Of a DNA stretch of 64,000 nucleotides, positions 1 to 64,000 are shown piece after piece. Below the pieces are notes generated by a model, which worked only from the letters and a program-made list of their open reading frames with translations, searched no databases and was not told the DNA's origin. The position numbers were made by a program, and so were the translations under genes. Origin of the DNA: Hymenobacter puniceus (GTDB taxonomy: Bacteria; Bacteroidota; Bacteroidia; Cytophagales; Hymenobacteraceae). Location: positions 248,001-312,000 of the forward strand of contig NZ_JACSCX010000003.1 of NCBI RefSeq assembly GCF_014333525.1, given 5' to 3'. Within the stretch, counting starts at the first letter, position 1, and every line of letters starts with the position of its first letter.

Positions 1-3000
1 ACGAGCCACTGGTACGCCGTGGAGCGTGGCGCCCGGATGCTGTAAGCCACGCCTTGTACCGTAGGGCACACCGAAGCTGACCCTTGAATGCTGTCGGGCA
101 GCGGGCGCGGGTTGACGAGGATGCGCACCGTGTCGCGGGCCACGCAGTTCTGGGCGGTGGTAGCCGTAACGATGTAGGTGAGCGTGAGCGGAGCCTGTGT
201 CGTGTTCACGGCCGTGAAAACGGGCCGGGCCGTGGTGGCGCTGCTCAGGTTGGCGGCCGGGCTCCACTGGTAGCGGTAGCCGGTGAGGGCCGCGCTGCCG
301 AGCGTGGTAGTTTGCCGGTCACAGAGCGTGGCGTCGGGGCCGGCGTTGGCAACAGCGGCCGGGTTAAGCGTGACGCGCACCGTGCTCTGGGCTACGCAGC
401 CCTCAGCCGTAGTAGCCGTGACGGTGTAGGTAAGTACCTGCGGCGTGGTGATGGTGTTGGTGAGCGTGAAGGTTGGGTTGGCCGCGGTGGCGCTGCTCAA
501 ACCGGTGGCCGGGCTCCACTGATACGTGTAGCCCACGAGTGAGGCGGCGCCCAGCGTGGTGGTTTCACCAGAGCATACGGCGCGGTCGGTGCCGGCCGTG
601 GCTACGGCAGCCGGGTTGATGGTCACGCGCACTGTGTCCCGGTTCACGCAGCTGTTGGCGGTGGTAGCCGTGACGATGTAGGTGAAAATCTGCGGAGTGC
701 TGCCGGTATTAGTGAGCGTAACCGTTGGGTTGGCAGCGGTGGCGCTGCTCAGGCCGGTAGCCGGACTCCATTGGTAACTATAGCCGGAGAGTGAAGCCGA
801 GCCAATCGAAGTAGGTGTGCCCGAACACACGGCCCGGTCGGGGCCGGCGTTGGCTACGGCGGCTGGATTGAGTGTAATGCGTACCGTGTCGCGGCCCACA
901 CAGCCCTGCGGCGTAGTGGCCGTCAGGATATAGGTCAGCTGCTGCGGCGTGCCCGTGGTATTGGTGAGCGTGAGGGTTGGGCTGGCGGCGGTGGCACTGC
1001 TCAGGCCGGCGGCCGGGCTCCACTGGTAGCTATAGCCTGTGAGCGAAGCTGAGCCAATCGAAGTGGATATACCCGAGCAGGTAGCCCGGTCGGGGCCGGC
1101 GTTGGCCACAGCAGCTGGGTTTACCGTCACGCGTACTGTGTCGCGGCCCACACAGCCGTTAGCCGTAGTCACGGTCAGAATGTAAGTGCTGATGATGGGC
1201 GCACTGGTAAAATTGGTCAGCGTGACCTGCGTGACCGGAGCCGTAGGGGCCGATAGCCCAGTGGCCGGGCTCCACTGATACGTCTGGGGGCCAACAACCG
1301 GCAGCACTACCGGGGAGCCCAGCAGCGCCACGCCCCCCGAGCAAATCACCTGGTCCGGCGACGGGGTGAAGGCGGCGGCCGGGTTGATGGTCACGCGCAC
1401 CGAGTCGCGGGCCACGCAGCCCTGCGCCGTGGTGGCCGTCACGAGGTAGGTGTAGGTTTGGGGGGTATTGGTAGTATTGCCCAGCACCAGCGTAGGCTGG
1501 GCCGAAGTGGAGTTGTTCAGCCCATTAGCGGGGCTCCACTGATACGTGTAGCCCGTTAGCGCCGCCGAGCCGAGCACGGTGGCCGTGCCGGAGCAGGTGG
1601 CCGCATCAGGACCGGCATTGGCCACGGCCGCCGGATTTACTGTCACGGTAACCTGGCGGGTGGTGGTGCAGATACCATCTGAAGTCGATACCGAATAGGT
1701 GGTGGTAGTGGTAGGACTTACCGTAATGGTATTGCCGGCAAACGTCTGGCCGGTGCTGGCCGTCCAGGTATAGGTGGTGCCGCCGGTGGCTGTGAGAGTG
1801 GTGGAAGCACCCGCGCAGATAACGGCACTGGTGGGCGTGACGGCCAGCGCGCCGGCAGGCCGCACATCGATAATGCGCACCACCGAATCGGTGGGGCAGC
1901 CGAAGGCCGACACACCCCGCAACACCAGGCGGCCGGCGCCCGTGCCGGTCCAGAGTACCTGCACGGTATTGTTGGTGGCGGGCCCCTGAATGGTACCACC
2001 CTGCGCGGTCCAGCGGTAGGAGCTGGCCGTGGGGCCGCCCGCTGTATACTGCTGCGCGACGGCCCGGTCGCAGATAACGCTGTTGCCGCTGATGCTGGTC
2101 GGGCCCACTGCCTTTGTCACCTGAATCTGGAAAACATCGGCCACGCTTTTCGCTCCGCAGGCCACATCAGTGGCCGTCACCACTACGTCGTAGGGCGTGG
2201 CGCGGCCGTTGCCGCACTGGGTATTGAACACAAACTGGCCATTGACGGCGCCTGTGCCCTGCACGGTGGCACTGCCCGTTACGGCGCCCGGCAGCACGGT
2301 ACCCTGGCTGCCCGCAAACGTGGCGTTGAACGGGCCGCTGCCATCCAGCAGCACGCTGTTTACGCGCAGATTAATGGGGTTGCCATCGGGGTCAGTAGCC
2401 CCCAGGTTGAAGCTGACCGGCTGGCCTTCCTCCACGGTAAACAGGCGCGGCTGCGAAGTGGTAGCGGCCGTAAACTGCGGTGAGTTGTTGGGCGAACAGG
2501 TGCGTGACACCAGTTGGATTTCGCGCCTGGTAGCACCAATCAGCACTTCGGCGCCGTTGATGGTTCGATATTCCTTTACTTCCACTGCCACCACGTAGCG
2601 CCCCACGCGGGAGGTGGCGTAGCGGCTGATGCCGTTGCTGGCATTGAGAAAGGCGTAGTTGCCGGGCCCACTACCAAACGGCGTGGTGGCCGAGTAGCCG
2701 CCGGCCGTGGCATACGTGACACTGGGCGGCGCAATGAAAGTAGGTGCCGCACCCATGTTGCCGTTGTAAGGCGTGCTGAACGAGTAAATCAGCCGGTCGC
2801 CGTCGGGGTCAACGGCGTTGTTGACGAGGATGCTGGTGTCGCCCTGGCAGATAACGACTACGGCCGTATCAGAAAAGGTAGGGGAGGAGTTGGGCAGCAG
2901 CGGCGGCGCCATTTCCACAAACAGCGTCTGGTTTTGGTTGCTGGGGTTCTGCAGGTTGTCGATGTTGAAATTGCGCGTACCATCAGTATACACGGCATAA

Positions 3001-3521
3001 TAGCCATCAAACGCCAGGGGCAGGTTCACAACGGCCTCGTAGCGGGCCAAACGCACCGGCGGCACCGAGCCGGGCGGAATGCTGCAGCCGCCGGGCTGCG
3101 GCGGCGTAATGCTGGGGTTGGAAATGCGCGGCAGCCGGAACGTACCGGCCTGCTGCTGGTCGTTCTGGATGGGGTTCTGCAGCGTCGAGCAGCTGACCTG
3201 CGTGCAGGGGTACGTGTTGGCGCCCTCGGTGCTGACAATGCGTTGCCGGGTGGCTTTGTCGTAGATATTGAGGAAAATATTGCACCGCCCATCGGGTACA
3301 TTGGACTGGGTGCTGGACGAGCCGCCGGCTGGCGGGCACTCCCAGTTCAGATACACAAGCACCGTGACGCGGTAGCGGTAGCGGGCCGTGGCCGGTCCGT
3401 TAGCATCCAGATACTGGTAGCGCATTTCGCCGCCCAGCAAGTGCGACGCCACGGCCCGGCCAGGGCTCAGGCCAATGAGTAGCAGCAAAAAGCATATGAC
3501 GCGGAGTAGAAGTTGGCGCAT
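1..3521 (-). CDS. Large secreted repeat protein, C-terminus beyond window
   Basis: Partial gene, open to the left edge, at least 1173 residues. It starts at ATG 3521 with a signal peptide (MRQLLLRVICFLLLLIGLSP, mature part near ASHLLGGEMRY). Residues 25-350 are a Cys-containing N-terminal region of the kind found in Bacteroidota gliding-associated or PKD-like adhesins (SHLLGGEMRYQYL, then a YRYRVTVLVYLNWECP strand). From about base 1700 leftwards the protein becomes tandem Ig/PKD-like units of about 84-86 residues (about 250-258 bases) with recurring YQWSPATGLSSAT, YIVTATT and NAGPD motifs; six or so units are visible. A cell-surface or secreted adhesin role exported by T9SS is inference, because the sorting domain would lie outside the window. 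It lies downstream of another secreted repeat protein on the same strand. Confidence 0.85.
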   Translation of the reverse strand, partial: MRQLLLRVICFLLLLIGLSPGRAVASHLLGGEMRYQYLDANGPATARYRYRVTVLVYLNWECPPAGGSSSTQSNVPDGRCNIFLNIYDKATRQRIVSTEGANTYPCTQVSCSTLQNPIQNDQQQAGTFRLPRISNPSITPPQPGGCSIPPGSVPPVRLARYEAVVNLPLAFDGYYAVYTDGTRNFNIDNLQNPSNQNQTLFVEMAPPLLPNSSPTFSDTAVVVICQGDTSILVNNAVDPDGDRLIYSFSTPYNGNMGAAPTFIAPPSVTYATAGGYSATTPFGSGPGNYAFLNASNGISRYATSRVGRYVVAVEVKEYRTINGAEVLIGATRREIQLVSRTCSPNNSPQFTAATTSQPRLFTVEEGQPVSFNLGATDPDGNPINLRVNSVLLDGSGPFNATFAGSQGTVLPGAVTGSATVQGTGAVNGQFVFNTQCGNGRATPYDVVVTATDVACGAKSVADVFQIQVTKAVGPTSISGNSVICDRAVAQQYTAGGPTASSYRWTAQGGTIQGPATNNTVQVLWTGTGAGRLVLRGVSAFGCPTDSVVRIIDVRPAGALAVTPTSAVICAGASTTLTATGGTTYTWTASTGQTFAGNTITVSPTTTTTYSVSTSDGICTTTRQVTVTVNPAAVANAGPDAATCSGTATVLGSAALTGYTYQWSPANGLNNSTSAQPTLVLGNTTNTPQTYTYLVTATTAQGCVARDSVRVTINPAAAFTPSPDQVICSGGVALLGSPVVLPVVGPQTYQWSPATGLSAPTAPVTQVTLTNFTSAPIISTYILTVTTANGCVGRDTVRVTVNPAAVANAGPDRATCSGISTSIGSASLTGYSYQWSPAAGLSSATAASPTLTLTNTTGTPQQLTYILTATTPQGCVGRDTVRITLNPAAVANAGPDRAVCSGTPTSIGSASLSGYSYQWSPATGLSSATAANPTVTLTNTGSTPQIFTYIVTATTANSCVNRDTVRVTINPAAVATAGTDRAVCSGETTTLGAASLVGYTYQWSPATGLSSATAANPTFTLTNTITTPQVLTYTVTATTAEGCVAQSTVRVTLNPAAVANAGPDATLCDRQTTTLGSAALTGYRYQWSPAANLSSATTARPVFTAVNTTQAPLTLTYIVTATTAQNCVARDTVRILVNPRPLPDSIQGSASVCPTVQGVAYSIRAPRSTAYQWL
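280..1660 (-). repeat. Tandem Ig/PKD-like coding repeats, ~255-bp period
   Basis: A boundary marker reading NAGPD or a variant recurs near bases 331, 582, 837, 1090, 1350 and 1605, so the DNA period is about 250-258 bases, always a multiple of three in frame with the minus-strand gene. Units differ by scattered substitutions, more similar in the middle copies. This is in-frame domain duplication rather than a DNA-level element. Confidence 0.8.
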
Positions 3522-3603
3522 ATAGAGTGGTGAGGTAATGAGGGGATGAGGGGATGCAGGGGGAGGCGTAATGAGGTATGAGGGAAAAAGGTGATGAGGA
3601 AAA

Positions 3604-3692
3604 CGTCATTCCGGGCCTGCGAGGAATCTCGCCAGTGGGGTAGATACTGCCACGCCCAACATCAGCACGCGAGATTCCTCGCAGGCTCGGAA
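3604..3692. repeat. Intergenic inverted repeat (REP-like)
   Basis: The arms carry CCTGCGAGGAATCTCGC (left, to 3632) and its reverse complement (right, 3669-3692), with a loop of about 36 bases, between two minus-strand genes. The left arm is preceded by CGTCATTCCGGG, the same CGTCAT start seen in the elements inside the sulfur cluster. It may act as an mRNA hairpin or be a mobile REP-type repeat. Confidence 0.7.
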
Positions 3693-3725
3693 GAAGGTTC
3701 TCACTCTATCATCTCATCACGTGGC

Positions 3726-5957
3726 TTATTGCACTTGCACGCGGCGCACGGCGGTCTGGCCGTCGGCGTTCTGCAGGCGCAGCACATACAGGCCGCGGGG
3801 CAGGCCGGCCAGGTTCAGCTCGGCATCCTGGCTGGGGCTCAGGCGCAGGCTGGTTTCCTGCACCAGCGCGCCCAGCAGGTTTTCCACCCGCACGGCATAG
3901 GTGCCGGCAGCGGCCGGGTCGGGCAGGCGCAGGTGCAGGCGCCCATCGGTGGTCGGGTTCGGAAATACGTTCAGCGCCGGCAGCGTACGAGCTTCGGCGG
4001 CGCTTAGGGGGCCATTCACCAGCACCGAGTAGTCCTCGGTTTCTGAGTTGTTCTGGTTGACCTGGCAGGGGTTGGGGGCCGGTAGGGTGTTGAGGCGCAC
4101 CATCACCCGCATGCGCGTCAGGCCCCGGAAGGCAGGGTTGGTAGGCACCGTGAAACCTGTTGTGAGGGTGGTGGCGGCAGTGGCAGTATTGGTAATCAGC
4201 TCAGAGGCTTCAAATGTGCCGTTGCGGTTCCAGTCAACCCAGGCCCAGAGCAGGTGCTGGAAGTTGGCATTCACGCTCATATCCAGGAAGGTATTGGTGC
4301 CCTGGTAGAGCGGTATCACCTTGTCGAGGAAGTTGCCGTAGCCGCTGGCGTTGGCGCCCGAGGGATTCGTGAAGTCGGTGGCGCCGGTGCGCCGGACGGC
4401 CACGTTGGTTAGCCAGATGTTGGGTGTAGTGCCCGTAGCTTCGCAGTAGCGTACACAAGGCACCATTAGCACTACCGCGTTGGGTTTGCTGACGGTATTG
4501 ACGCCAAACGCGTTGGTGGTGGTGAGCGTGACCGTAAAGGCGCCGCCGGTGGCGTACTGGTGGCTGGGATTCTGCTGAGTGCTGGTAGTGTTGTCGCCGA
4601 AGTTCCAGAGCCAGCTGGTGGGCGCATTCTGGCTTTGGTCGGTGAACTGCACCGGGTTCTGGCAGTTGCCGGGCACGTGGTTGGAGGTGAAGGCCGCCAC
4701 CGGAGGGTTGGTGTTGTTGCGCACCGTCACGGTATAGTCCTCAATCTGGCCCAGCTGCGGCGAAGCGCAGGCTGTAGCGGCCCCGCCCACAAAGTCGGCC
4801 AGCACGCGCAGGCGTAGCGGCACATTTTTGGGGGCCGTAGCCGGAAGCTGCACCATGCCGGTGGGGTTGATACGGTTCAGGGCCGTATACAGCAGCTCGT
4901 TGGCAGTGAACACGCCGTCGTTGTTGAGGTCCAGCCACACCCGGATATCCTGCGGATTGGTGCCCGTGACAAGGCTGATGGGGTAGGAGTTTCCCTCAAT
5001 GAACTGCGCCCGGCTGCCGCAGGTGAAGTCCTCGTAGCCGGCCTGCCCGTTTTGGGAAGTATTGCTGAGCGGACCCAGCGTGAACTGCGTGATGCCGTAG
5101 CCGCAGCAGAATGCCGTGGTGGCCGGCGTGCAGGCGGCGGCTACCGGCACGGCATTGTCATACACGATGTAGCTGCTGCGGGTACGCACGTTGCTGCCCG
5201 CCGCGTTGGTGGCCGTCAGCGTAACGGTGTAGGTGCCCGGCGTGGTGTAGCAGTGGCTGGGGCTTTGCTGGGTGCTGGTGGTGTTGTCGCCGAAGTTCCA
5301 GAGCCAGCTGGTGGGCGCATTCTGGCTTTGGTCGGTGAACTGCACGCAGCCCGTGCAGGTAAGCGTTTGGTTGGCTACAAACTCGGCCATCGGCGCCGCC
5401 ACGTTGGCCTGCACCGTCACGGCATAGTCCTCGGTCTGCGAATACTGTGGGGTGGTGCAGGGCCCCGGAATCGGAACATTCACATAGTCGGCCGCTACGC
5501 GCAGACGCAGGCGGGTGCCCAGCACCGTGCTCGTGGGCAGCGAAATAGACCCGGTATGCACCCGCGCCGAATTAGAGCTGAAAATTAACTCTGTGGTGGG
5601 GTTCAGCGTGCCGTCGTTGTTGAGGTCCAGCCACACCCGTACGTTTTCGTTGGCATTAGGATTGGTACGAATGCTGATGGGATAATTCTGACCTACCGTA
5701 AGCGTTGTGCCTACCGTGCAGGAATAGTCGCGGAAGCCATCCTGAATGCCAGCCGTGGTACTGTTGATAGTGCCCAGCGTAACATTTAGAATCCCCATAC
5801 CGAAAGGGAAGTTGGCGGCCGGCGCCGAGCCGGGCGTGCAGGCACTGGCCGCTGCCGGGCACTGCGCCCAGGCTGCGCTGCCCAGCGGCAGCATCAGCAA
5901 CAAACTACCCCAAAAAAAAGCAGACGCACCGCGCCGAATACGTAGAGTTGGAATCAT
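3726..5957 (-). CDS. GEVED/PKD-domain secreted protein with T9SS sorting domain
   Basis: 743 residues if started at ATG 5957, which gives a clean signal peptide (SLLLMLPLGSAAWAQ); an in-frame extension upstream has no such signal. Three GEVED-type modules are visible, each with a VWLDLNNDG or WVDWNRNG motif and ending in EDYAVTV, EDYTVTV or EDYSVLV. They alternate with two PKD domains (WLWNFGDNTTSTQQ, then TFTVTLT). The last 80 residues (FPNPTTDG to the C-terminal VRRVQVQ) are a T9SS type A sorting domain. The product is therefore exported by the Sec and type IX systems to the cell surface or medium. It carries no catalytic domain that I recognise; an adhesive or structural role is inference. 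The repeated PKD segments are nearly identical at DNA level, near 4570-4660 and 5260-5350. Confidence 0.88.
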   Translation of the reverse strand: MIPTLRIRRGASAFFWGSLLLMLPLGSAAWAQCPAAASACTPGSAPAANFPFGMGILNVTLGTINSTTAGIQDGFRDYSCTVGTTLTVGQNYPISIRTNPNANENVRVWLDLNNDGTLNPTTELIFSSNSARVHTGSISLPTSTVLGTRLRLRVAADYVNVPIPGPCTTPQYSQTEDYAVTVQANVAAPMAEFVANQTLTCTGCVQFTDQSQNAPTSWLWNFGDNTTSTQQSPSHCYTTPGTYTVTLTATNAAGSNVRTRSSYIVYDNAVPVAAACTPATTAFCCGYGITQFTLGPLSNTSQNGQAGYEDFTCGSRAQFIEGNSYPISLVTGTNPQDIRVWLDLNNDGVFTANELLYTALNRINPTGMVQLPATAPKNVPLRLRVLADFVGGAATACASPQLGQIEDYTVTVRNNTNPPVAAFTSNHVPGNCQNPVQFTDQSQNAPTSWLWNFGDNTTSTQQNPSHQYATGGAFTVTLTTTNAFGVNTVSKPNAVVLMVPCVRYCEATGTTPNIWLTNVAVRRTGATDFTNPSGANASGYGNFLDKVIPLYQGTNTFLDMSVNANFQHLLWAWVDWNRNGTFEASELITNTATAATTLTTGFTVPTNPAFRGLTRMRVMVRLNTLPAPNPCQVNQNNSETEDYSVLVNGPLSAAEARTLPALNVFPNPTTDGRLHLRLPDPAAAGTYAVRVENLLGALVQETSLRLSPSQDAELNLAGLPRGLYVLRLQNADGQTAVRRVQVQ

Positions 5958-6123
5958 AGAAAAGCAGCAGCGGGCTGAAAGAGAGACAAGTAGGTGTAGT
6001 GACAATGCGGAGGCAAAATACAATTTATCACACCGACAATCCAATATAGCGGGGGATTAATTACGCTTCAGCTGGCAACTGGCAAAAACCCGCTTTACGC
6101 CAATGAATAGGCCGGAAATTAGG

Positions 6124-6131
6124 TAGTTTTG
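6124..6131 (+). promoter_or_regulatory. Candidate -7 element for SDR gene
   Basis: TAGTTTTG matches the Bacteroidota TAnnTTTG -7 consensus, 41 bases ahead of the start codon. I see no clear -33 TTG at the expected distance, so this is a weak call. Confidence 0.4.
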
Positions 6132-6172
6132 CTGGCCGCCTGCCTCGGCAGATTTCCGGCGGCTACACTTGA

Positions 6173-6979
6173 ATGAAAGACAAAGTAGTATTGATTACCG
6201 GCGGTACTTCCGGCATCGGGCGCGCCTGCGCCGTGGCCTTCGGGCAAGCCGGAGCCCAGGTGGTTGTAACAGGCCGCAACCAGGCCCGCCTTCAGGAAAC
6301 AGCCCTTGAGTTAACCCGCCTCGGCATCCGCCACCACACTGTGCGCGCCGATGTAGGCGTGGCAGCTGATGCGTTGCGGGCCGTGGAAGAAACCATCGGT
6401 GCTTTCGGGCGCCTTGATGTGCTGCTCAACAACGCTGGCATCAGCATGCGCGCCCGGTTTCAGGATGTTGACTTAGGGGTGATAGAGCAGCTGATGCAAA
6501 CCAACTTTTTTGGCACTGTATACACCACCAAAGGCGCTTTGCCACATCTGCTGGCCAGCAAAGGCTCGGTGGTAGGCATTAGCAGCATTGCGGGCTACCG
6601 GGGCTTGCCGGGCCGGACCGGCTACTCAGCCTCCAAGTTTGCTATGCACGGATTTCTGGAGGCGCTGCGCACGGAGCTGCTTCCTCAGGGCGTGCATGTG
6701 CTGCTGGCCTGCCCGGGCTTCACTGCCTCCAATATCCGTCAGGTAGCCTTGGCCGCCGACGGCTCAACCCAGGGAGAGTCGCCGCGTGACGAGCAGAAAA
6801 TGATGAGCAGCGAAGAGGTAGCACAGCACATCCTGCACGCCGTGCAGCACCGCCGCCGCGACCTGGTGCTCACCAGCCAGGGCAAGCTCACGGTTTTCCT
6901 GAACAAGTGGCTTCCATCCCTCACCGACAAGCTGGTGTTGAGTCACTTTCGTAAAGAGGAAGCCGGCGGTATGAAGTGA
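6173..6979 (+). CDS. SDR family NAD(P)-dependent oxidoreductase
   Basis: 268 residues, classical short-chain dehydrogenase. The N-terminal nucleotide site is TGGTSGIG (residues 9-16), the structural NNAG is at 86-89, and the catalytic Ser138, Tyr151 and Lys155 are present (YSASK). The C-terminus is slightly extended, with a basic stretch and a predicted amphipathic end, as in DHRS7-like or YqjQ-like SDRs that act on lipids. The substrate cannot be told from sequence. It is a single-gene unit on the plus strand, divergent from the secreted protein upstream, with a TAGTTTTG element ahead of it. Confidence 0.9.
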   Translation: MKDKVVLITGGTSGIGRACAVAFGQAGAQVVVTGRNQARLQETALELTRLGIRHHTVRADVGVAADALRAVEETIGAFGRLDVLLNNAGISMRARFQDVDLGVIEQLMQTNFFGTVYTTKGALPHLLASKGSVVGISSIAGYRGLPGRTGYSASKFAMHGFLEALRTELLPQGVHVLLACPGFTASNIRQVALAADGSTQGESPRDEQKMMSSEEVAQHILHAVQHRRRDLVLTSQGKLTVFLNKWLPSLTDKLVLSHFRKEEAGGMK

Positions 6980-7056
6980 AAAGTACCGCGGTGCATGGTG
7001 ACAAGTATAATCACCATGCACTTCATCACTCCATCACCTCATCACCAAAAACCGCC

Positions 7057-7773
7057 TCACTGCACCAGTAGCAGGTCCTGAGTGCGGATGTAGGCATCCT
7101 GGCCCTGCCACTGCACACGGTACCAGGTATCCTGGCGGCCCTGCACCAGCAGCCGGTCGCCGGCGGCGGCCGTGGTAAGCCAGGAGGCTCCGGCACTCGG
7201 GCCGCTCATCAGGGCGGCCCGGGGGCGGGCCACGAGCGCCGCCCGCTCCGGAGCCAGCCACAACAGGTAACTACCTGACAAAAGCAGGTACACGCCATAT
7301 GAGAGCCACCAGCCGCGCGTGAGTTGGCGGCGGCGTGCTAGCAGCAGCATCCCTGCCGCCACGGCACCAATCAATAAGCCCTGCAGCCCGGGATAGTAGT
7401 AGCGTTGCGTAATCAGCAGCAGGTCGTGGCGCCAAGTGTCGGGGTAGCCCGTCAGGCGCCGGTCACGGGCGAGGGCAGCCATCTTGCGCCATGTAGTCAG
7501 GCTTGGCTGGCGTTTGTAGGCCATGCTCAGGTAGTACAGCGCAGCGGGGTAGTGCCCCAGGCCATCCTGCACGTAAGCCATACGCAGCAGCATGCGGGGG
7601 GAAGCCATTTTGTGGTCACGCAGTGCTTTCCGGTACAACTGAAAAGCCGGAACGTAGGCCCCCGCAACAAAAGCAGAATCAGCTTTTTGTATTTCTACGG
7701 TACCGGGCTGAGCAGTGGCGCCGGGCGTGAGAAGCAACCAGTAGAGAAAAAAAAGGAGGAGGTTTTTCAGCAA
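7057..7773 (-). CDS. TPR-like membrane protein with C-terminal SH3 domain
   Basis: About 238 residues. There is no ATG near the 5' end. I chose the TTG at 7773, which starts directly on the signal or anchor segment (LLLFFLYWLLLTPGATAQ); a TTG at 7800 would add nine residues. Residues of the mature N-half (DSAFVAGAYVPAFQLYRKAL, then HYPAALYYLSMAYKRQP) look like two TPR helices. Two transmembrane segments follow (LLIGAVAAGMLLLA and LSYGVYLLLSGSYLLWL). The last 60 residues resemble a bacterial SH3 domain (AAAGDRLLVQGRQDTWYRVQWQGQDAYI). The layout resembles BatE-type proteins of Bacteroidota, but no Bat operon surrounds it. Function unknown. Confidence 0.75.
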   Translation of the reverse strand: MLKNLLLFFLYWLLLTPGATAQPGTVEIQKADSAFVAGAYVPAFQLYRKALRDHKMASPRMLLRMAYVQDGLGHYPAALYYLSMAYKRQPSLTTWRKMAALARDRRLTGYPDTWRHDLLLITQRYYYPGLQGLLIGAVAAGMLLLARRRQLTRGWWLSYGVYLLLSGSYLLWLAPERAALVARPRAALMSGPSAGASWLTTAAAGDRLLVQGRQDTWYRVQWQGQDAYIRTQDLLLVQ

Positions 7774-7777
7774 AACG

Positions 7778-7809
7778 TTTGGAGAGTAAAACGCGACCAA
7801 CTACTTTTG
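7778..7809 (+). promoter_or_regulatory. Promoter of tRNA-Lys
   Basis: TTTG at 7778-7781, a 20-base spacer and TACTTTTG at 7802-7809 fit the Bacteroidota sigma-A consensus (TTTG, about 19-21 bases, TAnnTTTG). The tRNA begins 45 bases downstream. The promoter overlaps the 5' end of the divergent TPR/SH3 gene. Confidence 0.75.
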
Positions 7810-7854
7810 TGCCACAATCAGCAAAATAAGACGCGTTTTGCGTGCAAAGTAACT

Positions 7855-7930
7855 GATTCTGTAGCTCAGCTGGTAGAGCAATACACTTTTAATGTATGGG
7901 TCCTGGGTTCGAATCCCAGCGGGATCACCA
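7855..7930 (+). tRNA. tRNA-Lys (anticodon TTT)
   Basis: Cloverleaf visible by eye. The acceptor stem GATTCTG pairs with CGGGATC with two G-T wobbles. The D-arm is GCTC/GAGC, the anticodon stem ATACA/TGTAT encloses the loop CTTTTAA with anticodon TTT at 7888-7890, the T-arm is CTGGG TTCGAAT CCCAG, the discriminator is A, and CCA is encoded at 7928-7930. It reads AAA and AAG lysine codons. Confidence 0.96.
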
Positions 7931-7966
7931 AAGCCTTCTTCACAACTTGTGAGGAAGGCTTTTTTG
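7931..7966 (+). terminator. Intrinsic terminator after tRNA-Lys
   Basis: AAGCCTTCTTCACA and TGAGGAAGGCTT form a strong stem around ACTTG, followed by six T residues. It starts immediately after the encoded CCA. Confidence 0.9.
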
Positions 7967-8197
7967 TTGCCATTTTCTGACAAGGCTACATCTGGCGCTA
8001 GTAGCTGCGTAAGCACAACAGGTTGGCAGCGCAGGTAAAACCAATTTTACTTTCTCATCAAGGTGATTAGGTAAGCGCCCGAGCGGATAAGGTACCAGGC
8101 TGTTTACCTACACGGCCTGAATAGTTGATGCAAGCGTAACCGGAGCATAACCTGCAGGTCATAGCATCGGCCCATCTTTGCCAGCGGATAACTTCAC

Positions 8198-8398
8198 TTG
8201 GTCGATATGGGCGCTTTAAGTATCCCTTCGCTAGTACGCCGCCTGGTGCGCGGCCTGGGCTACGGCCTGTTTCAGGTGGTGCTGGTGCTACTGTATCTGT
8301 TGCACCTGACCCGGGCCGTGGGGTCGCCGTTTCGGGCGGGCTTCCGGCCTTCCATCACGGCCCAGCCGCCGGTGCGGCCCTACTTGCTTCCCGGATGA
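8198..8398 (+). CDS. Small hydrophobic protein, coupled to LpxH-like gene
   Basis: 66 residues, unrecognised. One strong hydrophobic segment (GLFQVVLVLLYLLHL) follows a basic N-terminus, and the C-terminus is Pro/Arg-rich. Third codon positions are overwhelmingly G or C, as in neighbouring genes, which argues that it is translated. Its stop codon overlaps the start of the following phosphoesterase gene in an ATGA, a classical coupling arrangement. The start could also be ATG 8207. A small inner-membrane partner for the phosphoesterase is possible but is only inference from the overlap. Confidence 0.5.
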   Translation: MVDMGALSIPSLVRRLVRGLGYGLFQVVLVLLYLLHLTRAVGSPFRAGFRPSITAQPPVRPYLLPG

Positions 8399-9261
8399 GA
8401 AACACGCCTGCTAAGCGCCGCCGCGTAGATGTGGTGGTAGTGTCTGACGTGCACCTGGGTACCTACGGCTGCCACGCTGCCGAACTGCTGCGCTACCTTA
8501 AAAGTGTGAAGCCGCGGGTGCTGGTGCTCAACGGCGACATCGTCGATATCTGGCAGTTCAGCAAAAACTACTGGCCCGCCGCCCACATGCAGGTGGTGCG
8601 CCACCTGGCTGGCCTACTAGCCAAAGGCACCCGCATTCACTACCTCACCGGCAACCACGACGAGCTGTTGCGCCGCTTTGCCGGCACCCGACTCGGGGCC
8701 CTGCGCCTTGACAACAAGCTGGTGCTCGATTTGCCGCACGGCAAAACCTGGCTGTTTCACGGCGACGTATTCGACGTGACCATGCGCCATGCCCGCTGGC
8801 TGGCCCGCCTAGGTGCCCACGGCTACGATGCGCTGATTTTGCTTAACCGCCTCGTAAACTTCGTGCTGAGCCGTTTGGGCCGTCCTCGCGTGGCGTTGTC
8901 TAAAGCGGTGAAAGACCGGGTAAAAGGCGCCGTAAGCCTGATTGGCAGCTTCGAGCAAACCGCCGCCACGCTGGCCGCCGATGCCGGCTACCGCTACGTG
9001 GCCTGCGGCCACATTCACCAGCCCGCCCTCAAGCCCATAGCCACCGAGAATGGCGAGGTGACATACCTGAATTCCGGGGACTGGGTGGAAAACCTGACGG
9101 CACTCGAATACGATTCCGCTACCGGCTGGCAGCTCTACCACTACGCCCATGACCCGCGCATGCAGCAGCCGGCCACGCCCGATGCCGAAGAGCCCGAGGC
9201 CACCCCGGCGCAGCTGCTGGACAATCTGTTGGCCGAAATGCGGCAGCCCGCCGCCTCCTGA
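8395..9261 (+). CDS. UDP-2,3-diacylglucosamine diphosphatase-like metallophosphoesterase
   Basis: 288 residues. The calcineurin-like phosphoesterase motifs are complete: DVHLG (Asp18, His20), NGDIVD (Gly47-Asp48), GNHDE (86-90), HGDVFD and CGHIHQP near the C-terminus, giving the two-metal site. This subfamily (LpxH/LpxH2-like) cleaves the pyrophosphate of UDP-2,3-diacylglucosamine in lipid A synthesis. That exact substrate is assigned by family, and the related LpxG/LpxI activities show that divergence occurs. It is followed 51 bases later by a glycosyltransferase gene on the same strand, which would fit envelope lipid or glycan work. Confidence 0.85.
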   Translation: MRNTPAKRRRVDVVVVSDVHLGTYGCHAAELLRYLKSVKPRVLVLNGDIVDIWQFSKNYWPAAHMQVVRHLAGLLAKGTRIHYLTGNHDELLRRFAGTRLGALRLDNKLVLDLPHGKTWLFHGDVFDVTMRHARWLARLGAHGYDALILLNRLVNFVLSRLGRPRVALSKAVKDRVKGAVSLIGSFEQTAATLAADAGYRYVACGHIHQPALKPIATENGEVTYLNSGDWVENLTALEYDSATGWQLYHYAHDPRMQQPATPDAEEPEATPAQLLDNLLAEMRQPAAS

Positions 9262-9312
9262 AGCCGTTTAACGCTGTTTGCTTTCGTTCATCCATCGACT
9301 TACGCTGCCCCT

Positions 9313-10332
9313 TTGCCTCGCATTCTCTACGCCATCCAGGGTACCGGCAACGGCCACCTGAGCCGTGCCCTCGATATTGTGCCGCTTCTGCAGCAGCGTG
9401 CCTCCCAGCTCGATGTGCTGGTGAGTGGCCGCGCGCCTTCCTTCGATTTGCCGTTTCCGGTGCGCTACTGGTGCCACGGTATGGGGTTCGTGTTCGGCAA
9501 AAAGGGGGGCGTCGACTTCCTGAAGACCTTCTGGCAGCTGAACTCCGCTTCTTTTCTGCGCGAAACGCGGCGCCTGCCAGTAAATGAATATGATCTGGTT
9601 ATCAGTGACTTCGAGCCGGTGTCGGCGTGGGCGTGCCGGCTGCGGGAGCAGCCCTGCGTGGCCCTGAGCCACCAGAGCGCCGTGTTGCATCCGGCTGCGC
9701 CGGCCCCCTCTCAGGTGGATGTGCTTGGGCGCACGGTGCTGCGCCATTATGCGCCCACTACGGCCCAATACGGATTTCACTTCGCGGCTTATGCGCCGGG
9801 CATCTATACGCCCGTCATTCGGCGCCAGGTTCGGGAGCTGACGCCGGAAAATGACGGCCATTACACGGTGTATCTGCCTTCCTTCGACGAGCAAACGCTG
9901 GTGCGGCGGCTGCGCTACCTCAGCCGCACCGTGCGCTGGGAAGTGTTCAGCAAGCACAGCCAGCAGGCTTCCGAGCACGCCAACGTGCGCATTCTGCCCG
10001 TGAGTGGCGCGGCTTTCACCCACAGCCTGGCCCGCAGTGCCGGTGTGCTGTGCGGCGCCGGCTTCGAAACACCGGCCGAAGCGCTGTACCTGGGGAAAAA
10101 GCTGCTGGTGGTGCCCATGAAAAACCAGTACGAGCAGGCGTGCAATGCTGCCGCACTGGCTCAGTTGGGCGTGCCGGTTATCAAAAATCTGAAAGACAGG
10201 CAGCTGGATGCTTTAGACCACTGGCTGCAGCATGGCCAGCTGGTGCCGGTGCACTACCCGGATGATACAGCCGCGCTGCTGGACCGGGTTTTGCGCGAAC
10301 AAACCACTTCTTCTCCGCGGCTCGTTTCCTGA
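9313..10332 (+). CDS. Glycosyltransferase family protein (MJ1255-like)
   Basis: 339 residues from a TTG start, which directly precedes PRILYAIQGTGNGHLSRA. The N-terminal GTGNGHLSRA glycine loop, the central DLVISDFEPVSAWA, and a C-terminal CGAGFETPAEALYLGKKLLVVPMKNQYEQ donor-nucleotide region match the GT-B fold family typified by MJ1255/VC2487 (related to MurG and UDP-glycosyltransferases). The acceptor is unknown. It lies between an LpxH-like gene and a GH1 glucosidase, suggesting a glycolipid or cell-envelope glycan locus (inference). Confidence 0.85.
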   Translation: MPRILYAIQGTGNGHLSRALDIVPLLQQRASQLDVLVSGRAPSFDLPFPVRYWCHGMGFVFGKKGGVDFLKTFWQLNSASFLRETRRLPVNEYDLVISDFEPVSAWACRLREQPCVALSHQSAVLHPAAPAPSQVDVLGRTVLRHYAPTTAQYGFHFAAYAPGIYTPVIRRQVRELTPENDGHYTVYLPSFDEQTLVRRLRYLSRTVRWEVFSKHSQQASEHANVRILPVSGAAFTHSLARSAGVLCGAGFETPAEALYLGKKLLVVPMKNQYEQACNAAALAQLGVPVIKNLKDRQLDALDHWLQHGQLVPVHYPDDTAALLDRVLREQTTSSPRLVS

Positions 10333-10395
10333 CGTTTGCTGTACTTACCGCATTGGGTTGCCCGCCGTGGGCGAGCCAGCGCCAGCCCTGCCTGC

Positions 10396-11826
10396 ATGCC
10401 CGAATTGCCATCCGCTTTTTTCCCGCCGACCAGTCCGGCTTCTTATACCCGCACCGATTTTGGCTCATCGTTTCAGTGGGGCGTGGCGGCGGCGGCTTAC
10501 CAAACGGAAGGCGCCTGGAACGTCGGCGGCAAAGGCCCCAGCATCTGGGACGACTTTGTACACCGCCGGCCCCGGTCGGTGCGGGGCCGCGCCACCGCCG
10601 ATGTAGCCTGCGACTTCTACCACCGCTGGCCTGACGACCTTGACCTATTGCGCGCGCTGGGAATCCCAAACTTTCGGTTTTCGGTGGCCTGGTCGCGGAT
10701 ACTGCCGCAGGGGGTAGGAGCCGCCAGCAAAGCAGGGCTGGACTTCTACGACCGACTGGTGGATGGCTGCCTGGAGCGGGGCATCACGCCCTGGCCGACG
10801 CTCTACCACTGGGATTTGCCGCTGGCCCTGCAGCAGCGAGGCGGCTGGACCAACCGCTCAGTGGTCGGCTGGTTCACCGACTATGCCCAACTGGTAGCGG
10901 CCCGCCTCGGCGACCGGGTCCGGCATTGGATGGTGCTCAACGAGCCCATGGTATTTACCGGGGCCGGCCATTTGCTGGGGCTGCACGCGCCCGGCCGCCG
11001 CAACCTGGGGGCTTTTCTGGCAGCTGTGCATTATGCCGCGCTGGCACAGGCAGATGGCGGGCGGGCCCTGCGGGCCTGCCTGCCCGCGGCAGCGCAAATC
11101 GGCACCACGTTTTCCTGCTCCTACCTGACGCCCGCGCGGCCCGGCCTGCCCCGCGACGAAGCGGCCACCCGCCGCGCCGATGCGCTGCTCAACCGGCTGT
11201 TCGTGGAGCCCACGCTGGGGCTGGGCTATCCGGTGCATGATGCGCCCTTTCTGGCGCGGCTGGAGCGCTACCACCAGCCCGGCGACGAAGCCCGGCTGCC
11301 GTTTGCTTTCGACTTTTGGGGCGTGCAGAACTATACCCGCGAGGTGGTACGGTTTGCGCCCTATGTGCCGCTGGTGTGGGCCCGTTTGGTGGGGGCGGCC
11401 AGCCGCCGGGTGCCCTACACGGCAATGGGCTGGGAAGTATACCCCGAAAGCCTGTATCATATGCTGCGCCAGTTTGCCGCCTACCCCGACGCGCCGCCTT
11501 TGCTGGTCACTGAAAACGGGGCAGCGTTTCCGGATGCAATGCCGCAGGCCGGCCAGCTGCCCGACCCTGCCCGGCAGGCATTTCTGCAGGCCTGCGTAGG
11601 GCAAGTGCTGCGCGCGCGCCGCGAAGGAATACCCGTGGAAGGCTACTTCACTTGGTCGTTTACCGACAACTTCGAGTGGGCTGAGGGCTACGAGCCGCGC
11701 TTCGGGCTGGTACACGTCGATTATGCCACTCAGCAGCGTACGGTCAAGGATTCGGGGCGCTGGTATCAGCAGCTGCTGGCAGGTGTGCCGGTGGGCCACG
11801 CGCAGGCAGTGGGGGTGGCCTGCTAG
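10396..11826 (+). CDS. GH1 family beta-glucosidase
   Basis: 476 residues from ATG 10396; the 20 codons upstream to a TTG carry low-complexity sequence not expected in the family. All GH1 landmarks are present: FQWGVAAAAYQTEG near the N-terminus, the acid/base Glu183 in LNEP, and the nucleophile Glu373 in VTENG. The C-terminus has YFTWSFTDNFEWAEGYEPRFGL. It hydrolyses beta-linked glucosides or related beta-glycosides. No signal peptide is visible, so it is probably cytoplasmic. The gene is 63 bases after the glycosyltransferase and likely in the same transcription unit. Confidence 0.93.
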   Translation: MPELPSAFFPPTSPASYTRTDFGSSFQWGVAAAAYQTEGAWNVGGKGPSIWDDFVHRRPRSVRGRATADVACDFYHRWPDDLDLLRALGIPNFRFSVAWSRILPQGVGAASKAGLDFYDRLVDGCLERGITPWPTLYHWDLPLALQQRGGWTNRSVVGWFTDYAQLVAARLGDRVRHWMVLNEPMVFTGAGHLLGLHAPGRRNLGAFLAAVHYAALAQADGGRALRACLPAAAQIGTTFSCSYLTPARPGLPRDEAATRRADALLNRLFVEPTLGLGYPVHDAPFLARLERYHQPGDEARLPFAFDFWGVQNYTREVVRFAPYVPLVWARLVGAASRRVPYTAMGWEVYPESLYHMLRQFAAYPDAPPLLVTENGAAFPDAMPQAGQLPDPARQAFLQACVGQVLRARREGIPVEGYFTWSFTDNFEWAEGYEPRFGLVHVDYATQQRTVKDSGRWYQQLLAGVPVGHAQAVGVAC

Positions 11827-11882
11827 GTTGCTGGTTCACAATTCAGTAATCGTCTGGTCATACTTGCCTAACAGGCGGCCTC

Positions 11883-11890
11883 TAGTTTTG
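11883..11890 (+). promoter_or_regulatory. Candidate -7 element for choice-of-anchor I gene
   Basis: TAGTTTTG matches TAnnTTTG, 24 bases before the ATG at 11914. A TTG lies only 16 bases upstream, shorter than usual, so the call is tentative. Confidence 0.4.
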
Positions 11891-11913
11891 GCCTTCACCT
11901 CTAGCCCATTGGT

Positions 11914-14133
11914 ATGCGCCTACACTTCTACGTTTTTCCTGTGCTGGCTTGCCTAGCAGCCGCGCCTCACGCCACGCATGCGCAAACGCTGCCCACCATC
12001 ACCCGCCCGGCTGCCACCACCGTGGTAGCGGAAAATGCCGGCTCAGTAAGTTTGACCTTCACGCTGCAGAACCCCAACACCAGCAGCAGCAGCGTGGAAG
12101 TGGCCGTGCAGGCCCTGAGCACGGCCAGCGCCGGTACCGACTACGTGCTGCCGGCCTTGCAAACCCTCACGTTTCCGGCCGGCACCACTTCCCAAACCAT
12201 CACGGTGCCCCTCACCGACGACCAGCTGGCCGAAGAAACCGAGTACTTCGTGCTGCGCCTGCAAAACCCCACCAATGCCACGCTCACGGCCGGTGCTACC
12301 GATCTGCTGGTGTATGTGCGCGACAACGACACCCCGGCGCCAGCGCTGGCCCGCAGCCTTTCGCTTACGCTAAACCAAAGCTTCCAGACGGCCACGCCTT
12401 TCAGCGGCACCACCCAAATCAACTCTGCTGAAATTGCCGCCTACGACCCTTCTACGCGCCGCCTCTATGTGGCCAATTCCATCGGCGGGCGTCTCGATAT
12501 TCTGAGCTTGTCGCCTTCGGCTGTGCTAAGCTCGGTGGCTTCCATCGATATCCGGACCTATGGCAACATCAACTCCGTGGCCGTGCGCAATGGCATTGTG
12601 GCCTGCGCCATAGAAGGTACCGACCCGCAGCAGAATGGCAAAGTGGTGTTTCTAAACCAGGACGGGGTCTTGCTGCAGCAGGTAGCCGTAGGCGCCATGC
12701 CCGACATGATAACCTTCACGCCGGATGGCCGCACGGTGCTCACGGCCAATGAAGGTGAGCCGAAAGCCGACTATTCGGTGGATCCGGAGGGCAGCGTCTC
12801 GCTGATTGATGTGAGTGGCGGCATACCCGGCCTGACGCAGGCGCAGGTAACCACGGTGGGCTTTACGTCCTTCAATGGGCAGGCTGCGCAGCTGCGCGGG
12901 CAGGGAATCCGCATTTATGGCGGCCTGGCAGCCGCGCCCGCTACCGTAGCGCAGGACCTGGAGCCCGAGTACATTGCCCTGAGCGCCGACTCGCGCACAG
13001 CCTACATCACGCTCCAGGAAAACAACGCCCTGGCGGTGCTCGACCTGCCTTCCCGGCAGATTACGGCGCTCCGTCCGCTCGGCACTTCTGACCACCGGCA
13101 AGCGGGCCGGGGCCTGGACGCCTCCGACCAGACGCCGGAAGTGCTGGTAGCCAACTGGCCCATCAAAGGTTTGCGGTTGCCCGATGCCATTGCCTCCTTT
13201 GAAGCGGCCGGCACGCCCTATCTGCTGACGGCCAACGAAGGCGACGCCCGCGACTACACCGGCTTCAGTGAGCAGGTTCGGCTGGGCACTACCAGCACCA
13301 CCGCGCCCTACGTGCTCGACCCAACCGTATTTCCCAACGCAGCTTTGCTGAAAAACAACGCCGTGCTCGGCCGCCTCAACGTCACCAACCGCCTCGGCGA
13401 CACCGACGGCGACGGTGATTTCGACGAAATCTACGCGTATGGTGGCCGCTCATTCAGCATCTACCAAGCCAACACCGGCGCGCTGGTGCACGACAGCGGC
13501 AACCTGCTGGAACGCCTGACCAGCACCGATGGCACCTATGGCGCCATCTTCAATGCCAGCAACAGCTTTGGTGAGGCACCTACCCGCAAAAACCGCTCAG
13601 ACGACAAAGGGCCCGAGCCGGAAGGCGTTACGACCGGCCGAGTGGGCAACACGCTCTATGGGTTTGTGACCCTGGAACGGGTTGGCGGAGTGGCCGTTGT
13701 CAACCTCACCGACCCTGCCAACCCTGCCCTGGAAGCCTACGCCAACAACCGCGGCCTGACGGCGGGCACCGGCGACCTGGGCCCCGAAGGCATCCTGTTT
13801 GTTTCGGCCGCCGACAGCCCCAGCGGACAGCCGTTGGTGCTGCTGGCCAATGAAGTCAGCAGCAGTATTTCGGTGTACCGGCTGGCGCCTTCTGTGCCGG
13901 CGTCCACTAGGGGTGGGGCAGTGGCGGCAGCCGCGCTGTACAGCTACCCAAACCCCAGCCGCGGCAGCGCCACGCACCTCAGCCGGCCAATAACGGGCAC
14001 TTTATTCGACCTGGCCGGGCGAGCCGTGCAGCAGCTGCGTAGCACCGATGTGCTGCCTACTGCCGGGCTGGCACCTGGCCTGTACCTGCTCCGGGCTACC
14101 GACGGGGGTACCGCGCGCATTGCTGTCGAGTAG
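11914..14133 (+). CDS. Choice-of-anchor I protein with Calx-beta and T9SS domains
   Basis: 739 residues with a signal peptide ending near THAQ. Residues 30-145 form a Calx-beta-like domain (ENAGSVSLTFTL, DQLAEETEYFVLRL, VRDND). Residues 150-665 match the choice-of-anchor I family, a beta-propeller-like region related to alkaline-phosphatase-associated and mesenchyme-glycoprotein-like proteins. Its motifs are FTPDGRTVLTANEGEP, TANEGDARDYTGF, DTDGDGDFDEIYAYGGRSFSI and DKGPEPEGV. A T9SS type A sorting domain closes the protein (SYPNPSRG to LAPGLYLLRA). It is secreted or surface-attached. Members often sit with phosphate-regulated phosphatases, but none is next to it here. Enzymatic activity is not established. 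Confidence 0.88.
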   Translation: MRLHFYVFPVLACLAAAPHATHAQTLPTITRPAATTVVAENAGSVSLTFTLQNPNTSSSSVEVAVQALSTASAGTDYVLPALQTLTFPAGTTSQTITVPLTDDQLAEETEYFVLRLQNPTNATLTAGATDLLVYVRDNDTPAPALARSLSLTLNQSFQTATPFSGTTQINSAEIAAYDPSTRRLYVANSIGGRLDILSLSPSAVLSSVASIDIRTYGNINSVAVRNGIVACAIEGTDPQQNGKVVFLNQDGVLLQQVAVGAMPDMITFTPDGRTVLTANEGEPKADYSVDPEGSVSLIDVSGGIPGLTQAQVTTVGFTSFNGQAAQLRGQGIRIYGGLAAAPATVAQDLEPEYIALSADSRTAYITLQENNALAVLDLPSRQITALRPLGTSDHRQAGRGLDASDQTPEVLVANWPIKGLRLPDAIASFEAAGTPYLLTANEGDARDYTGFSEQVRLGTTSTTAPYVLDPTVFPNAALLKNNAVLGRLNVTNRLGDTDGDGDFDEIYAYGGRSFSIYQANTGALVHDSGNLLERLTSTDGTYGAIFNASNSFGEAPTRKNRSDDKGPEPEGVTTGRVGNTLYGFVTLERVGGVAVVNLTDPANPALEAYANNRGLTAGTGDLGPEGILFVSAADSPSGQPLVLLANEVSSSISVYRLAPSVPASTRGGAVAAAALYSYPNPSRGSATHLSRPITGTLFDLAGRAVQQLRSTDVLPTAGLAPGLYLLRATDGGTARIAVE

Positions 14134-14179
14134 GCTACGTTTGCGCGCAGCCTGCCATGCGTGGTAGCTACGCCAGATA

Positions 14180-14229
14180 CCAACAAAAAAGCCCTCGGTT
14201 ATCGTTAACCGAGGGCTTTTTTTGTTGGT
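14180..14229. terminator. Bidirectional terminator
   Basis: A near-perfect inverted repeat with AAAGCCCTCGGTTA and TAACCGAGGGCTTT arms, A-tract on the left and T-tract on the right, sits between convergent genes ending at 14133 (plus) and 14237 (minus). It can end transcription from both sides. Confidence 0.93.
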
Positions 14230-14236
14230 TGGAAGC

Positions 14237-17200
14237 TTAGTCTAGGATGTAGCGCAAGCCAATCTGGGCGCGCCAGCGGCTATCCAGGTTGGTGTTGTTG
14301 ATGAAGGTCTGCTGGCCGCCCCGGAACTGGTATACCGGCGTATTGGGCGCCGTGGGCAGGTAGCTGGTTTCAATGAAACGATTGTTGGCAAACACGCGGC
14401 GCACACCCCAGTCCGAGCTGATCAGGTTGCCCAGGTTCTGAATGTCGAAGCTCAGCTGGAAGGTGTGTTTATTGTCACCCGCCATCAAAGAGAAATCCTG
14501 CAGCAGCTTGGCGTCCAGCTGCGTGTACCAAGGGCTGATGGCCCCGTTGCGAGCCGTGTAGTTGCCCCGGCGCTCCGAGAGATACTCGTCCTGGCGGATG
14601 TAGGCATCCAACTGCTCCCACTGCTGTGCGGCCGTCACCAGCACGTTGCCCTGCGCATCCCGAATGTCCGTCAGGTTGATTTGCTCACGGGTGGCCGGTA
14701 CGTACAGCAGGTCGTTGCCGGGGATACCGTCGCGGTTAAGGTCGCCGGCGTAGGTGTAGGAGAAGCGGTTGCCTTGGGCGGCTTCAAAGAAGAAGCTCAG
14801 CGTGGTGGCCATGCGCTTGTTGGCGTATTCAAACCGCTTGCCGGCGGCCCCAATCACGCGGTGCTGCAAGCCGAAGTCGCTGAAGGCCAGCTGTGGGTCG
14901 TTGGCGTTGCCCACTACGGGGTTCCGCTGGTAGGCATCTGCCGCAATTTCGCCGGGGTTCGACGTCACGTCTTTGGCCTGCGAGTAGGTGTAGGCGGCCG
15001 TTACGTACAGGCCGTTGGTGAAGTCTTTTTTCAGTTGGCCGGTGAGGCTGTACTGGTAGCCGCGGTTGGTGTTTTCCAGCACAATCACGCCCGCATCCAG
15101 AAAGCTGAACTGCCCGTCGGGGCCAGTGAAGCCGGGCGTGATGCGCGGACCTGCCGCCGGGTAAATCAGGCGCGAATCGGCGCCGGCCAGCCGCTCGGTA
15201 GGCATCACGAAGTTGTAGTTGCGGTGAATGGCCGCGTTACGGTCTTTCGAGTAGATGCCTTCCAGCGTAGCCACAATGCCCAGCGGCAGCTCCTGGTCGA
15301 TGGCCAGGTTGGAGCGCCACACCTGCGGGAACTTGAAGTCGCGGGCCGTGCCGTTGATCTGGAACGTGTAGCCGGGGTCGAACTGCGAGTTGGAGGCCTG
15401 GTTGCTGATCCACACGAACGGGATGCGGCCCGTGAAGATGCCCGTGCCGCCACGTAGCTGCGTGGTCAGCTCGCCGTTGTCAAGCGAGTAGTTGAAGCCC
15501 AGCCGCGGCGACCAGAGCGGCGTAGCTTTTGGGAATTCAGTGACGTCTACTTTGGCGGTCCGGCCCTCCGAGTCAAGCAGCGGCGCGTTCAGAATCTGGC
15601 TGTTTTGCGGCACATCGGTGTTGTAAATCGGCATGTCGGCGCGCACGCCCAGCGTCAGCTTGAAGTTGGGCGTCACGTTCCATTCGTCCTGAGCATACAG
15701 GCCCAGCTGCGCCACGTTCACGTCCACGGACTTGATTGGCCGGGTGGCGCCCGCTGCCGCAATGGCGTTCAGGTCCACAAAGTCAGGGTTCGAACGGTCC
15801 GTCACCTGGAAGAACCGGTTGATGTCCAGCCCGCCGAAGAACGGGTAGCCGTAGCGCTGCAGGTTGAAGGCATTCACGAAGTCGAACCGCTCGTAGGTGA
15901 GGCCGGCCGTCAGCACGTGGGCTCCCGCAAAGTAGCTCAGGTTGTCTGTGAACTGCGTGATGTTCTGGTTGAGTATGTTGTTGGCCGAAAACTGCTCGGT
16001 GCCCACGCTCACGTAGGTGGTGCCGTTCTTGGTGATGTCAAGCTGGGGAAACAGCTTGGCCTCAGGCAGGTCGCGGAAGTCGCGGAAGGCCGAAAAGCTA
16101 AGCTGCGCCTTGTTGCTGAGCCGCTCCCCGAAGCGCGAGTTCAGCTCGCCCACCACCGAGTTCAGGTTGTTGTTGATGGTGTAGCCCGAGTTGGAATACT
16201 GCAGCGTGTTCACGCCTTGCACCCGCGACGACGGAGCAATGGCAATGGGGTGGGGGCCCTGCTCGCGGTAGCTCTTGAGGTAGTTGTAGCGCAGCGAGAA
16301 GGTGTTTTTATCGTTGATGTTCCAGTCCAGCTTGGCCAGCAGCTTGTCGCTGTAGGTGCGGTAGGTGAAGTCCTGGAAAGAGCCGGGGTCGTAGCCGTAC
16401 ACGTCCCGCAGGCGCTGCTGAATGGCTAGCAGGTCGCTTTCCAGCACGCGGCTCACGCCATCGGCCTGGCCGTTGAGGGCGGCCTGCGCCTCGGCAGCAT
16501 CGCGCGCCGGCCGAAACGTGAGGCCTGGGTCGTCGCGGCGCGTAATCTCGGCGTTGGTGAAAAAGAACAGCTTGTTCTGAATGATAGGGCCGCCCAGCGC
16601 AAAGCCAGTCTGGTTGAATTTCAGCTCGGGGTTGCGCACCGTCACGTCGCCTACTTTGTCGCCAATCAGCTTCTCGTTACGCAAAAACGTGTACACTGTG
16701 CCCTTAAAGGAGTTGGTGCCACTCTTGGTTACGGCATTCACGCCAGCACCCGTAAAGCCGCCCTGGCGCACATCGTACGGGGCCAGACTTACCTCCAATT
16801 GCTCGATGGCATCCAGCGAAACTGGCTGCGAGTTGGTCTGGCCGCCTGGCGTGGGCGCATCCAGTCCGAACGAGTTGTTGAAAATAGAGCCGTCGAGCGA
16901 GAAGTTGTTGTAGAGCGTGTTGCGCCCGCCAAAGCTCAGGCCGCTGCTTTGGGGCGTGAGGCGCGTGAAGTCTTCCTGCGAGCGGCTGATGGTGGGCAGC
17001 GTGCGGATGGCGGTGTTGTTGATGTTAGTGGAGGCGCCCGTACGGTCCTTGTTGATCTGGCCGTCACGGTTGCCTTGCACCAGCACCTCACCCAGGGCCT
17101 GCGTGCCGTCAGTGAGCTTTACATTGCTTTCAAACGTCTTGCCCAGCACCAGTTGAATCCCCGAAGCCGTGTAGGTCTGGGAACCCACAAACGACACTTT

Positions 17201-17464
17201 CAATTCGTAGGGGCCGCCGATGCGCATGTTGAGCAGGTCGTACTGGCCATTGTCGCGGGTGGCGGTGCCATAGGTGGTACCCGAGGGCAGGTGAGTGGCT
17301 ACCACAGTAGCGCCCGGCAGCGGCTCGCCTTTGCTGTCTTGCACCACCCCTTTCATGGCGGAGGTGGTAACCCCCTGGGCCAGCGCGAGGCTGCCGTTCA
17401 GGAAAATGCTGCTCGTGAAAAGCACAAAGCCGAGCAGTAAAAACAGTAAAATTCTGTTTTTCAT
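14237..17464 (-). CDS. Oar-like TonB-dependent outer membrane receptor
   Basis: 1075 residues with a signal peptide (LFTSSIFLNGSLALAQ). Residues 35-125 are a carboxypeptidase-regulatory-like beta-sandwich (MKGVVQDSKGEPLPGATVVA). A plug domain follows (FGGRNTLYNNFSLDGS, then LEVSLAPYDVRQGGFTGAGVNAVTKSGTN), and then a long barrel that ends in IGLRYILD. The plug sequence and length are those of Oar-like receptors of Bacteroidota and Myxococcus, a class linked to protein or oligopeptide handling and outer-membrane integrity. The ligand cannot be read from sequence. No SusD-like lipoprotein is adjacent, so this is probably not a polysaccharide-utilisation locus. It is transcribed alone. Confidence 0.92.
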   Translation of the reverse strand: MKNRILLFLLLGFVLFTSSIFLNGSLALAQGVTTSAMKGVVQDSKGEPLPGATVVATHLPSGTTYGTATRDNGQYDLLNMRIGGPYELKVSFVGSQTYTASGIQLVLGKTFESNVKLTDGTQALGEVLVQGNRDGQINKDRTGASTNINNTAIRTLPTISRSQEDFTRLTPQSSGLSFGGRNTLYNNFSLDGSIFNNSFGLDAPTPGGQTNSQPVSLDAIEQLEVSLAPYDVRQGGFTGAGVNAVTKSGTNSFKGTVYTFLRNEKLIGDKVGDVTVRNPELKFNQTGFALGGPIIQNKLFFFTNAEITRRDDPGLTFRPARDAAEAQAALNGQADGVSRVLESDLLAIQQRLRDVYGYDPGSFQDFTYRTYSDKLLAKLDWNINDKNTFSLRYNYLKSYREQGPHPIAIAPSSRVQGVNTLQYSNSGYTINNNLNSVVGELNSRFGERLSNKAQLSFSAFRDFRDLPEAKLFPQLDITKNGTTYVSVGTEQFSANNILNQNITQFTDNLSYFAGAHVLTAGLTYERFDFVNAFNLQRYGYPFFGGLDINRFFQVTDRSNPDFVDLNAIAAAGATRPIKSVDVNVAQLGLYAQDEWNVTPNFKLTLGVRADMPIYNTDVPQNSQILNAPLLDSEGRTAKVDVTEFPKATPLWSPRLGFNYSLDNGELTTQLRGGTGIFTGRIPFVWISNQASNSQFDPGYTFQINGTARDFKFPQVWRSNLAIDQELPLGIVATLEGIYSKDRNAAIHRNYNFVMPTERLAGADSRLIYPAAGPRITPGFTGPDGQFSFLDAGVIVLENTNRGYQYSLTGQLKKDFTNGLYVTAAYTYSQAKDVTSNPGEIAADAYQRNPVVGNANDPQLAFSDFGLQHRVIGAAGKRFEYANKRMATTLSFFFEAAQGNRFSYTYAGDLNRDGIPGNDLLYVPATREQINLTDIRDAQGNVLVTAAQQWEQLDAYIRQDEYLSERRGNYTARNGAISPWYTQLDAKLLQDFSLMAGDNKHTFQLSFDIQNLGNLISSDWGVRRVFANNRFIETSYLPTAPNTPVYQFRGGQQTFINNTNLDSRWRAQIGLRYILD

Positions 17465-17512
17465 AAGTAGAGCTTTTTTATTTATCCGGAGCGTGTCCCC
17501 AGACTTTCACGA

Positions 17513-17520
17513 CAAAGCTA
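17513..17520 (-). promoter_or_regulatory. Candidate -7 element for Oar-like receptor
   Basis: On the minus strand this reads TAGCTTTG, matching TAnnTTTG, about 50 bases ahead of the start codon. No good TTG was seen at the -33 distance. Confidence 0.4.
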
Positions 17521-17900
17521 GGTTACCAAATCATGAAGTAGGCTTGCATAACAATTTGATAACAATTAGGAAACATATATTCAAGGTGCTGATATTAAGA
17601 TAATTAATAAATATGTAATTAGCTATGTGTTTGACAGTCATCGGCTAGTGCTATGATTATAAATGCAGCTAATTGCCCTGCTTTTTTGCTGGCCTAAGTC
17701 ACAAGTCATGCATAGAATAAATAAAATAATTTCAATAAGTTGGCACTTCTTCCGCTGACTGTGCCTGCACTATCAGTATAAAACCAGCTGAGTTGGCAAT
17801 TAGCCTCAAGGCAGTGGTTGCTGACTGAGTGATGGAAAGCGAATAACTTCTGGCAGTCATTGGCTACTGTTCTGCTACGCCTATACTCTGTGCAGCAAGG
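17521..17900. other. AT-rich intergenic stretch without a gene
   Basis: The stretch from 17521 to about 17760 is much more AT-rich than the rest of the window and holds the upstream region of the Oar-like gene. I see no coding sequence with codon bias like that of the neighbours. It ends at the long palindrome. Confidence 0.6.
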
Positions 17901-17963
17901 CAAACCCACCCGCCGGTGGTGAGTTTTCCACGGTGGAAAACTCACCACCGGCGGGTGGGTTTG
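17901..17963. repeat. 63-bp perfect palindrome (31-bp arms)
   Basis: Left arm 17901-17931 and right arm 17933-17963 are exact reverse complements around a single base at 17932. It lies 50 bases downstream of the stop of the minus-strand histidine kinase. There is no T-tract, so it is not a classical intrinsic terminator. The core ACCCGCCGGTGGTGAGTTTT appears once per arm. Confidence 0.92.
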
Positions 17964-18013
17964 AAAAGGGTGTTTTCAGCTGATTGTGAAGCCGCTTACG
18001 CCAGGTCCAAGCC

Positions 18014-21000
18014 TTAGCGGGGGAAGTACACGGTGAAGGTGGACCCCTGACCGACAGTGCTCTGAACTGCAATTCGGCCCCCGGCGTTTTCCACCATGCG
18101 CTTTATCATATATAACCCCACTCCTGTGCCTTCCACATGAGTATGCAGGCGCTGAAACATGACAAACAGTTTTCCTTCGCCCTGCTCCAGGTCGATGCCT
18201 AAGCCATTGTCCTGTACTTCCAGCACTGCGTAGGCGCCTTCCGTGCGGCTCCGCACCTGCACCTGCGGAGTACGGTTGGGGTGCGCAAACTTGAGGGCGT
18301 TGCTGAGCAGGTTATATACCACGCTCCGCAGGTTTTTCTCGGAAAAGGTGAGCGTAGGCGTGGCCTGCACGTCTACGTCGAGGTGGCCACCGGTTTGCTG
18401 GAGCAGGGGCGCCAAATCCTGGCGCACATCTTCAAGCACGGCGGCCAGCGCCACCTGTCCCACAGGCTGGTCATGCTCTTTCTGCAGCTTGGACACGTCG
18501 GTCAGTTGGTCGATGGTTTTTTTGAAGCGCTCCACCGAGTCCTGCATCAGGTGCAGAATGTAGGCTACTTCCCCGGCCGGACTCTGCGGCGGCAGCTCTT
18601 CCTGCAGCGTCTGCAGCAACCCCTCAATGTTGGAAATTGGCGCTTTTAAGTCGTGGGAGGCCGTATAAATGAACGTGTCCAGATCCACGTTGATGCGCGT
18701 GAGCTGCTCGTTGGTTTGCGTGAGTTCGGTGATGTCGATAGCCGAGCCCACGTAGCCGTACAGCTCCCCGTTGGGGTAGTAGCTGGGTGCACCCTGGGCC
18801 AGCAGCCAGCGGTATTGCCCGTCGTGGCGCAGAAAGCGGTGTTTGAGTTCGTAAAGCGCCCCGGTCTGAATAGCTTGCTCCAGTGTGCGCTGGGCCGCAT
18901 CCAGCTCCTCAGGGTGCATGAAGGCCGACCAGCCAGCGTCCAGATATTCGTCCTGGCTCAGCCCCACAAAGTCCAGGAAGGCCCGGTTGACGTAGCGGAT
19001 GGTGGTGTCCGGGTTGACGGCCCACACGTGGTTGGGCGCCGCGTCGGCCATGATACGAAACCGGGCTTCGCTTTCCCGCAGTGCAGCCAGTGTGCGCTGC
19101 TGCTCGGTGATGTCGCGGGCTACAGCCAGCAAGTACGGTTCCTCGCCCACCTGCAGCGCACCCACGCTCACCTCCACCGGGTACACGTAGCCGTCTTGGC
19201 GCCGGTGCAGGGTTTCAAACTGCGGAACAGATTCATGTTGCGCCTGGGCGAAGAGCTCGGCGAAGGCTGATGCCTGGTAGAGGACGTCTACATCCGGCAC
19301 GCGCAGCTGCGCGGCTTCTTCGGCGGTGTAGCCCCAGACTTCCAGTGCCCGGGCGTTGAGGTAGGCAAAGCTGCTGTCGGCGCGCATAAGAATCAGCGCG
19401 TCGCGGGCCTGGTCGGCCATGAACTGGTAGCGCTTGAGGGCTTCGCGGCTTTCTTCGGCGCGCTGGCGGGCCACCACCTGCTCAGTAACTTCAAAGGCAA
19501 ATACAAGCACCCCGTCTACGCAGCCCTGCTCGTCGCGGCGGGCCTGCTGAATGTAGTTGAAGTAGCGGTTTTCCAGCACCCCGTCGCCAGGGCGGGCCAG
19601 CGGAATAAGAATCGCCGCTTCCTCATGGGTGACGCCCGTTTCGAATACCTGGCGAAACGTGCGGGCAACTGTATGGTCTGCTATTTCCGGCAACGCCTCC
19701 ACAATAGGCCGGCCCAGCAAGCGCCGGTCGGGAAACAGCGCCTGGTAGCTGGGGTTTACCAGTTCGTACACCAGCTCAGGGCCCGAGAGGATGCAGATGG
19801 CCGCCGGAGCTTCCATAAACAGGCGCTGCAGCTGCTCGCGCTCAGCCTCGCGCTGCCGTCGCGCTTCCACCTGCTCGGTCACGTCGTAGGCATAGATGGA
19901 CACGCCCACAACGGTGCCCGCTTCGCGGTAAGCCTGATAGGTGAAGTTGAAGTACAACGGGCGCGCCGGCTGGCCCGGGGCCGGGGGCGGCGTGAAGGCC
20001 AGCTCGGTGCCGAAAAACGTTTCGCCGGTGTGATACACCTGGTCGAGTAGGATTGCGAAGCCCTGGGCAGAAAGCTCGGGAGCCGCATCGGCCAAGTCGA
20101 GGCCCACCATCTGACGACCAGGGAAAAAGGCCTGGTAAGCCGGGTTGATGTACTCGTAGCGGTGGGCCGGCCCACGCAGCAGCGCCACTGCCGCCGCAGT
20201 TTGCTCGTACACCTGATAAAACGCTTCACGTTGCTGGGCCTGGCGCCGGGCGGCATCCAGCAGCTGGGTCTGCAGGGCCTGGGCCTGGTGGCGGGCCAGC
20301 ACCTGTTCGGTTACTTCTATGCCCACCGGCATTAGGCCGGTCACGTGGCCCTGCCGGTCGCGTAAGGGCTGGTAGGTGAACGTAAAATACCCCTGCTCGG
20401 GCCGCCCGCTGGTGGCCCGGTCTATGGTGCAGGGTATTTCCTCGACGTGGTAAGGCTCGCCGGTAGTCAGTACTTGGGTGAAAATTTCCTCCAGCCCCTG
20501 GCCTGCAATGTCGGGCAAGGCCTCAAACAGCGGCCGGCCAAGCACCGGAGCTACGGGGTGGCCCCAAAGTAAGCCCTGCTCGGCATTGGCCAGCTCCACC
20601 ACGAAGCTGGGGCCGCGGAAAATGGCAATGGAAACAGGGGCCTGCTCGAACACGCGCTGTAAGTCGCCCCGCTGAGCCTCGGCCTCGGCACGGGCCGCCA
20701 ATGCCTCGGCCGTGCGCTCCAGTATCCGGGCTTCCAGCTCCTGGTTGAGCTGCTGCACCTGCTGGCGGGCCCGTACCTGCTCGGTTACGTCGTAGGAAAA
20801 ATTCAGGACACCATTTATCCGGCCTTCGGCATCGCGCAGGGCCAGAAAGAAGAAGTTGTAGTACACCTGCTCCAGTTTGCCGGTGCGGGTAAAGTCGGCC
20901 TGCACAGGCACCTCAGTTGCGCTGAATGGCTCGCCGGTCTGATACACCTGGTCGAGCACATCGAGGATGCCGTGGCTGGCCAGCTCAGGCCACACTGCCC

Positions 21001-21613
21001 GAATGGGCTTGCCCAGAAGGTCGCGCCCCGGGGCCAGCCGCTGGTAATCGGGATTGACCAGAGTAAAGATTTGGTCGGGGCCCTCATGTACGGCCACGTG
21101 GGCAGGCAGCTGCATAAGCAGGTCGTAGAAGCGCTGGCGCTGCTTGTCGGCCTCGGCACGGGCCATTTTTTCCGCCGCCTGACTTTCGCGTAGGGCCACT
21201 TCCACCGGCGAGCGGGGTTGGTCGGCGGTGTCAGTGAAGCTCACCAGCAGGCCGGCACCGGAGCGGCGCGCGGCCAGGCGGTAGTAGTTGTCGTAGCCGT
21301 CGGCCTGGTAGTTGACGTTGTACTCGCGCGGCTCCCCACTCACATAGGCCTCCACGTGAAACTGAAACGTGCCGTGGGCGATGCTGTGAGGCCACTGCTG
21401 GTTGTGCGTTACGGTGGGCACTTCGGGCATGTGCATCATGCGCTGGGCCGTAGGATTCAGGTATTCAAACGTGAAGTCTACAATGTCGCCCGAGCCGCCC
21501 GGATCATACACGGGGGTGTAGAGAATAACACCGGTGAGGGAGACGGCCAGCAGGTCCAGCAGCAGCGTATCGGATGGGGCAACGGCCGTGAGCAGCCCTA
21601 AAGTATCAGGCAT
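18014..21613 (-). CDS. Multi-PAS cytosolic sensor histidine kinase
   Basis: 1199 residues from ATG 21613; an upstream TTG would add 35 residues that are Cys-rich and have no counterpart in the sister kinase. No transmembrane segment is visible. About seven PAS-like units run through the first 950 residues, with repeated motifs such as EYINPAYQAFFPGR, YHTGETFFGTE, YFNFTYQAYRE and AYDVTEQV. Then come a HisKA-like region with the phospho-acceptor in TASHDLKAPISN and a HATPase with NLLSNALKFA (N box), DNGLGID (G1) and GTGVGLYMIKRM. It senses a cytosolic ligand or redox/light cue and autophosphorylates; the signal is unknown. There is no receiver domain and no intact regulator directly beside it on this strand. 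It is paralogous to the kinase at 22862-25744. Confidence 0.93.
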   Translation of the reverse strand: MPDTLGLLTAVAPSDTLLLDLLAVSLTGVILYTPVYDPGGSGDIVDFTFEYLNPTAQRMMHMPEVPTVTHNQQWPHSIAHGTFQFHVEAYVSGEPREYNVNYQADGYDNYYRLAARRSGAGLLVSFTDTADQPRSPVEVALRESQAAEKMARAEADKQRQRFYDLLMQLPAHVAVHEGPDQIFTLVNPDYQRLAPGRDLLGKPIRAVWPELASHGILDVLDQVYQTGEPFSATEVPVQADFTRTGKLEQVYYNFFFLALRDAEGRINGVLNFSYDVTEQVRARQQVQQLNQELEARILERTAEALAARAEAEAQRGDLQRVFEQAPVSIAIFRGPSFVVELANAEQGLLWGHPVAPVLGRPLFEALPDIAGQGLEEIFTQVLTTGEPYHVEEIPCTIDRATSGRPEQGYFTFTYQPLRDRQGHVTGLMPVGIEVTEQVLARHQAQALQTQLLDAARRQAQQREAFYQVYEQTAAAVALLRGPAHRYEYINPAYQAFFPGRQMVGLDLADAAPELSAQGFAILLDQVYHTGETFFGTELAFTPPPAPGQPARPLYFNFTYQAYREAGTVVGVSIYAYDVTEQVEARRQREAEREQLQRLFMEAPAAICILSGPELVYELVNPSYQALFPDRRLLGRPIVEALPEIADHTVARTFRQVFETGVTHEEAAILIPLARPGDGVLENRYFNYIQQARRDEQGCVDGVLVFAFEVTEQVVARQRAEESREALKRYQFMADQARDALILMRADSSFAYLNARALEVWGYTAEEAAQLRVPDVDVLYQASAFAELFAQAQHESVPQFETLHRRQDGYVYPVEVSVGALQVGEEPYLLAVARDITEQQRTLAALRESEARFRIMADAAPNHVWAVNPDTTIRYVNRAFLDFVGLSQDEYLDAGWSAFMHPEELDAAQRTLEQAIQTGALYELKHRFLRHDGQYRWLLAQGAPSYYPNGELYGYVGSAIDITELTQTNEQLTRINVDLDTFIYTASHDLKAPISNIEGLLQTLQEELPPQSPAGEVAYILHLMQDSVERFKKTIDQLTDVSKLQKEHDQPVGQVALAAVLEDVRQDLAPLLQQTGGHLDVDVQATPTLTFSEKNLRSVVYNLLSNALKFAHPNRTPQVQVRSRTEGAYAVLEVQDNGLGIDLEQGEGKLFVMFQRLHTHVEGTGVGLYMIKRMVENAGGRIAVQSTVGQGSTFTVYFPR

Positions 21614-21665
21614 GTAGCAAGGGATATAGCAGGCAGTAAGCTCTACATGTGCAAGGGGCTGATAG

Positions 21666-21920
21666 TTACGCGGCCGGTAATGCCGGCACAGCAGAAGCTT
21701 CGGCGCGTACCACAGCAAACAGTTCTTTCTTGAAAACTTCCTTGAAAACGTATGGCACCCGCGCCAGCTGCGGTAGCTCGCCCACCGTGCTGGTGGCCGG
21801 CCTGCGCTTGCGCGTGCCGGCCACTTCCAGCAGCCCGCCGCGGGTGCCAGGGTGGTGCACCCGCGGCGGGCTGGTCAGCGGCTTGGTGAAGGCAACGATA
21901 GAAGTGCGCGCATTCAGCAT
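21666..21920 (-). CDS. Small hypothetical protein upstream of histidine kinase
   Basis: 84 residues from ATG 21920, unrecognised. It is basic, with a TRKRRPAT segment and a C-terminal amphipathic stretch (FKEVFKKELFAVVRAE). Codon third positions are G/C-rich like those of real genes here. It ends 52 bases before the kinase start on the same strand, so the two may be cotranscribed. The alternative is an untranslated spurious frame in the kinase leader. Confidence 0.4.
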   Translation of the reverse strand: MLNARTSIVAFTKPLTSPPRVHHPGTRGGLLEVAGTRKRRPATSTVGELPQLARVPYVFKEVFKKELFAVVRAEASAVPALPAA

Positions 21921-22247
21921 TGCGAAAAAATCAAAAAAGCACAAAATAAAGTGCCTAATGTAAGCAGTTTACACTGCACTTTTCTGCGGCAGCCGGCTCA
22001 GTTGCCCGCCATTGGCTTTGTTCTGGTTGTGAGAGTAAAGCGCCATCTTTTTTGTTGCCGGTTGCCGGCACCCAGAAACGAGGCTTCATTGGTCTTCTCC
22101 TGATGAGGGGCGCACTCAGGCGGGAAACCTCAGCCCAATCTGCAGCACTCGCATAGCACAGGGGCAGGGTGGGAGCTCACTTGGTTTCATAGCGCCCGTA
22201 TGTTCTTGTAGGCTAATAGCGAGGCAGCGCGATGCGTGCGGTAGTAA
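21921..22247. other. Intergenic region, nothing recognised
   Basis: Between the divergent kinase units. Short frames here lack the expected codon bias. I see no promoter matching TAnnTTTG with confidence. Confidence 0.5.
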
Positions 22248-22397
22248 GTTTACCGGGTAGCCGTTTCCCTGAACGCCCTGGTGGGCACTGCCAAGCGGCA
22301 GCGGCTGGTAGATGCGGCTGGCTGCCCCAGCCTTGGATTTGCTCTGCGCAGCCCGCCCGAGGTGGGTACCACGTTTACCGTAATCTTGCCGGTGCCA
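22248..22397 (+). pseudogene. Remnant of histidine kinase C-terminus
   Basis: Frame starting after a stop at 22245. The translation has KRQRLVDAAG, then LRSPPEVGTTFTVILPVP, which aligns with the end of the neighbouring kinases (IKRMVENAGGRIEARS, then GTGTTFFVHLP). The rest of the HATPase, HisKA and PAS parts are missing, and the frame continues past the usual end. The short stretch before it, VAVSLNALV, may even correspond to the N-terminal LLAVSLTGV of the paralogues, which would make this an internally deleted copy. That second reading is tentative. Confidence 0.55.
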
Positions 22398-22537
22398 ATG
22401 CAAGCACTAGCATACGCTGCCGCTACGGCCGGGGCAAGGTTGAGGGTATTGACTTGCTTCTGCGTTGCTGAACTTCCTGTCCTGCTTAAACCTTCCTGGC
22501 GTATACAGCTTGTCTGCTGCTACCAAGTCCTCTCTAC

Positions 22538-22693
22538 ATGCTTACACTCTTCAGCGTGCTGCTGGTCGATGACGACCCCGCCACCAACCACCTCAACGAG
22601 CTTCTACTCAAACAGCTGGACGTAGCCGATCAGTACCTTTCTGCCATCGACGGTGTGGAAGCCTTTGCCGTCCTTAAACAGCTCGCCGCATAA
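22538..22693 (+). pseudogene. Truncated response-regulator receiver domain
   Basis: 51 codons from ATG 22538. FSVLLVDDDPATNHLNELLL is the first strand and acidic pocket of a CheY-like receiver, matching the intact regulator at 25779 (TLLVDDDDTTNFLNQRLF). IDGVEAFAVLK follows, but the frame stops at 22691, before the phospho-acceptor Asp strand, the Thr and the Lys. It cannot fold as a working receiver. It lies directly after the kinase remnant in the same order as the intact pair downstream, so this is a decayed kinase-regulator duplicate. Confidence 0.75.
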
Positions 22694-22861
22694 TCCGGCT
22701 GCTGGGCTTGCTCCTAACCGCAAGTAGGCGGTTGGCCCGGTTGCGGTAGCGCAAGTATCTGATGCCGGCCCTATCCCCGGAAAACAACTTACCACCCCGC
22801 CGTATGAAGCAAGGACTCTAACGTCCGCGCTCCAATGGTGCGGGCCTGCTTTCGTCTGCTC

Positions 22862-25744
22862 ATGGTTTCTGGCCTACCACCTACTTCCCCCGCGTACTCG
22901 TTTCCCGACGGCGTCCTTCAAACGCTCCTGGCCGTTTCGCTCACTGGCGTTAACCTGCTGCGCCCGCTGTACAGCCCTGATAATCCGGATGGTGCCACCA
23001 TCGTCGATTTTCGTATCGACTACCTCAATCCGGCGGCCCAGCGCATTACCGGCCTGCCCGAGCAGCCAGGCATCAACGCCCTGACTACCTTTCCCAGCAT
23101 TGCCACCAACGGGGTATTCGATTTTTACTGCCGCACCTTCGCAAGCGGTGCAGCAGACACCTTTGCGGTCAATTACCAGTCCGACGGCCTTGATAACTAC
23201 TTCCGCCTTAGCGCCCAGCGCCACGGCGACCTGTTGGTGGTGAGCCTTACTGATACAGCCGACCAGCCCCGCGGCCCCGTAGAAATGGCGCTACGCGAGG
23301 CTCATGCCCGCACCGAACAGCAGCGGGCGCAGCTCGAAGGGCTATTTATGCAGGCCCCCGCTGCTTTGTGCCGGCTCGATGGTCCGGAGTTGGTTTTTGC
23401 GTTGGTCAACCCGGTGTATCAACAGCTTTTCCCTGGCCGGCAACTGCTTGGCCTGCCCTTGCTTGCTGCTTTGCCCGAGTTAGCGGAGCATGCTGTGCGG
23501 GATATTCTGCAGCAAGTGTATCAAAGCGGCCAGACCCACGTCGACCAAGGCGTGCACTTTTCCCTGGCGCGCACTACCGGCGGCCCACTGACGGACTACT
23601 ATTTTAACTACATTTTTCAGCCCAGCCTTGCCGCAGACGGACAAGCCCGCGGTGTGCTCGTCTATGCCTTCGACGTGACGCCGGAAACTCTCGCCAGCCA
23701 GCAGCTGCACCGCCTCAACCAAGACCTCGAAGGGCAAGTGAAAGAGCGCACCACTGCTGCACTCACCTTCCAGGCCGACGTGCTGGCCGCTGCCCAGCGC
23801 CAAGTGCGCGAGCGGCAGGCCTTCCGCGACGTATTCGAGCAGACGCCGGCCCTGATTGCCTTGCTACGCTCCCCTCAACACCGGTTTGAGTATGTCAATC
23901 CGGCTTATCAACACCTATTTGCCGGCCGACAGCTCGTAGGCCGCGAATTAACTGAAGCTGTGCCTGAACTGCGCCTGCTGGGTTTCGTGGCCATTCTGGA
24001 CCATGTATACCGCACAGGCGAAACCTATTTCGGTGAGGAAGTGCCCTTTGCGCCGGCGGGCCAGGAAGCTCAGCCTCACTACTACAATTTCACCTATCAA
24101 GCCTACCAGGAAGAAGGCGAAATTGCCGGCATTTCCATCTTCGCCTACGATGTGACTGCGCAGGTGGGCGCCCGCCAGGAGCGCGAGGCCCAGCGCGAGC
24201 AGCTACAGGCCGTATTCGCGCAGGCACCGGTGGCAGTGTGCGTGTTCCGGGGCGAAAATTCGGTGCTCGATGTTGTTAACCCGCCCATGGCCACGATGCT
24301 GGGCCACGCCCTCTCAGCCTTGGTAGGGCAGCCTTTTTTTGAGGTGCTGCCCGAGTTGCGTAGCCAGGGCTTACCCGAACTGCTGGCGGAGGTGTGGCGC
24401 ACTGGTAAGCCGTTTGTGGCCCAGGAACAGGAAATTCAGCTGGCCCACCACCGCCCCAACGAGCCCGGCTACTACAATTTTGTCTACCAGCCGCTACTCG
24501 ATCCACAGGGTCAGGTGACGGGCATTGTGTGCGTGGCCACCGATGTAAGCGCGCAGGTGGAGGCCCGGCGGCTGGTGGAGGCCCGGGGAGAATCGTTTCG
24601 TCTGATGGCCGACAACGCCCCAGCCATGCTCTGGGTAACCGACCCGGCCGGCTACTGCACCTACCTCAATCAGCAGTGGTATGACTTCACTGGCCAGACC
24701 GAGGCGGAAGCGCTGGGCATGGGCTGGACACTGGCTGTACATCCTCATGATGCGGCGGCCGCCGGGGCCGCGTTTCTGGATGCCAACGCCCGCCGCGTCC
24801 CGTTCGATTTTCTTTTTCGCCTGCGCCGCCACGATGGCCACTACCGCTGGGCCATCGACCGGGGCCTGCCACGCTTTGGGCCTGACGGGGAGTTCGAGGG
24901 CATTGTGGGCACGGTTGTGGATGTACACGAGCAAAAGCTGGCCGAACTGGCCCTGCAAAAGCTGACCAAAAAGCTGCGCGTGTCCCGCGACCATGCCGAA
25001 AGCCTTAACGCCGAACTGCAAACCAGCAACCGGCAACTGGTACGTACCAACGTGGACCTGGACAATTTCATCTACACTGCCTCGCACGACCTTAAGGCAC
25101 CCATTTCCAACCTTGAGGGGTTGCTGCACCTGCTGCACGCCGAACTGCCCGCGCCGGCTGCCCAGGATGCTAATGTGGCACCTGTGTTCACACGTCTTTT
25201 CGATTCGGTGGAGCGGTTCAAGCGCACCATCGACCACTTAACCGAGGTGTCTAAGCTACAAAAGGAGCACGCCCCTGCCGCCGACCTGGTTGACTTGGCC
25301 GCCGTAGTGGAAGACGTCCGCCAGGACCTGCGGCCTCTGCTACTGGAAACCGGCGCCCAGTTGATAATCGACGTAGCCGCTACGCCGCCTGTTTTATTTG
25401 CCGAAAAAAACCTGCGTTCCGTGGTGTACAACCTGCTCAGCAACGCCCTCAAGTACCACTCGCCCGACCGCACGCTCCACATTGAGGTGCGGGCCCGCAC
25501 GCAGGCCGGTTACACCATACTCGAAGTGCACGACAACGGCCTGGGCATTGCCCCCGACCAAGTGCCGCGCCTGTTCACCATGTTTCAGCGCTTTCACGAC
25601 CATGTAGAGGGCACTGGCATTGGCCTGTACATGATTAAGCGGATGGTTGAAAATGCCGGCGGCCGCATCGAGGCCCGTAGCCAGCTCGGAACCGGCACCA
25701 CTTTTTTCGTGCATCTGCCTCACGCAGCACCTGCTGCTGCGTAA
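22862..25744 (+). CDS. Multi-PAS cytosolic sensor histidine kinase
   Basis: 960 residues from ATG 22862; ATG 22835 would add nine. I prefer 22862 because the distance to the LLAVSLTGV block then matches the paralogue at 18014-21613. About five PAS-like units (FEYVNPAYQHLFAGR, YRTGETYFGEEVPF, YYNFTYQAYQEEGE, FAYDVTAQV and related) are followed by a short coiled coil. The H box is TASHDLKAPISN, and the HATPase has NLLSNALKYH, DNGLGIA and GTGIGLYMIKRM. No membrane segments. The response-regulator gene starts 34 bases downstream on the same strand and is the likely phosphotransfer partner. The signal is unknown. Confidence 0.93.
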   Translation: MVSGLPPTSPAYSFPDGVLQTLLAVSLTGVNLLRPLYSPDNPDGATIVDFRIDYLNPAAQRITGLPEQPGINALTTFPSIATNGVFDFYCRTFASGAADTFAVNYQSDGLDNYFRLSAQRHGDLLVVSLTDTADQPRGPVEMALREAHARTEQQRAQLEGLFMQAPAALCRLDGPELVFALVNPVYQQLFPGRQLLGLPLLAALPELAEHAVRDILQQVYQSGQTHVDQGVHFSLARTTGGPLTDYYFNYIFQPSLAADGQARGVLVYAFDVTPETLASQQLHRLNQDLEGQVKERTTAALTFQADVLAAAQRQVRERQAFRDVFEQTPALIALLRSPQHRFEYVNPAYQHLFAGRQLVGRELTEAVPELRLLGFVAILDHVYRTGETYFGEEVPFAPAGQEAQPHYYNFTYQAYQEEGEIAGISIFAYDVTAQVGARQEREAQREQLQAVFAQAPVAVCVFRGENSVLDVVNPPMATMLGHALSALVGQPFFEVLPELRSQGLPELLAEVWRTGKPFVAQEQEIQLAHHRPNEPGYYNFVYQPLLDPQGQVTGIVCVATDVSAQVEARRLVEARGESFRLMADNAPAMLWVTDPAGYCTYLNQQWYDFTGQTEAEALGMGWTLAVHPHDAAAAGAAFLDANARRVPFDFLFRLRRHDGHYRWAIDRGLPRFGPDGEFEGIVGTVVDVHEQKLAELALQKLTKKLRVSRDHAESLNAELQTSNRQLVRTNVDLDNFIYTASHDLKAPISNLEGLLHLLHAELPAPAAQDANVAPVFTRLFDSVERFKRTIDHLTEVSKLQKEHAPAADLVDLAAVVEDVRQDLRPLLLETGAQLIIDVAATPPVLFAEKNLRSVVYNLLSNALKYHSPDRTLHIEVRARTQAGYTILEVHDNGLGIAPDQVPRLFTMFQRFHDHVEGTGIGLYMIKRMVENAGGRIEARSQLGTGTTFFVHLPHAAPAAA

Positions 25745-25778
25745 GCCTGTAATCCACCCTTTATAACGTACCCGATAG

Positions 25779-26207
25779 ATGGCTGTTATTCCCTGCACTC
25801 TGCTCGTCGACGACGATGATACCACCAACTTCCTCAATCAGCGCCTGTTCGAGCGTATGGCCGTCACTGATACGGTGCTGGTAGCCGGCAATGGCCAGGA
25901 GGCACTGGACTTGCTGAATACGCACTGCCAGGCAGATACCTCGCCTACCTGCCCGAGCCTGATTTTGCTGGACATGAAAATGCCCCTGATGAATGGCTTC
26001 GAGTTCCTGCAGGCGTTTGTCCGGCGTCCTCCACGCCCAAACCTGCCGGTAGTAGTCATCATGCTCACCACGTCGCTTAACCCCGATGACGTAGCCCGGA
26101 TGCAAAGCCTACCTATTGCCGGCTACCTCACCAAGCCCCTGACCACCGAAAAAATTGCGCAGATCCTACAGGAGCATTTCAATATGCCTGCACCAGCTGC
26201 CAGCTAG
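25779..26207 (+). CDS. Single-domain response regulator
   Basis: 142 residues, receiver domain only. Acidic pocket Asp11-Asp14, phospho-acceptor Asp65 (LLDMKMP), Thr97/Thr98 (MLTTS) and Lys119 (YLTKP) are all in place. With no DNA-binding or enzymatic output domain, it should act by protein contact or as a phosphorelay carrier, like CheY or Spo0F. The gene is 34 bases after the PAS kinase, so the two form an operon. The orphan kinase at 18014 could also signal through it (inference). Confidence 0.93.
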   Translation: MAVIPCTLLVDDDDTTNFLNQRLFERMAVTDTVLVAGNGQEALDLLNTHCQADTSPTCPSLILLDMKMPLMNGFEFLQAFVRRPPRPNLPVVVIMLTTSLNPDDVARMQSLPIAGYLTKPLTTEKIAQILQEHFNMPAPAAS

Positions 26208-26443
26208 CCACCGCTGTTCAGTATTCAGGCCCTGCGAACCACCGCAAGATGCTTCGTCCTGAGAAAAGGCGCGGTGTTTAGCACTGAAATTTTGCTGCCA
26301 CCAAAGAAGTGCTTGTCTTTCGGGCCTGCCTGGGCTACCTGGCTGGCAGATAGAGCACACTCTGCGCAAAGCCTGCTTTGTGAGAAGCAGTAAGGCGGCC
26401 TACCAAAACAGGAACCTTTTCAGGCGCTTTCTGTTGTTTCGGC

Positions 26444-26656
26444 ATGTCTGACTCTCCCAAACGCCCTCGGGTGCGCAAACCCGCCGAACCACTAACGCAG
26501 CCGTTGTCCTCCGCCGAATACCGGGAAGCGCTGCAGGCCCGCGAAACCGGAAAAACCGTCATGTATCAGATTGATGCGTGGGGCCACGTGGAAACCCGCT
26601 TTGTACGACCACAAAACGTTGCAGCCTGGCAAGCCAAGGGCTTCTTTATCCGTTAA
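26444..26656 (+). CDS. Small hypothetical protein
   Basis: 70 residues, unrecognised. The N-terminus is basic and Pro-rich (SDSPKRPRVRKPAEP). The C-terminal half (GKTVMYQIDAWGHVETRFVRP, then WQAKGFFIR) looks like a small beta-rich fold. Codon use is ordinary for this genome, and it is followed 24 bases later by a terminator, which supports a real short transcript. Confidence 0.6.
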   Translation: MSDSPKRPRVRKPAEPLTQPLSSAEYREALQARETGKTVMYQIDAWGHVETRFVRPQNVAAWQAKGFFIR

Positions 26657-26680
26657 GCGTACCGCTGTCTTCACCTTCTG

Positions 26681-26706
26681 AAAGCCCTATACCGGGGCTT
26701 TTTTTT
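26681..26706 (+). terminator. Intrinsic terminator
   Basis: AAAGCCC and GGGCTTT arms, a 7-base loop and a T-tract of about eight, between convergent genes. Confidence 0.85.
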
Positions 26707-26716
26707 GTTTGCACAG

Positions 26717-27622
26717 TCACTCGTAGAAATTGCGCATGCGGCGCATGGAAGTAAGTACCACCCAATCGCCGAGGCGAGGCAAGTACGCGTGTACAATGGC
26801 AATCAGCCAGCCCAGCGCTGAAATAACGGTGCGCTGCCGCCGCTTCCGAATATGCTGGACGATGATAGCCGCCACCTCGGCCTGGGTTTTCTGCCAGCGG
26901 GGCGGCCGGTGAGCAATAGCAACTGGCTGGCCCTGCGCATCGAGCACGCGCTTGTCGTTGTCGTTTTGGGTGAAGCCGATGTGCACCACCCCAAAATGCA
27001 CGCCGGTATCGGCCAGCTCCAGGCGCAGCGTGTGGGCCAGGTTGGTGAGGGCAGCTTTGCCGGCACAGTAGGCCGAGCCACTGGGCATGCCGTTCAGCGC
27101 AGAAATAGACGAAATAAACGTGACGCTGCCCCGCGCCGCCAGCAGGTGCGGTAAAGCGGCTTTCAGCGGAAACACCGCGCCGTACACGTTGCTGTCGAGC
27201 ACCTGCCGGAACACGTCGGGTTGCATGTCGGCGAAGTAGGCGCGCTGCGAGATGCTGGCGTTGGCCACCAGAATATCGAGCCTGCCAAACTCACGCAGGG
27301 CCGTAGCCACTAAGGCTTCGCAGGCAGCGTAATCCGTAACGTCGGCCACGCAGGCAGCTACCGAATAGCCAGCAGCGGCCAACTGCTGGCGCGTGTTTTC
27401 CAGGCGCTCCGGCTGGCGGCCGTTGAGCACTACGGCGGCGCCGGCCGCACACAGTACCCGCGCGGTTTCGCGCCCAATTCCCGATTCCGAGCCCGTGACA
27501 ATAGCCACTCGGCCCGCAAACTGCCCGGTGCGTGACAATGGGCGTGGCAGCTGCGGCAGCGCGGCAGCAGACGGCAGATCAGCAGCGCTTAGGTTGGCCG
27601 GTGGAGGGTGGTGGTCAAACAT
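26717..27622 (-). CDS. SDR family oxidoreductase
   Basis: 301 residues from ATG 27622. A longer frame exists but lies inside the upstream gene, whereas this start overlaps that gene's stop by eight bases, a common coupled arrangement. Cofactor motif TGSESGIG, structural NAS in place of NNAG (VANASISQ), catalytic Ser and the YCAGK tetrad Tyr/Lys are visible. The C-terminus has a basic, membrane-leaning stretch (ISALGWLIAIVHAYLP), as in some lipid-active SDRs. Third gene of a three-gene operon with an epimerase and a TIGR04283-type glycosyltransferase. Substrate unknown. Confidence 0.9.
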   Translation of the reverse strand: MFDHHPPPANLSAADLPSAAALPQLPRPLSRTGQFAGRVAIVTGSESGIGRETARVLCAAGAAVVLNGRQPERLENTRQQLAAAGYSVAACVADVTDYAACEALVATALREFGRLDILVANASISQRAYFADMQPDVFRQVLDSNVYGAVFPLKAALPHLLAARGSVTFISSISALNGMPSGSAYCAGKAALTNLAHTLRLELADTGVHFGVVHIGFTQNDNDKRVLDAQGQPVAIAHRPPRWQKTQAEVAAIIVQHIRKRRQRTVISALGWLIAIVHAYLPRLGDWVVLTSMRRMRNFYE

Positions 27623-28604
27623 ACTGATGGGCTTTAAACCACGTGAAGGCCTCTGCAGCAGCCTGCTCGATGGGGGTTTGCAGCAAGCCAAGTTCCTGGC
27701 GAGCCTTCCATACACTGAAGTAATGGCCATCGTTGGCCACGGCCGCCATAGCCGAATTGAGTTGACCTGGCCGGCGCGTAATGCGAGCCTGCATTTCGGC
27801 AAACGCCCCGTACAGGCGCGTCAGCCCGCCCGGAATGGGCCAGCGCGGTGGCGCCACGCCCAGCACGCCCGCCAGCCTGCCGAAGGCGTCGTGGTAGCTT
27901 AGGTTTTCGTTGCCAAGAATATAGGATTCGCCCACGCAGCCCTGCGTGAGGGCATTAATGGTGGCGTCGGCCACGTCCTGCACGTGTACGTAGTTTTTGC
28001 CACCCGGCGGGTAGCCAGGCACGCGGCCGCGGTACAGCTCCAGCAGCAGGGCGTTGGAAGTAGGCCGGCTGTCTTGCGGCCCCAGCATAAAAGTGGGGTG
28101 TACCAGCACTGCCGGCAGCTGCCACTCGGCCACGGCCCGCAGCACTCGGTCGGTGGCGGCGCGCTTGCTGTCCATGTAGTCGAGGCCGTAGCGGGTGCCA
28201 GCGTAGGGGCGGGTTTCGTCGCCGGGGTCGGCCAGTGTCCCGAAGCCGAAAACATTGGCCGTGCCCACATACACGAAGCGCGCCACGCCGGCCTGTCGGG
28301 CCAGCTCCAGCATAGCAGCAGTGCCACCGTCGTTCACGGCCCACACGGCGGGGTTGCGGGCCGGGTTTACTTGGGCCAGCGCTGCGGCGTGTACGATGGC
28401 CGCGCAGCCGTCGGCGGCGCCGGCCAGGGTAGCAGGCTGGGTGAGGTCGGCGTAGCGGTAGTCCACGGCCCAGGCGGCTGGGAAGGGCGGCGGCGTGCCG
28501 GGTCGCACCAGCGCCCGCACCGGCACGCCACGCCGCTGCAGCTCGGCTACCAGATGACGGCCCAAAAACCCATTAGCCCCGGTTACAAGAACAGGCCGCG
28601 GCAT
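27615..28604 (-). CDS. NAD-dependent epimerase/dehydratase family protein
   Basis: 329 residues, extended SDR. The Rossmann motif is VTGANGFLGRHL (residues 7-18), and the active-site YGLDYMDSK contains the Tyr-x3-Lys pair; YVGTANVFGFG supplies the serine/threonine position. The overall pattern is that of dihydroflavonol-4-reductase-like and hopanoid-associated (HpnA-like) sugar epimerases. The start codon overlaps the stop of the preceding glycosyltransferase gene by one base (TGATG), and the end overlaps the next SDR by eight, so all three are almost certainly co-translated. Confidence 0.9.
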   Translation of the reverse strand: MPRPVLVTGANGFLGRHLVAELQRRGVPVRALVRPGTPPPFPAAWAVDYRYADLTQPATLAGAADGCAAIVHAAALAQVNPARNPAVWAVNDGGTAAMLELARQAGVARFVYVGTANVFGFGTLADPGDETRPYAGTRYGLDYMDSKRAATDRVLRAVAEWQLPAVLVHPTFMLGPQDSRPTSNALLLELYRGRVPGYPPGGKNYVHVQDVADATINALTQGCVGESYILGNENLSYHDAFGRLAGVLGVAPPRWPIPGGLTRLYGAFAEMQARITRRPGQLNSAMAAVANDGHYFSVWKARQELGLLQTPIEQAAAEAFTWFKAHQYV

Positions 28605-29296
28605 CAGCGGTGGTTGATCATGGCCTTGTACGTGCGTTCAATCCGAGTGGGTGACACCTTCAGAAAGTACAGTGAAAACGCCGCCAGATTGGCCAGCTGT
28701 ACGCGCAGCCAGCTGTTGTGCTCATACTTGCGGGCCGACACTACCACATCCTGCGGCACAATCAGAAAGCGCGCCACCCGCCGAATGCGCTGGATAATGT
28801 CGAAGTCCTCCATCACCACAAAATGCTCCCGGAAGCCGCCCAGCTGCTCGAACAACGAGCGGGTAATAAACAGTGTCTGGTCGCCGCCCCGGCTCATGAT
28901 GCCCTTGAACCGGGTGCCGTAGCTGTTGAAGCGCAGCAGCGGGTGGTTGGAGTCGAACCGAAACCGGTAGCAGCCGGCCGGGTAGCCCTCGGCTACAGCC
29001 CGCTTAATGGTTGCTGCATAGTCGGGGTGAATCCGAACGTCGGCGTGCACAAAGTAGAAGATGTCGCCGGTGGCGTGAGCGGCGCCGTGGTTCATCTGGG
29101 CAGCGCGGCCGGGGCGGGGTGCCAGCAGCACCGTAGCGCCAGCCTGCCGGGCCAGCTCGGCAGTACCATCGGAGCTGTGCGCATCGGCTACCAGGATTTC
29201 CACGGCTTCGGCTGAGGTATGCTGGCGCAGCTCCTGCACGAGCCGGCCAATGTTGGCGGCCTCGTTATAAGTGGGAATGATAATGCTGATGGTCAT
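28604..29296 (-). CDS. TIGR04283-type family 2 glycosyltransferase
   Basis: 230 residues. GT-A family 2 features: SIIIPTYNEAANIGRLV at the N-terminus, EILVADAHSSDGT with the metal-binding DAH/DxD region, GRAAQMNHGAAHATGDIFYFVHADVRI, and GGFREHFVVMEDFD. This is the subfamily annotated TIGR04283, named for arsenosugar biosynthesis in some bacteria. No arsenic methyltransferase (ArsM) or radical SAM arsenosugar gene is in the window, so the arsenosugar role is doubtful here. It is the first gene of the operon continuing to 26717. Confidence 0.88.
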   Translation of the reverse strand: MTISIIIPTYNEAANIGRLVQELRQHTSAEAVEILVADAHSSDGTAELARQAGATVLLAPRPGRAAQMNHGAAHATGDIFYFVHADVRIHPDYAATIKRAVAEGYPAGCYRFRFDSNHPLLRFNSYGTRFKGIMSRGGDQTLFITRSLFEQLGGFREHFVVMEDFDIIQRIRRVARFLIVPQDVVVSARKYEHNSWLRVQLANLAAFSLYFLKVSPTRIERTYKAMINHR

Positions 29297-29382
29297 GGGA
29301 AAGCGGCGGGCCGGAGGCGTAAAGTTGTGCGTTTTTTTTAGGGTTGGATGAAGTGATTTTCAACCTGCATACCCTATCGGAG

Positions 29383-30474
29383 TTAAAACGCCTCACCAAC
29401 GGTCAGATAGAAGCCGCTCGACTCTTTTCCCAGGCCATAATCGAGGCGCAGGTTGAGATGGTCGCGGCGGTTGAGGGTGAAGCGCAGGCCGGCCCCGTAC
29501 GCGCCCTTGGGCTGGCGCAGCCGCAGGCCGTCGTCGGTGTTGCCCAGCGCCCCCACCGACCCGAACGCCACGGCCCCCAGCCGCCGATACACGGCCAGGC
29601 GCAACTCGGTTTGCAGCAGGGCAGCGTGCTGGTCGCGAAAGCGGCCTTCGTAGTAGCCCCGCATCCGGCGCGTGCCGCCCAGCAACGACAGCGCATTAAA
29701 CGGCGCCGTGCCGGCCGTGAAGCTGGCGAAGTAGTTCAGGGCCAGCACGGCCCGCCGGTTCAGGCTATGGTACGACGACACATCGGCGGAGTAGCGGCTG
29801 AAGTGCGTGGTGCCTAGCGGGCCGGAGTTGTCGACGCGGTTGCGGAGCATGGTGGTCAGGTCGGCTACCACGCCTTTGGTGGGATAAAACAGGTTGTCGC
29901 GCGAGTCAAAGAATACGCCTAGGCCGCCGCCGCGCAGGCGGCTGCCCAGGCCGCCCGGCACCGTGCCGCTGGCCAACTGCCCACCGGCTTCGGTGGTGGT
30001 CACGTCGTAATTTTCCAGCTGATAGCGCAGCCCGGCGTAGAGCTTGCCGGCTGTCAGGGCCGGTATCACGCGCCGAAATGCATTGAGCCGCACCCGCGGA
30101 AAGTTGACGCCGTACAGCTCGCGCGGCACGGCCTGTTCGCCCACACCGTAGAAAAAGTAGTTGTAGCGGTAGTAGCCGGCCTCGCCGTAGGCATAGTACG
30201 TGTTGTGCTGGTAGAACACCTGAAACGGCACGTACAGCAGCAGCTGCCGGTTTTGGGTGTAGGCCGCGCCCAGCGTAAACTGCGACGGCCGGGCATCGGC
30301 GAAGGCGGAATCCTGGCGGAAGCGCCCAGTGAACACCAGCGCGGCGCCGTAGGCCAGCCGGGTTTCCGGCGTGTAGTACACAAGCGGCAGCGGCAGCACC
30401 GACAAACGGCGGATGCTGTCGGGCGGTGGTGCCGCCAGCGCCGCCACGCCCAGCAGCACAGAGGTCAGGAGCAT
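29383..30474 (-). CDS. BamA/TamA family outer membrane protein
   Basis: 363 residues with a short signal peptide (LLTSVLLGVAALAA). The C-terminal two-thirds is a 16-strand Omp85-type barrel, recognised from the conserved loop TRRMRGYYEGRFRDQHAA (the VRGY/F-type motif of BamA/TamA lid loop 6) and AVYRRLGAVAFGSVGALG. There are no POTRA domains, so it is a barrel-only member resembling patatin-associated or D15-like surface antigens. It may insert or translocate other envelope proteins or lipids (family-level inference). Confidence 0.87.
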   Translation of the reverse strand: MLLTSVLLGVAALAAPPPDSIRRLSVLPLPLVYYTPETRLAYGAALVFTGRFRQDSAFADARPSQFTLGAAYTQNRQLLLYVPFQVFYQHNTYYAYGEAGYYRYNYFFYGVGEQAVPRELYGVNFPRVRLNAFRRVIPALTAGKLYAGLRYQLENYDVTTTEAGGQLASGTVPGGLGSRLRGGGLGVFFDSRDNLFYPTKGVVADLTTMLRNRVDNSGPLGTTHFSRYSADVSSYHSLNRRAVLALNYFASFTAGTAPFNALSLLGGTRRMRGYYEGRFRDQHAALLQTELRLAVYRRLGAVAFGSVGALGNTDDGLRLRQPKGAYGAGLRFTLNRRDHLNLRLDYGLGKESSGFYLTVGEAF

Positions 30475-30588
30475 GAGTGAAGCAGAGATGAACTAGCCGT
30501 ACGTAGGCCGCCAAGCGTTGAGTTTGCGCCTGGCCAAATCTTTTTCCGACCAGTAGCTCGTATATGCCACCCAACCCGCTTCTTTTCC

Positions 30589-31383
30589 ATGAAACCATCT
30601 TCCTTACCTGCCCGCGTCACGCTGGCATTCAGCCTGGCCCTGGGCGCGGCCACTATTGCGCCGCTGGCTACCGTGGCCGCGCCGCTGTTGGCGCCCGCCG
30701 CCGCTGCCCCAGATCATTCGGGCTTCGATAAGCTGCTCAAAAAGCACGTCAACAGCAAAGGGCAGGTGAACTACAAAGGCTTTAAAGCTGACCAGAAAGA
30801 GTTCAACCAGTATCTGACGCTGCTAAGCAAGAACGCCCCAACGGCCGCCTGGAGCAAGCAGGAGCAGATGGCGTACTGGATCAACGCCTACAACGCCTAC
30901 ACCATCCGCCTGATCTTGGACCACTACCCGGTGCAAAGCATCAAGGACATCGGCTCGAAAATCAAGATTCCGTTCGTGACCACGCCTTGGGCGGCCAAGT
31001 TTTTCAGCATCGGAGGCAAGAAGATGAGCCTCGACGAAATCGAGCACGGCAACTTGCGCAAAAACTACAACGACCCGCGCATTCACTTTGCGCTGGTGTG
31101 CGCCTCGGTTTCGTGCCCCAGCCTTCGCAACGAGGCCTATACCGCCGCTAAGCTCGACAGCCAGCTCGACGACCAGGGCCGGGACTTCCTCGGCAACCCG
31201 GCCAAAAACAAGATCAGCAAGAGCAGCGCCCAGCTTTCCAAGTACTTCGACTGGTATAAAGGCGACTGGAACGAGAATGGCCAGTCGGTGGTGAAGTGGG
31301 TGAACAAGTACGCCCCGACCAAGCTCGATGCCAACGCCAAAATCGACTTCCTGGACTACAACTGGAACCTAAATGAGCAGTAA
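30589..31383 (+). CDS. DUF547 domain-containing exported protein
   Basis: 264 residues with an N-terminal signal or anchor (LAFSLALGAATIAPLATVAAP). The DUF547 core is clear: YWINAYNAYTIRLILDHYP, then KKMSLDEIEHGNLRKNY and ALVCASVSCPSLRNEAYTA with a conserved Cys pair (VCASVSCPS). DUF547 proteins have a papain/transglutaminase-related helical fold of unknown substrate, often with glutaredoxin or thiol-linked neighbours. Together with the DUF6134-like gene 33 bases downstream it forms a two-gene unit ended by the terminator at 32099. Confidence 0.88.
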   Translation: MKPSSLPARVTLAFSLALGAATIAPLATVAAPLLAPAAAAPDHSGFDKLLKKHVNSKGQVNYKGFKADQKEFNQYLTLLSKNAPTAAWSKQEQMAYWINAYNAYTIRLILDHYPVQSIKDIGSKIKIPFVTTPWAAKFFSIGGKKMSLDEIEHGNLRKNYNDPRIHFALVCASVSCPSLRNEAYTAAKLDSQLDDQGRDFLGNPAKNKISKSSAQLSKYFDWYKGDWNENGQSVVKWVNKYAPTKLDANAKIDFLDYNWNLNEQ

Positions 31384-31416
31384 GCCAAAGTGCAGCCAGC
31401 GGTTTAGCTGCGCCGC

Positions 31417-32055
31417 ATGAACGGGCGGAGCTACTGGCTGGGGCTGACCTGGGTGCTGTGGCTGCTGGCTGGTCCAGTGCTAGCGCAGGTGCCCGCCGCC
31501 CGACCCGCGCCGCTGGAAACGCGCCGTTATGCCATTGAGGTAGCCGGTGTGCGTGTAGGCACCATGACGGCTACACGCACGCCGCAAACTGCAAGCGCCG
31601 ATGCCGTGTATACGCTGACGAGTGATGTGAAAGTGAATTTTCTGGTCTACAACCTGAAGATCTATTACCAAGTGGTGAACCGCGTACGCAACGGCCGGCT
31701 GCTGCTCTCCACGGTGGAAGCGCACACCAACCAAGGTGACTTTGCCTCCCGCACCGAGTGGAAAGGTGACCATTACGACATCGTGGCCGACCAATACAAG
31801 CACCACTACCGCGCCACTGAAAAGCAGCCGATTACCTATACCGTCACGGACATGTTTTTCGGGGAGCCACAAAACCAGACCCGTGCTTTCGCGGAGTATT
31901 TCGGTGACTTTTTCGGAGTGCAGCGCACGGCCCGCGGCCGGTACAAAGCCGAACGTGACGGCCGCGAAGACGAATATCAATACGTGAATGGCGAGCTAGT
32001 CATGCTCATCAAAAAGAACCCGCTGAAGAACTTCATCATCCGGCTGCTGCCGTGA
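31417..32055 (+). CDS. DUF6134-like exported protein
   Basis: 212 residues with a signal peptide (WVLWLLAGPVLAQ). The mature part is beta-rich, with RRYAIEVAGVRVGTMTATR, LKIYYQVVNRVRNGRL and TDMFFGEPQNQTRAF. This pattern resembles DUF6134/DUF3108-like periplasmic beta-barrel proteins that bind hydrophobic or envelope material. Function unknown. Cotranscribed with DUF547. Confidence 0.7.
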   Translation: MNGRSYWLGLTWVLWLLAGPVLAQVPAARPAPLETRRYAIEVAGVRVGTMTATRTPQTASADAVYTLTSDVKVNFLVYNLKIYYQVVNRVRNGRLLLSTVEAHTNQGDFASRTEWKGDHYDIVADQYKHHYRATEKQPITYTVTDMFFGEPQNQTRAFAEYFGDFFGVQRTARGRYKAERDGREDEYQYVNGELVMLIKKNPLKNFIIRLLP

Positions 32056-32098
32056 TACGGCAGTGCGGGGCCACGCATAGTGGCTCGGCAGAATCCTC

Positions 32099-32138
32099 AA
32101 AAAAAAGCCCGACTGAAACGCTCCAGCCGGGCTTTTTT
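32099..32138. terminator. Intrinsic terminator, bidirectional
   Basis: AAAAGCCCGACTG and CAGCCGGGCTTTT arms with one mismatch, flanked by A and T tracts, between convergent genes ending at 32055 and 32153. Confidence 0.9.
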
Positions 32139-32152
32139 GGCAGCAATACATC

Positions 32153-33676
32153 CTACAGTAGGTAGGGCATAAGCAGCTTCCGCAATGCCCAGAGGCTCCA
32201 GACGATGACCATCAAACCTACGCCCACGAACATCCAGCGCACGGGCAGGCGGCCAGCCAGGCGGGCAGCCAATGGCGAGGCCGCTACCCCGCCGATAATG
32301 AGGCCCAGGATAATCTGCCAATGCGAAATGCCGATGGTGGCGAAGAACGTGACGGCGCTGGCAAATGTGACAAAAAACTCGGTGACGCTCACCGAGCCAA
32401 TCACGTACTGTGGCGTGCGGCCCCCGGCAATGAGCGTGCTGGTCACCAGCGGCCCCCAGCCGCCCCCGCCGAACGAATCGAGGAAGCCGCCAGCCGCGGC
32501 CAGCACGCCCAGCTTCTTGTGCTTTTTGCGCGGGCCAGGCTTGCTGAACGCCTTGCTGATGATGCGCACGCCCAGCAGCAGCAGATACACGGCCAGCAGC
32601 GGCTTGACGTAGCTGCCGTATTTCTCGCCGAAGGTGGACAGCAGATACGCCCCCGTAATGGCCCCCAGCACCCCCGGAATCAGCAGCACCTTAAACAGAC
32701 GCTTGTTCACGTTGCCGAAACGGTAGTGGTGGTAGCCGGAGGCGCCGCTGGCAAACATTTCGGCGGTGTGAATGCTGGCACTCACGGCGGCCGGGGCAAT
32801 GTTCAGACTCATCAAACTAATGGCCGTGACTACGCCGTAGCCCATGCCCAGCAGCCCATCAATCAGTTGCGCGCCGAAGCCGATGGCCACGAACAGCCAG
32901 AACGTCTCAGCGTTGGAGGCCGCCGTCCAGACCTGCGTCCAGGTGAAGTAGTAGCTCAGGATATTAAACACCAACATGCCTGCAAATGACACCAGCGCCA
33001 GTGTAGCAATGCGCCGCCACCGCGCCGCCGCCGGCGACTCGTAGGCCGGTCCGCCGGTCAGCTCGGCCGTCACGGCGTTCAGGGATTTTACCTTGTGGGC
33101 GAAGTCGCCACCGACTTTCTCCCGGATCTGGGCCATGCGCTGGAGCACATCGTGCAGCTCGTCGGGGAGGGTGTGGGTGAGCATTTCGCGCAGGCGCTTG
33201 GCAATGGTGGGCGACTTGCCGTTGGTGCTGATGGCAATTTTCAGGTCGCCCTTTTGCACGATGGAGCCTAGGTAAAAGTCGCAGGCGGCGGGCGTGTCGG
33301 CTACGTTGCAGAGCAGGCGCTGGCGCGTAGCGTCGGCCTTGATCTGCAGGTTGAGGGCCTTATCGTCGGTAGCCACAATCACCAGGTCGTGGCCGACGAG
33401 GTGGGTGGGGTCGTAGGGCTGCTCGCGCAGCTGCACGGCGGGGTGCTGGCCGGCCAGCACCCGCAGCTCGGGCCTGAACCAGGTGGCCACCACCGTAATG
33501 GCCGCGTTGGGGCTGTTGGCCAGCATGGCCGAGAGCTTCTCATGGCCCACGGCCCCGCCGCCTACCAGCAGCACGTGCAGCTGCTCCAGCTTCAGAAACA
33601 CCGGAAACAGCCGGTTGCCATCGGGCACCGCGGGCGGCGGCTCAGGCTGGGGCAGGGCGTTGGTGGAAAGGGACAT
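32153..33676 (-). CDS. Fused siroheme synthase (CysG N-half) and TSUP permease
   Basis: 507 residues from ATG 33676; longer frames run into the palindromic element. Residues 20-200 are the precorrin-2 dehydrogenase/sirohydrochlorin ferrochelatase domain: NAD motif LLVGGGAVGHEKL (37-49), VIVATDDKALN, CNVADTPAACDFYLGSIV and ISTNGKSPTIAKRLRE. Residues 215-505 are a TauE/SafE (TSUP) permease with about eight membrane helices and family motifs GAQLIDGLLGMGYG and GFLDSFGGGGWGP. The soluble half would finish siroheme for CysI; the membrane half would move sulfate, sulfite or another sulfur anion. It closes the sulfate assimilation cluster. The two activities in one chain is the unusual point. Confidence 0.9.
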   Translation of the reverse strand: MSLSTNALPQPEPPPAVPDGNRLFPVFLKLEQLHVLLVGGGAVGHEKLSAMLANSPNAAITVVATWFRPELRVLAGQHPAVQLREQPYDPTHLVGHDLVIVATDDKALNLQIKADATRQRLLCNVADTPAACDFYLGSIVQKGDLKIAISTNGKSPTIAKRLREMLTHTLPDELHDVLQRMAQIREKVGGDFAHKVKSLNAVTAELTGGPAYESPAAARWRRIATLALVSFAGMLVFNILSYYFTWTQVWTAASNAETFWLFVAIGFGAQLIDGLLGMGYGVVTAISLMSLNIAPAAVSASIHTAEMFASGASGYHHYRFGNVNKRLFKVLLIPGVLGAITGAYLLSTFGEKYGSYVKPLLAVYLLLLGVRIISKAFSKPGPRKKHKKLGVLAAAGGFLDSFGGGGWGPLVTSTLIAGGRTPQYVIGSVSVTEFFVTFASAVTFFATIGISHWQIILGLIIGGVAASPLAARLAGRLPVRWMFVGVGLMVIVWSLWALRKLLMPYLL

Positions 33677-33717
33677 GGTTGGTGATGGTTGGGGTCGGAT
33701 ACAGGAAGGAAGTTGGC

Positions 33718-33810
33718 CGTCATGCTGAGCTTGCCGAAGCATCTCTACCGCTTCGTTGCAATGGTAATTCAACGAAGCGGTAGAGATGCTTCGGCAAGCT
33801 CAGCATGACG
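33718..33810. repeat. Palindromic element, copy A (41-bp perfect arms)
   Basis: Arms 33718-33758 and 33770-33810 are exact reverse complements around an 11-base loop. Each arm starts CGTCATGCTGAGC and contains AAGCATCTCTACCGC. It sits between cysI and the siroheme/TSUP gene. The same arm sequence recurs at 41528, 42531 and 45055. Confidence 0.95.
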
Positions 33811-33819
33811 TTCTATCGG

Positions 33820-35535
33820 TTACTCGTGAAACGTGAGGCCGCTTTCGGTGGGCTGCACGTAGCCCTGGCGGATGACAAAATCACCAAACCGTTCCTGCGG
33901 CTGGCGGTGCTGGGCGTAATCGGCGAGCAGGGGCGTGAGCTCCCGCACAATACCGTCTTCGTCCAGCATTTCCTTGTAGAGTTTGTTCATCCGCTCCCCG
34001 TTGAAAGCGGCGCCGAGGTACAGATTGTAGCGGCCCACGGCCCGGCCCACCAGCCCGATTTCGCCGAGGTAGGGGCGGGCGCAGCCGTTGGGGCAGCCCG
34101 TCATCCGCAGCAGAATATCGTCCTGAGCCAGACCCTGTTGGCGAATCACCCGGTCCAATCTATCCAATAATTCCGGAAGATACCGCTCGGCCTCCGCGAA
34201 GGCCAGCGTGCAGGTGGGCAGGGCCACGCAGGCCAGCGCCCCGCGCCGCAGGGCTGTATATTCCTTGCCGGCTTCCACCGCCACGCCGTGCTGCTGCAAG
34301 GTGGCCTGCACGCTCAGCCGGTGCTCGGGGGCAATGTTGGCGATAATGAGGTTCTGGTTGCCGGTGAGGCGGAAGTCGCCGGTGTGGAAGGCGGCAATTT
34401 CGCGCAGGGCGGTTTTGAGTGTGTAGCCGTCCCGGTCGAGGATGCGGCCGCCTTCCACGAACAGCGTGAGGTGGGCCCGGCCATCGGCCTGGATGGACCA
34501 GCCGTAGGCGTCGCCGGAGCTGCGGAACTGATAGGGGCGGGCGGGCTCCACCGTGAAGCCCAGGCGGTGGTCCAACTCGGCTTTGAATACGTCGAGGCCC
34601 ACGCGGTCCACGGTGTACTTGAGGCGGGAGAACTTGCGGTTTTCCCGGTTGCCCCAGTCGCGCTGAATCGTCACGATTTTCTCGCAGGCGTCCACCACTT
34701 TCTCGGTGGGCACGAAGCCGATGATGTCGGCCAGGCGGGGGTAGGTTTCCGGCATGCCGAACGTCATGCCCATGCCGCCGCCCACGGCCACGTTGAAGCC
34801 CACCAGCTGGCCCCGTTCCTCAATGGCAATCAGGCCCAGGTCGTTGGCAAAGATGTCGGTGTCGTTGTAGGGCGGAATGGCTAGGGCAATCTTGAACTTG
34901 CGGGGCAGGTAGGTTTTGCCGTAAATGGGCTCGGCGTCCTCCTCGCCTTCGTTGGGGGCGCTGGTGAACTGGGGCTCGCCGTTCAGCCACAAATCCCAGT
35001 AGGCCGAGGTGCGGGGCGTGAGGTGGGCGCTGATCTGCTTCGACACCTCGTACACGGCCGCCTGCAGGGGGCTTTCGTGCGGGTTGGGGTTGCACATCAC
35101 GTTGCGGTTCACGTCGCCGCAGCCCGCAATGCTGTCGAGCAACGCCTCGTTGAAGCCTTGGATGGTTTTTTTTAGGTCGCGCTTGAGCACGCCGTGCAGC
35201 TGGAAGGCCTGGCGGGTGGTGAGCTTGAGCGTGTGGTTGCCATACTCGTCGGCCAGCTCATCCATGCGCAGCCACTGCGCGGGCGAGGCAATGCCGCCCG
35301 GCACCCGCACCCGAATCATGAGCGAGTACAGCGGCTCCAGCTTCTGCCGCTTGCGCTCCGAGTCCAGGTCTCGGTCCGTCTGCTGGTAGGAGCCGTGGAA
35401 CTTGATCAGGTGGGTATCGTCGGGGTAGAGGGCGCCGGTGAGCGGGTTTACGAGGCTTTCGGCCAGGGTGCCGCGCAGGTAGTTGCTGGCTGCCTTGACG
35501 TGCTCGACTTCGGAAAGTTTGGGGGTATCAGCCAT
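33820..35535 (-). CDS. cysI: Assimilatory sulfite reductase hemoprotein subunit
   Basis: 571 residues, matching the usual ~570 of CysI. The siroheme/[4Fe-4S] cysteines are Cys436 and Cys442 (CVALPTC) and Cys481 and Cys485 (CPNGC). Sulfite-site basic residues lie in TTRQAFQLHGV and CGDVNRNVMCNPNP. It reduces sulfite to sulfide with six electrons delivered by CysJ. The start ATG is five bases after the DUF2490 stop, so cysI is translated in a chain with the TonB receptor and DUF2490 genes upstream. Confidence 0.96.
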   Translation of the reverse strand: MADTPKLSEVEHVKAASNYLRGTLAESLVNPLTGALYPDDTHLIKFHGSYQQTDRDLDSERKRQKLEPLYSLMIRVRVPGGIASPAQWLRMDELADEYGNHTLKLTTRQAFQLHGVLKRDLKKTIQGFNEALLDSIAGCGDVNRNVMCNPNPHESPLQAAVYEVSKQISAHLTPRTSAYWDLWLNGEPQFTSAPNEGEEDAEPIYGKTYLPRKFKIALAIPPYNDTDIFANDLGLIAIEERGQLVGFNVAVGGGMGMTFGMPETYPRLADIIGFVPTEKVVDACEKIVTIQRDWGNRENRKFSRLKYTVDRVGLDVFKAELDHRLGFTVEPARPYQFRSSGDAYGWSIQADGRAHLTLFVEGGRILDRDGYTLKTALREIAAFHTGDFRLTGNQNLIIANIAPEHRLSVQATLQQHGVAVEAGKEYTALRRGALACVALPTCTLAFAEAERYLPELLDRLDRVIRQQGLAQDDILLRMTGCPNGCARPYLGEIGLVGRAVGRYNLYLGAAFNGERMNKLYKEMLDEDGIVRELTPLLADYAQHRQPQERFGDFVIRQGYVQPTESGLTFHE

Positions 35536-35540
35536 GAGAA

Positions 35541-36308
35541 TCAGGGAGCTGGGGAGGATGCCGGAGCAGCCGGAGCCGCAGGGCGTAAATCGAAGTTGTG
35601 GAAGTAGAAAACCCGGATGGTGTGCTGGTTGCGGTAGGTGCTACCGGCCGGCAACTGCTGAAACAGGTGCATGTAGCCGGCATGCAGTTGCGCGTGCTTG
35701 TTGAGCGGGTACACCACGCCGGCAAACAGCCGATTCTGGTCGAAGTAATTCAGCCGAATTTCCTTTCCGAAATTCATCATCACTTCGTTGTTGAGCAGAA
35801 ACTGCCAGCCGCCGGGCTCAAAACCCCGCTTGGTAAGCGGCAGAAACAGCGCCGCGTTGTAGCGGGTGCGGTAGTTGAAATCGAAGTCGTCGGTGCGCTC
35901 ATTCTGCCGGATAGTGCGCCGGAATCGTTCTTCCAGACGTACCCACTGCATCAGGCGGGCCTTCGGAAACTTGCTGAACCACTGCACCTGCTGCCAGGGG
36001 CGATGCTCGGGCTGACCCACGGTGCGGGCCCCGTCGGGGTAATGGTGCACGTAGGCATAGCCCCCGGTCAGGCGCACATCATCGGTGAGGTAGTACGTCA
36101 GGCCCACGCGGGTTACCGTCTGGAATTTGGCCTGCACGAAATGGTCGTGCAGGCGCAGTTGCAGGTCGGTCCAGCTGCCCCAGTGTTGCGAAAACCGGGT
36201 TTGGTTGAATATGCCCAGCCACGTCTGCTGCTCGCGCACGTACTGTTTCTGCGCCAGCAAAGGCCGGGTCAGAAGCAGCAAGCCACAAAAGAGAAGGAAC
36301 CGTTTCAT
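35541..36308 (-). CDS. DUF2490 outer-membrane-type protein
   Basis: 255 residues from ATG 36308; a GTG at 36311 is the only other option. A signal peptide (FLLFCGLLLLTRPLLAQ) is followed by a beta-barrel-like pattern with QTWLGIFNQTRFSQHWGSWTDLQLR, GLTYYLTDDVRLTGGYAYVHHYP, WVRLEERFRR and YNAALFLPLTKRG, typical of DUF2490. It lies five bases after the TonB receptor and five bases before cysI, so it belongs to the sulfur operon. Its role may be as a small outer-membrane channel, but this is inference. Confidence 0.85.
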   Translation of the reverse strand: MKRFLLFCGLLLLTRPLLAQKQYVREQQTWLGIFNQTRFSQHWGSWTDLQLRLHDHFVQAKFQTVTRVGLTYYLTDDVRLTGGYAYVHHYPDGARTVGQPEHRPWQQVQWFSKFPKARLMQWVRLEERFRRTIRQNERTDDFDFNYRTRYNAALFLPLTKRGFEPGGWQFLLNNEVMMNFGKEIRLNYFDQNRLFAGVVYPLNKHAQLHAGYMHLFQQLPAGSTYRNQHTIRVFYFHNFDLRPAAPAAPASSPAP

Positions 36309-36313
36309 CACAC

Positions 36314-39217
36314 TTACCGCAATACGGTGTTATCAAAAGTCAACGCCACGTAGTACAGGCCCCCGATGGTGGGGCCGGCGGCGTACTGGTAGTAGCGGTT
36401 GTTGAGGAGGTTAGCGCCGCCGGCTTTGATGGTGGTTTTGAGGGCGGGCACGCGCACGTTCACCTGGGCATCCACGGTTTGGTAGGCGGGCACGCGGCCG
36501 TTGGCCAGGGGGCTTTCCCAGAAGAAGGTGCTCTGGTGGCGCCACACTAGGTTGAAGCCCACGTTGCGCACAATTTCGCGGTTGCCGAAGCTCACGTTGG
36601 TGACCCAGTGCGGGGTGTTGAAGCCCGTCACGAAGATGTCGGGGGCGTTGTTGGCCGACAGGGCGTTGTAGTTCACGTTGCCGCCCAGGGTATACTTCTG
36701 GTAGAAGTTGTAGGTGACGCCCAGCGTGGAGCCGTAGCTGCGGTAGTTGTTGCGGGCGTTGGTGTACACCCGGTACCGGTCTTGGCGGGCGGCGCGGTTG
36801 CTGTTGAGGGCGGCCAGCACGGCATCATCGGAGCCTACCTGCACCTGCTGGCCGGCGGCGTTTTTGGGCACGCTCACCTCCACCTGGCCCAGGAAGCCGG
36901 AGTAGATGTTCACGTAGGCGTCGGCGTCGATGGAGAGGCGGTTATCCAGCAGCACGCTGCGGTAGCCCACCTCGTAGGCGTTAATCTGCTCGGGCTGCTC
37001 GGTGGGCAGGTTGCCGACTTGCAGCACGCCCCGGATTTCGGGGCGCAGAGCGGCCTGGCTGGCGGTGGTGCCGGCGTTGGCGGCCACGTAGGCATTCACG
37101 GCGGCGTTGAACTGCGAAATAGACGCCAGCGTGTAGGAGTTGTCGAGGTAGTTAAGGCCCTCGTTCACGCGGGCCAGCCCGCCCACCCGGCGCACGTTGC
37201 CGTTGTTCACGAACGACAGCGCCTCAAATAAGGACGGAAAGCGCCAGCCGTTCTGGTACGAAGCCCGGAAGTTGTGCAGGCCGCCGGCCGTGTACACCGC
37301 CGCCACCCGCGGGTTCAGCTTGGGGTTGAACTCGGTGTTGTAGTCCAGGCGCAGCGAGGCGGTGAGCTTCAGGCGGTCCTGCAGCAGGCGCTTGGTGGCC
37401 TGCCCGAAGCCCCCGATTTTCTTGTAGTACTGATTCTGGCCGCCGGGCTGGGTGCGCTCGGTGAGCGGGCGGCTGAAATCCACGAAGTTGTTGCCGTCCG
37501 GAATTACCTCGTACAGGCGGGCATCGGCCCCCAGCAGCACATCGGCAAATTTCACCCGCGGGCCCAGGTTCCAGATGGCGTCGGTGTGGTAAGTGCGGCT
37601 GCGCTGGGTGAGGGCGGCCCCGCCCGGGATGGGCGCGCCGGGCACGTTCACGCCGCTGTCCCAGTTGTTGGTCTTCACAATCTGGGCTTTTAGTGCGTCG
37701 AAGGCAGGCGTACCGGGCACGGCGCGGCCGGCGTCGGCCACGGTGCGGGCCTGCTGCATGGCCTGGGCCAACGTAGCCCCGCCGCTCAGCTGGCTTTGTA
37801 GCTCCGTCCGGAACTTCGTGCCCCAAGCGGCGTTAGAGTCGTTTTGCAGGTCGAGGTTCAGCGCCAGCGGGTTGAGGTTGTAGGAGTTGCCGGTGTTTTC
37901 GACCAGCATGTAGGCCCGGGCCGTGAAGTTCTCGCCCTTCAGCTCCACCTTGTGGTTCTGCACCGTCACGCCATCCAGCTGAATCTTGTTGCCGCGCTGA
38001 AACACGCCGTCCATCAGCCCGAACCGATAGCCGTAGCTCAGCTCCAGCTTGTCGGTGAGCTTGTAATGCAGGCTGGCATCGGCCTTGATGTTGCGCACGA
38101 TGGGGTTGGTGAGGTCCCGCTCGTAGTAGCCCGTGCGGCGCACGTTGAAGGTCTCGTTGCGGCCGTTGTAGGGGATGGTGATGCTCACGTTGCCGGCGTT
38201 ATCGTCGCCGTAGCGGTTCCAGAGGTCGGCGGCGGGGTTGTTGGCCCCACTCAGCTCCGGGAAGCGCGGGTTAGCCGACGCCAGGTTCTGCGGGTTCTGG
38301 TCGTTCTGGGTGTTAGCGAGCCAGTCGGTGCCGCGCAGGAAGCTGCCGTTCACCTTGTAGGCCCAGCGGCCCGAAGCGCCCAGGCTCTGGGCCCAACGCA
38401 CGGCCGTTTCCGTCAGCACGCTCGGGTCCCGGTCTTTGCCATCCACGTGGTTGACGCCCACCTTCTGGTACACGCTCAGGCCCTGGTAGTTGAAGGGGCT
38501 TTTGGTGGTGAGGTTGGCCATGCCGTTGATGGCGTTCATGCCGTAGAGGGCCGAGGCCGCGCCGGGCGTGATTTCCACCGAGGCCACGTCCAGCTCGGTA
38601 GGCCCGATGGCGTTGCCCAACGGCACACCCAGGGTGGCCGCCTGCATGTCCACCCCGTCCACCAGCTGCATAAAGCGGAAGTTGTTCGGGATGTTGAAGC
38701 CGCGGGTATTCGGCACCTTGAAGGTGAGCGAGCTGGTGGTCATCTGCACGCCCTTCACGTTTTCCAGCGCGTCATAAAAGCTGGGGGCGGGCGTCTCCTT
38801 GATGGCCCGGATGTCGAGCTTTTCAATGGCCACCGGCGAGGTCAGCCGGCTTTCCTCTACCCGCGACGCAGACACTACCACCTCGTTCATCGACACGGCC
38901 TTCGACTCCAGCTGCACGCTGATGGGCTGGCTGCCGCTGGCAATTTCCAGCTCCCGCGACTCGTAGCCCAGCGTGTTGAACACCAGCGTAAACGGGAACC
39001 GGAGCTTGGCTTTCAGGGCAAACTGACCGTTACCGTCGCTGAGCGTGCCGGTAGTGCCGCCCTTCACAATAACGCTCACGCCCGGCAGCGGCTCGCCGGT
39101 AGTTTTTTCGCGCACGGTGCCGCTCACCGAAATCAGGGCCTCCTGGGCGTGCAGGCCGGTGGCGCTGGCTGCCACCAGCGCCGGTACTAGTAAGGAAGAG
39201 GAAAGAAGATGTTTCAT
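36314..39217 (-). CDS. TonB-dependent receptor inside the sulfate operon
   Basis: 967 residues. Signal peptide (LVAASATGLHAQ), then a carboxypeptidase-regulatory-like domain (VSGTVREKTTGEPLPGVSV, residues 31-120), a plug with NEVVVSASRVEE, LVDGVDMQ and VEITPGAASALYGMNAINGMANLTTK, and a barrel ending TFDNTVLR. It is a ligand-specific outer-membrane importer powered by TonB. Because it is followed at five bases by DUF2490 and then cysI, the substrate may be a sulfur compound such as a sulfonate or sulfate ester, or an iron chelate feeding Fe-S and siroheme. I cannot choose from sequence. No SusD partner is present. Confidence 0.92.
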   Translation of the reverse strand: MKHLLSSSLLVPALVAASATGLHAQEALISVSGTVREKTTGEPLPGVSVIVKGGTTGTLSDGNGQFALKAKLRFPFTLVFNTLGYESRELEIASGSQPISVQLESKAVSMNEVVVSASRVEESRLTSPVAIEKLDIRAIKETPAPSFYDALENVKGVQMTTSSLTFKVPNTRGFNIPNNFRFMQLVDGVDMQAATLGVPLGNAIGPTELDVASVEITPGAASALYGMNAINGMANLTTKSPFNYQGLSVYQKVGVNHVDGKDRDPSVLTETAVRWAQSLGASGRWAYKVNGSFLRGTDWLANTQNDQNPQNLASANPRFPELSGANNPAADLWNRYGDDNAGNVSITIPYNGRNETFNVRRTGYYERDLTNPIVRNIKADASLHYKLTDKLELSYGYRFGLMDGVFQRGNKIQLDGVTVQNHKVELKGENFTARAYMLVENTGNSYNLNPLALNLDLQNDSNAAWGTKFRTELQSQLSGGATLAQAMQQARTVADAGRAVPGTPAFDALKAQIVKTNNWDSGVNVPGAPIPGGAALTQRSRTYHTDAIWNLGPRVKFADVLLGADARLYEVIPDGNNFVDFSRPLTERTQPGGQNQYYKKIGGFGQATKRLLQDRLKLTASLRLDYNTEFNPKLNPRVAAVYTAGGLHNFRASYQNGWRFPSLFEALSFVNNGNVRRVGGLARVNEGLNYLDNSYTLASISQFNAAVNAYVAANAGTTASQAALRPEIRGVLQVGNLPTEQPEQINAYEVGYRSVLLDNRLSIDADAYVNIYSGFLGQVEVSVPKNAAGQQVQVGSDDAVLAALNSNRAARQDRYRVYTNARNNYRSYGSTLGVTYNFYQKYTLGGNVNYNALSANNAPDIFVTGFNTPHWVTNVSFGNREIVRNVGFNLVWRHQSTFFWESPLANGRVPAYQTVDAQVNVRVPALKTTIKAGGANLLNNRYYQYAAGPTIGGLYYVALTFDNTVLR

Positions 39218-39358
39218 CAGAGTTTTTACAAGGGGAGAAAGAACCCAGGGCGGGGTAGAAGGCAGGCCGGCGCAGCCCCCGCGCCCGGGGCGCAGCGGCC
39301 GTTACCGGCTACAACATCGTCTTGGAAAAACGGCAGGCATGGGTCGTTCTAGCGGTTT

Positions 39359-39622
39359 GCCTCACCCCCCGGCCCCCTCTCCAGGGGGAGAGGGGGAGCC
39401 AGACGGGCTGGGCGGTTGTAGAGACGCGACACTTCGCGTCTCGTCGTTGCTGATGGTATTTTGACTGGTTCAGTATCAGTCGTTCTGGCGGGAGACGCGA
39501 AGTGTCGCGTCTCTACAATTGGCGGTGCCAACCATTCTGGTGGGAGACGCAAAATGTTGCGTCTTTACATCGGTCCGTCAGGCTCCCCCTCTCCCCCTGG
39601 AGAGGGGGCCGGGGGGTGAGGC
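39359..39622. repeat. Composite inverted-repeat element (42-bp arms, inner palindromes)
   Basis: Arms 39359-39400 and 39581-39622 are exact reverse complements, rich in GGGGGAGAGGGGG-type sequence. Inside are three short palindromes: AGACGCGACACTTCGCGTCT near 39420, AGACGCGAAGTGTCGCGTCT near 39492, and AGACGCAAAATGTTGCGTCT near 39544. No open reading frame with normal codon bias lies within. It fills the 407-base gap between cysJ and the TonB receptor. It looks like a small non-autonomous or REP-type repeat. Confidence 0.9.
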
Positions 39623-39624
39623 AC

Positions 39625-41478
39625 CTAATACACATCCTCCAAAAACCGGCGCGACTTTTTGAGCTGGCGCAGGTACTCGGCGGCGTAGTCAGCGTCGTGG
39701 CCGCTTTCCTGCTGGATGATTTGGCGCAGGGCGTGCTGCACGTCGTGGGCCATGCGGGATTTGTCGCCGCACACGTAGAAATAGGCACCGTTTTCTAGCT
39801 GTTCGTACACGCGGCGGCTCTGTTCCAGCAGGCGGTGCTGCACGTAGAGCTTCTGGGCCTGGTCGCGGGAGAAGGCCACGTCGAGGCGGTCGAGGGTGCC
39901 GCGCTTGAGGTGCTGCTGCCACTCGGTCTGGTAGAGGAAGTCGGTGGTGAAATGGGGGTTGCCGAACACCAGCCAGTTACGACCGGTGGCGCCGGTTTCG
40001 GCCCGCTCCTCCACGAAGGCCCGGAAGGGCGCTACCCCGGTGCCGGGGCCTACCATGATGATGTCGGTGGCGGCGTCCTGCGGCAGCTTGAAGTACTCGT
40101 TGCGGTCCACCCACACCCGGGCCGTGTCGCCGAGGCTGAGGTGGTCGGCTTGGTAGCCGGAGCAGGCTCCGTGCTTGGCGCGGCCGTGGGTTTCGTAGCG
40201 CACGGCCCCCACCGTCAGGTGCACTTCCTCGGGGTGGGCCAGCAGCGACGAGGCAATAGAGTAGGCCCGGGCCGGCAACGGCCGCAGCACCGCCGCCAGC
40301 TGCTGCCCCGACAGCTCCACCGGAAACTCGGTGAGCAAATCGGCTATGTCGCGGCCGTAGAGGTAGGTGCCTAGCCCGGCCGTATCGGCCAGAATTTCGC
40401 GGAGGCGCGGGTGCTGCGGGGCCACGGCGGCGTAGCGCTCCAGCACGTCGCGGGTGATGACCGACAGCTCCAGCCGCTCGGTGAGGGCGGTGGTCAGGTC
40501 CAGCTCCTCAGCTTCGAGGCGCACTGGGGCGGCTTCGGCTAGGCGGGCTGCCAGCAGCACTTCCTGCACCAGCGCGGGGCGGTTGCGGGGCTGCACCATC
40601 AGGGCGTCGCCGGGCTCGTAGGTCAGGCCCGAGTCAGCCAGGGAGAACTCCAGGTGGTAGGTTTCCTTGGTGGAGCCCCGGCCGTTGAGCTGAATCTTCT
40701 CCAGCAGCTCCGCCCCAAAGGAGGTGCGGGCGTTGTACTCCACGGCGGCGGGTAGCGGGGCCACTTCCGGCGCGTAGCCCACACCTACCGAGGCCACCAC
40801 CGGCGCGGCCACGGTGGCGCCGGCCGTTACGGGGACCGGGGCGGGCTGCAGCTCGGCAATGCGGCTGAGCACCTGCTCGGCCCACTGGCGGGTTTCGTCC
40901 TCGAAGGTCACGTCGCAGTCCAGCCGTTCGGCCAGGCGGCGGCCACCCAGCTCGGCCAGGCGCTGGTCGAACTCGAAGCCGGTCTGGCAGAACTGCAGGT
41001 AGCTTTTGTCGCCCAGGGCCAGCACGGCGTACTGCAGGTTGGGAAGCTTGGGGGCGCGGCTGCTGAGCAGGAACTGGTGCAGCTCCTCGGCCGCAATGGG
41101 CGGGTCGCCTTCCCCCTGGGTGCTCACCACCACCAGCAACTGCTGCTCGGTTTTGAGGTCCTTGGTGGGGTAGTCGTTCATGTCGCGCACCTGCGGCTGC
41201 AGGCCCCGGCGGCGGGCCGCCTCGGCCACCATGCCGGCGGCTTTCTTGCTGTTGCCGGTCTGGGAGCCGAACAGGATGGTGAACCGACTGGCTGCGGCTG
41301 CTTCCGTCGCCACCGGAGCCGGGGCTACGGCGGCAACGGGAGCAGCCGCGCCGGCGCGGCCGTAGAGGTAGCCGCTCAGCCACACCAGCTGCTGGGAGGT
41401 GAGGCCCGCCGCCAGCTGCTGCAGCGCCTGGTCGTCGAGGCCAATGGGAAGCGTGGGGGAAGCTGAAAGAAGTGACAT
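39625..41478 (-). CDS. cysJ: Assimilatory sulfite reductase flavoprotein subunit
   Basis: 617 residues from ATG 41478; the longer frame enters the palindromic element. The N-terminus (LDDQALQQLAAGLTSQQLVWLSGYLYG) is typical for CysJ. The flavodoxin domain has ILFGSQTGNSKKAA and STQGEGDPP. The FAD domain has RAYSIASS and HGACSGYQAD. The NADPH domain has MVGPGTGVAPFRAFVEER and YVCGDKSRMAHDV. It passes electrons from NADPH through FAD and FMN to CysI. Between domains lies an Ala/Pro/Val-rich linker. It is separated from the TonB receptor-DUF2490-cysI block by the composite repeat. Confidence 0.95.
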   Translation of the reverse strand: MSLLSASPTLPIGLDDQALQQLAAGLTSQQLVWLSGYLYGRAGAAAPVAAVAPAPVATEAAAASRFTILFGSQTGNSKKAAGMVAEAARRRGLQPQVRDMNDYPTKDLKTEQQLLVVVSTQGEGDPPIAAEELHQFLLSSRAPKLPNLQYAVLALGDKSYLQFCQTGFEFDQRLAELGGRRLAERLDCDVTFEDETRQWAEQVLSRIAELQPAPVPVTAGATVAAPVVASVGVGYAPEVAPLPAAVEYNARTSFGAELLEKIQLNGRGSTKETYHLEFSLADSGLTYEPGDALMVQPRNRPALVQEVLLAARLAEAAPVRLEAEELDLTTALTERLELSVITRDVLERYAAVAPQHPRLREILADTAGLGTYLYGRDIADLLTEFPVELSGQQLAAVLRPLPARAYSIASSLLAHPEEVHLTVGAVRYETHGRAKHGACSGYQADHLSLGDTARVWVDRNEYFKLPQDAATDIIMVGPGTGVAPFRAFVEERAETGATGRNWLVFGNPHFTTDFLYQTEWQQHLKRGTLDRLDVAFSRDQAQKLYVQHRLLEQSRRVYEQLENGAYFYVCGDKSRMAHDVQHALRQIIQQESGHDADYAAEYLRQLKKSRRFLEDVY

Positions 41479-41527
41479 AGGACGTGGTGGTTGGGGCAGT
41501 GGGTTGGGCGCGTCAGAGAAGGAAGAA

Positions 41528-41704
41528 GTCATGCTGAGCTTGCCGAAGCATCTCTACCGCTTCGTTTGGTCGGTTCAGTAGCCCAGGGTGTAAACCCTGG
41601 GCTATGGAGCGGTAATCGGTATAATCAGGTTGATTAGCCAGTGGTAGAGATGCTTCGACTTCGCATCCGGACACTAGCTAGATGCGCCACATACTCAGCA
41701 TGAC
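41528..41704. repeat. Palindromic element, copy B (nested)
   Basis: The outer ends GTCATGCTGAGC and GCTCAGCATGAC variants enclose AAGCATCTCTACCGC, and the inverse GGTAGAGATGCTTCG near 41641. An inner palindrome, TAGCCCAGGGTGTAAACCCTGGGCTA, lies at 41579-41604. The right half is diverged relative to copies C and D, with an insertion (41675-41695). It lies between cobA and cysJ. Confidence 0.85.
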
Positions 41705-41725
41705 GTGCTGTTTGTGAATTGCTGT

Positions 41726-42493
41726 TCAGGCTACCGCCGCGTACAGCTCCGGCAGCAGCGCCAGCTTCTCCGGCGTGGCCAGGCGGGTGACTTCGCCAAT
41801 GATGATGATTGCCGGCGCGCCGATTTCGGCGGCAGCGGCGCGGGCGGGCAGCTCGGCAACCGGGCCGGTTACCAGCCGGGCGTGGGGCAGGGTACCGTTC
41901 TGGATGATAGCGGCGGGGGTATCGGCGTGGCCCTGCTCGCAGAAGGCCTGCACGATGCGCGGCAACTCGCCCAGGCCCATCAGAATGACGGTGGTGCCGC
42001 GGGCGTCGCGGGCGGCTTCCCGGATGCTGCCGGCCAGCTCGCCGGTGGCGGTGGTGGCCGTAATCACTCGGAATCCTTCGCTCAGCCCCCGGTGCGTGAC
42101 GGGAATACCTGCTGCCCCGGCCGCGGCCACCGCGCTGCTGATGCCGGGCACATAGTCCGTGAGCAGGCCGTGGGCTTCGGCGTAGAGCATTTCCTCCCGG
42201 CCGCGCCCGAACACAAACGGGTCGCCACCTTTGAGGCGCACCACGTGGCCGTAGCGGCGGGCATAGTCCACAATCAGGGCGTTGATGTCGTCCTGCGAGT
42301 GGCTGCGCATGCCGCGCCGCTTGCCCACGGGCACCAGCACGGCTTCGGGGCGGGCGTGCCCGAGCAAAGCACGGTTAGCCAGCGCGTCGTACAAAATCAC
42401 ATCGGCTTCCGACAGCACCCGCGCCCCTTTGAGCGTGAGCAGCTCCGGGTCGCCGGGGCCGGCACCCAGTACCGTAAGGCGGGGCGTTTGCAT
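41726..42493 (-). CDS. cobA: Uroporphyrinogen-III C-methyltransferase
   Basis: 255 residues from ATG 42493. Signature VLGAGPGDPELLTLKG at the N-terminus, VPVGKRRG, VRLKGGDPFVFGRGREE, and VPGISSAVAAAGAAGIPVTHRG with EGFRVITATTA. These are the SAM-binding and catalytic motifs of the SUMT (CobA/CysG C-half) family, of normal length. It makes precorrin-2 from uroporphyrinogen III with two SAM molecules, and the fused CysG-like domain at 32153 completes siroheme for CysI. Flanked by palindromic copies B and C. Confidence 0.95.
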   Translation of the reverse strand: MQTPRLTVLGAGPGDPELLTLKGARVLSEADVILYDALANRALLGHARPEAVLVPVGKRRGMRSHSQDDINALIVDYARRYGHVVRLKGGDPFVFGRGREEMLYAEAHGLLTDYVPGISSAVAAAGAAGIPVTHRGLSEGFRVITATTATGELAGSIREAARDARGTTVILMGLGELPRIVQAFCEQGHADTPAAIIQNGTLPHARLVTGPVAELPARAAAAEIGAPAIIIIGEVTRLATPEKLALLPELYAAVA

Positions 42494-42530
42494 CGGTGAA
42501 TGAGAGAATGAGTGATTGAGTGAATTGTCG

Positions 42531-42690
42531 GTCATGCTGAGCGAAGCCGAAGCATCTCTACCGCTTTGCTTGGGCGGTTCAGTAGCCCAGGGTTTAAACC
42601 CTGGGCTATGGAGCGGTTATCGGTGCTGCCACCTGATTAGCCAGCGGTAGAGATGCTTCGACTGCGGCTGCGCCTTCGCTCAGCATGACG
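42531..42690. repeat. Palindromic element, copy C (nested)
   Basis: Outer arms GTCATGCTGAGCGAAGCCGAAGCATCTCTACCGC and its imperfect inverse ending CTCAGCATGACG. The inner palindrome TAGCCCAGGGTTTAAACCCTGGGCTA at 42583-42608 is followed by TGGAGCGGTTATCGGTGCTGCC, shared with copy D. It lies between cysN and cobA. Confidence 0.92.
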
Positions 42691-42707
42691 TTCTGTTCGT
42701 CAGCAGC

Positions 42708-43997
42708 CTAAATCGAAAACGCTACTGGTGGCGCTACCGGGGCGGTGAAGTACTCGGAGTTGGCGGCTTCTACCAGGCCGGCGGCCAGGGTGTCGCCGGT
42801 CAGCTCGTCCACCAGGATGAAGGAGCCGGTGGTGCGGTTGTCGGTGTAGTGGTCCACGGCCAGGGGCAGGGCGGTTTTGAGGCGCACCCGCACGATGTCG
42901 TTCAGCTGGGCCTGCTCGGTGTGCACCCGGGCGAAAGTCTGCACGTTCACCTTGTAGAGGATGCTGGGCACGGCCGCTTTTGAGAGGGCTGAGTGGTGCT
43001 GGATCAGTAGCTTGCGGCCGGGCCACAAAGGCTGCTCGCTCATCCAGCACAGGGTGGCTTCCAGTTCGCGGGTGAGCGTGGGCTCCTCGGGGCCGGCGGG
43101 CACCAGGGCGTCGCCGCGGCTCACATCCACGTCGTCGCGCAGGCGGATTACCACGGCCTGCGGGGCCACGGCCGTTTCCACTTCCTGCTGGTTTACCTCA
43201 ATGGCTTCAATTTCCGATTCCAGGCCCGAGGGCAGCACCCGCACGCGCTGGCCGCGGCGGTACTGGCCGCTCAGAATCTGACCGGCGTAGCCACGGTAGT
43301 CGGGCAGCTCGGGCGTCTGGGGCCGGATGACGTACTGCACCTGGAAGCGGGGCGCGGCCTCGGTTTCCTGGGCACCGGGCACGCTTTCCAGGTGCTGGAG
43401 CAGGCTCGGGCCGGTGTACCAGGGCAGGTGCTGGCTGGGCTTCACCACGTTGTCGCCCTGCAAGGCGCTCAGCGGAATGGCCGTGGCGGCGGGCAGGTTG
43501 AAGTGGTTGGTCAGCTCGGCGTAGTCGGTGGCAATGCGGGCAAACACGGCCTCGTCGTAGTTTACCAGGTCCATCTTGTTCACGGCCAGCACAAAGTGCC
43601 GGATGCCCAGCAGCGCGGCAATGAGGGTGTGGCGGCGGGTTTGCTCAATCACGCCCTGGCGGGCATCCACCAGCACAATGGCCAGGTCGGCGTTACTGGC
43701 ACCCGTTACCATGTTGCGGGTGTACTGCACGTGGCCGGGCGCATCGGTGATGATGAACTTGCGGCGGGGCGTGGTGAAGTACTTGTAGGCCACGTCGATG
43801 GTGATGCCCTGTTCCCGCTCGGCGCGCAGCCCGTCAGTCAGCAACGCCAGATCCACAGTGCCATTGGAAGCCTGCCGCTTCTCCAGCGCCGCCAGCACGT
43901 CCAGCGACACCGATTCAGAGTCGTACAGCAGCCGCCCAATCAGGGTGCTCTTGCCGTCGTCCACGCTCCCGCAAGTGATAAATCGAAGTAAGTCCAT
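42708..43997 (-). CDS. cysN: Sulfate adenylyltransferase subunit 1 (GTPase)
   Basis: 429 residues. EF-Tu-like GTPase motifs: GSVDDGKSTLIGRLLYDS (P loop), ITIDVAYKYF with TDAPGHVQYTRNM (G3), and NKMDLV (G4). The C-terminal beta-barrels end near TAAGLVEAANSEYFT. There is no C-terminal APS kinase (CysC) domain, so this is the short CysN form. It couples GTP hydrolysis to APS formation by CysD. It is 118 bases after cysD, with a hairpin-forming repeat in between. Confidence 0.95.
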   Translation of the reverse strand: MDLLRFITCGSVDDGKSTLIGRLLYDSESVSLDVLAALEKRQASNGTVDLALLTDGLRAEREQGITIDVAYKYFTTPRRKFIITDAPGHVQYTRNMVTGASNADLAIVLVDARQGVIEQTRRHTLIAALLGIRHFVLAVNKMDLVNYDEAVFARIATDYAELTNHFNLPAATAIPLSALQGDNVVKPSQHLPWYTGPSLLQHLESVPGAQETEAAPRFQVQYVIRPQTPELPDYRGYAGQILSGQYRRGQRVRVLPSGLESEIEAIEVNQQEVETAVAPQAVVIRLRDDVDVSRGDALVPAGPEEPTLTRELEATLCWMSEQPLWPGRKLLIQHHSALSKAAVPSILYKVNVQTFARVHTEQAQLNDIVRVRLKTALPLAVDHYTDNRTTGSFILVDELTGDTLAAGLVEAANSEYFTAPVAPPVAFSI

Positions 43998-44001
43998 GTT
44001 G

Positions 44002-44110
44002 GTGATGAAGTAATGAGGTGATGAGGTGAAAAGTGTGTGGTGATGGAGTGATGAGGTTGAACCGGATACCGGACGGCTCCTTTCACCTCATTACTTCATC
44101 ACCTCATCAC
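44002..44110. repeat. Inverted repeat between cysN and cysD
   Basis: Left arm GTGATGAAGTAATGAGGTGA and right arm TCACCTCATTACTTCATCAC enclose about 50 bases. The arms themselves are built of short TGATGAGG-type direct repeats. Similar GATGAGG-rich tracts occur at 3535-3600 and 7022-7046. Confidence 0.75.
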
Positions 44111-44115
44111 CCCAC

Positions 44116-45024
44116 TTAGAAATATCCGTTCCGCTTGCGGTCTTCCATGCCGGCTTCGGAGATGTTGTCGTCGAGGCGGGTGGCGCCCCGCTCGCTTACT
44201 TTGGCCAGCAGCAGGTCCTGGATGATGTCCTCCACAGTGCGGGCGTCGCTTTCCACGGCGGCGGTGCAGGTGGAGTCGCCCACGGTGCGGAAGCGCACCT
44301 GCCGGGTCACGATTTCGTCTTCGTCATCCAGTTGCAGGTGCTCGGTGAGGCCCAACAGCTGACCCGAAGGCAGCACCACGCAGCGGCGCTCGTGGCCGAA
44401 GTAGATGTCGGGCAGCGGAATGTTTTCGCGCTGGATGTAGCGCCACACGTCCAGCTCCGTCCAGTTGGAAATGGGGAACACGCGCACGTTTTCGCCCTTC
44501 TGAATGCGGCCGTTGTAGATGTTCCAGAGCTCAGGGCGCTGGCGCTTGGGGTCCCACTGGCCAAACTCGTCGCGTACCGAGAAGATGCGCTCCTTGGCCC
44601 GGGCCTTCTCCTCGTCGCGGCGGGCCCCGCCAATGCAGGCGTCAAACTCGAACTCCTCGATTACCTCCAGCAGCGTGTAGGTCTGCAGCGGGTTGCGGCT
44701 GGGGTACTTGCCGCCCGGCTCACGCAGGCGCTGCCGCCGGATGGTGTCCTCCACCTTGCGCACCACCAGCTTTTCGCCCAGTTGCTCGGCCAGCTCGTCG
44801 CGGTAATGCAGCACCTCGGGGAAGTTGTGGCCGGTATCCACGTGCACCAGCGGGAAGGGGAAGCGGCCGGGACGGAAGGCCTTTTCGGCCAGGCGCGTCA
44901 GCACAATGGAATCCTTGCCGCCCGAGAACAGCAAAGCCGGCCGCTCAAACTGCCCCGCCACCTCCCGCAGGATGTGGATGGCTTCGGCTTCCAGCCGGTC
45001 GAGGTAATCGAAAGTGGTACTCAT
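44116..45024 (-). CDS. cysD: Sulfate adenylyltransferase subunit 2
   Basis: 302 residues from ATG 45024; the longer frame runs into copy D. ATP pyrophosphatase motif FSGGKDSIVLTRLAEKAF, then PFPLVHVDTGHNFPEV, ACIGGARRDEEKARAKERIFS, FPISNWTELDVWRYI and PSGQLLGLTEHLQLDDEDEIVTRQVRFRTVGD. This is the catalytic subunit that adenylates sulfate to APS. Normal length for the family (about 302). Confidence 0.96.
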   Translation of the reverse strand: MSTTFDYLDRLEAEAIHILREVAGQFERPALLFSGGKDSIVLTRLAEKAFRPGRFPFPLVHVDTGHNFPEVLHYRDELAEQLGEKLVVRKVEDTIRRQRLREPGGKYPSRNPLQTYTLLEVIEEFEFDACIGGARRDEEKARAKERIFSVRDEFGQWDPKRQRPELWNIYNGRIQKGENVRVFPISNWTELDVWRYIQRENIPLPDIYFGHERRCVVLPSGQLLGLTEHLQLDDEDEIVTRQVRFRTVGDSTCTAAVESDARTVEDIIQDLLLAKVSERGATRLDDNISEAGMEDRKRNGYF

Positions 45025-45054
45025 AGTTGTCTGGATTTCAGTTCTGTTGTTTTC

Positions 45055-45210
45055 CGTCATGCTGAGCTTGCCGAAGCATCTCTACCGCTTCGTGTGGTTC
45101 ACTAGCCCAGGGTTTAAACCCTGGGCTATGGAGCGATTATCGGTGCTGCCATCTGATTAGCTAGCGGTAGAGATGCTTCGACTTCGCCTCCGGCTTCGCT
45201 CAGCATGACG
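45055..45210. repeat. Palindromic element, copy D (nested)
   Basis: Starts CGTCATGCTGAGCTTGCCGA, contains AAGCATCTCTACCGC, then the inner palindrome TAGCCCAGGGTTTAAACCCTGGGCTA at 45103-45128, and ends CTTCGCTCAGCATGACG. It lies between cysD and cysH. The inner part is the same as in copy C over more than 40 bases. Confidence 0.93.
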
Positions 45211-45225
45211 TTCTTTTTTGCCGTG

Positions 45226-46002
45226 CTATCCGGCCGGTACCGGCTCCACCACCGGGTCGGGGCCGTCGTGGGGGGCGGTGGCGTGCAGGCCGCACTCCTT
45301 GGCCGAGAGGTCTTCCCACCACCAGCGGCCGGCCCGGAAATCCTCGCCGGACTTGATGGCGCGGGTGCAGGGGGCACAGCCGATGCTTACAAAGCCCTGC
45401 TGGTGCAGCGGGTTCACCGGAATGCCCTCCTGCTGCACAAAGGCCAGCGCCTGCTCCCAGGTCCAGTCGAACAGCGGGTGGATTTTCACGAGTTGGTGCG
45501 CCGCGTCCCACTCCACAGGGTCCATCGTCTGCCGGTTCTGCGACTGTTCAGCCCGGATGCCGGTCACCCAGGCCCTGCGGCCGGCCAGGGCCCGGTTCAG
45601 AGGCTCCACCTTGCGGATGTGGCAGCACTCCTTGCGGTTGTCTACGCTCTCGTAGAAGGAGTTCGGGCCTTTCTGCAGAAGCAGGTTTTCCAGGTCCTCG
45701 CGCTGCGGGGCGTACACCGCAATGGGCTTCTGGTACCGGAGCAGCGTCTTGTTCCAGGTGGAATAAGTTTCCTGGAAGTTGCGGCCGGTATCGAGGGTAA
45801 AAACCTCAATGGGCAGGTCGTGGGCGAAAATCAGGTGACTGATTATTTGGTCTTCCAGCCCGAACGAGGTGGAAAAAACGGCCTGACCGGGGAAGGTTTC
45901 GGCTACCAGACGGAGGCGCTCCAGGGCGGAGCTAGCCACCAGGTGAGGGCGCAGGCGGTCCAACAGGACGTGGACGGCCGGCGCAGCATCAGCTACAGGC
46001 AT
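45226..46002 (-). CDS. cysH: Fe-S adenylylsulfate (APS/PAPS) reductase
   Basis: 258 residues from ATG 46002. PP-loop motif STSFGLEDQ and LDTGRNF. The iron-sulfur cysteines are present as Cys126-Cys127 (KECCHIRK) and Cys209/Cys212 (GCAPCTRA), and the catalytic Cys237 is in KECGLH. The CC...CxxC pattern is the mark of APS-type (thioredoxin-dependent, [4Fe-4S]) reductases rather than E. coli-type PAPS reductase. This agrees with the lack of an APS kinase gene in the cluster. First gene of the operon, 314 bases downstream of the SAM aptamer. Confidence 0.95.
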   Translation of the reverse strand: MPVADAAPAVHVLLDRLRPHLVASSALERLRLVAETFPGQAVFSTSFGLEDQIISHLIFAHDLPIEVFTLDTGRNFQETYSTWNKTLLRYQKPIAVYAPQREDLENLLLQKGPNSFYESVDNRKECCHIRKVEPLNRALAGRRAWVTGIRAEQSQNRQTMDPVEWDAAHQLVKIHPLFDWTWEQALAFVQQEGIPVNPLHQQGFVSIGCAPCTRAIKSGEDFRAGRWWWEDLSAKECGLHATAPHDGPDPVVEPVPAG

Positions 46003-46315
46003 AGCAGGAAGAGGAGAGGAGGAAGCGGCCCGCCGCAAGGGACAAGGGCGTTCCGGCCAGCAGATGGCTTCGGCAAAAACGGGCTATGCAGCGGCGCAGC
46101 GCGGTTTTCGGCGAAACAGAAACGGGTGTGCAACTTCCCTGGTCGATGGCGCAAACGCGCAAATCAGCTCAGGGATGGGCGGCGCACAAACCAGGAAAAC
46201 GGGAGCGTGCCTAGCCCTGACAACAGCCCATGCCTCGCATACCACAACATCCATGCTGTACGGCACAGAAGGTAGCGGAAACGGCGGCAGGGTTGAACAA
46301 GGATTTCACGGCTTG
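46003..46315 (-). other. Long 5' leader between SAM aptamer and cysH
   Basis: 313 bases of probable untranslated leader. A weak hairpin AACAAG/CTTGTT overlaps the 3' strand of aptamer stem P1 near 46298-46319 and could be the alternative structure. I see no T-tract, so the expression platform may work by Rho or by translation. A 60-codon frame at 46084-46266 has no family resemblance. Confidence 0.5.
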
Positions 46316-46413
46316 TTGTTTTTATATGGTCAGGACTTGGCACCGTTTCGGAAGGTCCGCTGGTTGCCGGCGTTTCGTCGAGCCTGTCTCTCCGCGCCTC
46401 TGTATAAAAACAA
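46316..46413 (-). promoter_or_regulatory. SAM-I riboswitch aptamer
   Basis: On the minus strand, stem P1 is TTGTTTTTATA paired exactly with TATAAAAACAA. P2 is GGCG/CGCC around the kink-turn and GACGAAAC. The conserved core CCGGCAACC is followed by P3 (CGGA/TCCG) and then GGTGCCAAGTCC. Order and conserved bases match the SAM-I (S-box) class: AGAG, GGAGAGAC, GACGAAAC, GGCAACC, GGTGCCAA, TCC. It should repress the sulfur operon when SAM is abundant. Confidence 0.9.
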
Positions 46414-46442
46414 TCCTTTCGGGGGGTAAAGAATTGGTAGTG

Positions 46443-46475
46443 CAAAGGTAGAAGCCGAAATTTTACACTTCCAAA
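46443..46475 (-). promoter_or_regulatory. Promoter of the sulfur operon
   Basis: On the minus strand TTTG (46472-46475), a 21-base spacer, then TACCTTTG (46443-46450), matching the Bacteroidota consensus. The expected start site near 46437 would place the SAM aptamer about 24 bases into the transcript. Confidence 0.7.
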
Positions 46476-46892
46476 TTATATTTTCTCTCGCATGTGAAAT
46501 GGTTGCCGTGGTGAGTTGAGTGTATTGCTATTAGTATTCTGATTGTCAATATTTTACGAATTATTAATGTAGAGAATCAGCTTTTCGATATTGTTGTGTC
46601 ACGACTATGATTACCCCTGTAAAATAAGTGTTTCGACAGTTCCATTGAAGCAAAATGCATTGTTCCGGTAGCGCCTGAACGGGTAGTTTGTGCTGGCTTT
46701 TGCTTGAGTCACAACCTGCTTATAGCGTGGTGCCAGAACAGCTACCGCTGAGCCTTTTTAGTGGAAAAATTGCGGATGTTTTCCGTGCCGAAATAGGCCG
46801 CACGCCAACGAGTTTTGGCCGGCCCTATCGCAACTTCATGTAACCTGCAGGCGTGCAACCTAGTCTTACAGGTACACTTTGCCTGTCAAGCT
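46476..46892. other. AT-rich intergenic region, no gene seen
   Basis: Divergent control region between the sulfur operon (minus) and the SDR gene (plus). AT-rich from 46476 to about 46780. No reading frame with normal codon bias. Confidence 0.6.
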
Positions 46893-47711
46893 ATGTCTGC
46901 ATCCAACTCTTTTGTGCGCCTCAAAAATCAGATAGCCCTCGTCACGGGCGGCAGCTCCGGCATTGGGGCCGGGGTGGCCAAAGCCCTGGCCGCCGAGGGC
47001 GCCCGGGTGTTCGTCAACTACTCGCACAGCGCCGACGATGCGGCCGAAGTGGTGCGCGCAATCGAGCAGGCCGGCGGCCAAGCCACGGCCGTGCAGGCCG
47101 ATGTCAGCCAGGAAGAAGATGTGCTGCGCATGTTCCGGCAGATTCGGGAAGAGGCTGGCACATTGCACATTCTCATCAACAACTCCGGCATCCAGGACGA
47201 CGCGCCGCTGCTGGACATGACGCTGGAGCAATGGCAGAAAGTAATTGGCGTGAACCTGACCGGCCAGTTTCTGTGCGCCCGCGAAGCCGCCCGCGAGTTT
47301 GTGCGGCGCGGCCCCCAGCCGGAGGTTTCCAAAGCCACCGGCAAAATTGTCTGCATGAGTTCGGTGCACGAGGTCATTCCGTGGGCCGGCCACGTCAACT
47401 ACGCCACCAGCAAGGGCGGCATCATGCAGCTGATGAAAACGATGGCGCAGGAATTGGCGCCGCACCGCATTCGGGTGAACAGCATTGGGCCCGGAGCCAT
47501 TGCCACGCCCATCAATCTGACAGCCCGCGACACGCCTCAGGAGGAAAAAAGTCTGCTCACCCTGATTCCTTATGGCCGCATCGGCGAGCCGGCCGACATC
47601 GGTAGCGTGGCCGTGTGGCTGGCCTCCGACGAGTCGGACTACGTGACGGGCATCACGCTATTTGCCGACGGTGGCATGACCTTGTATCCCGGCTTCGCCG
47701 ATAACGGCTGA
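46893..47711 (+). CDS. SDR family oxidoreductase, glucose 1-dehydrogenase-like
   Basis: 272 residues from ATG 46893; the upstream extension is not SDR-like. Cofactor motif TGGSSGIG near residue 20, NNSG, catalytic Ser in CMSSVHE and Tyr/Lys in YATSKGG, then PGAIATPIN and the C-terminal IGSVAVWLASDESDYVTGITLFADGG. The extended C-terminal region is that of glucose 1-dehydrogenase-type SDRs. It precedes a GH63-like glucosidase by 123 bases, so a sugar substrate is plausible but not proven. Confidence 0.88.
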   Translation: MSASNSFVRLKNQIALVTGGSSGIGAGVAKALAAEGARVFVNYSHSADDAAEVVRAIEQAGGQATAVQADVSQEEDVLRMFRQIREEAGTLHILINNSGIQDDAPLLDMTLEQWQKVIGVNLTGQFLCAREAAREFVRRGPQPEVSKATGKIVCMSSVHEVIPWAGHVNYATSKGGIMQLMKTMAQELAPHRIRVNSIGPGAIATPINLTARDTPQEEKSLLTLIPYGRIGEPADIGSVAVWLASDESDYVTGITLFADGGMTLYPGFADNG

Positions 47712-47834
47712 AGGCAGGGGAGTTTTTAGTTGTTGGTTGTCAGTGTCGCTAATCTTGAGCTAATAACTGACAACTGATAACCAGCAATTAATAACTGCCA
47801 ACTCAAAGCAACCCAACCACTAAACGACGTGCCC

Positions 47835-50477
47835 ATGAATGAGGAGCAGCGCCGGCAACGGGAATTGCGGGAGGGCCAGCAGCGCTGGCACCAGTTTGGG
47901 CCTTACGTAAGTGACCGGCAGTGGGGCACCGTGCGCGAAGACTACTCCGCCGACGCTCAGCCCTGGACCTACACCACCCACGACATGGCCCGCAGCCTGG
48001 CCTACCGCTGGGGCGAAGACGCGCTGGGCGGCGTGTCCGACGACCAGCAACTACTGTGTTTAGGGTTGGGTTTATGGAATGGGCAGGATGCCATCCTGAA
48101 AGAGCGTCTGTTTGGCCTCAGCGGGCCCGAAGGCAACCACGGCGAGGACGTAAAGGAGCTGTATTACTACCTCGACAACACGCCCACGCACTCCTACATG
48201 CGGATGCTCTACAAGTATCCGCAGCATGCCTTTCCGTACGACTGGCTGGTGAAGGAAAATGCCCGCCGCAACCGCCACAAGCCCGAATTCGAGCTCACCG
48301 ATACCTGCATTTTCCGCGAAGACCGGTACTTCGACGTCTTCATCGACTATGCCAAGGCCGGCCCTGCCGATCTGCTGATGCAGATAACGGTGCACAACCG
48401 GGGCTCTCACGAAGCGCCGCTGCATGTGCTGCCGCAGTTGTGGTTTCGCAATACCTGGAGCTGGGGCACCAGTTCCTATAGGCCCCAATTAGCGGCCTCT
48501 GGTGACGGCCGCATCTGTGTGGACCATGCTAGACTACCCGCTCTGGAGCTGTACTGCGACCAGCCTGCTGGCTTACCGTGTGAACTGCTTTTCTGCGACA
48601 ACGAAACCAACACAGCCAAGCTGTACGACGCCCCCAATCCGGCGCCATACTGTAAAGACGGCATCCACGAATACGTAGTGCAGGGCATAGAAAAAGCCGT
48701 GAATCCAGCCCGGTGTGGCACCAAGGCCGCCGCCCACTATACCTTCAGTGTGCCAGCCGGTGAGAGCCGCAAGGTGCGTGTGCGCTTGGCCGCGCCCGGC
48801 CTTCCGGATCCATTTGATGAGTTCGATGAATTGATGAGCCAGCGCCATGCTGAAGCCGACCAGTTCTACGCCGACCTGCAGCACGATTTGCCCAGCCCCG
48901 ATGCCCGCAACGTGCAGCGCCAGGCCCTGGCGGGCATGCTTTGGAGCAAGCAGTTCTACTACTACGATGTGCCGCAATGGCTGGCCGGCGACCCGGCCAT
49001 GCCGCCCCCGCCGCCCCAGCGCCAGCACGGCCGCAACAGCACCTGGCCCCACCTCAACAACGCCGACATCATCTCGATGCCCGACAAGTGGGAGTATCCG
49101 TGGTATGCGGCCTGGGACTTGGCCTTCCATTGCATCCCGCTGGCGCTGGTGGATGTGGATTTCGCCAAGCACCAGCTGCGCTTGCTTTGCCAGGACTGGT
49201 ACATGCACCCCAGCGGCCAGCTGCCGGCCTATGAGTGGAAGCTGGAAGACGTAAACCCGCCGGTGCACGCCTACGCCACCTGGCGCGTGTATAAGATGTG
49301 CCTCAAGCACAGCGGCCAGCCCGACACAGCCTTTCTGGAAAGCATGTTCCACCGGCTGCTGCTGAACTTCACGTGGTGGGTGAACCGCAAGGACCGCCAC
49401 AACCGTAACGTGTTTGAAGGTGGCTTCCTGGGCCTCGACAATATTGGCGTGTTCGATAGGAGTGCGCCGCTGCCCACCGGCGGCTACATCGAGCAGGCCG
49501 ACGGCACCAGCTGGATGGCCATGTTTGCCTTGAACATGATGCGCATTGCACTGGAGCTGGCCAAGACCAACCCGGTCTACCAAGATATGGCCAGCAAGTT
49601 CTTCGAGCACTTTCTCTACATCGCCCACGCCATGAGCAGCTTCTCAGAAGGCGAGATTGACATGTGGGACGAAGAGGACGAGTTCTATTACGACGTGCTC
49701 AATACCCCCGATAAAGGTCGCCTCAGTTTACGCATCCGGTCCATAGTGGGCTTGATTCCGCTGTTTGCGGTGGAAGTGCTGGACGAAGACGCCTTGCGCG
49801 GAGTTCCGCAGTTTGTGCGCCGCCTCAATTGGTTTCTCGACCACCGCCCGCACCTGGCGGCTTTGGTGAGTCGGTGGCAGGAGCCCGGCAAAGGCCAGCG
49901 CCACTTGCTGTCGTTGCTGCGCGGCCACCGCATGAAGCTGCTGCTGCGTCGCATGCTCGATGAGGCCGAGTTTTTGTCTGATTACGGCGTGCGTGCCCTG
50001 TCGCGCTTCCATTTGGAACATCCATTTCGGCTGGAAGCCGGTGGCGAGACAGCCGTAGTGTCCTACGAGCCCGGCGAGTCCAGCACATCCTTGTTCGGCG
50101 GCAACAGCAACTGGCGCGGCCCCATCTGGCTGCCCATGAATTTCCTGATTATTGAATCGTTGCAGCGCTTTTACCACTACTATGGCCCCGAGTTCAAGGT
50201 AGAGTACCCCACCAACTCAGGCCACATGCACACGCTGCAGCAAATTGCCCAGGCCCTCACCGAACGCCTTACCAAGCTGTTTCTGCGCGACGAGCAGGGC
50301 CAGCGCCCCGCCTTCGGCGACGACCGGCAGCTGCAGACCGACCCGCATTTCCGAGATTATCTGCTGTTCCACGAATACTTCCACGGCGACACCGGCCGTG
50401 GCCTTGGTGCCAGCCACCAAACCGGCTGGACCGGCCTGATTGCGAAGCTGCTGCAGCCCCGCGTGTTGGAAGAATAG
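47835..50477 (+). CDS. GH63/MGH1-like alpha-glucosidase
   Basis: 880 residues from ATG 47835 (a GTG six bases earlier is possible). The (alpha/alpha)6-barrel catalytic region is recognisable from KWEYPWYAAWDLAFH, QLPAYEWKLEDVNPPVHAYATWRVYK, FLGLDNIGVFDRSAPLP with the TDGTSW-type AQADGTSWMA stretch, and SNWRGPIWLPMNFLI near the C-terminus. These are hallmarks of the MGH1-like/GH63 family (mannosylglycerate hydrolase and processing alpha-glucosidase). There is no signal peptide, so it acts in the cytoplasm on a small glucoside or oligosaccharide. Likely in a unit with the SDR upstream. Confidence 0.9.
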   Translation: MNEEQRRQRELREGQQRWHQFGPYVSDRQWGTVREDYSADAQPWTYTTHDMARSLAYRWGEDALGGVSDDQQLLCLGLGLWNGQDAILKERLFGLSGPEGNHGEDVKELYYYLDNTPTHSYMRMLYKYPQHAFPYDWLVKENARRNRHKPEFELTDTCIFREDRYFDVFIDYAKAGPADLLMQITVHNRGSHEAPLHVLPQLWFRNTWSWGTSSYRPQLAASGDGRICVDHARLPALELYCDQPAGLPCELLFCDNETNTAKLYDAPNPAPYCKDGIHEYVVQGIEKAVNPARCGTKAAAHYTFSVPAGESRKVRVRLAAPGLPDPFDEFDELMSQRHAEADQFYADLQHDLPSPDARNVQRQALAGMLWSKQFYYYDVPQWLAGDPAMPPPPPQRQHGRNSTWPHLNNADIISMPDKWEYPWYAAWDLAFHCIPLALVDVDFAKHQLRLLCQDWYMHPSGQLPAYEWKLEDVNPPVHAYATWRVYKMCLKHSGQPDTAFLESMFHRLLLNFTWWVNRKDRHNRNVFEGGFLGLDNIGVFDRSAPLPTGGYIEQADGTSWMAMFALNMMRIALELAKTNPVYQDMASKFFEHFLYIAHAMSSFSEGEIDMWDEEDEFYYDVLNTPDKGRLSLRIRSIVGLIPLFAVEVLDEDALRGVPQFVRRLNWFLDHRPHLAALVSRWQEPGKGQRHLLSLLRGHRMKLLLRRMLDEAEFLSDYGVRALSRFHLEHPFRLEAGGETAVVSYEPGESSTSLFGGNSNWRGPIWLPMNFLIIESLQRFYHYYGPEFKVEYPTNSGHMHTLQQIAQALTERLTKLFLRDEQGQRPAFGDDRQLQTDPHFRDYLLFHEYFHGDTGRGLGASHQTGWTGLIAKLLQPRVLEE

Positions 50478-50625
50478 ATTTTAGGGCCTCGGGAATAGGG
50501 CTTGGGAATGAAGAAACTCAAGGTTTCACTTTCCAGGCCGAGTTCTATTCAGGCTTAACTCTATTTCCTAAGCCCGAATACCTATTTTCTAAGCCCCAAG
50601 CCCTCCTTCATAATCCCTAAAAACT

Positions 50626-51243
50626 ATGTCCTGGCTTGACTTCACGACCACCATTTCCGACAGCATGGCCTACTGGCCCGATAATGCTCCGGTGCGCATC
50701 CGCAAAACGCTGAGCATGGCCGAAGGCGCCGCGGCCAACGTCACGGAAATGAGCCTTAGCGTGCACACGGGCACCCACGTGGATGCCCCGCGCCACTTCC
50801 TGCCCGATGGCGCCGACGTGACGGAGCTGGACTTGAGCACTCTTATAGGACCGGCATTGCTGGTAGAAACCGACGACGAACGATTTATCACGCTGGCCGA
50901 TGTAGAGCGCCTGCCGCTGCAGCCCCACGACCGGGTGCTGTTCAAAACCCGCAACTCCCGCCACAACTGGGCCACGCAGCCTTTCGACCCCGGTTTCGTG
51001 CGCCTCCGTGCCGATGCCGCCGAGTGGCTTCGCGACCAGGGCGTTGTGTGTGTAGGGGTTGATTACCTTTCTGTTGGGTCCGCCGATACGCACCATGCGC
51101 TGCTCGATGCCGGCATTAGCATCATTGAAGGCTTGGCCTTGCAGTACGCCACCGCCGGCCGCTACGACCTTATTTGCCTGCCCCTCAAAATCGAAGGGGC
51201 CGATGGTGCTCCCGCCCGAGTAATTGCCCGTCGGATAGCGTGA
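50626..51243 (+). CDS. Cyclase family metal-dependent hydrolase
   Basis: 205 residues. The metal-binding HxGTHxDxPxH motif is intact (His47, His51, Asp53, His57 in SVHTGTHVDAPRHF). The family includes kynurenine formamidase (KynB), isatin hydrolase and polyketide-type cyclases, all hydrolysing cyclic or formyl amides with Mn or Zn. YLSVGSADTHHALLDAGISIIEGL is the usual C-terminal active-site part. No kynurenine pathway genes are adjacent, so the substrate is open. Confidence 0.9.
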   Translation: MSWLDFTTTISDSMAYWPDNAPVRIRKTLSMAEGAAANVTEMSLSVHTGTHVDAPRHFLPDGADVTELDLSTLIGPALLVETDDERFITLADVERLPLQPHDRVLFKTRNSRHNWATQPFDPGFVRLRADAAEWLRDQGVVCVGVDYLSVGSADTHHALLDAGISIIEGLALQYATAGRYDLICLPLKIEGADGAPARVIARRIA

Positions 51244-51436
51244 AGCCAGCATAGCAGCCCGCTATGAGCCATCATGCCGGGCTTGTGCCAGGGTAGCGGG
51301 GCAGCAGTATTCAGAGGCAAGCTCGCCACGAATTTCTTTAACCCATCCGTCGTTCGCTACCGTAAAAACCCCTATACTGCTTCTTTCTAACCTGCCCCAC
51401 CCGGAGCCTTTTTGTAGGTTTCGCTGTTCTATTGCC

Positions 51437-52147
51437 GTGACTGATTCTTCTGCTACTGCCCCGCGGCCTGATTTGCTGCGTGTTCCCTACGACGACTACC
51501 GCGCTCTGCCCGCCATTGCTAATTCCGACCTCTCGCGCCTGCGCGACGCCCTGAACGGCCGGTCGCCACGGCCTGCTTCGGCCAGCGGCGCGCTGGGTTT
51601 GGGAACTGCTTTCCATACGGCTCTGCTGGAGCCCGACCTCTATGAGCCTGGCTTGCCCGGCATCAACGATACGCTGGTGTGGTGGATGGTGGAGGGCGTT
51701 CAGCTGAATCCTCAGGTCAGCAAATGGCTGGAAACCGGTATTGCCGAGCCCAGCTGCATCTTCACAGAGCCCGTTACGGGTACGCTGTGTAAGCTCCGCG
51801 CCGACCTTGTGGTAGATCAGCCAGGCGAGCCATATACGGTCATCGACTTCAAAACCACACTTGCCCACGACCACCAGCATTTTGTGGCGCAGTGCAGCGG
51901 CTATGACTACGACCGGCAGGCCGCCTTCTACGCCGATGCCCTCCGCGCCGACCGGTTTGTGCTGGTAGGCGTGCAGAAAGTGGAGCCTTTCAATCTGTTC
52001 GTGTATGAGGTGCCGCGCTTTATGCTCTCGGAGGGCCGTGCCAAGTATCTGCGGCTGCTGAAGCTGCTACAGCCCGAGTCGGCGGTGCCAGCCTCAGTAG
52101 CCGGAGCCGTGCGCGAAGTGCGCGACACACTTCTAGGCCATGAATAG
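51437..52147 (+). CDS. PD-(D/E)XK nuclease-like protein (ExoVIII/RecE-like)
   Basis: 236 residues from GTG 51437. The N-terminal LRVPYDDYRALPAIANSDL and GLGTAFHTALLEP (His60) correspond to the RecE/ExoVIII C-terminal nuclease. The catalytic set is Asp123 (KLRADLV), Asp137 and Lys139 (VIDFKTT), with YDYDRQAAFY (158-165) as the final conserved helix. In phages this enzyme resects double-stranded DNA for RecT. No recT, integrase or other phage gene is near, and codon use is like the host's, so this is a lone chromosomal copy of unknown job. Confidence 0.85.
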   Translation: MTDSSATAPRPDLLRVPYDDYRALPAIANSDLSRLRDALNGRSPRPASASGALGLGTAFHTALLEPDLYEPGLPGINDTLVWWMVEGVQLNPQVSKWLETGIAEPSCIFTEPVTGTLCKLRADLVVDQPGEPYTVIDFKTTLAHDHQHFVAQCSGYDYDRQAAFYADALRADRFVLVGVQKVEPFNLFVYEVPRFMLSEGRAKYLRLLKLLQPESAVPASVAGAVREVRDTLLGHE

Positions 52148-52289
52148 GGCTATTAATAGAAAATTAAGAAGGTAGATAGTATTATAAGAAGTAATTGCGC
52201 TGAAAATGAAAATTAATTATCAATAATGTAGGAGTTGATAATATTGATTTTTATACTTGCATACATCGAACGAAAAACGACACCCCGTC
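52148..52289 (+). other. AT-rich promoter region of asnA leader
   Basis: Strongly AT-rich. TATACTTG at 52252-52259 is one base off TAnnTTTG, about 30 bases ahead of the leader ATG. A TTG at 52235 gives a short 14-base spacer, so the -33 element is uncertain. Confidence 0.4.
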
Positions 52290-52379
52290 ATGCGCTTCTT
52301 CTGCAATAATCTTCCTAATAATAACTCGAATAATAATCAGATTCGAGACTGGAAGGCTATTGCTCCATTAGAGATATAA
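52290..52379 (+). CDS. Asn-rich leader peptide of asnA
   Basis: 29 codons from ATG 52290 to TAA 52377. Eight residues are Asn (codons 6, 7, 10, 11, 12, 14, 15 and 16), seven encoded by AAT although the neighbouring genes prefer AAC. The peptide begins MRFFCNNLPNNNSNNNQ. It resembles no known functional protein. It overlaps the 1 and 2 strands of the attenuator described next, and the asparagine synthetase gene follows. The obvious role is as a sensor of charged tRNA-Asn by ribosome stalling. Function inferred from architecture. Confidence 0.8.
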   Translation: MRFFCNNLPNNNSNNNQIRDWKAIAPLEI

Positions 52380-52433
52380 AAATCAGCAGTTGATTTTTTA
52401 AGCAGCCTTCCCTCACTCGGAAGGCTTTTTTTT
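52311..52433 (+). promoter_or_regulatory. Transcription attenuator controlling asnA
   Basis: Four complementary strands are visible. Strand 1 (CTTCC 52311-52315 and CTCGAAT 52325-52331, within the Asn codons) pairs with strand 2 (ATTCGAG 52341-52347 and GGAAG 52351-52355). Strand 2 GGAAGGCT (52351-52358) also pairs exactly with strand 3 AGCCTTCC (52404-52411), forming an antiterminator. Strand 3 pairs exactly with strand 4 GGAAGGCT (52419-52426) to form the terminator, followed by eight T. Ribosome stalling on the Asn codons would mask strand 1 and favour read-through. Confidence 0.8.
52404..52433 (+). terminator. Attenuator terminator upstream of asnA
   Basis: An 8-bp perfect stem AGCCTTCC/GGAAGGCT, 7-base loop and eight T. 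It lies 160 bases before the asnA start codon, so full termination here would silence asnA. Confidence 0.9.
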
Positions 52434-52593
52434 GTGCCTGCCGTACCGATTGCCTGATGTAGCTGATCAAGCTGGTGTCATAATTTTCTGGCACGCTTAA
52501 TTTCTGAAAATTAAAAACTCCCGTCGGGGAGGCTGAAAACTGCGTGCCTTTTTTAAATAAAAAACACTCACACCATTTAAATAAAAACACGTC

Positions 52594-53601
52594 ATGACTG
52601 CCCACGAAATGCTCAAAACCGAAGAAGCCATCAGCTTTGTAAAAGACGCCTTTGCCAAGGAATTGTCGTCGCAGCTGCACCTGGTGAAAGTATCCTCGCC
52701 AATTGCCGTGCTCGATGGCACTGGCATCAACGACGACCTGAACGGGATTGAGCGGGCGGTTGGCTTTCCCATCAAGGCGCTGGACGAGCGCCGCGCCGTA
52801 GTGGTGCACTCGCTGGCCAAATGGAAACGGGTGCGCCTGCAGGAACTTGGCATTGAGGCCGGCCGTGGCCTGCTCACCGACATGCGCGCCCTGCGCCCCG
52901 ACGAGGATTACTCGCCTATCCATTCCATCTATGTAGATCAGTGGGACTGGGAAAAGCACATCAGCGCGGAGCAGCGCACACCGGAATTTCTGCACGCCAC
53001 CGTGGAGCGCATCTACGAGGCGCTACGCACCACCGAAGCCCGCGTGGCCGAAACGTACCCGGAGATTTCGCCGGTGCTGCCAGCCAAAATCACCTTTGTG
53101 CACGCCGAAGACCTGCTGCGCCAGTATCCGACCCTGACGCCCAAGGAGCGTGAGCATGAGGTGGTGAAGCAGTACGGCGCAGTGTTTCTGGTGGGCATCG
53201 GCGGCGAGCTAAGCCACGGGGAGGCCCACGACGGCCGCGCCCCCGACTACGACGACTGGAGCACCGAAACCGCCGACGGCTACCGCGGCCTCAACGGCGA
53301 TATTCTGCTCTGGCATCCCGTTCTGCAAACATCGTTCGAGGTATCGTCGATGGGTATTCGGGTGGATAAGCACGCGCTGGTGCGCCAGCTGGCGTTGCGC
53401 GGCTGTGAAGACCGGCAGGAACTGTCGTTCCATGCGCGGCTGCTGAAAGATGAGCTACCACAGAGCATTGGCGGCGGCATTGGGCAGAGCCGTGTGTGCA
53501 TGTTTATGCTGCGCAAAGGCCACATCGGCGAAGTGCAGGTGAGCATCTGGCCGGAGGCTGTGCGCACCGAACTGGCGGGGGCTGGGATAGGGCTGCTATA
53601 A
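52594..53601 (+). CDS. asnA: Aspartate-ammonia ligase (asparagine synthetase A)
   Basis: 335 residues, close to the 330 of the E. coli enzyme. Class II aminoacyl-tRNA-synthetase-like fold with motifs KVSSPIAVLDGTGINDDLNGIERAV, AVVVHSLAKWKR, IHSIYVDQWDWE and the C-terminal LPQSIGGGIGQSRVCMFMLRKGHIGEVQ. It makes asparagine from aspartate, ammonia and ATP. Single gene behind an Asn-codon attenuator, closed by the terminator at 53706. Confidence 0.96.
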   Translation: MTAHEMLKTEEAISFVKDAFAKELSSQLHLVKVSSPIAVLDGTGINDDLNGIERAVGFPIKALDERRAVVVHSLAKWKRVRLQELGIEAGRGLLTDMRALRPDEDYSPIHSIYVDQWDWEKHISAEQRTPEFLHATVERIYEALRTTEARVAETYPEISPVLPAKITFVHAEDLLRQYPTLTPKEREHEVVKQYGAVFLVGIGGELSHGEAHDGRAPDYDDWSTETADGYRGLNGDILLWHPVLQTSFEVSSMGIRVDKHALVRQLALRGCEDRQELSFHARLLKDELPQSIGGGIGQSRVCMFMLRKGHIGEVQVSIWPEAVRTELAGAGIGLL

Positions 53602-53705
53602 GGCACCCTGAAAACGGTTTTCGGGACGGTATGCGGGCGGCGCCTGCCGGAGCCAAACGTGTATCGTTCCGGAAACTAGCATAGGTTCGCTACCTCCAAC
53701 AGCGA

Positions 53706-53750
53706 AGCGGAGAAGCGGGCTTGGCGGCCGGAGCTTCTCCGCTTTTTTTT
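53706..53750 (+). terminator. Terminator of asnA
   Basis: AGCGGAGAAGC and GCTTCTCCGCT arms with a 16-base loop and a run of eight T. Confidence 0.92.
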
Positions 53751-53990
53751 ATGGCCAGGAGCATTGTTTCGGCTATTTGGTTTCCTTTTGAACACCAGAT
53801 GCCCACCAGCATCCAATGCGCATACAGCAGCTTCAAATAGCGTTTGGCGGTCTGTCTGGCGAGCGGCTTCAAGTTGCTGGAAACCACATTGGCACCATGC
53901 TTGCCAAAGCCTCGTCAGACGCTTGGCAGTGGCTGCGGCTTTTGTCTGGAGGCGTCGTCCAAACGGCATTCATCTCTTAGCCCATTCCCT
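53751..53990. other. Intergenic, no gene supported
   Basis: Frames on both strands exist here, but codon bias is poor and no family is recognisable. It should hold the promoter of the small charged protein. I found no good TAnnTTTG. Confidence 0.5.
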
Positions 53991-54341
53991 ATGAAAACGC
54001 TGCTGCTCTCATTTGCTGCCGCGGTACTGCTGGCCACTTCCGCCACCGCCGCGCCTTTCGCCTCCCGTTCCGATGACGACCGTTGGGAACGGAAGTATGA
54101 GCGTGACCATGACCACGACAAAGGCTCCAAAAAGGATAAGCGCTACGGCAAGAAGGACAAAGACAAGAAGTACCAGGACCGCCGCGACTACGACAACCGC
54201 CGTGACGACAAGTGCCAGCGCGACGGCCGCTACTCCCGTGACGAGCAAAACCGCCGTAACGATGGCTACGGCTACGGAAACCGCCGCCGAGAGCCGGCAC
54301 CTGTGCTAAAGCGTTTTCCCGGCGGAATACTGGGACAATAA
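53991..54341 (+). CDS. Small exported, highly charged protein
   Basis: 116 residues from ATG 53991, which opens a signal peptide (LLLSFAAAVLLATSATAAP). The mature part is about half Asp, Lys, Arg and Glu in mixed-charge runs such as DDDRWERKYERDHDHD and KKDKRYGKKDKDKK, then YDNRRDD and a Gly/Tyr/Arg stretch, ending VLKRFPGGILGQ. Such proteins are probably disordered periplasmic or surface polyampholytes. Function unknown; no family recognised. Confidence 0.7.
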   Translation: MKTLLLSFAAAVLLATSATAAPFASRSDDDRWERKYERDHDHDKGSKKDKRYGKKDKDKKYQDRRDYDNRRDDKCQRDGRYSRDEQNRRNDGYGYGNRRREPAPVLKRFPGGILGQ

Positions 54342-54365
54342 ATTCCTTTTCTGAAGTGCATAATG

Positions 54366-54411
54366 AAACACCAGCCCCCGCATCAATCTGATACGGGGGC
54401 TGGTGTTTTGG
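54366..54411 (+). terminator. Intrinsic terminator
   Basis: AAACACCAGCCCCCG and CGGGGGCTGGTGTTT arms, 13-base loop, TTTT. Confidence 0.9.
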
Positions 54412-54699
54412 TGCCAGCTGACTTATGGTGTTGGGGCAGGTGCACCGTAGTGGCTTTTTCCGGCCAAAAGAGTATTCTCCCGCTAGCCTAGCTTTTTCAG
54501 CAGTCTTGGAAGGGTGTGCTTTTTCGCTTTCACTATAAGCTGGCCAGAAGAAAGCCGGAGGCGCAGCCCGTTGGCCGCTTTGCTTGGTTCTCTTTGCAAG
54601 TAAGTATCTTCATCTGGAGAGAAGCTGCCGGGTGCACCAGAGGCGCTTTGTTCTTTTCTTGTTTTGGCTTTATCCACCACCTCTAACTTCCAACGTGCC
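54412..54699. other. Intergenic, nothing recognised
   Basis: No frame with genomic codon bias. A minus-strand frame crosses into the cupin gene as an antisense shadow. Confidence 0.5.
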
Positions 54700-55077
54700 A
54701 TGTCACAGCCAGATTCTCTTATGGGCCCTATAAAAGACGCCGACCACCGGGTGGTGGGCAGCGTTGCCATCGACATGGTGCGCACCGGCGCCGCGCGGGT
54801 GAAGCGGGTGGTATATCCGGTGGGCTTCCGGTGGTCGAAGGACATGCAGCCGGTGGTGGGCACCGCGCTGTGCCAGCACGCGCACGTAGGGTTTCTGGCC
54901 CGGGGCGAGTTTCATATCCAGTACGCCGATGGGCAAGTAGAGCAGTTCGTGGCCCCGCAGGTGGTGGCCATTGCGCCCGGCCACGACGGCTGGGTGATAG
55001 GTGAGGAGCCCGCTGTACTTATTGAGTTCGACTTTGAGGGTGAAACCGTGCAACGTCTGGGGCTAGCGGGGCGGTAG
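54700..55077 (+). CDS. Small cupin domain protein
   Basis: 125 residues from ATG 54700. The middle region LCQHAHVGFLARGEFHIQYADGQVEQFVAPQVVAIAPGHDGWVIGEEPAVLIEFDF has the two cupin strand motifs, with His in CQHAH, the small turn GEFH, and P-x-H in APGHD. Single-domain cupins bind a metal and a small ligand or act as isomerases or dioxygenases; this one has no specific assignment. Confidence 0.78.
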   Translation: MSQPDSLMGPIKDADHRVVGSVAIDMVRTGAARVKRVVYPVGFRWSKDMQPVVGTALCQHAHVGFLARGEFHIQYADGQVEQFVAPQVVAIAPGHDGWVIGEEPAVLIEFDFEGETVQRLGLAGR

Positions 55078-55189
55078 CCGCTGCGCCATGGTGTAGTGGG
55101 CTGTGGCGGCAAAGCCAAAATCGTGTGGCAACCAATATCCGGCCGGATAGTACAATCAGCAACCATTTCACCTATTTTACTGCATTCCT

Positions 55190-55531
55190 ATGGCTGCCAC
55201 CGCCTCCAACGACATTCACGCCGATTTCAAGAAAGACGTAAACATGACTGCCACTGAACTGGAAAAGTGGCTGAAAACTGAGGAGTCGAAATCCGTAGGC
55301 CAGGACAGCGGCGATGGTAGCAGCATCGGCCACCACTCCGGCGAGCAGATTGTGAAAATTCTGCGCAAAAAGAAAGATGAGCTGACCGAGGCCGACGAAG
55401 AGCACATGCACAAAGTGCACAGCTACATAAGCCGCCATTCGGCCCAAGGCCCCCACGACAAAAAAGACGTAGAAACGTCACGCTGGCGCTATTCGCTGAT
55501 GAACTGGGGCCACGACCCACTGAAGAAGTAG
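55190..55531 (+). CDS. DUF3140 domain-containing protein
   Basis: 113 residues, highly charged. NMTATELEKWLKTEESKSVGQ, then HHSGEQIVKILRKKKDELTEADEEHMHKVHSYISRH and SRWRYSLMNWGHDP, are the conserved parts of DUF3140, a small soluble family found widely in bacteria and some fungi. The tail DPLKK is typical. Function unknown, possibly DNA-associated. Single gene followed by a terminator. Confidence 0.9.
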   Translation: MAATASNDIHADFKKDVNMTATELEKWLKTEESKSVGQDSGDGSSIGHHSGEQIVKILRKKKDELTEADEEHMHKVHSYISRHSAQGPHDKKDVETSRWRYSLMNWGHDPLKK

Positions 55532-55560
55532 TTGGTTGCCGAAAGGCACTGCTGCCCGGA

Positions 55561-55592
55561 AAGCCGCCACCTTTGGGTGGCGGCTTTTTTTG
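55561..55592 (+). terminator. Intrinsic terminator
   Basis: AAGCCGCCACC and GGTGGCGGCTT arms (3-base loop) and a T run. Confidence 0.9.
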
Positions 55593-55719
55593 TGCTGGCA
55601 GGAGTAGCCCGCGTAAAGTGCCCGCTGAGAGGCAGCCTATCCCGGCGGGAGCCGTACACAGAGGGCTGCTATAAACTGCCGTTGTTCTCTGGTTTTCGCT
55701 TCTGTTTTCTGATTTTGCT

Positions 55720-57315
55720 ATGACTATTTCCGCTGTTCCACTCCACCAGGCCACCTTCCATAATTCCTTTGTAGACGAGCTGCGTGGCGACAAGCTGCTC
55801 GATAACAGCCCCCGCCAAGTTCCCGGCTACCACTATTCGCGCACGGCGCCTACCGTCGTTCCTGATCCGCACCTGCTGGCGTGGTCCGAGGAAATGGCGG
55901 CGTTTCTGGGCGTGGCGCGGCCTCCAGAGCGCGGCCCTGGGGCTGATATACTGGCCGGCAACCTCGTCACGGAAACTATGAAGCCCTTCGCGGCGCGCTA
56001 CGGCGGACACCAGTTTGGCAGCTGGGCCGGCCAGCTCGGCGACGGCCGGGCCATGAGCTTGGGCGAGCTGACCGCCACCGATGGCACGCCGTGGGAATTG
56101 CAGCTGAAAGGAGCGGGCCCCACGCCTTACTCGCGCCGCGCCGATGGCCGGGCGGTGCTGCGCTCCTCGGTGCGGGAGTTTCTGTGCTCGGAAGCCATGC
56201 ATCACCTGGGCGTGCCCACCACCCGCGCCCTCAGCCTAGCCGCCACCGGTGACCAGGTGGTGCGCGACATGTTCTACGATGGCAACGCCCGACCCGAGCC
56301 CGGCGCTGTGGTGGCGCGGGTGGCGCCCACGTTTGTGCGCTTCGGTAGCTTTCAGCTGCTGGCTGCCCTCGGCGAAATCGACAACCTGCAGGCTCTGGCC
56401 GATTACGTACTTCGGCGGTATTTCCCGGAGCTGGGCGCGCCCTCGCCGGAGGTGTATGTGCGCTGGTTTGTCGAGGTGTGCCGCCGCACGGCCGTAATGG
56501 TGGCGCACTGGCAGTCGGTGGGCTTCGTGCACGGCGTGCTCAACACCGACAACATGAGCATCCTGGGCCTCACTATCGACTACGGCCCCTACGGCTGGCT
56601 GGAACCCTACGACCCCGACTGGACGCCCAACACCACCGACTTCGGCGGCCGGCGCTACGCCTTTGGGCAGCAGCCCCGGATAGGGCTCTGGAACCTGATG
56701 GCGCTGGCCCAGGCCCTGGGGCCGCTGCTGCCCGACCCGCAGGTATTGCGCCCGTTGCTGGATGAGTACGCCGCCACCTTCAACGCCACCTACCGCCAGC
56801 TGATGGCCCGCAAACTCGGCCTGGCCACACTTTCCGAACCAGACTACGCGCTGCTGGAAGCCCTGCCGGCCGCCCTGCAAGCTGCTGAGGCAGACATGAC
56901 GTTGTTTTTCCGGGGCTTGTCTGAGGCCGTGCCAGCTTTGCTGCAAGGCAATGAGCAGGAAGCCACCGATACGCTGCTGACGGATGCCTGCTACACCGCG
57001 CCCAACACCGCCGAGCACGCACTGCTGCGGGCGTGGCTGGCGCAGTATGTGCAGCGCCTGCGCCAGGAAATTCCTGAGCCGGCCGCAATCCGGGAAAATA
57101 TGCTGGCTGCCAACCCCAAATACGTGTTGCGCAACTACCTGGCCCAGCAGGTTATCGAAGCAGCAGAAGCCGGTGACCTGGTGCCATTGCACCGGCTGCA
57201 GCAAGTCCTTAAAACCCCTTTCACCGAGCAGCCCGGCCACGACGACCTGGCGGCCAAACGGCCCGAGTGGGCCCGCGACAAACCCGGCAGTGCCACGCTG
57301 TCGTGCAGTTCCTGA
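55720..57315 (+). CDS. selO: SelO family protein adenylyltransferase
   Basis: 531 residues. Conserved SelO/YdiU blocks: FAARYGGHQFGSWAGQLGDGRA, WELQLKGAGPTPYSRRADGRAVLRSSVREFLCSEAM, VPTTRALSL, HGVLNTDNMSILGLTIDYGPYGWLEPYDP. It is a pseudokinase with ATP bound in reverse that transfers AMP to Ser, Thr or Tyr of proteins, linked to redox homeostasis. The C-terminus is SCSS: the conserved CSS takes the place of the Sec-Ser-Ser found in animal SelO. Slightly longer than E. coli YdiU (478). Confidence 0.94.
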   Translation: MTISAVPLHQATFHNSFVDELRGDKLLDNSPRQVPGYHYSRTAPTVVPDPHLLAWSEEMAAFLGVARPPERGPGADILAGNLVTETMKPFAARYGGHQFGSWAGQLGDGRAMSLGELTATDGTPWELQLKGAGPTPYSRRADGRAVLRSSVREFLCSEAMHHLGVPTTRALSLAATGDQVVRDMFYDGNARPEPGAVVARVAPTFVRFGSFQLLAALGEIDNLQALADYVLRRYFPELGAPSPEVYVRWFVEVCRRTAVMVAHWQSVGFVHGVLNTDNMSILGLTIDYGPYGWLEPYDPDWTPNTTDFGGRRYAFGQQPRIGLWNLMALAQALGPLLPDPQVLRPLLDEYAATFNATYRQLMARKLGLATLSEPDYALLEALPAALQAAEADMTLFFRGLSEAVPALLQGNEQEATDTLLTDACYTAPNTAEHALLRAWLAQYVQRLRQEIPEPAAIRENMLAANPKYVLRNYLAQQVIEAAEAGDLVPLHRLQQVLKTPFTEQPGHDDLAAKRPEWARDKPGSATLSCSS

Positions 57316-57369
57316 GCGTACATGCCTGCTGCGTCGCCTCACCAAGCCGCCACCGGAATGAATCTGCCA

Positions 57370-57415
57370 CGGGGTAGCACCACGGATAGCCAGAGAGGCG
57401 CCGGGTGCTACCCCG
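57370..57415. repeat. 12-bp inverted repeat
   Basis: CGGGGTAGCACC (57370-57381) and GGTGCTACCCCG (57404-57415) around a 22-base loop, in the selO-NCS1 gap. No T-tract. Confidence 0.7.
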
Positions 57416-57516
57416 TAGCAGTATAGAAAGGCTGCAGAGCACGGAGAGTAGAAAGCTGAATTTCTGGTTTTTACTGCTAGCTTACCTGGCGTCTTGTCAA
57501 CCAGCGCGCCACTGCT

Positions 57517-59040
57517 ATGCACTCTGCCTCTCAACCACTATCCGACGCCCAGGCCGAAGGACTGATCAGCGAAGATCTGGCCCCAACTCCGGCCGCCGGC
57601 CGCACCTGGACCACCGCCAACTACGCGGCCCTCTGGATCAGCATGAGCTTGTGCATTCCCACATACATGCTGGCCAGCTCCCTGATTGAGGGCGGCATGA
57701 ACTGGTGGCAGGCCCTGCTGACCATCTTTCTCGGCAATACGGTAGTGCTGGTGCCCATGCTGCTCAACGGCCACGCCGGGGCCAAGTATGGCATTCCGTT
57801 TCCGGTGTTTGCGCGCGCCAGCTTTGGGGTGCGCGGGGCCAACGTGCCGGCCCTGTTGCGAGCCATCATTGCCTGCGGCTGGTTTGGTATCCAGACCTGG
57901 ATTGGTGGGTATGCCCTCTATCAGATGGCGGTGCTGTGGTTGCCGGGCCTAAGGCAGCTGCCCACGGTGTTTCCGGCCAACTGGGGGCTGGCTACGGGCC
58001 CGGCCATTACGTTTGTGCTGTTCTGGGCGCTGAATATGTACGTGGTGTATCTGGGCGTAGACAGCATCCGGAAGCTGCTGGTGTTCAAGGCGTTTTTCCT
58101 GCCGCTGGCGGCCGTGGCGCTGCTGTGGTGGGCCATTGCGGCCGGCAACGGGCTGGGTCCTATCCTGGCGCAGCCCGATAAGTTTGCGTCGTCGGCCGAG
58201 TTTTGGGCGTTATTCTTCCCCTCACTCACCGGCATGGTAGGTTTCTGGGCCACGTTGTCGCTCAACATCCCCGACTTCACGCGCTACGCCGTGAGCCAGC
58301 GGGCCCAGGTGCTGGGCCAGGCCCTCGGACTGCCCACGTCCATGACGCTGTTTTCATTTGTGGGCGTGGTAGTTACGTCGGCCACGCTCGTTATCTACGG
58401 CCAAACCATCTGGGACCCAGTGGTGCTGGCCGGGCGGTTTGAAAGCCGGGTGCTGGTGAGCGTGGCCATGCTGGCCGTGGCGCTTTCCACGCTGGCTACC
58501 AACATTGCCGCCAACATCGTCAGCCCCGCCAACGACTTCGCCAACCTTTCACCGGCCCGTATCAGCTTCAAAACCGGCGGCTACATCACGGGCGTTATTG
58601 GCCTGCTGATTTTTCCATGGAAGCTGATTGCCGACCCTTCCGGCTACATTTTTACGTGGCTGGTGGGCTATTCGGCGCTGCTGGGGCCCATCGGCGGCAT
58701 CATGATTGCCGACTACTACCTGCTTCGGCATCAGCAACTGGACGTGCCCGACCTCTACCGCCGACAGGGCCGCTACACCTACCGCAACGGCATCAACTAC
58801 GCGGCTATGGTGGCGCTGGCGGTTGGCATTGCCCCCAACATTCCGGGCTTTCTGCAGGCTGTAGGTGCGGTGGCGCCCGGCACTGTTTGGCCCTGGCTAT
58901 CAGGGCTCTATAGCTACGCCTGGTTTGTAGGGTTTGGTCTGGCGGGTGGGCTGTATGTGCTGCTGATGCGGCTGCAGGCACAGCCTGCAACCCCCGCGCC
59001 GTTGGTATCGGTTGGGGTCGGGGAGAAGCTTGTTGGGTAG
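57517..59040 (+). CDS. NCS1 family nucleobase:cation symporter
   Basis: 507 residues, about twelve membrane helices. The signature region TTANYAALWISMSLCIPTYMLASSLIEGGMNW, then YGIPFPVFARASFGVRGANVPALLRAIIACGWFGIQTWIGG, is classic for the NCS1 (PucI/Mhp1/Fcy) family, which imports allantoin, hydantoins, uracil, cytosine or thiamine precursors with Na+ or H+. NIPDFTRYAVSQRAQ in the middle is also conserved. No catabolic gene is adjacent, so the substrate is not settled. Confidence 0.93.
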   Translation: MHSASQPLSDAQAEGLISEDLAPTPAAGRTWTTANYAALWISMSLCIPTYMLASSLIEGGMNWWQALLTIFLGNTVVLVPMLLNGHAGAKYGIPFPVFARASFGVRGANVPALLRAIIACGWFGIQTWIGGYALYQMAVLWLPGLRQLPTVFPANWGLATGPAITFVLFWALNMYVVYLGVDSIRKLLVFKAFFLPLAAVALLWWAIAAGNGLGPILAQPDKFASSAEFWALFFPSLTGMVGFWATLSLNIPDFTRYAVSQRAQVLGQALGLPTSMTLFSFVGVVVTSATLVIYGQTIWDPVVLAGRFESRVLVSVAMLAVALSTLATNIAANIVSPANDFANLSPARISFKTGGYITGVIGLLIFPWKLIADPSGYIFTWLVGYSALLGPIGGIMIADYYLLRHQQLDVPDLYRRQGRYTYRNGINYAAMVALAVGIAPNIPGFLQAVGAVAPGTVWPWLSGLYSYAWFVGFGLAGGLYVLLMRLQAQPATPAPLVSVGVGEKLVG

Positions 59041-59226
59041 AACACCAGCGCCGGTCCGACGCTGTAGGCCTCCGACCGTTTGCTGTTGGCTGACGTTGTT
59101 TCGTCTTCGATTCGCCGAACTGGTAGCACGACAGGCAGCCGAAATCCAACGGGCTGTCGGTTGGACCTGCGCTAGACAGGGGGAATTTCGGCTATTTGTT
59201 CCTGCCGCATTGCCGACCTTTGGGGC

Positions 59227-60549
59227 ATGCATACCCTTGAAGAGCTGCGCCGCGGCCAACTGGCCGGCGTCCGGCGCCTCGACCTCTCAGAGAACCTGAC
59301 CGAGTTTCCCCGCGAGATTTTCACGCTGGCTGAAACGCTGGAAGTTCTCAACCTGTCGGGCAACGCGCTAACAGCGCTGCCTCCGGATTTCAGCCGCCTG
59401 CGCCATCTGCGCATCCTGTTCTGCTCCGACAACCAATTCACGAGCGTACCCGAAGTGCTGGGCGAATGCCCGCAGCTGAGCATGATTGGGTTCAAAGCCA
59501 ACCAAATTCGTACGCTGCCCGGCGCGGCGCTGCCGCCGGCGCTGCAGTGGCTGATCCTCACCGACAATCAACTGGAAGCCCTGCCGCTTGAAATCGGCAA
59601 CTGCCAGCACCTGCAGAAGCTGATGCTGGCCGGCAACCACCTCATGGAGCTGCCTGAAACTCTGGCCCGGTGCACCAATCTGGAGCTGTTGCGGCTGGCC
59701 GCTAACCGCCTTGCCGGGTTGCCGGAGTGGCTGTTGGCGCTGCCGCGCTTGTCGTGGCTGGCTTATGCGGGCAATCCGTTCAGCGAGGCTGCCGAAGCAG
59801 CGGCTTTGGCGCAGCACCCCATCGGCAGCATTGCCTGGGACACCCTGACGCTGGGCCGGCAGCTGGGCGAAGGCGCTTCCGGCGTGATTTCGCAGGCCCG
59901 CTGGCAGCCGGGCGGCGCGCAGTTGGCTCGGGAAGTAGCCGTGAAAGTGTTCAAAGGTGCCGTAACGAGTGACGGCCTGACGCACAGCGAAATGGTGGCC
60001 TGCATCAGCGCGGGTCGCCACGCTAATCTGGTGCCCGTGGATGGGCGTCTCACGGGCCACCCGGCCGGCGCCGAAGGGCTGGTGCTGGAGCTGATTCCGC
60101 CGGAGTTTACTAACCTGGCCGGCCCGCCTAGCTTCGCCACCTGCACCCGCGACGTGTACGCGCCCGGCACCACGTTCACGCTGCCGGCCGTGCTGCGCCT
60201 CACGCACGGCATTGCGTCGGCCGTGGCGCACCTGCACAGCCGCGGCATCCTGCACGGCGACCTATACGCCCACAACATCCTGCATACCAGCACCGGCGCA
60301 GCTCTGCTCAGCGACTTCGGCGCGGCCTGTTTCTTCGCGCCCCAGGCGGCTGCGGCGCGGCAACTGCAGCAGCTGGAGGCGCGGGCTTTCGGGTGTTTGC
60401 TGGAAGAAATGATGGCCCACTGCACCGCGCCTACCGATGATGCCACACTGCAGCGTCTGCAGCAGCTCCGCGACCAGTGCCTGCAGCCGGCAGTAACGCG
60501 CCGGCCGCTGTTTGCTGAACTAGCGGCGGCGCTGAGTGAGTTACAGTAA
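59227..60549 (+). CDS. LRR-containing protein kinase
   Basis: 440 residues. Residues 15-185 hold about seven leucine-rich repeats of the short PxxIxxLxxLxxLxLxxNxL type (LEVLNLSGNALTALPPDF, LQWLILTDNQLEALPLEI, LELLRLAANRLAGLPEWL). Residues 207-440 form a small protein kinase: Gly-rich loop GEGASG (214-219), Lys240 in VAVKVFK, His343-Gly344-Asp345 in place of HRD (HGDLYAHN), Asn350 and Asp363-Phe-Gly. HGD instead of HRD makes it a non-RD kinase. No signal peptide or membrane segment is seen. The domain order LRR then kinase in one cytosolic chain is uncommon in bacteria. The target is unknown. Confidence 0.9.
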   Translation: MHTLEELRRGQLAGVRRLDLSENLTEFPREIFTLAETLEVLNLSGNALTALPPDFSRLRHLRILFCSDNQFTSVPEVLGECPQLSMIGFKANQIRTLPGAALPPALQWLILTDNQLEALPLEIGNCQHLQKLMLAGNHLMELPETLARCTNLELLRLAANRLAGLPEWLLALPRLSWLAYAGNPFSEAAEAAALAQHPIGSIAWDTLTLGRQLGEGASGVISQARWQPGGAQLAREVAVKVFKGAVTSDGLTHSEMVACISAGRHANLVPVDGRLTGHPAGAEGLVLELIPPEFTNLAGPPSFATCTRDVYAPGTTFTLPAVLRLTHGIASAVAHLHSRGILHGDLYAHNILHTSTGAALLSDFGAACFFAPQAAAARQLQQLEARAFGCLLEEMMAHCTAPTDDATLQRLQQLRDQCLQPAVTRRPLFAELAAALSELQ

Positions 60550-60565
60550 AGCAGTGCACACTCCG

Positions 60566-60669
60566 ATCCGACGGCGGTAGCCGTCTGACCGGTTGCCGTA
60601 TGCGCCGCTCAAACAACGTCGTACTAACGTCAGCCCGCGGCAACCGGTCGGACAGCTACCGCTGTCGGA
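60566..60669. repeat. Inverted repeat with inner palindrome
   Basis: Left TCCGACGGCGGTAGCCGTCT plus GACCGGTTGCCG (60566-60598) and right CGGCAACCGGTC plus GGACAGCTACCGCTGTCGGA (60638-60669). Each half is itself nearly palindromic around GGTAGC or GCTACC. Lies between the LRR kinase and msrB. Confidence 0.8.
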
Positions 60670-60711
60670 CCGGGAGGTTCAACACTCAGCACTCAACCAT
60701 CACCCCATATC

Positions 60712-61185
60712 ATGCTGCGCTGGAAAGATGTGCTGATTTTTGCCCGCTACGCCAACCCCGAGCCGCCGCGGCGGGTGGAGCACACTGAAACCGAGTGGCA
60801 GCAGCGCCTAACGCCCGCCCAATACGCCGTGCTGCGGGGCCGCGCCACTGAGCCGCCCTACCGCAACGCCTACTGCCGCGCCTACGAACCCGGCCACTAC
60901 CACTGCGCCGGCTGCCACAGCCTGCTCTTCGACTCGGCCACCAAGTACCACGCTATTTCCGGCTGGCCCAGCTTCATGCAGCCCGCTACGCCCGCCGCCA
61001 TCCGCTACCTCCCCGACGACAGCCACCACATGCAGCGCATTGAGGTCCGCTGCAACGTGTGCGGCGGCCACCTCGGCCACGTCTTTCCCGATGGGCCGGC
61101 CCCGGCCGGTTTGCGCTACTGCATCAACTCGGTGAGCCTGGTGCTGGCCCCGGCGGCAGCGCCTGTTGCAGGAGCCGACGACTGA
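60712..61185 (+). CDS. msrB: Peptide-methionine (R)-S-oxide reductase
   Basis: 157 residues. Zinc cysteines Cys65/Cys68 (CAGC) and Cys114/Cys117 (CNVCGG), the SGWPSF motif (83-88), HLGHVFPDG and the catalytic Cys137 in RYCINSVSL are all present. It reduces methionine-R-sulfoxide in proteins. The N-terminal WKDVLIFARYANPEPPRRVEHTE is typical for the Bacteroidota form. It shares a unit with the HipA-like kinase, 78 bases downstream. Confidence 0.95.
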   Translation: MLRWKDVLIFARYANPEPPRRVEHTETEWQQRLTPAQYAVLRGRATEPPYRNAYCRAYEPGHYHCAGCHSLLFDSATKYHAISGWPSFMQPATPAAIRYLPDDSHHMQRIEVRCNVCGGHLGHVFPDGPAPAGLRYCINSVSLVLAPAAAPVAGADD

Positions 61186-61263
61186 AAGGCTGCCTCAACC
61201 CGCCACTTTGTGCGCCATTTGTGCGTCCTTTGCGCCCCAACCCGCTTAGACCCCCAACGCTGT

Positions 61264-62058
61264 ATGCTGGCAAGTGACCTTTCGCTTAGAACCGTTGACG
61301 TGACGCGCTACGTGACCCCGCTCCGCGAAGGCGGCTCCTTGCCGGCACTGGTAGAAGCCGACGACGGCTTTCTGTACGTGGTGAAATTCCGCGGCGCGGG
61401 GCAGGGGCCCAAGGCTTTGGTAGCCGAGCTAATTGTGGGTGAGCTGGCCCGCGCGCTGGGGTTGAATCTGCCCGAGCTGGTATTTATCCGCCTCGATGAA
61501 GCATTTGGCCGCACCGAGCCCGACGAGGAAATACAGGATCTGCTGCGCGCCAGCACCGGCCTCAACTTGGCCCTGCACTACCTGGCCCGCGCCAGCACCT
61601 TCGATCCGCTGGTGACGACGGTGGATTCGCGCCTGGCTTCGCAGGTGGTGTGGCTTGATGCGTTTACGCTGAACGTGGACCGCACGGCCCGCAACACCAA
61701 CCTGCTGCTTTGGAACAAAGAACTGTGGCTGATTGACCACGGCGCGGCCCTTTACGTGCACCACACCGCCCCCAACTGGGCCGAGCAAACCAAGCCGCGC
61801 GCCTTTCCGCAGGTGAAAGACCACGTGCTGCTGCCCCAGGCTTCGGAACTGGCCGCCGTCGATGCCGAGGGCCGTGCCCGCCTCACGCCAGAGGTGCTGC
61901 GCGCCATCGTGGCCTTGGTGCCCGACGAGTGGCTGCTGGAACCGGAACGCACCGCCGGGCAGCAGCGGGACGCCTATGTGCAGTTCCTCCAGAATCGGCT
62001 GTCCGCATCAGAAACCTTTGTTCAGGAAGCCAATGCTGCCCGAGAAGCACTTGTTTGA
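61264..62058 (+). CDS. HipA-like kinase family protein
   Basis: 264 residues from ATG 61264. The fold core is HipA-like and short: FLYVVKFRGAGQGPKALVAELIVGELARALGL (ATP-binding Lys), LASQVVWLDAFTLNVDRTARNTNLLLW with the Asp/Asn catalytic pair, and LWLIDHGAALY with the metal Asp. There is no HipB antitoxin next to it. It overlaps by 26 bases the DUF3037 gene, the partner with which this kinase family is regularly coupled. A housekeeping rather than toxin role is likely but unproven. Confidence 0.88.
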   Translation: MLASDLSLRTVDVTRYVTPLREGGSLPALVEADDGFLYVVKFRGAGQGPKALVAELIVGELARALGLNLPELVFIRLDEAFGRTEPDEEIQDLLRASTGLNLALHYLARASTFDPLVTTVDSRLASQVVWLDAFTLNVDRTARNTNLLLWNKELWLIDHGAALYVHHTAPNWAEQTKPRAFPQVKDHVLLPQASELAAVDAEGRARLTPEVLRAIVALVPDEWLLEPERTAGQQRDAYVQFLQNRLSASETFVQEANAAREALV

Positions 62059-62422
62059 GTATGCCGTGCTGCGCGTGGTACCGCGCGTAGAGCGGGAAGA
62101 ATTCTGCAACATCGGGGTGGTGCTGTACTGCCGCCCGCTGGGGTTTCTGCAGTGCCGCTTCCACCTCGACGAAGCCCGCCTGCGCGCCCTCGGCGGCCCC
62201 GACCTCGACTTGGAGGAGCTGCAGGCGCGCCTCGGGGCCTTTGCGCGGATCTGTGAGGGCCGCCGCCAGGGCGGGCCTATCGGGCAGTTTGGGGTGGCTG
62301 AACGGTTCCGCTGGCTTACGGCTACGCGCAGCACCGTGCTGCAAACCTCCGCCGTGCACCCCGGCCTCTGCCACGACCCCGCCGCTACGCTGGAATATCT
62401 TTTCGGGCAGTTGGTAGGCTAG
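62033..62422 (+). CDS. DUF3037 domain-containing protein
   Basis: 129 residues from ATG 62033 (LPEKHLFEYAVLRVVPRVEREEFCNIGVVLYCRPLGFLQCRFHLD), the standard DUF3037 start. The C-terminal FRWLTATRSTVLQTSAVHPGLCHDPAATLEYLF is also conserved. It starts inside the end of the HipA-like kinase gene, so the two are translationally coupled. Family of unknown function, found paired with HipA-like kinases in many bacteria. Confidence 0.9.
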   Translation: MLPEKHLFEYAVLRVVPRVEREEFCNIGVVLYCRPLGFLQCRFHLDEARLRALGGPDLDLEELQARLGAFARICEGRRQGGPIGQFGVAERFRWLTATRSTVLQTSAVHPGLCHDPAATLEYLFGQLVG

Positions 62423-62435
62423 CACCCAACAGACT

Positions 62436-62501
62436 GAAGCGGCGCTTTATTTGCCGGACGACACCTATAAGGAGAATGCCGGGCAAACGAAGCGCCGCTT
62501 C
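62436..62501. terminator. Long hairpin between convergent genes
   Basis: GAAGCGGCGCTTTATTTGCCGG and CCGGGCAAACGAAGCGCCGCTTC form an imperfect 20-bp stem. No strong T-tract is seen on either side, so termination efficiency is uncertain. Confidence 0.6.
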
Positions 62502-62522
62502 GGAAGCTGTTTTCAGTGGACT

Positions 62523-64000
62523 TTATTGCTTCATCACGCGCTGGGTGGCATCTACGCCTTTTCCTTTGATGCGCAGCACATAGAGGCCGGGCGCCAGGTG
62601 AGCGGTGGCGCGGTTAAGCTGCGCCTGCAGCAACGCCTGCGGCCCCTGCAGGCGGAGCATGGGTGCACCCTGCGGCAGGTCCACTTCCAAGGCTAGCGGG
62701 CCAGTGCTGGCAGGCAGCTGTGGTAGCGCAAAGGCGCGGGCGCCGCCTTCCGGATTGGGATACATATAAAGGCGTGAGGCGCTGGCATTGGCGGGTGCGA
62801 GGCCCCGGAAATTCACCCCAATCAGCACCGGGTCGTGGTCGGAGGAACGGAAGGGGCTTTTGGTATCGGTGTCGGCGCCGGCTACGTCGAACTGCAGGAA
62901 GCTGGGCTCGCCGGAGTTGATGTTCCATTTGTGCACGTCAATGAAACCCACCAGGTTGGGCGTTACGATGCAGTGGTCGAGGGAGCCGGTGAGGCCCTTG
63001 AACACGTAGGACGCGCTAGTGGGCGGCGTCACGACCACCAGGCCGGCTGCCCGCAGAATGTCAATGGGGTCTTCTTCGTAGTTGGCGTTGTAGTCGCCGA
63101 TGCAGATAACGCGGCGGGCGCCGGCGGGCCGCACAGTGCCATTGATAAACTGCACAAGAGCCCGGGCCTGGCCCCGGCGCCGGTCATTGGAGCCGCCCTG
63201 GCCGTCGTTCTGGTCGGCATCGATGCCCTTGCCGCTGCTCTTGGACTTGAAGTGGTTGACGACCAGTGCCAGCGTGTCGGGGCGGGTGGCGCGGCGGGTG
63301 ACGAACAGCTGGGCCAGCGGCGGGCGTTCGAACACGCCGGCCACGGTAGCCACCATGGCGGCTTTCAGCGGCGCTACGGTGGCGGGTTTGTAGAGAATGG
63401 CGCACCGGATAACGTCGGTATTGTTGGGCTGCTGGGTGGCACCGCCATCATTAACAAAGGCATAGGTGCCCGCGCCGGCCACCTGGTTGAGGCCGTTCAC
63501 AAGGTCCTGCACTGCCGATTCCGGTCCGAAACCGTCGTTTTCCATCTCACTCAGCCCGATGATGTCGGCGTTCATGGCCACCAGGCCAGCAATGATTTTG
63601 GCGCGCTGCCGGGCAAAGTCCTCGGCGGTTTTGGCGCCGCGGGGTGTGGGGTAGCCGCCGCCCGCGCCGTCGCCGTTGAAATAGTTGAGCACATTGTAGC
63701 TGGCAATCTTCAGGTCGAGGCGGCCGAAGGTGGGCACGGCCGGGCGGCGCACCTCAAACACGGGCGCATCAACTCCGGCCAGCGGCTGGATGCGCCATTT
63801 GCCGTAGCTGTAGCCCATGATGCCGCGCAGCCGCGCCACGGTGCTGCCCACGCGCACGGTGCCCAGGGCGGGGGCAAGAAAGGGGGCAGTGGTGGGCTTG
63901 GCAGCGGTACCGTCGTCGAGAATCAACGACCGTTCGAGGTTTGCTTTCTGGTAGGCATTGACGGCGGCCAGGTTGCTGGTGCCGGTGCTGGTGGTGCCGG
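62523..64000 (-). CDS. ExeM/NucH family extracellular endonuclease, N-terminus beyond window
   Basis: Partial, open to the right edge; about 492 C-terminal residues are visible. It begins in AYQKANLERSLILDDGT, a hallmark segment of ExeM/NucH nucleases. The exonuclease-endonuclease-phosphatase domain has ASYNVLNYF, IIGLSEMENDG, LVVNHFKSKSSG, ICIGDYNANYEEDP and FRSSDHDPVLIGV, giving the metal and catalytic His/Asp/Asn set. The last 80 residues (LYMYPNPEGG to LAPGLYVLRIKGKG) are a T9SS type A sorting domain. It degrades extracellular DNA for nutrient or matrix turnover. Confidence 0.92.
   Translation of the reverse strand, partial: GTTSTGTSNLAAVNAYQKANLERSLILDDGTAAKPTTAPFLAPALGTVRVGSTVARLRGIMGYSYGKWRIQPLAGVDAPVFEVRRPAVPTFGRLDLKIASYNVLNYFNGDGAGGGYPTPRGAKTAEDFARQRAKIIAGLVAMNADIIGLSEMENDGFGPESAVQDLVNGLNQVAGAGTYAFVNDGGATQQPNNTDVIRCAILYKPATVAPLKAAMVATVAGVFERPPLAQLFVTRRATRPDTLALVVNHFKSKSSGKGIDADQNDGQGGSNDRRRGQARALVQFINGTVRPAGARRVICIGDYNANYEEDPIDILRAAGLVVVTPPTSASYVFKGLTGSLDHCIVTPNLVGFIDVHKWNINSGEPSFLQFDVAGADTDTKSPFRSSDHDPVLIGVNFRGLAPANASASRLYMYPNPEGGARAFALPQLPASTGPLALEVDLPQGAPMLRLQGPQALLQAQLNRATAHLAPGLYVLRIKGKGVDATQRVMKQ

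Follow-up and report, generated by a model that had tools for sequence, protein, structure and literature searches.

A probable leader-peptide attenuator with asparagine codons upstream of asnA in Hymenobacter and other Bacteroidota

Upstream of asnA in Hymenobacter puniceus lies what is very probably a transcription attenuator of the leader-peptide (ribosome-mediated) type, which responds to the charging of tRNA-Asn and regulates asnA. The region combines a short open reading frame (ORF) with clustered codons for one amino acid, mutually exclusive antiterminator (2:3) and terminator (3:4) pairings, a protector stem (1:2) overlapping these codons, and a pathway gene downstream. The parts, their conservation, the compensatory changes in the stems, the codon-level conservation of Asn, and the spacing between the Asn codons and strand 2 are all seen directly in the sequences. 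The mechanism class is classical, and the interpretation is supported on comparative grounds: the original prediction, an Asn-codon ribosomal attenuator in front of asnA, proves right in kind, with the position of strand 1 corrected. We discuss the element in the window (the whole 64,000-nucleotide stretch that was analyzed), its distribution among relatives, and three settings that extend it, namely tandem leaders, a leader before a gat operon, and copies kept without asnA.

The features are given below in window positions; Asn counts refer to an alignment of 70 leaders, 59 from Hymenobacteraceae and 11 from distant loci.

52252-52259, plus strand: possible -7 promoter box TATACTTG, with five of the six fixed bases of the Bacteroidota consensus
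52290-52379, plus strand: leader ORF MRFFCNNLPNNNSNNNQIRDWKAIAPLEI of 29 codons, read from the sequence, from ATG at 52290 to TAA at 52377-52379
52303-52315, plus strand: strand 1 of protector stem 1:2, from folds, with 52351-52363 as its partner
52305-52310, plus strand: first Asn cluster, AAT AAT; Asn at the two columns in 65/70 and 46/70
52317-52325, plus strand: second Asn cluster, AAT AAT AAC; Asn in 59, 55, and 65 of 70
52325-52347, plus strand: inner hairpin within the ORF, over the third Asn cluster; in the fold, 52325-52331 pairs with 52341-52347
52329-52337, plus strand: third Asn cluster, AAT AAT AAT; Asn in 63/65, 69/70, and 63/70
52351-52358, plus strand: strand 2, the 5' side of the antiterminator, GGAAGGCT, in the 2:3 helix; 52358-52363 also pairs with strand 1
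52379-52397, plus strand: spacer hairpin AAAATCA...TGATTTT, located between strand 2 and strand 3 and most evident in some of the Hymenobacteraceae
52404-52411, plus strand: strand 3, AGCCTTCC, common to antiterminator and terminator, from sequence and alignment
52419-52426, plus strand: strand 4, the 3' side of the terminator, GGAAGGCT, in the 3:4 helix and the terminator scan
52427-52433, plus strand: U tract of the intrinsic terminator, 7 T, from the sequence
52594-53601, plus strand: asnA, aspartate--ammonia ligase, 335 aa, by TIGR00669 and PF03590

The proposed mechanism has two states. When Asn-tRNA(Asn) is plentiful, or the leader is untranslated, strands 1 and 2 would pair and strand 3 would be free; free strand 3 would then form the 3:4 terminator and end transcription at about 52433. 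Under a shortage of Asn-tRNA(Asn), the translating ribosome would stall on the Asn clusters, covering strand 1 with its leading edge short of strand 2; the uncovered strand 2 would pair with strand 3, no terminator would form, and RNA polymerase would continue into asnA. The model thus supposes that the ORF is translated, that the hairpin functions as a terminator, that 1:2 and 2:3 form in the order of transcription, and that the signal is a low level of Asn-tRNA(Asn).

Most of what had been predicted for the window is present as claimed. Asn occupies 8 of the 29 leader codons in three clusters (codons 6-7, 10-12, and 14-16), 7 of them AAT and 1 AAC. The claim that the neighbors prefer AAC also holds, with 0 AAT and 3 AAC in asnA, whose product is Asn-poor (3 of 335 residues, all AAC), and 10/20 and 3/12 in two other genes of the window. 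The two predicted complementarities are exact, 52351-52358 with 52404-52411 as antiterminator and 52404-52411 with 52419-52426 as terminator, and the gene downstream is asnA (TIGR00669, 419.6 bits, cut-off 292.8, 9e-126; PF03590, 1.4e-99). Two details changed. Eight T had been placed after strand 4; the T run spans 52426-52433, so that 7 T follow, with the final stem base as the eighth. Strand 1 had been placed at 52311-52331; folding puts it at 52303-52315, where 52303-52308 pairs with 52351-52356 and 52310-52315 with 52358-52363, and 52325-52331 is part of the separate inner hairpin. This hairpin would form the top of the 1:2 domain and is possibly a pause hairpin.

The element stands out within the window. 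Among the ATG ORFs of 8-60 codons on the two strands of the 64 kb, the leader ORF alone reaches 6 Asn in 12 residues, and the fold of 52290-52440 has a z of -3.48 against shuffles. The 3:4 hairpin, which ends 160 nt upstream of the asnA start codon, is among the 5 sites found by a terminator scan in which 1.9 were expected. The -7 promoter consensus of Bacteroidota is TAnnTTTG, and a transcription start a few bases 3' of the candidate box at 52252-52259 is possible; a scan for -7 boxes in the window chose a different place with an equal score, and a loose scan across the 70 loci gave 5-of-6 matches in 59, at scattered distances. A search of the bacterium's own genome with the pattern AAYAAYAAYNNNAAYAAY gave, beyond the leader, two overlapping matches in the start of a protein gene, which we take to encode a KAP-type NTPase, and these were rejected as a further Asn leader. 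At Rfam gathering thresholds, the whole window yields a tRNA and a SAM riboswitch only, both elsewhere, with no leader family and no T-box; a known Rfam or NCBIfam name for the leader was likewise sought, and no leader or T-box family matched. The SAM riboswitch is an aptamer of RF00162 at 46319-46410 on the minus strand (69.6 bits).

The leader accompanies asnA throughout the genus. AsnA occurs in 67 of the 200 family genomes, and the DNA upstream of every one was screened with a filter for Asn leaders (ATG ORF, 8-60 codons, at least 4 Asn in 12 residues). An Asn ORF lies roughly 290-330 nt upstream of asnA in 58 of the 67; these are 50 genomes of the genus, in which the predicted element is thus present in 50 of 50 asnA-bearing genomes, and 8 of genus g5. 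The leader is absent from the remaining 9 family asnA genomes (3 of g3 and 6 of g4), where AsnA identity is 57-61%, versus 74-100% in the 58 leader-bearing genomes. A public comparison set, the best 80 of 300 genome loci, has the Asn ORF in 41/41 loci of Hymenobacter or Solirubrum (L031-L071); many of these duplicate loci of the first set, and the 169 loci overall reduce to 125 distinct upstream regions. The remaining 39 public loci comprise 11 with two Asn leader ORFs, one with a single leader (L094), one with a weaker leader (L089), one with a doubtful leader (L086), and 25 without a leader, including all 16 titled Sphingobacterium.

Across the phylum, a sample of 395 genomes has asnA in 21, at 22 places; 16 of the 19 places outside the genus fail the Asn-ORF filter, and L126, L121, and L129 pass it. 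L121 is the same locus as L089, and L126 carries NANLNSNLNLNANNNAMTAGG before a terminator. The more distant asnA genes of L126 and L121/L089 each have an Asn-rich, leader-like ORF and a terminator before them, possibly as independent cases. Other Asn genes were searched at 23 loci, 18 of them with asnB (12) or asnS (6) above the cut-off and 5 with sub-cut-off asnB matches, and no Asn-rich short ORF was found there.

A covariance model of attenuator 1, termed R1, extends the survey beyond asnA. R1 hits 69 of 200 family genomes: the 58 leader-bearing asnA genomes, 5 without asnA, and 6 with weak hits only. Seven weak hits in the family (40-47 bits) are terminators by eye and have no ORF with at least 4 Asn. 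Within the genus, R1 marks 55 of 120 genomes, 50 with asnA and 5 without. The asnA-less carriers (G044, G065, G151, G161, and G189; loci L220-L224) score 113-133 bits and hold asnB and asnS above cut-offs elsewhere in all 5 genomes. By eye, the upstream neighbor in these loci resembles the window gene at 51437-52147. A hairpin-rich element begins 56-71 nt past the attenuator, which is kept complete where asnA once stood. The final hairpin of the element is homologous to the former terminator of asnA, and its homologue sits 30-40 nt after asnA in 11 other genomes. Mean pairwise identity among the five loci is 85% in the attenuator and 78% in the element, with 61% upstream, 44% between the two, and 30% downstream. 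One helix of the element has two-sided changes in three pairs; its structure is unproven, because the sequences number five, two of them nearly identical, and the covariation term is +1.08. Two identities were considered for these loci and rejected: the element as a new gene, there being no shared ORF by eye, and a known Rfam leader for the attenuator copies, where Phe_leader (23.7 bits, gathering score 55) and the others all fell below gathering.

These asnA-less copies fit either a selected RNA output or slow decay following the loss of asnA. An asparagine-starvation-induced small RNA, that is, a leader-peptide attenuator whose output is RNA instead of protein, is a speculative reading of them to which we give a modest chance. 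They also bear on the strongest rival explanation of the element as a whole, in which the short attenuated transcript supplies a trans-acting RNA or peptide with its own targets, besides or in place of cis control. Such a product of an attenuated leader has a reported precedent in peTrpL of Sinorhizobium (PMC7298713), and the five genomes of the genus that keep both the attenuator and the following element, each conserved above its surroundings, speak for it. Still, cis control suffices wherever asnA is present, and the asnA-less loci may be relics of recent loss; we consider a trans-acting role unlikely.

The RNA stems are conserved across the 70 leaders, and in close relatives, where the original prediction called for a check, the ORF and stems 1:2, 2:3, and 3:4 are kept with compensatory changes. 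The terminator 3:4 is paired in 99.3% of cells with two-sided changes in 4/8 pairs, and the antiterminator 2:3 in 98.4% with two-sided changes in 3/8. The protector 1:2 is paired in 96.3% of cells at 2 pairs and 78.8% at 10 pairs, with two-sided changes in 6/12; three of its pairs are broken in 20, 38, and 39 of 70 sequences. The inner hairpin is paired in 87.5% of cells (4 pairs) and 64.5% (3 pairs), with two-sided changes in 4/7, and the spacer hairpin in 77.7%, with two-sided changes in 4/7 pairs. As a control, sliding the partners by 1-3 columns left 33-58% paired. When the letters on the 3' side were shuffled, none of 500 shuffles reached any of five measures for the first structure (1:2, inner hairpin, and 3:4); for the second structure (2:3 and spacer hairpin), the count of two-sided pairs was reached in 11/500 and that of further pair types in 58/500. 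An alignment-free test, from which L016, L059, and L081 were left out, compared the pairing of the post-Asn region with the 5' arm of the terminator against dinucleotide shuffles, and the natural sequence paired better at p<=0.05 in 65/67 leaders and at p<=0.01 in 48/67.

The same helices weigh on the suggestion that the element acts in translational control, or as a constitutive terminator that reads no amino-acid signal. An effect on mRNA stability or translation is possible in itself; against it, no helix is better paired than the terminator, which carries a U run and ends 160 nt before the start codon of asnA, and strand 2 is conserved as the exact competitor of that terminator. We therefore judge this suggestion very unlikely and retain transcription attenuation.

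Folding in the order of transcription agrees with the attenuation model. When the RNA was made to just past strand 2 and no ribosome was present, strand 2 was held upstream in 70/70; when the mask of a ribosome reached 11 nt beyond the first, middle, or last Asn codon, strand 2 paired with the newly made strand 3 in 70/70. In ribosome-masked folds before strand 3 exists, strand 2 paired upstream in 10, 6, and 0 of 70 for the first, middle, and last Asn. Equilibrium folds back the switching weakly and came out mostly negative as a test of it: with strand 4 included, the antiterminator won in 5/70 with no ribosome, 12/70 with a ribosome at the first Asn, 12/70 at the last Asn, and 0/70 at the stop codon. 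In the window's own equilibrium fold, stalls at codons 10-15 produce the switch (P 0.8-0.97), and those at codons 6-7 or 16 fail to. With neither ribosome nor strand 4, 52300-52416 folds best as 2:3 and the inner hairpin rather than the outer 1:2, and the model therefore requires that 1:2 form first and persist, and that 2:3 form before strand 4 is made. The classical attenuation model has the same need.

In 11 distant loci (L072, L073, L074, L078, L079, L080, L081, L084, L087, L088, and L101), two Asn leader ORFs and two terminators stand in series before asnA. The order is attenuator 1, a second short Asn ORF that often ends in Pro codons, a second terminator with a U run, and asnA; one of the two Asn leader ORFs of L072 starts with GTG. 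The best strand-2 candidate of the second ORF lies 11-17 nt past its last Asn codon in 10/11 loci, and none is visible in the second attenuator of L078. The second antiterminator reaches p<=0.05 singly in 5/11 loci, and Fisher's combination of all 11 gives a p of 4e-6. On a tree of 71 AsnA proteins, a branch (100/93) separates the 14 rows of Hymenobacteraceae from the rest, and a group of 57 (99/97) contains every attenuator-bearing row, alongside 29 rows without an attenuator; L126 belongs to this group on a very long branch that makes its placement unsure. The tandem state requires 5 changes on the tree, 3 of them forced, and it may be ancestral.

The window locus itself has one Asn ORF only and so is not tandem. 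A second attenuator between 52433 and asnA was sought in Hymenobacteraceae and rejected, since no Asn ORF passed the filter (ATG, 8-60 codons, at least 4 Asn in 12 residues). A hairpin ACTCCCGTCGGGGAG followed by GTGCCTTTTTT occurs at 52500-52555 of the window, between the attenuator and asnA, and recurs in many Hymenobacteraceae with no Asn ORF. In this family, the stretch from 52433 to asnA repeatedly shows a hairpin with GTGCCTTTT after it, and the consensus fold of the stretch is weak, at -2.3 kcal/mol. The 52500-52555 hairpin could be the relic of a second attenuator.

An Asn leader of like design also precedes genes of a different route. R1 was run on 13 distant-locus genomes; 11 matched, as expected, because their leaders are in the model. 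In a Seonamhaeicola genome, R1 found a second place (L214, 56.6 bits), with leader MRNNNNNNNSNNPII, strand 2 GGGAAGGTTATTG, and the same terminator core, ahead of a small ORF and gatA. This gatA was found at E<=1e-60 in 15 of 100 Flavobacteriaceae genomes (L272-L286). Ten of the 15 gat operons have a leader like M.NNNNNNNFNNPN., each with 13-14 nt separating the last Asn codon from strand 2; in the other five, no Asn leader was seen within 560 nt. Every one of the 15 genomes has, adjoining gatA, an open frame 1115-1121 residues long that gives a synthetase-like hit. The sole operon fully read, that of L287 (630-5641), encodes a GatC-like protein (PF02686, 20.8 bits, below the cut-off of 23), GatA (TIGR00132, 432 bits, below the cut-off of 481; PF01425, above its own), and a GatB-AspRS fusion of 1112 residues. 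Both GatB (TIGR00133) and bacterial-type AspRS (TIGR00459) are above cut-off in the fusion, and the model of non-discriminating AspRS (TIGR00458) gives 193 versus 368. AsnRS is above its cut-off in all 25 genomes searched. In other bacteria, ones that also retain AsnRS, the making of Asn on tRNA-Asn by GatCAB and a non-discriminating AspRS is described, and rescue of an Asn-auxotrophic E. coli laboratory strain has been tried with another AspRS/GatCAB pair (PMC4206432). The fusion would likewise act on tRNA-Asn, in tRNA-dependent Asn synthesis.

As a separate observation, one genome has a Phe/Tyr-rich leader MNTTTKYFFFNYFYFKQ with a like terminator (L218, around 1500-1640; R1, 49.7 bits). The gene 3' of it is, by eye, prephenate dehydratase-like.

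Codons, frames, and spacing tell apart the parts of the leader. Asn positions hold Asn across the 70 leaders while AAT and AAC interchange, and strand 2 is read in two frames, in 56/70 and 14/70 leaders, to give WKAIA-like or GRLLV-like tails; the Asn codons therefore appear to be selected as codons and strand 2 as RNA. In L081, a stop codon lies upstream of strand 2. Within the Asn part, gap lengths are divisible by 3 in 135/135 runs, and from that part to the end of strand 2 they are not in 15/20; runs were counted per sequence, and the independent gap events are far fewer than these counts, because they are largely a few shared insertions. This codon-level conservation, with its frame-keeping gaps, is an indirect sign that the leader ORF may be translated. 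Between 5 and 11 Asn codons (median 8) precede strand 2. A median of 16 nt separates the last Asn codon from strand 2 (range 4-19, sd 2.35), as against an sd of 13.9 from strand 2 to the stop; this spacing is not uniquely tight, because the distance between ATG and strand 2 has an sd of 2.9. At 51 loci, AAT makes up 297/377 Asn codons of the leaders versus 1/184 of the asnA genes, which use AAC in 183/184, the reverse of the leaders.

The variability of the leaders tells against an arrest peptide that senses free asparagine instead of tRNA charging, as TnaC does with tryptophan. A conserved short peptide does precede asnA. Nevertheless, its sequence is variable outside the Asn runs, its C-terminal part is read in two frames, and the runs lie in differing peptide contexts (ORF1, ORF2, and the gat leaders); moreover, stalling at high Asn would presumably give the opposite sign for a biosynthetic gene, and we regard an arrest peptide as highly improbable. 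Equally remote is an RNA switch of another kind (T-box, riboswitch, or an antiterminator bound by protein) that uses the stems while the ORF is incidental, for although stems 1:2, 2:3, and 3:4 are conserved as RNA, the window's only matches at gathering score are the tRNA and SAM riboswitch elsewhere, and the Asn codons are kept through synonymous exchange with frame-keeping gaps.

Like the attenuators of trp, his, leu, thr, and phe, the asnA leader joins an ORF with a codon run, 1:2, 2:3, and 3:4 stems, an intrinsic terminator, and a biosynthetic gene. Unlike them, it would read asparagine, belongs to Bacteroidota, matches no Rfam leader at gathering score, has an inner hairpin over the last Asn cluster, and has its strand 2 in two frames among species. 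T-boxes of asparagine genes in Firmicutes sense the charging of tRNA-Asn and control termination, and they bind the tRNA directly, with no ORF. They would share the signal and the control of termination with the asnA leader, whose window is without a T-box hit at gathering score.

Leader peptides were known from Proteobacteria and Actinobacteria, and a 2010 survey added Firmicutes (PMC2965389); its text has no word beginning with Bacteroid. Two reports concern the same phylum as the asnA leader: leader-peptide attenuation has been proposed for amino-acid biosynthesis operons in Flavobacterium psychrophilum (PMC9723704), and leader-like small ORFs in long 5' UTRs have been described in Bacteroides thetaiotaomicron (PMC7366714). 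In Rhodobacterales, uORFC-8-2 before cysS is a conserved upstream ORF with codons for one amino acid and an attenuation-like structure (PMC8632094); it shares comparative discovery with the asnA leader and differs in its amino acid (cysteine), its lineage (Alphaproteobacteria), and its gene (a tRNA synthetase). Neither asnA nor asparagine occurs in the main texts of these four papers (PMC9723704, PMC7366714, PMC8632094, and PMC2965389). Tandem attenuators are described for Salmonella mgtCBR, where mgtM and mgtP answer two signals, ATP and proline (PMC3641672). As in mgtCBR, the 11 distant asnA loci carry two attenuated short ORFs per leader, where the window locus has one; both tandem asnA ORFs carry Asn runs, and one signal would therefore be read twice, unlike in mgtCBR. 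Among the matches listed from open-access literature, searched by title or start of abstract with subscription papers mostly outside its scope, no asparagine leader-peptide attenuator was found. As far as searched, the use of asparagine, the arrangement in series, the tRNA-dependent Asn operon, and the copies without a gene are new.

With this element, asparagine would join the amino acids read by leader-peptide attenuation, and Bacteroidota would gain a case backed by broad comparison. Two attenuators in series that read one amino acid raise the question of a steeper response versus a lower leak, and a collection of 70 sequences in which strand 2 is read in either of two frames makes it easier to tell RNA function from peptide function. 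The same design stands before both the AsnA and the GatCAB/AspRS routes and therefore points to one signal, Asn-tRNA(Asn); in this manner, a small Asn regulon becomes testable.
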